Source: Candidatus Peregrinibacteria bacterium CG10_big_fil_rev_8_21_14_0_10_42_8 (GTDB lineage: Bacteria; Patescibacteriota; Gracilibacteria; Peribacterales; Peribacteraceae). From it: DNA of 33,947 nucleotides. This document shows positions 1 to 33,947 of the stretch, piece by piece. The stretch spans positions 1 through 33,947 of the forward strand of contig PFDQ01000038.1 of the NCBI GenBank assembly GCA_002772815.1. The letters run 5' to 3'. The notes beneath the pieces are model-generated. The model did no database searches. It was not told where the DNA came from and worked only from the letters and a program-made list of their open reading frames with translations. The position numbers and the translations under genes were made by a program. Every line of letters begins with the position of its first letter. Position 1 is the first letter of the stretch.

Positions 1-89
1 CGCATAGTTTTCTTTTGTAAGGAGATAAAGAGTACAAAAGAAAGTGTGAATGGTGCTCTGTTTGTGTCCACTTTTTGGGGTACAGATCA

Positions 90-164
90 TGGTGGGTCGG
101 GTGGGATTTGAACCCACGGCCAATAGGTTAAAAGCCTACTGCTCTACCACTGAGCTACCGACCC
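90..164 (-). tRNA. tRNA-Lys (anticodon TTT), CCA encoded
   Basis: Reverse complement GGGTCGGTAGCTCAGTGGTAGAGCAGTAGGCTTTTAACCTATTGG..GTGGGTTCAAATCCCACCCGACCCACCA folds as a cloverleaf; anticodon loop CTTTTAA. Confidence 0.95.
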
Positions 165-231
165 AGATGATTATTAAGTGTATTGTACGCATTTTTAGGC
201 AAAGTGAAACAGAAATCGCTATGCTTTACGC

Positions 232-1347
232 ATGAAAATAGCCCTCGTTCATGAACTTCTTACCATGCGTGGCGGTGCCGAAAGAGTACTAAAAGTGCTT
301 GCAGACCGCTATCCAAAGGCTCCTATCTATACATTGCTCTACGATGAAAAGAAACTCTCGGACTGGTTCCCACGTGATCGAGTTATCATTGCAAAACCCC
401 CTTTTTTTCATTCGCTTTTACCATCAAGGTACAAATACAACCATCATCTCTATCTAAAACACTTTCCTAAAATGGTTGAGAGCTGGAATTTTTCATCATT
501 CGACACAGTGCTCTCGACATCATCCGCTTTTACGCATGGAATTATTACCAATGGAAAGCCACGACATATTTGCTATGTTCACTCACCTGCTAGATACCTA
601 TGGGACAGAACGCACGATGTCATAGAGCACAGCTCACATGGAATACTTGGATCACTTAAAAAGCATTACCTCCACTCTACCTTCCACAAACTACGAATAT
701 GGGATGCAGAAATTGCAGCACGACCAGATGTACTCCTCGCTGCATCTGAGGAGGTACAAAGACGAATAGAGCTCTACTGGCGCAGAGAAAGCCAAGTAGT
801 CTACCCACCAATTGATGACTTTTGGTTCTCTGAAACATTTGGAGGAACTGAGAAAGAAAGCCTTCACTACTTCCTTATCGTATCGTCACTCGTTCAATAC
901 AAAAGAATCGACCTCGCGATAGAAGCATGCAACAACCTAGGCCTACATCTAAAAATTGTTGGCGAAGGCCCAGATAGAAAGAGGCTTGAAAAAATCGCTG
1001 GGAACACTATCGAATTCTATGGATACAGAAATGGTGATGAACTTGGTGACCTCTATACAGATGCAACAGCAGTGCTGTTCCCCGGTGAAGAGGACTTTGG
1101 CCTTGTCCCTTTAGAAGCAATGGCATGTGGCACACCTGTTATTGCACACAGAAGCGGTGGAGCACTTGAGACGATTATCGAACATAAAACTGGTGAATTT
1201 TTTGATGATGCAAATGCAGATTCTCTGCAAACTGCTCTCAAAAACTATGATCAAAAAAAGTATTCAAAAGAAGAGTGTAAACAAAGAGCATCCGAGTTTT
1301 CTATGAAGAAGTTTACTGACGAAATAACAAAAATTATTGCGCCCTAG
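232..1347 (+). CDS. glycosyltransferase family 4 (GT-B)
   Basis: 371 aa; MKIALVHELLTMRGGAERVL N-terminus, FPGEEDFGLVPLEAMACGTPVIAHRSGGALETI donor-binding motif. Confidence 0.9.
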   Translation: MKIALVHELLTMRGGAERVLKVLADRYPKAPIYTLLYDEKKLSDWFPRDRVIIAKPPFFHSLLPSRYKYNHHLYLKHFPKMVESWNFSSFDTVLSTSSAFTHGIITNGKPRHICYVHSPARYLWDRTHDVIEHSSHGILGSLKKHYLHSTFHKLRIWDAEIAARPDVLLAASEEVQRRIELYWRRESQVVYPPIDDFWFSETFGGTEKESLHYFLIVSSLVQYKRIDLAIEACNNLGLHLKIVGEGPDRKRLEKIAGNTIEFYGYRNGDELGDLYTDATAVLFPGEEDFGLVPLEAMACGTPVIAHRSGGALETIIEHKTGEFFDDANADSLQTALKNYDQKKYSKEECKQRASEFSMKKFTDEITKIIAP

Positions 1348-1777
1348 AAACCAGCACTCCACCTATAACCATAAATACCGAACCAAGAAGTAGTAATGGA
1401 ACATTCACTGTTTTCCATTCTGCAAAAACAACAAGCGCGATAAGAACAGCAACCAAAACACTAACACCATGAAATGGAACAATTGCAGAAACAGAAGCCT
1501 TATGCGCCAATAGCACATACCCGAAAAGAGCAATTCCAACACCCCATACAAGTCCTACTACTGCTGCATACATACACGATGCAATATTGTATGAACGTTG
1601 TGTAACAAAGAAGCTTAAAATAATACCATCAATAAGAACCGTAGCTCCTACACATAATAAATATGTCGCTATATCAATCCCCGTATTTGTACTCGCTTTT
1701 GCAAAGACACCTGTAAGCCCGAAACAAATAGCAGGAATAATTCCACCAAGAAGGATCGCGAGGTATTGAGGATCCAT
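1334..1777 (-). CDS. EamA/DMT-like small multispanning membrane transporter
   Basis: 147 aa, hydrophobic TM pattern with C-terminal FAEWKTVNVPLLLLGSVFMVIGGVLVS; convergent 14-nt overlap with upstream GT gene. Confidence 0.65.
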   Translation of the reverse strand: MDPQYLAILLGGIIPAICFGLTGVFAKASTNTGIDIATYLLCVGATVLIDGIILSFFVTQRSYNIASCMYAAVVGLVWGVGIALFGYVLLAHKASVSAIVPFHGVSVLVAVLIALVVFAEWKTVNVPLLLLGSVFMVIGGVLVSRAQ

Positions 1778-1783
1778 AAGTAT

Positions 1784-2845
1784 TTAAGAAAAAAGAGTAC
1801 GCTGAGTAGTCTCAGGTATATCGAGTCCAAGAAGATCAAAAGCAAGTTTTGTTACCATTCTCCCCTTCGTGGTTCGTTGCAGATAACCACATTGCATGAG
1901 GTATGGTTCGTACACATCTTCTAGTGTATCGATCTCCTCTGCAGTCGCAGCTGCAAGCGTTGAGATACCAACAGGTCCACCACCAAATTTCTGAATAATT
2001 GTTTCGAGGATCATTCTATCTGTTGCATCGAGTCCCTTATCATCTATCCCAAGTTTCTCAAGTGTGGAATGCACACGATCTTTCGTAACAACCGTTTCAT
2101 CTTCCACTTGTGCAAAATCACGAACGCTTCGTACAAGTCTATTTGCTATACGCGGTGTCGCCCGACACGACAAAGCAACATTACGCGATGCACCTTGCTC
2201 CATTATGACATTTAAAATCCCTGCTGTGCGCTCAACAATCTGTTCCATTTCGATATCGTTATAGAACTGCAACTTAAAATGATGACTAAAGCGATCACGT
2301 AATGGCGCACTCACAGAACCGATCTTTGTTGTAGCACCAACAAGGGTAAAAGGTTTGAGTTCTAGTCTCATGCTACGAGCAGTCGGTCCCTTTCCAATAA
2401 CAAGATCGAGTGCGAAGTCCTCCATTGCACTATACAATACTTCCTCGATTGCTGGTCGCATGCGATGGATCTCATCAATAAACAGTACATCCCCTTCTTC
2501 AAGGTTGGTCAGGAGTGATGCCAAGTCCCCAGGTTTTTCGATTGCAGGTCCAGAGGTGGTGCGCATTTGTGATCCCATTTCCTTCGCTATGATATGTGCA
2601 AGCGTTGTCTTCCCTAGCCCCGGAGGTCCATGCAAGATAGTATGACCCAACGACTCTTCTCTTTTTTTTGCAGCACCGATATATACAATAAGATGCTCTT
2701 TAATTGAACTCTGTCCAACGTAGTCCACTAACTGTTTTGGTCGTAACGTTTGCTCAAACACCTCAGTGTCTGTCACAGTTTTTGCCGGTTGAACACTTGG
2801 TTCTTTTCGCTGTTGTCTTTTGATAGCCATAGAGGAAGTCATCAT
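1784..2845 (-). CDS. ruvB: Holliday junction branch migration DNA helicase RuvB
   Basis: LRPKQLVDYVGQSSIKEHL, HGPPGLGKTTLAHIIAKE Walker A, DEIHRMRPAIEEVLYSAMED, C-terminal wH GGGPVGISTLAAATAEEIDTLEDVYEPYLMQ. Confidence 0.97.
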   Translation of the reverse strand: MMTSSMAIKRQQRKEPSVQPAKTVTDTEVFEQTLRPKQLVDYVGQSSIKEHLIVYIGAAKKREESLGHTILHGPPGLGKTTLAHIIAKEMGSQMRTTSGPAIEKPGDLASLLTNLEEGDVLFIDEIHRMRPAIEEVLYSAMEDFALDLVIGKGPTARSMRLELKPFTLVGATTKIGSVSAPLRDRFSHHFKLQFYNDIEMEQIVERTAGILNVIMEQGASRNVALSCRATPRIANRLVRSVRDFAQVEDETVVTKDRVHSTLEKLGIDDKGLDATDRMILETIIQKFGGGPVGISTLAAATAEEIDTLEDVYEPYLMQCGYLQRTTKGRMVTKLAFDLLGLDIPETTQRTLFS

Positions 2846-2896
2846 ACCCTATAGTTTGGCTACCGAAAACTTTTAGAGAGCTGTATAGTGCAAACG

Positions 2897-3505
2897 ATGG
2901 GATCAAAAATGAAAGCAACAGTCGGCCTTCTAACAACAATGATACTTCTTGGTGTTGCAGATGCGGCACTGCTCGAAGGAATGCCAACACAAAAAATGGC
3001 AGTGATATCCGAAAATGAACCAACAACTCCAATAGTAAAACTACCGACAAAGCCCAACACTTCAGGTGAGGTTAGTCGCTACCTAGGACCAGACATAAAA
3101 GATGTTCTGAAAAAAAGAGGATTTACCACAGCTAACACTCGAGAGAAAATTATTCTAGAGAAAATTATTCCAAAAGAAGAAGCCACTCTTCAGTCGTATG
3201 TTCTTTTAAAGGATGGTGACAGAGCAGGAATGATAGCGTGGACAAACACACCAAAGGTAAAGCAATTCTACCTTGTTTTAAAGGAAGCACTGCATAGTGC
3301 ATTTACGTCCGATGTTCAAGATCTCCTCGATGAAACCCAGCGAAGAGAAGGTCGACCAACGCGAAACCTCCTGACATTCTTCGACCCAGGGCTTCTTTCA
3401 GAACGAGTCGTCTTTGTTCGTGTACGAGAGCAACTCTACGAATTTCACATCACAGAAGGCTCATCAGGTGTAATATTCGACCTTATCGAGGAATTAACCA
3501 AATAA
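2897..3505 (+). CDS. hypothetical secreted/membrane-anchored protein
   Basis: ORF track starts at GTG 2888; ATG at 2897 sits 7 nt after TATAGT. N-terminal hydrophobic segment MKATVGLLTTMILLGVADAALL. Confidence 0.6.
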   Translation: MGSKMKATVGLLTTMILLGVADAALLEGMPTQKMAVISENEPTTPIVKLPTKPNTSGEVSRYLGPDIKDVLKKRGFTTANTREKIILEKIIPKEEATLQSYVLLKDGDRAGMIAWTNTPKVKQFYLVLKEALHSAFTSDVQDLLDETQRREGRPTRNLLTFFDPGLLSERVVFVRVREQLYEFHITEGSSGVIFDLIEELTK

Positions 3506-3578
3506 TGAGACAAATAACCCTATTTCTCCTGATTATTCATTTGACTGCCTCTTAACCATTACGTAGAGTATCGCAGCT

Positions 3579-3998
3579 ATGGCTCTACTAAAAAAGACAA
3601 TAAAGGCACAAGCTCGCGGAGGACAAGCAAATCCTGCGCCTCCACTCGGTCCAGTTCTTGGACAAGCTGGTGTTGATATCAACGCATTCTGTACACAGTT
3701 CAACGAGCGTACAAAGGATCAACAAGGACAACTTATTCCAATTGTCATCCGTGTATTTGACGATCGTAGCTTTGAATTCGACCTAAAGCAGCCACCAGCA
3801 GCAGCAATGATTATTGAAAAAGCACAGTTAAAAAAAGGAAGTGGCGAACCAAATAAGAATAAAGTTGGAAAACTCACACAAGCACAGATTCGTGAAATTG
3901 CTGAGGCAAAGATGCCAGACTTAAATGCTATCGACGTAGAAGGTGCCATGAAAATCATCGCTGGTACTGCTCGAAGCATGGGTGTGACTGTAGAATAA
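3579..3998 (+). CDS. rplK: 50S ribosomal protein L11
   Basis: [38 protein letters not shown]-terminal [13 protein letters not shown]. Confidence 0.97.
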
Positions 3999-4086
3999 GC
4001 AGTATCGCAGCATTAAAATTTTTTTCTGCAATAGTATTAAGGCGCAGAGGTTTGTACTCTATGTACACCTTTCCTCAAAATAAACT

Positions 4087-4752
4087 ATGGTTGAAAACCC
4101 TCTTACAACAATTTTTGGATTTATCGGCTCCTTCTATGGGCTAGTTATCCCCCTTTGTACACTCTTCTTTCTTGCGATCTTATTCCTCGCAAGCATGACT
4201 GTACCTGGCGCAAAACCAAAAGCTGTAGGTCAAGCGATCTACACATACATCATGCATGGAACAAGTGTTCTTCTTATGACTATTGGAGCATTTCCAACAG
4301 TCTTCTCTGTCTTTGCAGGTGTACCATACTTAGGACGTACATACATTGCATTGCTTCTAGTGTTTGCATGCGGAGGGCTTCTCTTCCTTATGCAGGACCA
4401 AGAAACACATAACCTTGATAGTGCATCTCGAGCTATCCCAGAAGCGTTATACATGACAACACTCAAAGTCATTGGAAACCTTCTCGCAATCCTTTCAACA
4501 CTATCTATTCTCCTTAGTATTGTTCTGGCCTCTTTCCAGACAGGATGGTGGGTTACGCCATTTGTTACACTTGTGTACGGGCTACTTCTTAGCTGGTGTA
4601 CTCGAGGGTCACATGACTGGGAACTCTTTAAAACAATGCAAATGACAGCTGCTCCTGCAAAAGTTGTTGCTTCACAGCAAAAAGCAAAAGTATCAACACC
4701 TGCACCAGTAAAGAAAAAGAAGAAAGCAGCAGTAAAGAAGAAAAAGCGATAA
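4087..4752 (+). CDS. hypothetical multispanning membrane protein with Lys-rich C-tail
   Basis: 221 aa, several hydrophobic segments; C-terminus PAPVKKKKKAAVKKKKR. Confidence 0.75.
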   Translation: MVENPLTTIFGFIGSFYGLVIPLCTLFFLAILFLASMTVPGAKPKAVGQAIYTYIMHGTSVLLMTIGAFPTVFSVFAGVPYLGRTYIALLLVFACGGLLFLMQDQETHNLDSASRAIPEALYMTTLKVIGNLLAILSTLSILLSIVLASFQTGWWVTPFVTLVYGLLLSWCTRGSHDWELFKTMQMTAAPAKVVASQQKAKVSTPAPVKKKKKAAVKKKKR

Positions 4753-4772
4753 TAGGCCTAAAACCGTTATTC

Positions 4773-4805
4773 AAAGCAATTGAATCACTTCAATTGCTTT
4801 TTTTT
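4773..4805 (+). terminator. Rho-independent terminator
   Basis: AAAGCAATTGAA-TCAC-TTCAATTGCTTT perfect 12-bp stem followed by T-run. Confidence 0.9.
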
Positions 4806-4907
4806 AGTGTATTTCTTGCGATTAAAGGCGCAATTTAGCATACTGGCGTTTTAGTGGGAACCCTTCGGCAAGCGTTGGGTGTTTGCACCACTTTCCCCCC
4901 TCTTATT

Positions 4908-5618
4908 ATGACAAAGACTACGACGTCTACTTCCACTCGTAAGCGTGGAAAGAAATATCAAGAAAAAGCAGCTCTCGTGGACTCTGAAAAAAAGTACACA
5001 CTCGAAGAAGCTGTAGAACTTTTACCAAAAGTTAGCACTGTCACATTTGATGCGACTGCTGAAGTGCACATCAAAATCAATGCAGATACCACACAGGCAG
5101 ACCAGCTTGTTCGAACAACAGTTGCCCTTCCACATGGTACAGGAAAGACTGTACGCATCGCTGCCTTCGTTTCTGACGACCAAGCAGATGCAGCAAAGAA
5201 AGCAGGAGCAGACATCGCAGGTATCTCTACTCTTCTCCCTCTTGTAGAACAAGAAAAGCTAGACTTCGATATTGCAGTTGCTAGTCCAGATGTTATGAAA
5301 GATCTTGGTAAAATCGCAAAGATTCTTGGTCAGCGTGGCCTCATGCCTAACCCAAAGGCAGGAACGGTGACACAGGATATTGCAAAGACCATCGATGAAC
5401 TCAAGAAAGGTCGTATTGAATGTAAAATGGACAAACAAGGAATCATCCACGCAGTATTTGGTAAAACATCTTTCGGAGCTGCAAAGCTTCAAGAAAACCT
5501 CGAAGCACTTCTTGCAGCTATTAATGAGGCAAAGCCTGCAGGAATCAAGGGTACATACATTCAAACAATTACAGTGACTCCAAGTATGGGACCTGGAATA
5601 AAGGTTGTCGTAAGCTAA
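4908..5618 (+). CDS. rplA: 50S ribosomal protein L1
   Basis: YTLEEAVELLPK, LPHGTGKTVRIAAF, LGQRGLMPNPKAGTVTQDIAKTIDELKKGRIECK; ATG at 4908 preferred over track start 4854. Confidence 0.96.
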   Translation: MTKTTTSTSTRKRGKKYQEKAALVDSEKKYTLEEAVELLPKVSTVTFDATAEVHIKINADTTQADQLVRTTVALPHGTGKTVRIAAFVSDDQADAAKKAGADIAGISTLLPLVEQEKLDFDIAVASPDVMKDLGKIAKILGQRGLMPNPKAGTVTQDIAKTIDELKKGRIECKMDKQGIIHAVFGKTSFGAAKLQENLEALLAAINEAKPAGIKGTYIQTITVTPSMGPGIKVVVS

Positions 5619-6577
5619 GAAAGCAATATCTCCCGAACTTCGTGAACAGATTCAACGCGTACCAACTGTGCGCGTTTTTCTGATGCCGAGTCTATACCTT
5701 TTACATAACTTGCGAGGTGTCGGCGCATCTCAAACATTCCTCTCTTCTGACCTTTAACATCCACAGCCAACTGACAGTGATCAATAATAAAAGGTATCTT
5801 GTCTTCAAAGGACATCGTTTTCACGGTTGGCTGGTTTGGAGTCTTCCCATGAATAAGAGCATCACAGATATCTTTCATGAGCCATGGATTTCCAAATGTT
5901 CCTCGTCCAGCCATCACACCATCGAGGTTACCGAGTTTATCAACTGCATCCTGAGCAGTATAGATATCCCCATTTCCAATAACTGGAACAGAGATATTTC
6001 TCTTCAGTTCATAAATTGGCTCCCAGTCTGCCTGCCCACCAAACTTGCCTTCATATGTACGACCATGAATAGCAAGTGCATCTGCACCATTATCAACAAG
6101 CCCTTGGCAAAATGGAACAAGGTTGTCAATTGAGTCCCATCCAAGTCTCGTCTTCACACTTACAGGTATAGATACCTCTTTTTTTGTAGCCTCAACAAGT
6201 TTTTTTGCAAGGTCTGCATTTTTAATAAGCGCAGAACCATGGCATGACGACACAACCTTGGCAGCTGGACAGCCCATATTAATATCGATACCACTTGCAC
6301 CCATTTGTTCAATAACCTTCGCAGCAGACAAGAAGTGCTCAGGATCTTTTCCAAAAATCTGCACAATAAATGGAAACTCGATGTCTTTATCAAAACTCAG
6401 CATGCCCATAGTTTTTCGAGCTCCATAATGAATAGCATCTGTTGAAAGAAACTCTGTATATACAATAGTTTCAGGGGCAATCTTCTTAATAAGCTGCCGA
6501 TACGATGCATCAGTAACACCTGCCATAGGGGCAAGCGCAACAAATGGCCGAGGATATGTTTTCCAATCAAATATCAT
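5615..6577 (-). CDS. dus: tRNA-dihydrouridine synthase
   Basis: PFVALAPMAGVTDASYRQL, GIDINMGCPAAKVVSSCHGSALIKN, DALAIHGRTYEGKFGGQADW, VIGNGDIYTAQDAV; start ATG 6577 with TATACT 7 nt upstream. Confidence 0.93.
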   Translation of the reverse strand: MIFDWKTYPRPFVALAPMAGVTDASYRQLIKKIAPETIVYTEFLSTDAIHYGARKTMGMLSFDKDIEFPFIVQIFGKDPEHFLSAAKVIEQMGASGIDINMGCPAAKVVSSCHGSALIKNADLAKKLVEATKKEVSIPVSVKTRLGWDSIDNLVPFCQGLVDNGADALAIHGRTYEGKFGGQADWEPIYELKRNISVPVIGNGDIYTAQDAVDKLGNLDGVMAGRGTFGNPWLMKDICDALIHGKTPNQPTVKTMSFEDKIPFIIDHCQLAVDVKGQKRGMFEMRRHLASYVKGIDSASEKRAQLVRVESVHEVREILLS

Positions 6578-6663
6578 ATGAAGCAGTATAAGAATACAAC
6601 ATTTTCCCATTGTAAAGCCAGAAAGAACAACAAAGAACAGTATTCATGGCAACATAGGGGGGC

Positions 6664-7002
6664 ATGCTAAACTTCCTCTTATCACTATTGGTGCAAACCG
6701 TATATGCGCAGAGTCTTATAACAGATGGTATTCCTGGCTGTACTTTTTCAACAGGTGATATTGACCCTGGCCTCTGTATCCCAAGTTTTATTGCCCACGT
6801 TATACAGTTCATCTTTGCATTCGCTGGATCAATCTGTGTCATAATGATCATCTTTGGCGGCTATGAAATTGTGACAGGAAACCTTGCTGGAGGCGGAGGA
6901 GACGCAGGGAAGACCCGTATTCAGTGGGCTATTATCGGGTTCATTCTAGCAGCAACATCATTCTTTATTATGGACTTCATTATCGCAGCAATCGCTGGTT
7001 AA
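6664..7002 (+). CDS. small hydrophobic pilin-like / TrbC-VirB2-like membrane protein
   Basis: 112 aa, N-terminal signal-like segment, two TM helices, FGGYEIVTGNLAGGGGDAGKTRIQWAIIGFIL typical of CPR pilin-like proteins. Confidence 0.6.
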   Translation: MLNFLLSLLVQTVYAQSLITDGIPGCTFSTGDIDPGLCIPSFIAHVIQFIFAFAGSICVIMIIFGGYEIVTGNLAGGGGDAGKTRIQWAIIGFILAATSFFIMDFIIAAIAG

Positions 7003-7019
7003 CCCTTCCAAATTTTATT

Positions 7020-8261
7020 ATGGCTAATAAGAAACAAGACGCATTTACATCTATCCGAGTCATTGGAGAAAAGGCTCAACGTATTATTCAAAAAGCAAAA
7101 GGTAATACAAAAAAAGAACCTGTAAAAAAGGTATATCGACCAACACCTACAAAGAAGACAGATGAAATTATCATGCATATTTCTTCTACAAGTGTAGGAC
7201 GAGGAGCATTTACTATTTTAGGCATTGTTGCAGGAACATGGGTTGTCTACACACTTCGTGACAAAGTACTTCTCCTTCTCCTTGCAATGTTTGTTGCAGC
7301 TGTTTTAGACCCAAGTGTAGAAGCGATGGAACGAAGGGGTTTTCCACGGGCTATTGCTATATTACTTCATTACTTCCTCGCAATATTTGCTCTGCTATTC
7401 TTACTTATCTCGTTTATTCCGATCATAGCAGACCAAATACAAGGTATTGCAATTATCATTTCAGCAGAGGTTGATAGCTTCCTAGCAAACCCACAAATTG
7501 CACTTCCTCTTGTAAAAGATGACCTCAATTTACGACTAACAATTTTCGTGCAGACAACACTACAAAACTTATCTATTAACGAGTTTGCTGATGCACTTGC
7601 TCAATTTGGACAAAACCTATCATCAGCAGCACAAGGAGGTGTTCGTTTTGCAACACGCATCGCAGGTGGTGTCGTAAACTTTGTTGTCTCTACCTTGATC
7701 GTGCTCGTCCTTGCATTCTTTATGCAGATGGAGAAAGAAGGGATCTTCAAATGGCTACGAGGATTTTTCCCTAGCCATTTCAGAACCTATCTCGACAATA
7801 AGTCAGAAGCGGTACACAGTAAAATTGGACAATGGGCACGTGGAGAAATGCTCCTTATGCTTTCCATTTTCGCACTAACGCTTATTGCGCTCATTATCCT
7901 GCAAATGCCATACGCACTGACACTCGCAGTTCTTGCGGGCTTCTGTGAGTTTATTCCAGCCATTGGTCCGTTCATTGCGGCAGTACCTGCTGTCCTTATT
8001 GCATTCACACAGGAAGGCTTTGTTGTAGGGTGTATCGTCATTGGTGTGTACTACGTTATTCAATGGTGTGAAAACAATCTACTCGTACCTCTTATTATGA
8101 AAAGGGCTGTTGGGCTCTCCCCTATCGCAATTCTCTTTGCAATGCTTGTTGGAGTTTCTTTCCCAGAAACAGTACATCCTATCCTTGGAATCATGCTTGC
8201 TGTGCCAACTACAACCATTATTAGCATCTTCCTTGATGATTGGAGGAATACAAAGAATTGA
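7020..8261 (+). CDS. AI-2E family transporter
   Basis: LPYALTLAVLAGFCEFIPAIGPFIAAVPAVLIA-type motif and NNLLVPLIMKRAVGLSPIAILFAMLVG; ATG at 7020 (MANKKQDAF). Confidence 0.9.
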   Translation: MANKKQDAFTSIRVIGEKAQRIIQKAKGNTKKEPVKKVYRPTPTKKTDEIIMHISSTSVGRGAFTILGIVAGTWVVYTLRDKVLLLLLAMFVAAVLDPSVEAMERRGFPRAIAILLHYFLAIFALLFLLISFIPIIADQIQGIAIIISAEVDSFLANPQIALPLVKDDLNLRLTIFVQTTLQNLSINEFADALAQFGQNLSSAAQGGVRFATRIAGGVVNFVVSTLIVLVLAFFMQMEKEGIFKWLRGFFPSHFRTYLDNKSEAVHSKIGQWARGEMLLMLSIFALTLIALIILQMPYALTLAVLAGFCEFIPAIGPFIAAVPAVLIAFTQEGFVVGCIVIGVYYVIQWCENNLLVPLIMKRAVGLSPIAILFAMLVGVSFPETVHPILGIMLAVPTTTIISIFLDDWRNTKN

Positions 8262-8300
8262 TAAGAATACTTACCAATCCACTATTTTGCTACATTAAAT

Positions 8301-8334
8301 AGGCATCTGTCACTGCACAGATGCCTTGTTTTTT
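8301..8334 (+). terminator. Rho-independent terminator
   Basis: AGGCATCTGT-CACTGC-ACAGATGCCT stem then TGTTTTTT. Confidence 0.9.
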
Positions 8335-8407
8335 GGTAAAATATCTAGAACTAATTCGTTCATTAGCACTCGTCTATAGTAGACTGCCAATACTACCCCC
8401 TACTCGT

Positions 8408-11020
8408 ATGCACCCCTTCGATCGTTTCACGCCAAATGCAAAACTCGCACTGCAAATCGCAGAGCAAGAAGCAAAAAACCTAAAGAGTGATTACATTGGC
8501 ACTGAACACTTACTACTTGGGCTTCTTTCTATTCCAAAATCTCTTGGCTTCTCTATCTTCACGGGTGCAGGAGTAACACAAGAGAACGTTCGAATACTTA
8601 TGAAGTCTATGACAACACCGAGTATCGAAGATAAACATGTCAAACATGGTCTATCAACATACCTTCACAATGTTATTGAACAAAGCGTTATCACTGCTCA
8701 TAAATTCCGTCATGCAAATGTAGGAACAGAACACTTGCTTCATAGCCTTGTATCAACAGGTAAAAATGCAGCAACGATTCTCCTTGAACAAATGCAGGTA
8801 GACCCAGAAGATCTCAAGGCACACGTCGAAGAAATGTTTGGTCAGATCTCTCAGTTCAAACAGCAAGGGCGCAATATGGAGCAATCACTTGAGTCATTTT
8901 TCCAAGGCCTACAAGGGACAATTGTTGGAATGCAAGGAGGTGGTGGAATGATTGCAAACGAAACAGACAGTGTAAAAAATAAGAAAGGCGCAAAGAGTAA
9001 AACACCTGTTCTCGACTACTTCACAGACGACCTTATTGAACGAGCAAAGGAGAAAAAGATCGATCCAATTATTGGACGAGACAAAGAAATAGAACGCATG
9101 ATTCATATCCTCAATCGTAAAACGAAAAACAATCCTGTACTCATTGGAGAGCCAGGAGTGGGAAAAACAGCTATTGTCGAAGGGCTTGCTCAACAAATTT
9201 GCCTTGGCACTGTCCCCTCTTCATTGCGCAACAAGCGTGTACTCATGCTTAACATGGGATCTCTCATTGCAGGTACAAAATATCGTGGAGAATTTGAACA
9301 GCGTTTCGACGATATTATAAAAGAAGCTCTACAAAGTGAAAATGAGATCATTCTTTTCATTGATGAAATCCACACAGTAGTTGGCGCTGGTTCTGCAGAA
9401 GGATCATTAGATGCCGCAAATATTTTAAAGCCAGCCATGAGCCGCGGAGCAATTCAGGTTATTGGAGCAACAACACTCGATGAGTATCGCACAATCGAAA
9501 AAGACCGTGCGCTCGAACGTCGGTTTCAATCTATTACGGTAGACGAACCAACAAGTGCTGATGCAATTGAAATCCTTAAAGGTATTAGAACAAGCTTTGA
9601 AGAATTTCATAACATTGAAATTACAGATGATGCACTAGAGTCAGCTGTAAACCTCAGCAAGCGTTACCTTGCAGATCGCTTCCTTCCGGATAAAGCAATC
9701 GATGTACTCGATGAGGCAGCTGCAGGACGAAGTATTCAGGAAATGGATGCAAACCCAGAACTAAAAAAGCTTGAAGATAAACTTGAAAAGCTTGTTGTAA
9801 AACAACAGATTTCTGTCAAAGAACAGAAATACCACACAGCACTTAAACTCAAGCAAGAACAGCAAAACCTTCAAGAAGAAATTAACCAAATACGTGCAGC
9901 AGCAGATGGCGATAAGCGTACTCCACTCAAGATTGATGGAGACGACATCGCGCATATCATCGGACGCATGACAGGTATTCCTGTGACAAAGCTATTGAAA
10001 TCAGACAAAAAACGTCTACAAAATCTCGAAGTCATCATGCGCAAGCATGTTGTTGGGCAAGATGAAGCTATCAGAAAAGTCGCACGTGCCATCCGCCGTT
10101 CACGTATCGGTATTGGAGATACGAAGCGCCCTATCGGCTCTTTCCTCTTCCTAGGACCAACAGGTGTTGGAAAGACGGAACTCGTCCGTACGATCGCTAG
10201 TGAGGTTTTCAATCGTGAAGACGCACTTATTAAAATTGATATGTCTGAATTTATGGAACGACACAATGTTTCGCGACTTGTCGGAACAAGTGCTGGTTAT
10301 GTTGGATACGAAGAGGGTGGACAGCTCACAGAAGCTGTACGCCGAAAGCCGTACTCTGTTGTTCTCTTCGATGAGATCGAAAAAGCTCATCCAGAATTCT
10401 TCAACATTCTTCTTCAAATTCTTGAAGATGGTGTCTTAACAGACGCACAAGGTAAAGCTGTCGACTTCCGAAACACAATCATTGTGATGACAAGTAACAT
10501 CGGAGCAGAAAAGTTAACCAAACAAGCAGCAAAGATTGGCTTCAAGCTTGAGGAAGATGCAAAAGCAGAAGAACTTGCCTACGAAGAGAAGAAGGCAGAA
10601 GTTATGAAAGAACTTAAGTCTAACCTTCGCCCAGAATTCATCAACCGAATCGACCACATCATGGTGTTTGATGCACTCGACCAAAACACAATCCGTAAGA
10701 TTGTGAAAATGCACATAGAGCTTCTTACGACTCGTCTCAAGGCAAAGGGGTACAACATTGATGTCGATCAAAAGGCAATCAATCTCCTTGCTGAGCACGG
10801 ATTTGACCCTGAATACGGTGCACGACCTGTACGAAGAGTCATTCAAGAACGCATCGAAGATGAAATTGCAGAACACATCCTTAAGGGAATCTTTGAGCCT
10901 GGAGACACAATTCGTGTTGTTACAAAAGGCAAAGACAATCTCGATTTCCTTCATGGTGACCGCTTAGATGCCGAAAAAGCAGTCGCACAAAAGCAGGATT
11001 CATCTGTAAAAGCATCATAA
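8408..11020 (+). CDS. ATP-dependent Clp protease ATP-binding subunit (ClpC/ClpB family)
   Basis: Two Clp-N repeats (FTPNAKLALQIAEQEA..), two AAA domains (GEPGVGKTAIVEGLA; LGPTGVGKTELVRTIA), C-terminal D2-small. ATG 8408 is downstream of the terminator; track start 8321 lies inside it. Confidence 0.95.
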   Translation: MHPFDRFTPNAKLALQIAEQEAKNLKSDYIGTEHLLLGLLSIPKSLGFSIFTGAGVTQENVRILMKSMTTPSIEDKHVKHGLSTYLHNVIEQSVITAHKFRHANVGTEHLLHSLVSTGKNAATILLEQMQVDPEDLKAHVEEMFGQISQFKQQGRNMEQSLESFFQGLQGTIVGMQGGGGMIANETDSVKNKKGAKSKTPVLDYFTDDLIERAKEKKIDPIIGRDKEIERMIHILNRKTKNNPVLIGEPGVGKTAIVEGLAQQICLGTVPSSLRNKRVLMLNMGSLIAGTKYRGEFEQRFDDIIKEALQSENEIILFIDEIHTVVGAGSAEGSLDAANILKPAMSRGAIQVIGATTLDEYRTIEKDRALERRFQSITVDEPTSADAIEILKGIRTSFEEFHNIEITDDALESAVNLSKRYLADRFLPDKAIDVLDEAAAGRSIQEMDANPELKKLEDKLEKLVVKQQISVKEQKYHTALKLKQEQQNLQEEINQIRAAADGDKRTPLKIDGDDIAHIIGRMTGIPVTKLLKSDKKRLQNLEVIMRKHVVGQDEAIRKVARAIRRSRIGIGDTKRPIGSFLFLGPTGVGKTELVRTIASEVFNREDALIKIDMSEFMERHNVSRLVGTSAGYVGYEEGGQLTEAVRRKPYSVVLFDEIEKAHPEFFNILLQILEDGVLTDAQGKAVDFRNTIIVMTSNIGAEKLTKQAAKIGFKLEEDAKAEELAYEEKKAEVMKELKSNLRPEFINRIDHIMVFDALDQNTIRKIVKMHIELLTTRLKAKGYNIDVDQKAINLLAEHGFDPEYGARPVRRVIQERIEDEIAEHILKGIFEPGDTIRVVTKGKDNLDFLHGDRLDAEKAVAQKQDSSVKAS

Positions 11021-11085
11021 TTATTGATTAAAATATAATTATTGATTATTGCAAGGTAGTGAGAGTTAAAAGAAGCCATAAAATA

Positions 11086-11094
11086 TGGTATAAT
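11086..11094 (+). promoter_or_regulatory. extended -10 promoter (TGGTATAAT) for PrgI/TraC-like operon
   Basis: TGgTATAAT at 11086-11094, 22 nt upstream of ATG 11117. Confidence 0.55.
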
Positions 11095-11116
11095 GAACTG
11101 ATTAACACAAAAATAC

Positions 11117-11737
11117 ATGACTATCGACCCTGTTAAAATTCCACAGAACGTTTACGTAGAAGACCGCATTATTGGTCCGGTTACACTACGTCAAATCATG
11201 ATTATCCTTGGAGGATCTGGTATTAGTTATGCGATCTGGGCAGTAATGAAATCCGCAGGAAGTATGTCAATTGTACAAGCTGGTATCGCATGGTTTCCTG
11301 GTATTCTTGCTGTGCTGTTTGCATTCGTAAAAATCAATGGAATAAGCTTATTCCGTATCTGTCTTTTATTACTCGAACGCATTAACAAGCCAGCAAAGCG
11401 AACATGGCAACCTCGACAAGGTATTTACATTAACTTTGTTACCAAAGAACCAAAGAAAGAAAATGACGATATAAAAAATAAAGAAAATCAAAAGAAAAAT
11501 ACAGCGATTGAAGAATTAAGTCGAGTACTTGACCAAGGTCCACCAGAATCTGCTTTTGATACACAAGAGAATGTAGCATCTGCCGAAGAGTCTCCTACGA
11601 GACCAGTAAACAGAAATAAAATTAGTGCAAATACGTCAAACCGTGCATTAGTTGATGATGTTCAACATGCAAAAAAGAAAAATCCTTCAAAGGGAGGATT
11701 ACTCAGAGATATTATTCCACCTCCTTCACATGCCTAA
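11117..11737 (+). CDS. PrgI family protein
   Basis: YVEDRIIGPVTLRQIMIILGGSGISYAIW two-TM N-terminus characteristic of PrgI; low-complexity C-tail. Confidence 0.75.
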   Translation: MTIDPVKIPQNVYVEDRIIGPVTLRQIMIILGGSGISYAIWAVMKSAGSMSIVQAGIAWFPGILAVLFAFVKINGISLFRICLLLLERINKPAKRTWQPRQGIYINFVTKEPKKENDDIKNKENQKKNTAIEELSRVLDQGPPESAFDTQENVASAEESPTRPVNRNKISANTSNRALVDDVQHAKKKNPSKGGLLRDIIPPPSHA

Positions 11738-12434
11738 GAAGAACCCTGATACGGTCCGTAAGCGATCGAAAAACCCAAAGGCAGCTATTCAGAGGTTCAT
11801 TCCAATCTCAGAGATTCGAAATGATACTGTCATTTTGAAAAAAGGAGGAATGCGAGCAGTACTTGAAGTAGGAGCGCTCAACTTCAACCTGAAAAGTGAA
11901 ACCGAACAACAGGGTATTATTTCTGGATATGAGTCCTTTATTAATACCATTAACTTCCCTCTTCAGATCCTTGTCCGATCAACGAGAGTGAATATTGATC
12001 CATACATAGAACAGATAAAGGGACATGCAAATAAACAAGAAAACGAACTACTCCGAATGCAGACAGAGTCATATGCAACCTTCATTGAAAAGATTGTTGA
12101 AGTTGCAGACATTATGCAAAAGAGGTTTCTTGTCGTTGTTCCACTTGATGACACCGAAGAAAAAAAGTCCCCTATCTCACAGTTCTTCTCTTGGCTTGGG
12201 ATTGATGATAGTGCAAGTAAAATCAACTTTCGAAGAAAGTATTTTGGTGAAAAATCAGTAAAACTAAAGGATCGAGTAAACCTTATCGATTCAGGCCTAC
12301 GAAATATTGGCCTTACAACAAAACGATTGAGTACAACAGAGCTGATCGAGCTCTATTACGAAATATACAACCCAAAAACCAGCCAGGAGCAGAAACTACC
12401 AAAAGATCTCAATATTGCTCCACTGCAAATTTAA
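11730..12434 (+). CDS. TraC/VirB4 N-terminal-like protein lacking ATPase domain
   Basis: 234 aa; FIPISEIRNDTVILKKGGMRAVLEVGALNFNLKSETEQQGIISGYESFINTINFPLQILVRSTRVNIDPYIE; overlaps the PrgI ORF by 8 nt; no Walker motifs. Confidence 0.75.
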   Translation: MPKKNPDTVRKRSKNPKAAIQRFIPISEIRNDTVILKKGGMRAVLEVGALNFNLKSETEQQGIISGYESFINTINFPLQILVRSTRVNIDPYIEQIKGHANKQENELLRMQTESYATFIEKIVEVADIMQKRFLVVVPLDDTEEKKSPISQFFSWLGIDDSASKINFRRKYFGEKSVKLKDRVNLIDSGLRNIGLTTKRLSTTELIELYYEIYNPKTSQEQKLPKDLNIAPLQI

Positions 12435-12566
12435 AAGGAAAAACAAGGTTTTCCTTGACCAAAAGTACTGAGAATAGGAGAATAGAGCAGTATTCCAGTT
12501 TGTTGCTCGTGCAAGGGCAGTTGGAATCCCCTATTGTACTCTTCCCACTTGCACCAATTCTTTATT

Positions 12567-13928
12567 ATGGCTAAAGCAAAACAAGTAAAAGTATCAGCCG
12601 TCATGGACAAATTGCTCCAAGATGCACCACAACCACTCTCAGTAAAACCAGGAGAGGCAGTAAAAGGACTTGTTGTTTTCCGTGGAAAAAACAAGCTCCT
12701 CATTGATATCAACGGAATTGCAGTTGGAATCGTTTCTGGCCGCGAGCTCCGTGATTCATTTAATACATTCAAAGACCTCAAAGTAGGCTCTGAAGTAACA
12801 ACAATGGTTCTTGAAGAAGAGAACAATGAAGGAATGATTGTCCTCAGCCTTCGTATGGCTAGTCAGCAAAAAGCATGGGATAAGTTCCATGAACTTGTTG
12901 ATATGGAAGGAACAATGACATTTGTACCACAAGAAGCAAACAAAGGGGGTCTCCTTGCAAATATTGATGGAATTCGAACATTCCTCCCAGTGTCTCAACT
13001 TGCTCCTGTTCACTATCCACGTGTGAATAACTCAGACAGCAGTGAAATCATTAGTCGATTGCAGCAGTACATTGGCCACAAGTTCACTGTAAAGATTATT
13101 ACAATGGATGAAGAGTCAGGAAAGATTGTTGTGTCAGAGCGTGAAGCAATGGCTGAAGAACGATCAAAGTCTTTGGAAGCACTAAAGATTGGTGACGAAA
13201 AAAATGCAATGGTAACAGGTATTGTAAAGTTCGGTCTTTTTGCAGCATTTGATGGACTCGAAGGCCTTGTGCATATTTCAGAAATTGCATGGGGACACGT
13301 AAAGAACCCTGCTGAGCACGCTAAGGTTGGCGACAAAGTTCGCGTAAAGATTATTGGTGTTGATAGTGATAAGCTCAGCCTATCTATCAAGCAGCTCACA
13401 AAAGACCCATGGGAAGAAATTGCAGAAAGGTACCCAGTTGGAAAGAAGGTACAAGGAACAATCGTTCGCTTTGCAGACTATGGCGCATTCGTTCGTCTTG
13501 AGAGAGATATCAATGGACTTGTTCACACAACTGAAATTTCTCACTCAAAGGTACAAGATCCATCAGAAGTACTGACGATCGGACAAAAAGTTGATGCGCA
13601 GGTTATCAATATCGATATTAACGAGCGTCGCATTGGACTTTCCCTTAAAGCGCTAAAGCCAATCGACAAAGAGACTCTTGCAAAAATGAAAGAGCAGGAG
13701 AAAGAAATGAATAAAGACAAAGAAGAAGAAAAAGAGGAAAAGTCAGATAAAGCCCCTAAGCAAATGGCCATTGACGTAGAAGGAGACGTTGCAGGAGACT
13801 TTGTCGCTTCAAAGACTGGTAAGAAATTTTACGCAGTAGATTCTGCAGCTGGAAAAAAGATTAAAGAAGACAACCGTGTTTACTTTAAAACAGAAAAAGA
13901 AGCTGAAGAAGCAGGGTTTAGTGCATAA
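12567..13928 (+). CDS. S1 RNA-binding domain protein (30S ribosomal protein S1-like)
   Basis: At least four S1-like domains, e.g. VTGIVKFGLFAAFDGLEGLVHISEIAWGHVKNPAEHAKVGDKVRVKIIGVD and VQGTIVRFADYGAFVRLERDINGLVHTTEISH. Confidence 0.9.
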   Translation: MAKAKQVKVSAVMDKLLQDAPQPLSVKPGEAVKGLVVFRGKNKLLIDINGIAVGIVSGRELRDSFNTFKDLKVGSEVTTMVLEEENNEGMIVLSLRMASQQKAWDKFHELVDMEGTMTFVPQEANKGGLLANIDGIRTFLPVSQLAPVHYPRVNNSDSSEIISRLQQYIGHKFTVKIITMDEESGKIVVSEREAMAEERSKSLEALKIGDEKNAMVTGIVKFGLFAAFDGLEGLVHISEIAWGHVKNPAEHAKVGDKVRVKIIGVDSDKLSLSIKQLTKDPWEEIAERYPVGKKVQGTIVRFADYGAFVRLERDINGLVHTTEISHSKVQDPSEVLTIGQKVDAQVINIDINERRIGLSLKALKPIDKETLAKMKEQEKEMNKDKEEEKEEKSDKAPKQMAIDVEGDVAGDFVASKTGKKFYAVDSAAGKKIKEDNRVYFKTEKEAEEAGFSA

Positions 13929-13951
13929 GAGTATTAAGGGATAAGTATTAT

Positions 13952-13988
13952 GTATTAAGGGTATACCCATACCCCTTAATACTTTTTC
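13952..13988 (+). terminator. Rho-independent terminator
   Basis: GTATTAAGGG (13952-13961) pairs with CCCTTAATAC (13973-13982), followed by TTTTT. Confidence 0.8.
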
Positions 13989-14002
13989 CTTGCCCCAAAA
14001 AT

Positions 14003-14344
14003 TTAGGAATCTATTGCTTGAGAAGCTAAAAAGTGCAGATGTAAGTATGACACTTCCTGTCCTCCTTGCGCTCCACAGTTAAAACTAAGCTTATATCCCT
14101 CTATGCCTTTTTTTATCGCAAACTGCTGTGCCGCTCTTATAAGAAGGGTAGGGACATGGGCTGTATCGTCTGTAAGATTAACAATAGATGGAACAAAATC
14201 TTTCTCCTTCTTTGCGATAAATAACACATGTGTAGGAGCCTTTGGATGAATATCCTTAAACCCCAACACATTTTCTGTGTCATACACAACATCTGCAGGG
14301 ATATCGCCGGTAACGATCTTATGAAATAGTGTTGGCTCTTGCAT
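14003..14344 (-). CDS. HIT family nucleotide hydrolase/transferase
   Basis: FHKIVTGDIPADVVYDTENVLGFKDIHPKAPTHVLFIAKK; HIT-type HLHFLAS at the C-terminus (SYLHLHFLAS). Confidence 0.9.
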   Translation of the reverse strand: MQEPTLFHKIVTGDIPADVVYDTENVLGFKDIHPKAPTHVLFIAKKEKDFVPSIVNLTDDTAHVPTLLIRAAQQFAIKKGIEGYKLSFNCGAQGGQEVSYLHLHFLASQAIDS

Positions 14345-14447
14345 GTACTGAGGGTACCGAAAGTTTCTCAGGCCAGCAAATATGGGTCTATAGAGCTATA
14401 TAACGACTACTCTACATTGCTATTTTAGCCAAAATATGAGAAAATAG

Positions 14448-14945
14448 ATGGGTATGGTCAATCCATCAGGAAGCATCGAAAAAGGCTCAAACACACAAGA
14501 ATCAGCGGAGACAAAACACCTTGTTGTGACACAGCCTGACAAATTCCAAGGTCTTCTTGAGACTATCTCTTTAATGGACAAAGTAAGTGAAAGACTTGGT
14601 GAAGATAACTCTGGTGACATGGGTAGCTCTGGAAGCACAGGAAATGGGCAAGGACAAGATGACACAGGGGCCTCTGCAAGGGCCATCGCCATTAAAAACA
14701 TTCCAGACGTTCCAGAAATGCGAAAAAGTCTTGGGGTCTATATTCAAAAAGAAATTAAAACGCTGCGAAAAATTGCACGAAAGAAATCATTTCACTCATC
14801 AAAGCCTGGCTCTGCTCATCAGATTAATGATATCTACAGCAAAATTCGAAGGCTCAATACACTCTTTACTGAGCTAATGGAAACATCAGTAGATGCAATT
14901 AAACGACTATTCATTAAAGTTTTCATCGACAAGCAGTCTCTTTAG
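14448..14945 (+). CDS. hypothetical protein
   Basis: 165 aa, Gly/Ser/Asp linker, basic helical C-terminal half. Confidence 0.65.
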   Translation: MGMVNPSGSIEKGSNTQESAETKHLVVTQPDKFQGLLETISLMDKVSERLGEDNSGDMGSSGSTGNGQGQDDTGASARAIAIKNIPDVPEMRKSLGVYIQKEIKTLRKIARKKSFHSSKPGSAHQINDIYSKIRRLNTLFTELMETSVDAIKRLFIKVFIDKQSL

Positions 14946-15223
14946 TACGGACGTTGTGCGCTTTGAATGCGCGAAGCAATATCTGAGACAAAGTCCCCTA
15001 TGACTGGTATCCAATCAATACTAGAAAGGAGTGTGATTAAAAGAGGGACAACGAGGGAAATTGCTACGAGGATTCCAAGACCGTATACAATGCCTCTAAG
15101 GAAACCCATCCATAAGTACTTCCCAGGCTCGTAGTGATCAGAAAGAGTCTTCATATGCTTGTCTAGCTTAGCAATAGCCTTCGTAAGCTCTTTTTCTTCA
15201 CTGATCTTCTTGGATGGTGGCAT
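14942..15223 (-). CDS. small membrane protein (DUF5665-like)
   Basis: 93 aa; LGFLRGIVYGLG-like segment (WMGFLRGIVYGLGILVAISLVVPLLITLL). Confidence 0.6.
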   Translation of the reverse strand: MPPSKKISEEKELTKAIAKLDKHMKTLSDHYEPGKYLWMGFLRGIVYGLGILVAISLVVPLLITLLSSIDWIPVIGDFVSDIASRIQSAQRPY

Positions 15224-15238
15224 AAGAAATAAGAGTAA

Positions 15239-15529
15239 TTAGGAATTCTTCTTCGCTTTCTTTTTCCCATTCTTTGGAGCAGCGCCTTGTGTCTCCATAT
15301 ACTTCACTATTCCTTCAAGGATATGATCAGCTACATTAATGGGCTTGAGGATTACTTCTTGGATTTCATTTGTAATACGTTCGACGCGACGGACAATTTT
15401 TCGTAGTCCAACAACAACGAATAAAAGATGGTACAGTACAAGAATAAGCAATACTGCAACTGTTACTTCCAGATACTGGAAGACGTCTGTGAAGGTTATG
15501 ACTGTTTCCATAGTGTACTTAGAGTACAC
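15239..15529 (-). CDS. hypothetical single-TM protein with basic tail
   Basis: 96 aa; VTVAVLLILVLYHLLFVVVGLRKIVRRVERI; C-terminus NGKKKAKKNS. Confidence 0.6.
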   Translation of the reverse strand: MYSKYTMETVITFTDVFQYLEVTVAVLLILVLYHLLFVVVGLRKIVRRVERITNEIQEVILKPINVADHILEGIVKYMETQGAAPKNGKKKAKKNS

Positions 15530-15541
15530 TTTGGCTATCCA

Positions 15542-15838
15542 ATGCGCAATCTAGCACGCAACATCTGGCACCTTCCCCGCAAGACAATTTCTTGGATTGT
15601 AACAGGATACCAACACACGCTATCGCCAGACCATGGACCACTAAAAGATCTCTACTCGTATGGATACTGTCGACACCATCCAACATGCAGTGAGTACTGT
15701 AAAAAAACTGTCATTCAGAGCGGTGTTATGATCGGGGTTCCACTTACTATATGGAGGGTTCTAAGGTGCAATCCTTGGAGAAAGCCAGATGAAAAAGTAC
15801 TCAAAAATGCTGTAAAAAAACATCTAAATATGCCCTAA
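15542..15838 (+). CDS. yidD: membrane protein insertion efficiency factor YidD
   Basis: GYQHTLSPDHG...GYCRHHPTCSEYCKKTVIQSGVMIGVPLTIWRVLRCNPW signature. Confidence 0.92.
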   Translation: MRNLARNIWHLPRKTISWIVTGYQHTLSPDHGPLKDLYSYGYCRHHPTCSEYCKKTVIQSGVMIGVPLTIWRVLRCNPWRKPDEKVLKNAVKKHLNMP

Positions 15839-15899
15839 ATAGACTGTTTTATAATAATATTTCCTTGATATTGACATAGTACTATATTATTATATAAAT

Positions 15900-16937
15900 A
15901 TGCCTGATATCCTCTACAGCATACTATCTGTCATTTGCGCACTCTTCATTGTAGCAGCAATTTTCACAGACCCTGCAACAGATGAAGACGTTGGATATCA
16001 GTTCATTGGAGCACTGATATTCTTACCACTCATTGCACTCGCAGTAGCGGGATTTTCTTTCATTGCGCCGTTCATTCTAACTGCGCTTGGGATTTTCGCA
16101 CTTGTCATTTTCGGACTTCTCGGATTATTTCTATTGTGGAAATTACTCGATACAAACTTTATGCGAGAGTTAGCAGGAAACGCGTTTAAGCTCTTATGGA
16201 ATACGATAAAAAAAGTATGGGGTGAACTATGGTCACTACTCAAAGCTCTATTCTCAGAATTATTCAATGTTCTAAGAAACTTGCCATCAAAATTTGAAAA
16301 ACTCTTTGAAGGACTCTGGAATACACTAAAGACTATTGGACGATGGTTACGCCTTCTTCTTAAAAGTCCTTTCAAGGCATTATCTCTTTTATGGAAAACG
16401 ATCAAGAACCTCTTCTCTGGAATAGCCCAATTCTTAAAAGGGCTCACGAAGCTTCCTAGTATTATTGGAAAATTCTTTAGAGGAATTGGGAAACTGCTGA
16501 GCAGCTTTACAAACATATTTAAAGGACTATTCAATATTGTTGCAGATGTCATCAAAGGAATCCTAAAATTCCTCAAAGGTATTGCTGAGTTCCTGCGAAA
16601 CATTATCACTGGATTTTTCACTATGCTCTGGAATGCAGCACCATGGATGAGACCGCTTCTTAGCCTCATTGCTAAAATAGTAAAATCAATAGCTGGCCTG
16701 TTTACATGGCTGTGGCTACTCCTCCTCTTACCACTCTTCCTTCTGTTTCACAGAAAGAACAAAAAGGGTGATGGGCAGAAGAAAAAGATATACGTTCAAA
16801 TCCACGACAAGGCTGGCTGTGTGAAATACATTATACCGCCGAAGAAAGTCCCAACTATACTCCGTGATGTGTCTGATGACCTTATAGACATACTAAACGC
16901 AACACATAAGCACATCAGGCACATAAAAAACCACTAA
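15900..16937 (+). CDS. hypothetical membrane protein with repeated amphipathic/aromatic-basic segments
   Basis: 345 aa; N-terminal TMs, then reiterated LLKxLFxxLxNxLRxLPxKFxKxFxG-like segments, then TM and basic tail. Confidence 0.7.
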   Translation: MPDILYSILSVICALFIVAAIFTDPATDEDVGYQFIGALIFLPLIALAVAGFSFIAPFILTALGIFALVIFGLLGLFLLWKLLDTNFMRELAGNAFKLLWNTIKKVWGELWSLLKALFSELFNVLRNLPSKFEKLFEGLWNTLKTIGRWLRLLLKSPFKALSLLWKTIKNLFSGIAQFLKGLTKLPSIIGKFFRGIGKLLSSFTNIFKGLFNIVADVIKGILKFLKGIAEFLRNIITGFFTMLWNAAPWMRPLLSLIAKIVKSIAGLFTWLWLLLLLPLFLLFHRKNKKGDGQKKKIYVQIHDKAGCVKYIIPPKKVPTILRDVSDDLIDILNATHKHIRHIKNH

Positions 16938-17002
16938 AACTGACCTATAAGGGCTTCACAATAGCTGCTGATCTGCGTATCATCCCCTAGCTAGCAATCA
17001 AT

Positions 17003-17077
17003 GCGGGTATAGTACAATGGCTAGTACGTCGGCCTTCCAAGCCGAATATACGGGTTCGATTCCCGTTACCCGCTCCA
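17003..17077 (+). tRNA. tRNA-Gly (anticodon TCC), CCA encoded
   Basis: GCGGGTATAGTACAATGGCTAGTACGTCGGCCTTCCAAGCCGAATATACGGGTTCGATTCCCGTTACCCGCTCCA; acceptor GCGGGTA/TACCCGC, anticodon loop CTTCCAA. Confidence 0.95.
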
Positions 17078-18691
17078 ACAAGATTCAACACTTCTTAAAA
17101 CGTCAGATTCTACTTCCCTTAGCGGTTTTGCGAAGGTTTTTCGCAGTTGTATATCACCTAAAATGGACTGAGTATCCTTCATGCACTTCTGAAACGTGTT
17201 ATATGGCTCTCTGACTTGCAAATCCAGCTCTCCATCTTTCAGTTGTATAACCTGACCGATACGGTGCAGGATCTCTAGCTTCTTTTCTCTGCCACCGTTA
17301 TCAAAACGCTCTTTGAGTTTTAATGTGAAGTTGAGTTCATCCACGATGTCCTGCGTCCACTGATCGGAAGAAGCATCAAAATCATTCACAAGTTTTTTTT
17401 GGTGATCTTTCTCTGCACGAAGCTGTTTAAGTTTCTCACTGAAGATGTCCTCAGGGAGCCGCGTAGCTTCGCTGAGCTGACGATCAACAAGAGTATCAAT
17501 CTTCTCAACCGTTTCCTGATAATTGCCCTGATGGTTCTCCCAAGCAGTCTTGTGCTGTTTGATACGGTCTCCTTGCGAGAGTTTCAGCCTCTCCAAGCAC
17601 CATTCAATAAACGCCTGAGGAATATCAGCAGTGGCTACATAAGCTGTCAGCTGTATCTCCAAAGGCTTTTCGGACACTGATTTTTTCTGTGAGCACTTCA
17701 CTGCTTTTCGATTGTGACCGCAGCGGTAGTAACGATATGTCTTCTGTTCCCCCGTACTCTTTATTTCTTTCTCTATCAGATTCACAACGATCATTGCCCC
17801 GCACTCGCCGCAGTGGATGAGACCCGCATACGGGTTGAGATACTTTCTCTGTCGTGGCTTGCCCTTTTTTCCAAGAATGGACTGCGCTTTTTCAAACTCC
17901 TCTTCCGTAATCATAGGTTTATGCTCCCCTTGATAGGTCTCACCTCCCCACTCATACACTCCAAAGTAGAACGGATTAGTGAAGATCTGATAGAGAGTTG
18001 TCAGCCCCAGCGGTCGTGTCTCTCTACCTCCCCTCCCCGCACGGACAGTCATGCCCCAGTCTTTATTCGCCATCTTCAAGATCTGTGGAACTGTGTACGC
18101 CCGTGTCAGCAGGGTATCCCAGCATCGCCTCACAAGATCAAATCGCTCTTCATCCACAAGAATCTTTTTCTCACCTTTCAGTCCTGCGTAATCGTTGATG
18201 TAACCCACTGTTGCTTTGCCTGGTCTCCATCCCATCTTCGCCTTTTGTAGCATCCCACGTTTCACATCACGGGAGAGGTCGATGGAGTACTGCGTAGCCA
18301 TGCCTAGCTCCATTGCCATTTGCAGCACGTTATCTGTTGGAAGATAGGTTTTATGCGGAGTGACGATTGCTTTCAATGTTCCTTCTTGAAGCAGCCACTG
18401 GATCTCGCCACCCTCTATGGGATTACGAGCAAGGCGGTTGAGCTTCCAGCAGTACAGCACTTCAATCTTCCCAGCGTGAATATCGGCAATCATTGCCTTA
18501 TAGCTACTGCGCTTGTGTGGTGTCTTTGCAGTGCCTGAGTCTGAGTACGATTTCACAAACTCATCACCGTTGCGCTGCGCCATGAGTACGTTTTCATTGT
18601 GCTGACCATCATTGGAAAGAATCTGACGATCTTCAGCGTCACTACTTTTCCGACAATAATCAGCGGCTTTCATACTCATACTGGGAAGCAT
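17066..18691 (-). CDS. large serine recombinase (resolvase N-term, recombinase domain, zinc ribbon, coiled coil)
   Basis: AADYCRKSSDAEDRQILSNDGQ catalytic N-terminus, LNRLARNPIEGGEIQWLL, GLIHCGECGAMIVVN...YRCGHNRKAVKC zinc ribbon. Stop codon (17066-17068) is inside the tRNA-Gly acceptor stem. Confidence 0.95.
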   Translation of the reverse strand: MLPSMSMKAADYCRKSSDAEDRQILSNDGQHNENVLMAQRNGDEFVKSYSDSGTAKTPHKRSSYKAMIADIHAGKIEVLYCWKLNRLARNPIEGGEIQWLLQEGTLKAIVTPHKTYLPTDNVLQMAMELGMATQYSIDLSRDVKRGMLQKAKMGWRPGKATVGYINDYAGLKGEKKILVDEERFDLVRRCWDTLLTRAYTVPQILKMANKDWGMTVRAGRGGRETRPLGLTTLYQIFTNPFYFGVYEWGGETYQGEHKPMITEEEFEKAQSILGKKGKPRQRKYLNPYAGLIHCGECGAMIVVNLIEKEIKSTGEQKTYRYYRCGHNRKAVKCSQKKSVSEKPLEIQLTAYVATADIPQAFIEWCLERLKLSQGDRIKQHKTAWENHQGNYQETVEKIDTLVDRQLSEATRLPEDIFSEKLKQLRAEKDHQKKLVNDFDASSDQWTQDIVDELNFTLKLKERFDNGGREKKLEILHRIGQVIQLKDGELDLQVREPYNTFQKCMKDTQSILGDIQLRKTFAKPLREVESDVLRSVESCWSG

Positions 18692-19962
18692 TATACCGTG
18701 GAAGTAGGCAAAATGAGACTGCTAAATTTGGGATCTGGCTCGTATATCCATGTTTTACCGTCAATATCCTTCTCACGGCGCAAAACTCCGAGGTGTGCCA
18801 ACTGATCAAGATGTCGCTTGATGGTCTTATAATTTTTATTGAGGATGTCTGATCCTTCCTTGGCTGTAACCTTTGGTTCTACATGGAATACAGCAAGAGC
18901 CTCTGCACGTTGCACGGGCATAGAGGAGAGTGCCACCCGCTTCGCCGTAAGAAATTCACGCTGTGTAACACCTTCTTTACCTCGCAGAATGGCAAGGGAT
19001 CGGCACAGTGCTTTGAGTTGATGCAGGGCGCGGAAGGGTTCTTCCTTCTGAATTTCCTCTACTTCCTCAAAGGTTTTTACTTCACCATCCTCTGTTTCAA
19101 ATTTTTGCGAACGTGTCCGCACTTCTCCTCTGGCTCTTGCTACAAGTTCTGCGAGCAGGTTGAGCTGTGTGCGAATTTCGGCTGGCACAGGCTCCAATTG
19201 CACTCCATAGGTGCGAATACCCTCACAAAGAGCTGTAACGTACTGTGAAGCGGCTTCGGAAGCCGCTGTGATACGTTCTTTGAGATCCTCTGACCACGCA
19301 ACGACAAAGCCTTTCTTCCTATCATCATCACTCAGCTCCGCAACACGTATTGTTAGAAAACGAGCACCAACTTGATTCATGTACGTCTGTCGCTGGTTCA
19401 ATCCCATCGGGGTGACGCATCCGATATGTGAGAAAGAAGCGTTGTAGCGCACTGTGCCGCGTGCGCCGCTATGTTTGGAGAATGTACCGTCATAGATGCT
19501 TACCAAGTCGCTCAGGAGTTGTTTTACGGTTTCCTCTGAACGCCCAAAGAAGCTCGTATAGTCTTTGCAGATAAAACAGCTGCCATCCAGTTTTGGTAAC
19601 AGATCTTGCGGCTTATCCTTACTGCCAAGACCACTGATAAAAGGATTCGTAGTCAGCACATCTATCATCACGGTATCCGCAGCCTTGGAGAGCAAGGAAA
19701 CGAGCTGTGTCTTGTTACTGGAAGGATTGCCAACAAGCATGATCCAAATAGGATTACGCCTCTCAATCTCCTTGCTGATGTACGCCGCCAGAATAACCTC
19801 TACAAGGTCATCATCGAGCAATCCGATGGTGCGGGTGCGTTCCAGTACATCTTCCAGGAGGACGGGCGGCTTTTGGCCGCCCGTACTACTAGGAGTTTCT
19901 GTCCGTTGCTCAGGAGCTAATGGACTATGCATTTCTGGGTCTATCGAGTGCGATTCTGACAT
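18691..19962 (-). CDS. AAA+ / P-loop ATPase with C-terminal winged helix (MCM-like helicase or recombination regulator)
   Basis: Walker A VGNPSSNKTQLV, Walker B-like GSCFICKDYTSFF, sensor-like ASFSHIGCVTPMG, arginine-finger-like VGARFLTIR, wH VTAKEGSDILNKNYKTIKRHLDQLAHLGVLRREKDIDGKTWIYEP; start ATG 19962 preferred; stop overlaps recombinase ATG (TAATG). Confidence 0.75.
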   Translation of the reverse strand: MSESHSIDPEMHSPLAPEQRTETPSSTGGQKPPVLLEDVLERTRTIGLLDDDLVEVILAAYISKEIERRNPIWIMLVGNPSSNKTQLVSLLSKAADTVMIDVLTTNPFISGLGSKDKPQDLLPKLDGSCFICKDYTSFFGRSEETVKQLLSDLVSIYDGTFSKHSGARGTVRYNASFSHIGCVTPMGLNQRQTYMNQVGARFLTIRVAELSDDDRKKGFVVAWSEDLKERITAASEAASQYVTALCEGIRTYGVQLEPVPAEIRTQLNLLAELVARARGEVRTRSQKFETEDGEVKTFEEVEEIQKEEPFRALHQLKALCRSLAILRGKEGVTQREFLTAKRVALSSMPVQRAEALAVFHVEPKVTAKEGSDILNKNYKTIKRHLDQLAHLGVLRREKDIDGKTWIYEPDPKFSSLILPTSTV

Positions 19963-20102
19963 GATCGTAGTTGGGAAAGTGGTACAAGTTTCCAGCGTTT
20001 GAAGCGGGGTCTGATTGCACCCGTGTATGCCTCTGTCCATGTCAGCTCTTCGTCAAGAACAAGGACTTTCGGTTCGTTGGCATTGGAGATAAAATTGGTC
20101 AT
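19941..20102 (-). CDS. short ORF, 53 aa, unknown (not in supplied ORF track)
   Basis: MTNFISNANEPKVLVLDEELTWTEAYTGAIRPRFKRWKLVPLSQLRSCQNRTR*; overlaps start of the ATPase gene by 22 nt. Confidence 0.5.
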   Translation of the reverse strand: MTNFISNANEPKVLVLDEELTWTEAYTGAIRPRFKRWKLVPLSQLRSCQNRTR

Positions 20103-20158
20103 AGTAAATAAGGGAATAGATCTAAATGGCTGCCAGGCCTTGGGTCTTTTTCCCCTAT

Positions 20159-20323
20159 TTAGGGAGGCTCTTCATGCTTGTGCAGTTGAGGCTCTACGAC
20201 GATCTGTACCAATCCCAACAGGTTCTCTGCATACTCCCACGCCTGTTCGTTCGTAATGGGTTTGCCCATCTCTCGCTCCCATAGCTCAGCAAAGCCGACA
20301 ATGTCTTTGTCTGTCAGCTTCAT
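20159..20323 (-). CDS. short ORF, 54 aa, unknown (not in supplied ORF track)
   Basis: MKLTDKDIVGFAELWEREMGKPITNEQAWEYAENLLGLVQIVVEPQLHKHEEPP*; ATGA overlap with upstream ORF 20320..20565. Confidence 0.65.
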   Translation of the reverse strand: MKLTDKDIVGFAELWEREMGKPITNEQAWEYAENLLGLVQIVVEPQLHKHEEPP

Positions 20324-20565
20324 CGTTGAGACCAGAGAAGGGATTTAAGGTGCTTGTGCGCTGCCAGCAAACGTGAAGGCACAAGTAGGCATTCTCGACC
20401 ACTGGCAAATACCATGAGCAATCCATCAACTGACTCATTTCTCTCAAAGCAAAATTCACACTTCTGCCCGTCTACCTTCTCAACACCGACCAGCGGAACA
20501 CCAGACGCATAGAGGAAGGTAGCCTGTGGGAGGTCAGCGGTGTTGTAGGTTGAATAAATACTCAT
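20320..20565 (-). CDS. hypothetical protein (DUF5659-like)
   Basis: 81 aa; YNTADLPQATFLYASGVPLVGVEKVDGQKCEFCFE. Confidence 0.6.
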   Translation of the reverse strand: MSIYSTYNTADLPQATFLYASGVPLVGVEKVDGQKCEFCFERNESVDGLLMVFASGRECLLVPSRLLAAHKHLKSLLWSQR

Positions 20566-20634
20566 AATTTGGACAGGAAAAAACTGCCCAGAGCCTACAA
20601 ACGATGCTGTGATTCACATGTGAGCAAAGCTCTC

Positions 20635-21321
20635 TCACTCCCACACCTTTGGATTTACGCTATAGCCGCTGTCAGTAGGAAGTAGGAAATCAAAATCAAT
20701 TTTGACTTCTTCTCTCACAAGTGAATTGAGATTGCGAACTGCATCAGCCACAGTTCTTCCCGTGTAATCCTCTCCTCGTTTTTCTAACACATCTTCCACT
20801 GCTGACTTTGCAATCTCCTCTGTATTGAGGTGACTCAATAGATTGCAAACAATGATAGGTATGCCTTTACCTGTCCCTCGTACCCTTGCAGAGAGATCTA
20901 TATTTGTACCTCGGACTTGCAAAACCACCTGCTTCCCATTGGCAATAAACCACCAACCCTTTACTTGAATTGTTTGTTTTTGTTGTTGTACGGGAAATCT
21001 GCCCTGCTCAAAACCGTGCTTTATCCACTCTTCCATGACACCAAAGAATTGACGGAGGTTTTCTCCAATTTTGAAATAGTACTCTACGGTGCCGTCATAC
21101 ATTATTGGTACACCTCCTCTATATCTCTTGTCGTCCTGAAAATTATTCCAAAGATTCGCAAGAATCGCATCAAATCTACCTGTAACCCCCTGTACGTCTT
21201 GTATGAAGTAATTGAGTTTCTGTAGATATTTGAGCCACGACTCGTCATTTGACTGTGGTTTCGGAATCCTACGCTTGTAACCGCGAATCTCCTTGATGAT
21301 TGATTCTTTGTCCATACTCAT
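20635..21321 (-). CDS. hypothetical protein
   Basis: 228 aa, no recognised family; operon position downstream of the zinc-ribbon ORF. Confidence 0.65.
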   Translation of the reverse strand: MSMDKESIIKEIRGYKRRIPKPQSNDESWLKYLQKLNYFIQDVQGVTGRFDAILANLWNNFQDDKRYRGGVPIMYDGTVEYYFKIGENLRQFFGVMEEWIKHGFEQGRFPVQQQKQTIQVKGWWFIANGKQVVLQVRGTNIDLSARVRGTGKGIPIIVCNLLSHLNTEEIAKSAVEDVLEKRGEDYTGRTVADAVRNLNSLVREEVKIDFDFLLPTDSGYSVNPKVWE

Positions 21322-21610
21322 ATTGCCCTAATTCTACTTGTTTCTTGCGTGTGGAACAATAAACAAGCCCAATACAATTCCGACATTTAAACCACCCAAG
21401 GTCAGCACGATAGAGAGTCTCGTATAGTCTCTCGCAACGACTGCAAACAAAGAAATACCTGTACCCATTCCCCAAATTGGTGATCTTTCCCACCACACAA
21501 ATAGTCTGTGCGCCGACTTCCAATGTAACTTCCACGGCATTCTGTGGAATTGCCGCTTTCACATCACGAATATGCAGCCTGTCGCAGTGTTCAACGAGGG
21601 GCTTTTTCAT
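21269..21610 (-). CDS. small zinc-ribbon protein
   Basis: From MKKPLVEHCDRL; CSRC...CRNC pair of CxxC knuckles (FFVCSRCERLYETLYRADLGWFKCRNCIGLVYCS). Confidence 0.6.
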   Translation of the reverse strand: MKKPLVEHCDRLHIRDVKAAIPQNAVEVTLEVGAQTICVVGKITNLGNGYRYFFVCSRCERLYETLYRADLGWFKCRNCIGLVYCSTRKKQVELGQYEYGQRINHQGDSRLQA

Positions 21611-21638
21611 ATTCGTATATCTTTGGTATCCTCTTGGC

Positions 21639-21890
21639 ATGAATAATCTCTTTGGTTGGCTCCGTCGCAATATCGCAGCAGTAGCATTATGCCTTGGTGT
21701 ATTGCTTGCTGTTTATGGGTTGCTTGGATTTGATAGTGATTACGGATGTCCAGTAGCGCGAGGCAATCTTGTAAGAAATGGCTGTGAAGGCACTGTCCGT
21801 TACTTCTATCCAAATGACGCAAGGAACACCGCAGGAATTGGAGCAGCACTGGTAGCTGTTGGCGTTCTGACCAGAAAAAGAAAAACCTAG
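21639..21890 (+). CDS. small two-TM membrane protein
   Basis: 83 aa from ATG 21639: MNNLFGWLRRNIAAVALCLGVLLAVYGLLGF...NTAGIGAALVAVGVLTRKRKT; ends converge with the 21887 ORF. Confidence 0.55.
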   Translation: MNNLFGWLRRNIAAVALCLGVLLAVYGLLGFDSDYGCPVARGNLVRNGCEGTVRYFYPNDARNTAGIGAALVAVGVLTRKRKT

Positions 21891-22492
21891 GGCTGCTCAT
21901 CTGATTTCTTTGGGGAAGCAGTACCCTGATTGATCTGCATGTTCTGGGCAACAATGGCATTCTTAGCCCTTATCTGAATTGGCGGTGAAACAAGATTTTG
22001 CAATGCTTGTGTGAGACGCACGATTTGATCATTTGCGCTCTCAATACCTCTTCGTAGCTCTGCAAGGTATTTGGTTCTCTCCGCAGCCCAATTGAATTTG
22101 TAACTACCGTCATCGTTTTGATTGTACTTAACACATTTGAACATACGTTCATACGACCATGCCTGATTCCAGGCATTGGTAAGTCTATGAATCAATATCC
22201 TCTTCGGTGCAGTATCCGTGCCAAATTGATCTTCTAGCTCTTCATAGATGCGCTCAACTCCCAATTTCAGATCTTCGTCAGCGAAGCCTACTGGAATCTG
22301 TGGTGTATTGATTGCAGCCCACCCCAAACATTTCTTCTCAATATCTTTAAACTCTTCTTCCTCCTTCTTTGTGCGCTTTTTCTCATAAAGCTTCCGATAC
22401 GCCTCCTGACGTACACGGTCTAGATATTGAAGCTGGGTCTCTTTAGCTTCCTTCGGTTGCTCTTTTTCGATGATGGCGAGTGTGGATGCCAC
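21887..22492 (-). CDS. hypothetical protein, helical/charged
   Basis: 201 aa; KRILIHRLTNAWNQAWSYERMFKCVKYN...KFNWAAERTKYLAELRRGIESANDQIVRLTQ. Confidence 0.65.
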   Translation of the reverse strand: MASTLAIIEKEQPKEAKETQLQYLDRVRQEAYRKLYEKKRTKKEEEEFKDIEKKCLGWAAINTPQIPVGFADEDLKLGVERIYEELEDQFGTDTAPKRILIHRLTNAWNQAWSYERMFKCVKYNQNDDGSYKFNWAAERTKYLAELRRGIESANDQIVRLTQALQNLVSPPIQIRAKNAIVAQNMQINQGTASPKKSDEQP

Positions 22493-22571
22493 CTCTGAAT
22501 TTTATCTAAATCCTTAGAGGGGGTTGTCATGGACAGAAAGTCCTAGGAAGAAGCAAAAACATGCTTTCATC

Positions 22572-23741
22572 TTAACAGCCGCGATCTTTGAGATATTGCT
22601 GACCCACTCCACTATCAAGCGACCCATTGGCAGCCATCTGCCGACGTAATTGCTGGCAATACTCTGTATGGTTTTGCTGGTTGATTCTATTCTGCTCATC
22701 AATCTGAATCTGCAATATTTGATCGTCCAATTCATGTTGCTGCCTTTCATATTCCTGATTTTGCCCATCTATCGCAGCTTGTTCTTGTAAAGACTGAAAG
22801 GTGTCTAGGGAACCGTCTATGATCTCTTGAGATTCTACGAATAACTCTACTTCTTTGAATAGCAGCGTCTGCGTTTTCGCTCTTACCGAAAGTATTTCCA
22901 TAGCCTCCAACGCTACGGAATAGGTCTTCAATGTCAAAAGCATCAGTGTGGAATATGGGGGACGGTAGCTTTCTGTTAGCTTACTTATGTCATAGAACCA
23001 TGCATCATACTGCTTCACTATCTTCGCCATTTTTTCCGCATTTGGATCGGGAACTGATGCTGTCGAAGAAATAGAGCTTGAGGATGATTCGCTAGATTTC
23101 TTTGAGGACGAAGTTTGCAATGTGGTGAATCGGTTTAGAGATTTTTCACGAATGTACATGGAACGGTATATGACCTCACTAATACCACCACGCTTCATGT
23201 CGGAAGTCGCGCCGAGGCTCCCGTTACTCTGTTCCAAGATGCCCTTATCCTTTGCCACCTTCACATATGGGGCATACCACGCATTGTTATCTACATCATC
23301 GTATAGGTAGGTCTGCTCAGCACCCGAGACTTGATAACCCTGCGAATTAACCACCATTTTTATGGATTCAACAGTATTCACCGTGTTTGCAGGTCTGAAC
23401 GTGCCATCAGGGTATCCATCAACCCAACCCTGTTCTTTGGCGTAGCAAACAAACGGCGCAAACCATTCACTTGTTACATCGGGAAAGCAGTTATTATAGT
23501 CCTCTAATGTTGGGGATACGCCTTTACCACCCACAAGGATCTTTAGAAGCTCTGCTCTGTTTACAGTATTTAACGGACGGAAAGCACCATCGGGATACCC
23601 ACCAATAACGCCTTTTTCATTCAAGTATTCAATCGCTGTCCTGTTCCTACTATTAGCAACGTCCAACAAGGAAGCCGCAAACGCTGGCACTGTAACCACC
23701 AAGAGTAATGCCGACGCGAAGACCTTTAGGAGTGTTTTCAT
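22572..23741 (-). CDS. secreted SLH-domain protein
   Basis: Signal peptide MKTLLKVFASALLLVVTVPAFA; three SLH-like repeats including EKGVIGGYPDGAFRPLNTVNRAELLKIL and EQGWVDGYPDGTFRPANTVNTVESIKMV; Ser-rich linker and Gln-rich coiled C-terminus. Confidence 0.88.
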   Translation of the reverse strand: MKTLLKVFASALLLVVTVPAFAASLLDVANSRNRTAIEYLNEKGVIGGYPDGAFRPLNTVNRAELLKILVGGKGVSPTLEDYNNCFPDVTSEWFAPFVCYAKEQGWVDGYPDGTFRPANTVNTVESIKMVVNSQGYQVSGAEQTYLYDDVDNNAWYAPYVKVAKDKGILEQSNGSLGATSDMKRGGISEVIYRSMYIREKSLNRFTTLQTSSSKKSSESSSSSISSTASVPDPNAEKMAKIVKQYDAWFYDISKLTESYRPPYSTLMLLTLKTYSVALEAMEILSVRAKTQTLLFKEVELFVESQEIIDGSLDTFQSLQEQAAIDGQNQEYERQQHELDDQILQIQIDEQNRINQQNHTEYCQQLRRQMAANGSLDSGVGQQYLKDRGC

Positions 23742-23800
23742 ATATAATCTTAGTAACAGGATAACAAATCGAGAATGAGGAGCAATGTATATTACCAACC

Positions 23801-23816
23801 TTGGTTTGTAAACCAA
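23801..23816. promoter_or_regulatory. operator-like inverted repeat TTGGTTT-GT-AAACCAA
   Basis: Seven-bp arms, 2-nt spacer, in the intergenic region between divergent SLH gene and XRE gene. Confidence 0.5.
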
Positions 23817-23844
23817 AATAGGAAAGTAGACCACAATTCAGTGG

Positions 23845-24069
23845 TTGAAAAATAGCGACATTCGTATACGGCTCGCTGAACGAATACGGCAATTGCGTGC
23901 CGATAGAAAGCTTACCCAGGAAAAATTGGCGCAGAAAGCTGGGCTGAGCTTGTACTATGTTCAAGTACTGGAATCCCGACAACCAAAGAAGAACGCCACC
24001 ATCAACACACTGGAAAAACTGGCGAATGCTTTTGAATTGGAAGTTTGGGAGTTCATAAAGTTTGATTGA
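23845..24069 (+). CDS. XRE/Cro family helix-turn-helix regulator (TTG start)
   Basis: IRIRLAERIRQLRADRKLTQEKLAQKAGLSLYYVQVLESRQPKKNATINTLEKLANAFELEVWEFI. Confidence 0.88.
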   Translation: MKNSDIRIRLAERIRQLRADRKLTQEKLAQKAGLSLYYVQVLESRQPKKNATINTLEKLANAFELEVWEFIKFD

Positions 24070-24112
24070 TCAATAGACACAAACTCCTAGGAGACACTAC
24101 AATTAAACAACT

Positions 24113-24424
24113 ATGAAAAATCCAATTGAATATATCAGAAGCAAAAAAACTGAAATATTTTTGCAGAAAAAATGGTGGCACAGACTATTGAAGGTTGGAT
24201 TTTATTTTGGCTTTGCATGGTTTGGTCTGAAGCTATTAGCAGAATTGGCAGATTACTGTTCAACAGAAACTATTGGGAATCAGGTATTTGAAACAAGCCC
24301 ACTTGAATGTTCAGGGGTAGCTGGTTTTTACGTAGCTTGGTGGCTTTTCTGTTTTTTATTAGTACAAATCGGATATTACAAAATCTTTTTGTACATCGTT
24401 TACGGTAAAGATATTCCAAAATAG
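24113..24424 (+). CDS. small two-TM membrane protein
   Basis: 103 aa; WWHRLLKVGFYFGFAWFGLKLLAEL ... YVAWWLFCFLLVQIGYYKIFLYIVYG. Confidence 0.55.
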   Translation: MKNPIEYIRSKKTEIFLQKKWWHRLLKVGFYFGFAWFGLKLLAELADYCSTETIGNQVFETSPLECSGVAGFYVAWWLFCFLLVQIGYYKIFLYIVYGKDIPK

Positions 24425-24471
24425 CACGAATAGATTTTTCCTATTACTATGAATAATTCCCACTCCCTAAA

Positions 24472-24675
24472 ATGAAGAAAAGTGATTCAAGCCAAGCATT
24501 GATCGAAATAGAGTCGATTGAATTAGAGTGGCAACGACTGCTTTCAGTTCTAACCGATGAAGAAAAGGAAGAGAAACGACGTGAAAATGCAAAACGGGTA
24601 GGATTGATTCTATCACGAGAAATCCAGCGTCTCAGCGAGGAGATGGATAATTCAGCACCGACCAAAGGGCAGTAA
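24472..24675 (+). CDS. small charged helical protein
   Basis: 67 aa; MKKSDSSQALIEIESIELEWQRLLSVLTDEEKEEKRRENAKRVGLILSREIQRLSEEMDNSAPTKGQ. Confidence 0.45.
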   Translation: MKKSDSSQALIEIESIELEWQRLLSVLTDEEKEEKRRENAKRVGLILSREIQRLSEEMDNSAPTKGQ

Positions 24676-24814
24676 TTATGGACACAATCTCCTAGAAGCA
24701 CTCATTCCAGTTGTAATAACATTCAGCCACCCGCTCTACATCGTACAATGAGAGTCAAAGAAGCTGCAAAGATTGAATATATATGAAGCAGAAAGAAGAT
24801 GGTATGATGAGGGC

Positions 24815-25582
24815 ATGACTGAACTACTAGAAATCACTGGAATCAGTATTTTTCTCTATATGACGTTTGTATATGGAGTCTCTATCTTTCTGAAGGATGC
24901 GAGCATAGTAGACGTCGCATGGGGGCTTGGTTTTATTATGATCAGTTGGCTCAATGTGTACATTATGGGAGTACACACTCCTCTAGTATTTGTAAGTATT
25001 ATTGTAACTATCTGGGGGGCAAGACTTGCATGGCACATCTTAAAAAGAAAAATAAGTAGACCTGGAGAGGATTTTCGATATGCAGCATGGAGAGAAAGTT
25101 GGGGGAAAATGTTTTTACTACGGAGCTATTTTCAAGTCTTTCTGTTGCAAGGGCTCATCATGTTTTTTATCTCTCTTCCAATAATGGCAATTGCAAATAA
25201 CCCAAGAGAATCGTGGAGCTTATGGATGGTTCTCGGCTCTATAGTATGGGCTGGTGGATTTGCCTGTGAGGGCATTGCCGATTCCCAACTATCGCACTTC
25301 AAGAGTAATCCTCAGAACAAAGGGAAAATAATGACAAATGGAATTTGGAAGTTCTCTCGTCATCCAAATTATTTTGGCGAAAGTGTACAGTGGTGGGGTG
25401 TATGGGTCATATCACTCTCTTTTCCTTATTGGTGGACTATTGTCAGTCCACTACTCCTGACGTACTTATTGCTCTATGTATCTGGAGTACCAATGCTTGA
25501 AAAAAAATATGAAGGCGACCCAGAGTTTGAAAGATATAAAGCAAATACAAGCGCATTCATTCCATGGTTTCCACGCTCATAA
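24815..25582 (+). CDS. DUF1295 / steroid 5-alpha-reductase-like membrane protein
   Basis: DASIVDVAWGLGFI, LWSRHPNYFGE-type motif (GIWKFSRHPNYFGESVQWWGVW), GVPMLEKKYEGDPEFERYKANTSAFIPWFP. Confidence 0.88.
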   Translation: MTELLEITGISIFLYMTFVYGVSIFLKDASIVDVAWGLGFIMISWLNVYIMGVHTPLVFVSIIVTIWGARLAWHILKRKISRPGEDFRYAAWRESWGKMFLLRSYFQVFLLQGLIMFFISLPIMAIANNPRESWSLWMVLGSIVWAGGFACEGIADSQLSHFKSNPQNKGKIMTNGIWKFSRHPNYFGESVQWWGVWVISLSFPYWWTIVSPLLLTYLLLYVSGVPMLEKKYEGDPEFERYKANTSAFIPWFPRS

Positions 25583-25589
25583 TAACTGT

Positions 25590-26240
25590 ATGAAACTTCT
25601 CCAAAAGAAATATATGACGCCAATTATAATACTCGCAGTATGTCTTGGGCTTTGGATGCTTTACGGATACCTCAGTATCCGAAATATTGAAAAACCAACA
25701 TACTCAGTATCGCAAACCCTCGAAAGAAAAATTGAGATACGAGAATATGCACCAATGATTGTTGCAGCGACGACCGTCGATGGTCCATACGATGAAGCCG
25801 TCAACAATGGTTTTAGAATTATCGCTGATTATATTTTTGGAAACAATACATCAAAGGGGTCCATCGCTATGACTAGTCCAGTCATCCAAGAGTCGTCTTC
25901 TTCAATTGCAATGACAACACCTGTATTGCAAGAAAAAAACAACAACGAAACATTTACCATTCGTTTTGTGATGCCATCAAAATACACCATGGAAACCATT
26001 CCTAAGCCGAATAATGTAAAAGTCACTCTGGCAGAAGTGCCAAGCCGAACAATAGCTACTATTATGTTTTCTGGACTGTGGAGTAATGCAAAAGCAGAAA
26101 AATATACAGCGCTCCTCGGAAAAGTAATGGATACGAAAGGCTACAAGATTATATCGAACCCTCAATACGCTCGATATAATCCACCGTGGACGCCACCGTG
26201 GATGAGGCTGAATGAAATTTGGGTTGAAGTTTCTTTGTAA
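25590..26240 (+). CDS. SOUL heme-binding family protein
   Basis: EIREYAPMIVAATTVDGPYDEAVNNGFRIIADYIFGNNTSKGSIAMTSPVIQ...NEIWVEV. Confidence 0.9.
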   Translation: MKLLQKKYMTPIIILAVCLGLWMLYGYLSIRNIEKPTYSVSQTLERKIEIREYAPMIVAATTVDGPYDEAVNNGFRIIADYIFGNNTSKGSIAMTSPVIQESSSSIAMTTPVLQEKNNNETFTIRFVMPSKYTMETIPKPNNVKVTLAEVPSRTIATIMFSGLWSNAKAEKYTALLGKVMDTKGYKIISNPQYARYNPPWTPPWMRLNEIWVEVSL

Positions 26241-26496
26241 AAAGCAGTTTTTACATCAATGAATAGAAACGCTACCATAAAGGAAATGTTCTTTTTTAGT
26301 AATCAAAACTCTATAAACAATCTAGCACACAAACTCGGAACAGTATTCATCGAGCTATTCTACTGTCTACTTATTTTAATGTTCAATAGACATAATCCAT
26401 TTCGCTTTTTACAGAATATCGGGCCAGTACAACCCTTGCATTCTCAACAAGTAGCTCTACAGCTGTGATGCCATACTCATTCTACAAAGAAATAAT

Positions 26497-27948
26497 CTAC
26501 AGTGCACCCAAATTCAACTCTTCGTTCATACTAATCTGTGAAACGAATTCATCATCATGGCTTACAAGAATCATTCCACCTTCATACTGGTTCAATGCCT
26601 CTGCAATAACTGGAAGATGACGGAAGTTAATATGATTCGTTGGCTCATCGAGAATAAGAAGTGTTGGTTTCTGGAGGACAAATCGTGCAAAACACAGTAA
26701 TCCTTTTTGTCCTTCTGATAGATTTCCAACAATATTTTTTACCTTCTCCCCCTGCAATAAAAAATGTGCAGCCGTTGCGTAGATTTTTTGATTGTCAGGC
26801 ATCTCCATAACTTCTGCGAGAGTATCGTAGACAGTTTTTTTCATATCAAGACCCGAGAAATCCTGACGATAATACCCGATAGTTACCTCTGAAGGTATGA
26901 CTGCCCCATCTTCATTATGATTAGCCATTGCTTCAAGCAATGTACTTTTCCCTATCCCGTTTGGTCCTGTTATCTGCAATCGATGTCTCTTACTTACTGT
27001 AACCTGTACCTTCTGCGTCGTTGGTTCATGGTCTTTCATCACTGTTAATGATGTAATTTTAACAAGTGGCTTACTGCAATCAGTAATCCCAATAGTAAAT
27101 GGGTTGATAGTCTTATCCTCTTGGCGAACATCGACTTTATTATCCTCTGCCTCTTCGACGGCATCACGCATTTTACTTGCAAGCTTTCGCATCTTTCCCC
27201 CTTTATGGGAAAAGAAGTTGATCTTATCTTTTTGGTCTGCGATGTCCTTTTTCATACGTGCATTTTGACGTTGGTCTCTTTCGATTTGCGCTTTGATTTG
27301 ATCAACCACATCAAAGTAATCCCCTACGTATTGCTGGACAGTGTATGTATTGCTATCAAGATGCAAAACACCATGAGTAAAACTATTGAGGAATCCTGAA
27401 TCATGAGAAATCACAATACAGGTCTTTTCATAATAAGTAAGAAACTGCGTTAAATGATAAATTCCTTCCGCATCAAGATTGTTTGTTGGTTCATCGAGCA
27501 GCAGAATATCTGGCTCCTGAATAAGGGCATACGCCAAGAGCAAACGTGCCTTTTGCCCACCTGAAAAAGCAAAAATACGCTTTTCAAGCGGAGCATGTAA
27601 TTGAACAACATCGAGAACCTTTGCAATGTCTCTTTCGATATCATACTTTTTCTCAGAGAAAGCCCCTTCAAAAAATTCTCTTACCGTCTTTTCCATGTCT
27701 TTTGGATCTACTACCTGTTTCGCAATCCCAATAGAGGTCCCTTTTTTGATATGAATACTTCCATGAGACGGCTTCATCTCTCCTATAATCATTTTAAAAA
27801 TCGTACTCTTCCCTGCACCATTTTGACCAACAATTGTCAGCTTAGCCTTTTTACGAACAACAAAATTTGCCTCTTCAAGAATAGGTTTTTTATGCTCATA
27901 CTGAAAAGATACATTCTGAAACCGAAGTATAACATCACCGTGATCCAT
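26497..27948 (-). CDS. ABC-F family ATPase
   Basis: Two ABC cassettes (GQNGAGKSTIFK; GPNGIGKSTLLE; FSGGQKARLLLA; LSEGQKGLLCFA; LDEPTNNLD; LDEPTNHINF). Confidence 0.95.
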   Translation of the reverse strand: MDHGDVILRFQNVSFQYEHKKPILEEANFVVRKKAKLTIVGQNGAGKSTIFKMIIGEMKPSHGSIHIKKGTSIGIAKQVVDPKDMEKTVREFFEGAFSEKKYDIERDIAKVLDVVQLHAPLEKRIFAFSGGQKARLLLAYALIQEPDILLLDEPTNNLDAEGIYHLTQFLTYYEKTCIVISHDSGFLNSFTHGVLHLDSNTYTVQQYVGDYFDVVDQIKAQIERDQRQNARMKKDIADQKDKINFFSHKGGKMRKLASKMRDAVEEAEDNKVDVRQEDKTINPFTIGITDCSKPLVKITSLTVMKDHEPTTQKVQVTVSKRHRLQITGPNGIGKSTLLEAMANHNEDGAVIPSEVTIGYYRQDFSGLDMKKTVYDTLAEVMEMPDNQKIYATAAHFLLQGEKVKNIVGNLSEGQKGLLCFARFVLQKPTLLILDEPTNHINFRHLPVIAEALNQYEGGMILVSHDDEFVSQISMNEELNLGAL

Positions 27949-27989
27949 AGAAATAAGGGGTAGATAGAGCAGGCATTCTAGAGAAAAAA

Positions 27990-28025
27990 CAAAAAACACA
28001 CGAGCAAATGCATCGTGTGTTTTTC
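27990..28025 (-). terminator. terminator for the cold-shock gene
   Basis: ACACACGA / TCGTGTGT arms (27996-28003, 28013-28020) flanked by A/T-runs on both sides. Confidence 0.75.
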
Positions 28026-28040
28026 ATAAATTTCAAAGAA

Positions 28041-28235
28041 TTATACTCTTGAAACGTTATCAGCCTTAGGGCCTTTTGGGCCACTACCGACTTCAAACTG
28101 TACGTTGTCCCCCTCATTGAGGTCGTCAAACGCAACCTCTGAAAGGTCTGCTGAGTGGAAGAAGAGATCTTCTCCACCTTCACGAGAGATAAAACCGAAG
28201 CCATTTAAGAGCTTCTTAATAGAACCTGTATCCAT
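28041..28235 (-). CDS. cold-shock protein (CSD)
   Basis: GSIKKLLNGFGFISREGGEDLFFHSADL...VQFEVGSGPKGPKADNVSRV. Confidence 0.93.
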   Translation of the reverse strand: MDTGSIKKLLNGFGFISREGGEDLFFHSADLSEVAFDDLNEGDNVQFEVGSGPKGPKADNVSRV

Positions 28236-28498
28236 AAAAATAGGATGAAATAAGTAGAAATGTAATCGGAATCCTGCGAGAAGCATCTCTACCTCCATCA
28301 AAACAAAGCTTACACAAGCTACTATAGCCAATTATTTGAATTTGTACACTAAATATTGCCTAAATATACGTTCCACTTTACAAATAGTATTATCCGAAAT
28401 CATTTGTACTTTCTGCAAGATCAATTTTTCTTGACCTATTGTATTCGGCTAAAAAAGGCAGATAATTTGCGCATTCTTAACCCTTTCCCCGCTTTACT

Positions 28499-28645
28499 AT
28501 GGCTGTTAAAAAAGCCGCTAAAAAAGCTCCAGCTAAAAAGAAAGTAGCTAAAAAGGCACCTGCTAAGAAGGCAGTTGCAAAAAAAGTAGCAAAGAAAGCT
28601 CCTGCAAAAAAGGCAGTTGCTAAAAAAGCTACAAAGAAAAAGTAA
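28499..28645 (+). CDS. 48-aa lysine-rich low-complexity protein, histone H1-like (not in supplied ORF track)
   Basis: MAVKKAAKKAPAKKKVAKKAPAKKAVAKKVAKKAPAKKAVAKKATKKK*; 22 of 48 residues Lys; followed by a strong terminator. Confidence 0.85.
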   Translation: MAVKKAAKKAPAKKKVAKKAPAKKAVAKKVAKKAPAKKAVAKKATKKK

Positions 28646-28666
28646 TAGTAGAAAAGGACAAAAAAG

Positions 28667-28687
28667 GCGACCTAGGTCGCTTTTTTT
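28667..28687 (+). terminator. Rho-independent terminator
   Basis: GCGACCTAGGTCGC perfect palindrome followed by TTTTTTT. Confidence 0.85.
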
Positions 28688-29780
28688 ATGCTGAATCGGC
28701 TATATTTTGAACCGTACAATGTTCTGGTATTGGTGTTTTCCACTGTGCGTATCCTGCATAAAGAGAACCGTAATAATTTCCCTGACTCCAGACAGTAAAG
28801 CCACAAAGGTCAGCTGCATATACAGCATCCATCTCATCAATTATATCATTCGGAGTTGTAAAATACCCTTGTATCCATGGCCGAAGCTTCCAAGCATGCT
28901 CCTCTCCAAGGATCTCTTTGTATCCCTCTAATGTTCTATAAACCAAATAATACATCCGACTTCGTGGATGCAATGAAGGATCAAAGTAAGCACCTTCAGC
29001 AAACGTAGCTGGATATGCCATTGGAGAAATAACATCTACAAATGGAGCAAATCGTTTGACGTCCTGTGCAGTATTAACCAAGCTAGATTCGTAATACCAT
29101 CCGATGATTGCGTACGTACTAATACCAAGTTTTGTATCGTACCCCACGCTATCAATCGCACGTCTTGCCATGCGGACAAACTCCTCAAGGTGAACGACTT
29201 TTTCATTTAATGTCATATTCGATAATGCTGAGATATTATCTGTCGGGTATCGAATATAATCTAAATTAATTTCATCAACACCTGCTTTCGCTACCTCTAT
29301 AATCAATTCTCGATTGTACTCTAGTACAGTCTCATCAGAAGGTTCTACCCATTCAGAATCAAGGCTTTCTCTGGTTATAGGATGTTTGATGCGTGTCTCT
29401 GGAAGAGCATCGCCAAGCGCCTTATCTTTTACAGCAACGTACCGAGCAATGGTATACATTCCATGCTTCTTTGCCTCTGCAACAAGTTGGGGCAAGTCAT
29501 ACAATGAGAGAACTACTCCAGCATCCTTTGCTATACCACCCTCCTGGCTATTGAAATATACAAAATGTTCCTTTACATCAAAAACAATCGTCGTAAGTCC
29601 CACTCTCTTTACATGCTCCATGGCAGCAACAAGTTTATCGGTATCCTTCACATTGGAAACATTTAAATATATTCCCTTCGCACGCTGTGCAAAAAGTGGG
29701 TCTGATATTTCTGCATTTGCAATCACCCCTGGTGAAAAAAGTGTGACGACTCCAATAATGAGTGCGAGTATATATTTCAT
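28686..29780 (-). CDS. putative glycoside hydrolase (DUF4015-like TIM barrel), secreted
   Basis: RAKGIYLNVSNVKDTDKLVAAMEHVKRVGLTTIVFDVKE...VDEINLDYIRYPTDN...VDVISPMAYPATFAEGAYF; N-terminal signal. Confidence 0.88.
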   Translation of the reverse strand: MKYILALIIGVVTLFSPGVIANAEISDPLFAQRAKGIYLNVSNVKDTDKLVAAMEHVKRVGLTTIVFDVKEHFVYFNSQEGGIAKDAGVVLSLYDLPQLVAEAKKHGMYTIARYVAVKDKALGDALPETRIKHPITRESLDSEWVEPSDETVLEYNRELIIEVAKAGVDEINLDYIRYPTDNISALSNMTLNEKVVHLEEFVRMARRAIDSVGYDTKLGISTYAIIGWYYESSLVNTAQDVKRFAPFVDVISPMAYPATFAEGAYFDPSLHPRSRMYYLVYRTLEGYKEILGEEHAWKLRPWIQGYFTTPNDIIDEMDAVYAADLCGFTVWSQGNYYGSLYAGYAQWKTPIPEHCTVQNIADSA

Positions 29781-30838
29781 TAATGTAATGAATCCTTCTT
29801 AACATATAGTGTCTGTGTAGGAAAAGCCATTTCAATACCCTCCTCTACGAATCGTTTATGTATTTCTATATTTATTGCCTGCTGTACATCCATATACACA
29901 GCATAGTCACTCGTCAGCATGTAAAAGACTATTTCATAGAGCAGTGCACTATTACCAAAGGTTTTAAAATGTGATCTATCAAACTCCACAGAATCCTGTG
30001 ACGAAATAGCTTCTTTAATAATAGTATTTGCCAATGCAATTTTTTCAGGCGTTGTGTCATATGTGACACCAATAGTCATGGTAATACGACGCTTCTTCAT
30101 CTTCTTGTAGTTCTGGACTCGAGCAGATGTAAGTTCAGCATTTGAAATAACAATCTCCTCTCCTTCAAGGGCGGTAAGACGAGTAGTCTTCATCCCTATA
30201 TGTCTCACTGTTCCCTTGTGTTCACCGACAATAATGAAATCACCTATTTCGAAAGGCTTATCGACAGCCAAGGAAAACGATGCAAAAAGATCGGACAAGA
30301 TACCCTGTAATGCAAGAGAAACAGCCAATCCTCCGATTCCAAGACCTGCAATGAGAGACGTGATATCTACTCCTGCGTTACTAAGAATAAGCAATCCTCC
30401 AACAGACCACAGCAACAAGCGGATGCCAATACGGAAGATGCCAGGGAGTTCTGATGCCGGATTTGTCTTTCTAAACTGTGCTCCAAGCATCATCACAAAC
30501 ACCTCTTCAAGAAGAGTTGTTACCTGAGAAACAACCACAACTAAAATGGCAATATGAACGATCAAATTCAGTGACTCTGGGACCTCAATACCCTGAAGTG
30601 CTACGAAGAACGCAATCAATAAGTATACTGGTGTCTTGATACCCTTTAAAAAACCAGTAACAACATCATCAATTTTAGTGTTTGTACGCCGTGAAAGCTT
30701 GAGTACACGTTCAATCACATGCTTTCGCATCATTTTCATCGCTATGAAGACTGACAAGAATACGCCAAGTGCAATACAAAGTTCTGCAACACTGTTGTTG
30801 CCAAGTTGAAATTCAAGAATTTGTTGTATTTGCTCCAT
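29780..30838 (-). CDS. MscS family mechanosensitive ion channel
   Basis: LIAGLGIGGLAVSLALQGILSDLFASFSLAVDKPFEIGDFIIVGEHKGTVRHIGMKTTRLTALEGEEIVISNAEL. Confidence 0.93.
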   Translation of the reverse strand: MEQIQQILEFQLGNNSVAELCIALGVFLSVFIAMKMMRKHVIERVLKLSRRTNTKIDDVVTGFLKGIKTPVYLLIAFFVALQGIEVPESLNLIVHIAILVVVVSQVTTLLEEVFVMMLGAQFRKTNPASELPGIFRIGIRLLLWSVGGLLILSNAGVDITSLIAGLGIGGLAVSLALQGILSDLFASFSLAVDKPFEIGDFIIVGEHKGTVRHIGMKTTRLTALEGEEIVISNAELTSARVQNYKKMKKRRITMTIGVTYDTTPEKIALANTIIKEAISSQDSVEFDRSHFKTFGNSALLYEIVFYMLTSDYAVYMDVQQAINIEIHKRFVEEGIEMAFPTQTLYVKKDSLH

Positions 30839-30845
30839 TAGAACT

Positions 30846-30854
30846 ATTATAACA
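30846..30854 (-). promoter_or_regulatory. extended -10 (TGTTATAAT) 7 nt before mscS ATG
   Basis: Minus strand TGTTATAAT-AGTTCTA-ATG. Confidence 0.6.
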
Positions 30855-30964
30855 TAATATAAGAGATAATTGAACAGATAAAAAGACTACGAAGGCTACA
30901 AGGATTACGAAGATCCTTGCTTTCTTTGCTTTCATTGCAGTCCTCGCTTTTCTACAATACACAT

Positions 30965-31474
30965 ATGAAAACTGTTCTCCTGACCAACGAAGACGGTGAA
31001 ACCCTTGGTACATCCGAGATTATTGCAGCTCATACCAATGGCGGTACACTGCATAAGGCATTCTCTGCTGTAGTCCTCAATACATTACGAGACCGTGTAC
31101 TTATCCAAAAAAGAGCAGAAGCAAAGATGCTCTGGGGAGGGTATTGGTCCAATACATGCTGCAGCCATCCAAAAGAAGAACACGACATAGCATTGGAAGC
31201 AGCGATAAGACTCCACGAAGAGTGTGGTTTTACCTGCCCTCTTATTGAAGCGTATTCCTTTGTCTATAAAGCAAACGACCCAGAAGGAAAAGGAACAGAA
31301 CACGAATACGATACTGTGCTTATTGGTGAAGTTGATGAATCAATAGAACTCAAGCCAGACCCCGAAGAAATTGCCGAAATGAAATGGATATACATCGAAG
31401 AATTAAAAGAAGATATGAAAGAAAGCCCAGAACTCTACACACCATGGTTCCATCACATAATAAATATTTTATGA
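30965..31474 (+). CDS. idi: isopentenyl-diphosphate delta-isomerase (type I)
   Basis: LHKAFSAVVLNTLRDRVLIQKRAEAKMLWGGYWSNTCCSHPKEEHDIALEAAIRLHEECGF. Confidence 0.93.
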   Translation: MKTVLLTNEDGETLGTSEIIAAHTNGGTLHKAFSAVVLNTLRDRVLIQKRAEAKMLWGGYWSNTCCSHPKEEHDIALEAAIRLHEECGFTCPLIEAYSFVYKANDPEGKGTEHEYDTVLIGEVDESIELKPDPEEIAEMKWIYIEELKEDMKESPELYTPWFHHIINIL

Positions 31475-32166
31475 GCAATTCCCCTCTTCATATTGCCATC
31501 ATCCCTGATGGCAACAGGCGTTGGGCAAAAGCGTTATCGCTTATGCCATGGGATGGACACCAAAAAGCAGTCGATAACTTTCAGACACTGACAGAGTGGT
31601 GCGAGAATGATGTGCGTGTAGGGGTACTGACTGTCTGGTGCTTCTCAACAGAAAACTGGAAACGAGACCCAAAAGAAATTAGAAAGCTCATGCACATGCT
31701 CGAAGATTATCTTCAAAAGGAACGCTCAACATTTATGAAACACAACACAAGATTCTTACACTCTGGAAGAAAAGATCGCATTCCAGCATCACTCAAACAA
31801 CTGATTGCCGATGTCGAAAAAGAGACAGCACACTGCGACAGCTTTACACTACATCTTGCTGTTGATTACGGAGGAAAAGATGAAATATTACGAGCTATAA
31901 ATAAAACAAAGGATTCAAAAGAAGCACAAGATTCAAAGGAGATTTGTGAAACTACAATTCAAAATCACCTCGACCAACCAAGCCTTCCAGAAATCGACCT
32001 GATTATTCGTACATCAGGAGAACACAGAACGTCAAACTTCTTCCTGTGGCAATCAACATACGCCGAATGGGATTTCATTGATAAACGCTTCCCAGACTTT
32101 ACCGTAAAAGATTTACAGAGCTCAGTCGACAGTTTCGCTGTCCGAACTCGAAGGTTCGGAGGGTAG
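31471..32166 (+). CDS. uppS: isoprenyl transferase / undecaprenyl diphosphate synthase
   Basis: HIAIIPDGNRRWAKAL, GVLTVWCFSTENWKRD, IDLIIRTSGEHRTSNFFLWQSTYAEWDFIDKRFPDF; ATGA overlap with idi stop. Confidence 0.95.
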   Translation: MSNSPLHIAIIPDGNRRWAKALSLMPWDGHQKAVDNFQTLTEWCENDVRVGVLTVWCFSTENWKRDPKEIRKLMHMLEDYLQKERSTFMKHNTRFLHSGRKDRIPASLKQLIADVEKETAHCDSFTLHLAVDYGGKDEILRAINKTKDSKEAQDSKEICETTIQNHLDQPSLPEIDLIIRTSGEHRTSNFFLWQSTYAEWDFIDKRFPDFTVKDLQSSVDSFAVRTRRFGG

Positions 32167-32275
32167 ATACCCATCAGCGATTCTCGCAACATCATGAAGA
32201 TGATACCTCGCAAACATATTAGGCTCCTTTGCCATTATTTTGTTCAAAACTTTTGATATACTCATATAGAAAGTT

Positions 32276-32284
32276 TGCTATAAT
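32276..32284 (+). promoter_or_regulatory. extended -10 (TGCTATAAT) 8 nt before kinase ATG
   Basis: TGCTATAAT-TTCTCTGA-ATG. Confidence 0.6.
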
Positions 32285-32292
32285 TTCTCTGA

Positions 32293-33138
32293 ATGAGTGA
32301 CAAGGAAAATACGATAATTTCGGCTACAGCATGCGGAAAAATAATCCTAACTGGTGAATATGCAGTCGTATTTGGTTATCCAGGCATAGCCATTCCTGCA
32401 CCATTTTCGGTCACAGTTCACTTCCAAAAAGATGAATCAATCGGCGATGTAGCATTGCAGTGGGATGCCACACCAGAATGGAAAGCATACGTCGAAGACA
32501 TTATTAATTTATGCATTTCTCTTGGAACGGTGCCTTCAGGGACAATAACTATCGATAATACCATTCCTCTCAATAAAGGAATGGGAAGCTCTACCGCGTT
32601 TGTCATCGCACTGGCGAAGTGTTTACTGGGTGAAGACTGTGAAGAACAAGCAGTAATGATAGAAGACACGGTCAACCCAAGCCACAGCGGAATAGATTTC
32701 GCCGTCATCTGGAATCGTGCCCCTATTATATTCAAAAAAGACGAAATACCTGAGCTCATTAACCTGCCAGACAATCTTCTCGATGGTGCATTCCTTATCG
32801 ATACCGGAAACCCAGACCAGCAAACATCAGAACTCGTAATGTGGGTTCAAAAACGAAAAGATGCACTGAAAGATCCACTCAAAACGATTGGTGACTGTAG
32901 TAAAAAATTACAACAATCAGACGACATTCTGGAGATATTTCGAGAGCACAACAAGGCACAACAATCACTCGGCGTCGTCTCTGACAAGGTAAAAGATCTG
33001 ATCACAAAAATTGAACAAGAAGGAGGTGCAGCAAAAGTAGTCGGCGCTGGCGGGCGTACTGGTGGTAGTGGGATGGTTTTGGCTATCAATATCGATGCCT
33101 CGAAAATCCCTTCTCAATACCCAATCATACAACTCTAA
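32293..33138 (+). CDS. GHMP kinase, mevalonate kinase-like
   Basis: ACGKIILTGEYAVVFGYPGIAIPAPF; IPLNKGMGSSTAFVIALAKCLLG; VNPSHSGIDFAV; VVGAGGRTGGSGMVLAI. Confidence 0.85.
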   Translation: MSDKENTIISATACGKIILTGEYAVVFGYPGIAIPAPFSVTVHFQKDESIGDVALQWDATPEWKAYVEDIINLCISLGTVPSGTITIDNTIPLNKGMGSSTAFVIALAKCLLGEDCEEQAVMIEDTVNPSHSGIDFAVIWNRAPIIFKKDEIPELINLPDNLLDGAFLIDTGNPDQQTSELVMWVQKRKDALKDPLKTIGDCSKKLQQSDDILEIFREHNKAQQSLGVVSDKVKDLITKIEQEGGAAKVVGAGGRTGGSGMVLAINIDASKIPSQYPIIQL

Positions 33139-33144
33139 CAGTAA

Positions 33145-33165
33145 AGACGCACCGGTGGTGCGTCT
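33145..33165 (+). other. perfect hairpin AGACGCACC-GGT-GGTGCGTCT without T-run
   Basis: 9-bp inverted repeat in the kinase/mvaD intergenic region. Confidence 0.6.
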
Positions 33166-33191
33166 CTCAAGTATCACTACGCACTACAATC

Positions 33192-33947
33192 ATGATCACT
33201 GCACGAAGCACACCAAACATCGCGCTTATAAAATACTGGGGTAACCGCCATGAAGAGTTTCGGTTGTGCGCAGGGGAATCCACTTCTATGACACTCGACG
33301 GTCCATACGTCGATGTCTCTGTCGACTATGCAGACCGATTTAATGTTAGTTCAAACACAAAAGAAATGAATGCTGAATCAAAAAAGCGTTTTCAAAAAAC
33401 TATCGAACTGATTCAGGCGTATCTGGCTACCATAGACAATATCGACCTTTCACGTATTTCTATTGATATAGAATCTCATATACCACCAAGTATTGGTCTC
33501 GCCTCCTCTGCTGCAGTCTTCTCTGGTTTGTCGAAAGCAATTGCAGGACTCGTGGAAATCCCACTTTCTGATGAGCAGATAAGTGTAATGGCTCGGCTTG
33601 GTTCTGGCTCGGCTGCACGAAGTATATTTGGAGGATATAGTGCCATTGCTAATGAGGAAAATATGTTTATCGATGGGTCAAAGGGATGGCAAATCGCAGA
33701 TGAACACCACTGGACATTACATGACATCATTATTGTTCCAAGTACCAAAGAGAAAAAAGTAGGCTCTACAGAAGGGCACGCGAATGCCGCAACAAGCCGT
33801 CATTTTCTGCAGCGCTTACAGGACATTAAAGAGTACAGACAACAAGACTGTATAAATGCCATTCTTCGTAAGGACTTCGAGAAACTCCAACGCGTAGCAG
33901 AAGAAGACTGCATGAATATGCACCTCTGCATGCAAACACAGACCCCA
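33192..33947 (+). CDS. mvaD: diphosphomevalonate decarboxylase-like, truncated by window edge (not in supplied ORF track)
   Basis: Open through 252 codons: ARSTPNIALIKYWGNRHEEFRLCAGESTSMTLDGPYVDV; PPSIGLASSAAVFSGLSKAI; ARLGSGSAARSIFGGYSAI. Confidence 0.88.
   Translation, partial: MITARSTPNIALIKYWGNRHEEFRLCAGESTSMTLDGPYVDVSVDYADRFNVSSNTKEMNAESKKRFQKTIELIQAYLATIDNIDLSRISIDIESHIPPSIGLASSAAVFSGLSKAIAGLVEIPLSDEQISVMARLGSGSAARSIFGGYSAIANEENMFIDGSKGWQIADEHHWTLHDIIIVPSTKEKKVGSTEGHANAATSRHFLQRLQDIKEYRQQDCINAILRKDFEKLQRVAEEDCMNMHLCMQTQTP

Follow-up and report, generated by a model that had tools for sequence, protein, structure and literature searches.

The stretch of DNA analyzed in this work (33,947 nt, hereafter the window) comes from a Candidatus Peribacter (Peregrinibacteria) genome and raises the question of how the gene of a large serine recombinase (LSR) came to end inside a tRNA gene. 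Serine recombinases in tRNA genes have been called rare, as with the Mycobacterium AICEs in tRNA-Leu (Ghinet et al. 2011, PMC3218068), and serine integrases at tRNA genes were 'not known' according to the Islander paper (PMC4383910). An earlier note on this DNA had proposed that an LSR inserted an element of ~7.67 kb at the tRNA 3' end in a CPR-like genome; the host is indeed a CPR bacterium, and the proposal was borne out by the results below. We assign a probability of roughly 0.88 to an LSR-driven insertion at the 3' end of tRNA-Gly(TCC), with attP within the LSR gene, and the element very probably spans about 17073-24733.

The target gene, a tRNA-Gly(TCC) with encoded CCA, was located by ARAGORN at 17003-17077 (plus strand), and attL lies in its 3' end. 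The LSR gene (17066-18691, minus strand, 541 aa) overlaps it by 12 nt, as the earlier note had stated: its stop codon TAA is the complement of 17066-17068, and its C-terminal Trp codon, TGG, corresponds to the tRNA CCA read on the opposite strand. Pfam matches of the protein were above cut-offs (Resolvase 2.7e-13, Recombinase 7.9e-10, Zn_ribbon_recom 4.2e-9), residues R14, S16, R86, and R89 were invariant in an alignment of 14 relatives, and the AlphaFold2 model (pLDDT 77) matched the SPbeta, PhiC31, Bxb1, and A118 integrases in Foldseek (E down to 1.7e-18). By its domains, catalytic Ser and Arg residues, and predicted fold, the product thus qualifies as an LSR, and in sequence, too, it resembles known integrases. 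The core copy of attL, ACCCGCTC, occupies 17068-17075 (plus strand); the P' arm (17078-17102, plus strand), which doubles as the sequence coding for the LSR C-terminus, aligns with sequence just 3' of other target tRNAs. The most likely crossover dinucleotide would be GC at 17072-17073 (tRNA positions -6/-5), placed there because ACTGGAAT-type arms are symmetric around these positions when the right arm of G018 is set against the left arms of sister elements. G018 belongs to another genus; its LSR is 59% identical to that of the window and its element likewise lies at a tRNA-Gly(TCC).

Comparison with relatives was consistent with an insertion. Four congeners (G001-G004) carry the same tRNA locus, with yidD upstream, and have no LSR there, so that gene order through the element is not common to the relatives and the site is unoccupied at genus level. 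The tRNA of the window is only 73% identical to the one found at this locus in the congeners, which leads to the alternative that tRNA-Gly(TCC) is not the resident target but entered along with the element, or with the DNA around it, and took the place of the native gene. The tRNA-Gly(TCC) genes of G000 and G018 are 92% alike, and no copy of the congener-type tRNA-Gly(TCC) was found in either genome, which speaks for such a replacement. Nevertheless, the window-type tRNA is usual at the yidD locus in many genera having no LSR there, and the idea that a whole tRNA was carried is weakened because of this; G000 is the first branch in its genus, for which keeping the old tRNA type suffices; and target specificity (ACCCGCTC vs. 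GCCCGCTC) would account for the association of tRNA and element without transfer. We therefore consider this arrival unlikely and treat the tRNA as the resident target.

The other end of the element was searched for in the sequence to the right. The window contains just two copies of ACCCGCTC (at 17068 and 24729), in agreement with the 8-bp repeat reported earlier, and none of its reverse complement; the second copy (24729-24736, plus strand) would be the attR core. The chance expectation of an 8-mer repeat within about 10 kb is roughly 0.1-0.15 (by 4^-8), and the repeat taken alone is weak evidence. The earlier caveat that it could have arisen by chance was thus sound for the 8-mer itself, but not once the flanking sequence is considered: the 55 nt preceding the tRNA copy of G018 matched the window in 39/55 positions at the expected place (24674-24728, plus strand; P arm of attR), with only 29/55 at the next best place, and the same tRNA copy comes after these 55 nt in both. 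Since these 55 nt and the tRNA copy also terminate the G018 element, the right boundary, which the earlier note had put near 24729, can be regarded as secure despite the weak 8-mer. Within this arm, AGTTGTAATA (24709-24718) precedes tRNA position -10 by exactly 20 nt both in the window and in G018. The spacing from AGTTG to the core was fixed across six elements, which together use four tRNA targets; an offset of 20 was favoured over control offsets 19 and 21. A 20-nt arm match is not significant alone (14/20 at four places in 17 kb), and the 55-nt match was relied on for that reason. By the inferred crossover placement the element measures 7661 bp, close to the length first proposed, with a whole tRNA at one end, a tRNA 3' fragment at the other, and the integrase adjoining the tRNA, as is characteristic of tRNA-targeting islands. 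The attR copy reads ACCCGCTCTA rather than an intact CCA end; either the original tRNA 3' end lacked CCA or it has decayed. The circular junction (CCACCCGCTCCAACAAG) and the predicted empty site (CCGTTACCCGCTCTACATCG) were absent from the viral contigs searched. Long tRNA 3' repeats did not mark the right ends in most sister elements; an arm-plus-core search located them in six, clear right ends were identified for only about seven, and an 18-bp direct repeat at tRNA-Leu in G056 represents another att-type repeat.

Joining the two ends of the element extended the LSR frame into a tail, WSG-WLNVITTGMSASRRLCP followed by a stop, coded by the complement of the right end. The corresponding circle-form tail of G018 (WSG-LLESITTVMRPARSLCP and stop) is equal in frame and length and similar in sequence. 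As joining restores a conserved LSR tail, attP would lie inside the LSR gene, with GCCACCCG^CTCCAACAAG at its centre at the predicted crossover, and integration would swap the C-terminus of the protein. In addition, the 1.01-Mb genome contains four copies of the 16-nt motif GGACANAAASTCCTAG (none for the control), and all of them lie within the element: at 19889-19904 (minus strand, within the ATPase gene), 22531-22546, 24075-24090, and, beside the right end, 24680-24695 (the last three on the plus strand). These observations bear on the possibility that the element is real but extends further right, far enough to include a DUF1295 and a SOUL gene (24773-26240); the repeat at 24729 would then be fortuitous or an old internal att site. 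These two host-type genes, between attR and an ABC-F gene, are absent from this locus in the congeners; the ABC-F gene of G002 lies about 0.35 kb past the tRNA, and the DUF1295 gene of G003 is located elsewhere. Against this longer element stand the end of the G018 element in the same 55 nt and tRNA copy, the tail restored by joining at the 24729 copy, and the position of every motif copy left of 24733; we judge it very improbable and retain the shorter element.

Antisense overlap with a tRNA 3' end, the neighbourhood that the earlier note had recommended inspecting in other CPR recombinases, was found in 52/60 LSRs of these subfamilies in Peribacteraceae and in 16/23 LSRs of Patescibacteria outside this family, in contrast with 0/26 in a separate LSR clade and 0/13 outside the phylum. 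About 15 tRNA isotypes were used as targets. Where the CCA was encoded, the frame was the same in 57/59 cases, and there were no co-directional overlaps. LSRs 75-91% identical occupy different isotypes with a common 3' end, the isotype changing at as little as 9% LSR protein divergence; over tRNA positions -10 to -4, the targets of LSR pairs at different isotypes (>=75% identity) had a similarity of 0.76, vs. 0.36 for the background. On sequence comparison, the window LSR is a member of a previously unremarked group, widespread in Patescibacteria, that would insert at tRNA ends and whose gene runs into its tRNA. In the LSR tree, tRNA use must have been gained or lost several times, and a single origin is therefore not shown. 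It is hardly conceivable that this LSR is just a resident recombinase of ordinary type, situated at a tRNA by chance and having inserted no element: the separate clade, near-ubiquitous in the same family and never at tRNAs, favours this view, but 52/60 one-frame antisense overlaps, 15 isotypes, att repeats, and LSR-free congener loci cannot be due to chance.

According to the mechanism we propose, attP is situated within the 3'-terminal part of the LSR gene, and the LSR would recombine it with the 3' end of the host tRNA-Gly(TCC), most likely at positions -6/-5. The final few nucleotides of the tRNA, CCA among them, would come from the element, and the tRNA would thereby be kept intact. The circular form would let the LSR read through attP into the conserved tail; in the chromosome, the gene would instead finish with a few codons and a stop that are the tRNA sequence read in antisense. 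One half-site recognised by these LSR lineages would most probably be the T-arm that tRNAs have in common, and the acceptor 3' end would set specificity; recognition of both would explain easy isotype switching. A more tentative and rather doubtful idea is that the tRNA serves as a recombinase switch: on integration the circle-form tail would give way to one taken antisense from the tRNA, stop codon included, and the frame at the CCA junction would have been preserved through dozens of target changes because the two tails differ in activity or direction.

Regarding the gene content, the minus-strand series of ORFs described in the earlier note (22492 down to 17066) is present but is not the whole element, which also comprises a minus-strand ORF at 22572-23834 and three plus-strand ORFs at 23845-24675. 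Next to the LSR, a P-loop ATPase (18691-20040, minus strand; Walker A GNPSSNKT) with a C-terminal winged-helix-like region is probably a replication ATPase. Relatives 66-82% identical adjoin LSRs in G018, G056, and G066 (the latter copy broken by stops), and it is weakly homologous to an LSR-adjacent Toprim-containing protein in G003; fold prediction from a three-sequence alignment gave a mean pLDDT of 32.6. The gene most widely common to sister elements (20159-20323, minus strand) codes for a 54-aa protein with tblastn matches in 10 elements (each present under two locus ids); no directionality factor was firmly identified in the element, and this protein is a candidate by guess. It is followed, on the same strand, by a DUF5659 protein (20320-20565; Pfam E 1.1e-6; 62-66% in three sister elements), a 228-aa ORF (20635-21321) without tblastn relatives among the sister-element loci searched, a 133-aa ORF that has CxxC pairs and resembles a zinc ribbon on visual inspection (21269-21670; 52-59% in three sister elements), a 201-aa ORF (21887-22492; 39-58% in three sister elements), and, as cargo, a 420-aa protein with three S-layer homology domains (22572-23834; Pfam SLH 1.6e-21). 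The plus strand codes for an HTH regulator of Cro/CI type (23845-24069; Pfam HTH_3 1.1e-8; PHROG transcriptional regulators), a 103-aa hydrophobic ORF (24113-24424) with no Pfam or PADLOC match, and a 67-aa ORF (24472-24675) with no match in Pfam, PHROG, or PADLOC. PADLOC revealed no defence system past generic HTH/regulator matches. In PHROG, only three proteins gave matches: the LSR, as an integrase; the HTH regulator; and the S-layer protein, whose SLH domains corresponded to a 2079-position tail-protein model over residues 55-206 only. We read this last match as a reflection of the shared SLH domain, not as a phage tail gene.

A prophage was rejected, as structural and packaging genes were absent in PHROG and there was no close relative in viral contigs. 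Viral origin was also dropped: only three IMG/VR loci matched (26-28% identity), and the phage/plasmid matches listed were 22-29% identical. SCC elements (Ccr, Cch helicase) likewise carry an LSR beside a replication-type ATPase, and NCBIfam Ccr models were among the matches, far below cut-off. The SCC target is rlmH. An SCC-like element was discarded, as the target here is tRNA-Gly and the ATPase gave only a weak MCM match (Pfam, E 0.16). No relaxase, FtsK/TraB-type, or conjugation gene was matched in Pfam, NCBIfam, or PHROGs, so that the element is not classed as an AICE, ICE, or IME.

Precedents for tRNA-targeting LSRs are few, and our literature search on CPR with serine integrases and tRNA found nothing. 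The Mycobacterium AICEs (PMC3218068) share an LSR-type recombinase and insertion in a tRNA gene but involve one tRNA in one genus and are actinomycete conjugative elements, in contrast with about 15 isotypes across Patescibacteria, no recognised AICE transfer gene, and attP within the LSR frame. The serine recombinase of Ralstonia filamentous phage phiRSM1/3 (PMC3218068, PMC4471427) also integrates at a tRNA end, in the 3' 13 bp of tRNA-Ser, but is a resolvase/invertase-type enzyme of a filamentous phage, with attP between genes rather than in the recombinase ORF. Streptococcal rumA ICEs (PMC4701971) resemble our element in having att inside the serine integrase gene, exchanged 3' ends, and an altered C-terminus, whereas they insert into a protein gene and alter it, and here the tRNA stays intact. 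The whole tRNA and 3' fragment flanking the island, with the integrase beside the tRNA, are as in the tyrosine-integrase islands of Islander (PMC4383910); no Phage_integrase match was obtained in Pfam among the element proteins scanned, which sets it apart from that type.

With related LSRs at many tRNA isotypes, reading of the T-arm and acceptor end and the evolution of specificity become testable, and LSRs with conserved, predictable targets would constitute a set for genome engineering. A tRNA antisense to an LSR end provides a rule for delimiting CPR islands, and also a warning, since automatically annotated LSR C-termini in these genomes would be tRNA-derived. For the small genomes of the CPR, this type of element would represent a route for DNA uptake.

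The large serine recombinase (LSR) gene (17066-18691, minus strand) runs into the 3' end of tRNA-Gly(TCC) (17003-17077), as the earlier note had claimed, and its stop codon lies within the tRNA gene; the 8-bp direct repeat ACCCGCTC that the note reported was likewise present at 17068 and 24729 and at no other place in the window. A Pfam search assigned to the LSR three domains typical of serine integrases, its catalytic residues were invariant in the alignment with relatives, and fold comparison of the predicted structure placed it with the SPbeta, PhiC31, Bxb1 and A118 integrases. The same genome has another LSR fragment (L015, G000:C13:194-841), which lies at a contig end and shares 31% identity with the window LSR. 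The host is a Peribacter species, since its same-genus relatives include Candidatus Peribacter UBA6535 and other family members are Peregrinibacteria/Peribacteraceae.

Comparison with relatives, which the note had proposed, revealed the tRNA locus without LSR in four congeners (G001-G004), where tRNA-Gly(TCC) adjoins the same yidD gene. The ABC-F gene known from the window lies downstream of the tRNA, at a distance of about 0.35 kb in G002 and about 1.1 kb in G003. In the window genome, DUF1295 and SOUL genes (24773-26240) stand between the right end of the element (attR) and ABC-F; they are absent from this locus in the congeners and are best seen as a difference separate from the element. 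A DUF1295 gene occurs elsewhere in the G003 genome. At the shared yidD locus, the congeners of the window genome and of G018 (which belongs to a different genus of Peribacteraceae) carry a tRNA-Gly(TCC) of another type, 73% identical to theirs (17003-17077; L066-L069, L074, L076, L077); in the flank tree the window genome branches first in its genus and G018 is nested within the other tRNA type.

The closest relative element was found in G018, likewise at tRNA-Gly(TCC), with an LSR 59% identical and an 11-bp tRNA copy 6.6 kb distant from the tRNA. The 55 nt preceding this copy had their best window match exactly at 24674 (39/55; second-best place 29/55). In six elements (Gly, Lys, Asn and Cys tRNAs) the right end was marked by an AGTTG-type arm, spaced exactly 20 nt ahead of tRNA position -10 (counted back from the 3' end), and control offsets gave one comparable match; one more element, at tRNA-Leu, carries an 18-bp tRNA copy. 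A ACTGGAAT-like sequence, which the G018 right arm has in common with sister elements in their left arms, is symmetric about tRNA positions -6/-5, where by this symmetry the crossover would fall, giving an element of 7661 bp. In G018 (L045 8318-17527), tRNA and element are inverted relative to yidD, so that yidD lies on the attR side and an MscL-like gene on the tRNA side. Second att-like sites 7.7 and 8.3 kb from tRNA-Lys (L214) suggest tandem insertions, as does a long repeat, 4.6 kb from tRNA-Glu (L058), that comprises the end of this tRNA and its arm.

The 16-nt motif GGACANAAASTCCTAG (often ATGGACANAAASTCCTAG) had four copies in the whole genome, all within 19889-24695 (19889-19904, 22531-22546, 24075-24090 and 24680-24695). 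It is also scattered along sister elements (L046 and L052, the latter with eight copies) and is perhaps a replication or regulator site. The element ATPase has 66-82% identical homologues in three sister elements, one of them stop-broken, and a 54-aa protein is common to ten elements; further cargo comprises a DUF5659 protein, an SLH-domain protein, an HTH regulator and ORFs without assigned function. Toprim or PriCT-1 proteins adjoin the LSR in other elements, a neighbourhood that suggests replication functions. Profile searches (Pfam, NCBIfam, PHROGs) found no transfer, capsid or tyrosine-integrase genes in the element.

In a survey of 129 LSR ORFs from Peribacteraceae and a GTDB contig scan, counting ORFs with room beyond the stop, an antisense run into a tRNA 3' end occurred in 52/60 LSRs of tRNA-type subfamilies in Peribacteraceae. 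The count for other patescibacterial groups (Moranbacteria, Parcubacteria, Nomurabacteria, Saccharimonadia, Doudnabacteria and others) was 16/23. Because the enzymes are related, these overlaps are not independent events. No overlap was found among 26 LSRs of a shorter clade of the same genomes or 13 from Bacteroidota and others, and no surveyed LSR end had a co-directional tRNA; fragments account for some of the LSRs without overlap. This second clade (about 430-550 aa, usually one per Peribacteraceae genome) never overlaps a tRNA (L014, L127, L128, L130, L132, L133, L136, L138-L149, L152-L155, L157, L158, L162). At L186, L191, L204 and L208, T-arm-like antisense sequence at the LSR end received no ARAGORN tRNA call; the tRNAs there may be decayed, intron-split or masked. 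C-terminal LSR remnants lie at tRNA-Gly(TCC) (L109, G068:C11) and tRNA-Gly(GCC) (L123/L104, G041:C12) in other genera and share 78% and 54% identity, respectively, with the window LSR.

Fifteen tRNA isotypes were represented. Val, Lys, Ile and Tyr tRNAs are used by LSRs 75-91% identical, their targets sharing a CCCACCA or CCACCA end and the T-arm; target likeness over positions -10 to -4 was 0.76 for such LSR pairs vs. 0.36 in the background. In the LSR tree the enzymes cluster in part by target, but changes of target are frequent and tRNA use is not shown to have a single origin. Serine recombinases in tRNA genes are on record, and called rare: Mycobacterium AICEs resemble the present element in this respect, with tRNA-Leu as target (PMC3218068), as does phage phiRSM1, inserted in tRNA-Ser (PMC4471427). 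A search of open-access papers turned up no CPR-wide, multi-isotype LSR group that has the phage-type site (attP) in the LSR frame, and within this scope the group is provisionally new.

The encoded CCA fell in one and the same LSR frame in 57/59 cases, and the C-terminal Trp codon is therefore the complement of CCA. When the element ends were joined in silico, the window LSR read on past WSG into WLNVITTGMSASRRLCP and the G018 LSR into LLESITTVMRPARSLCP, tails that each end at a stop codon, have the same frame and length and are alike in part; in five further elements the frame was also open across the joint, with dissimilar tails. Judged from these joined ends, attP lies inside the recombinase gene, whose C-terminus is thus changed by integration. 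The exchange deduced here resembles that of rumA ICEs and phage Mx8, where integration likewise changes the integrase C-terminus and, in Mx8, the change affects integrase activity (PMC4701971).
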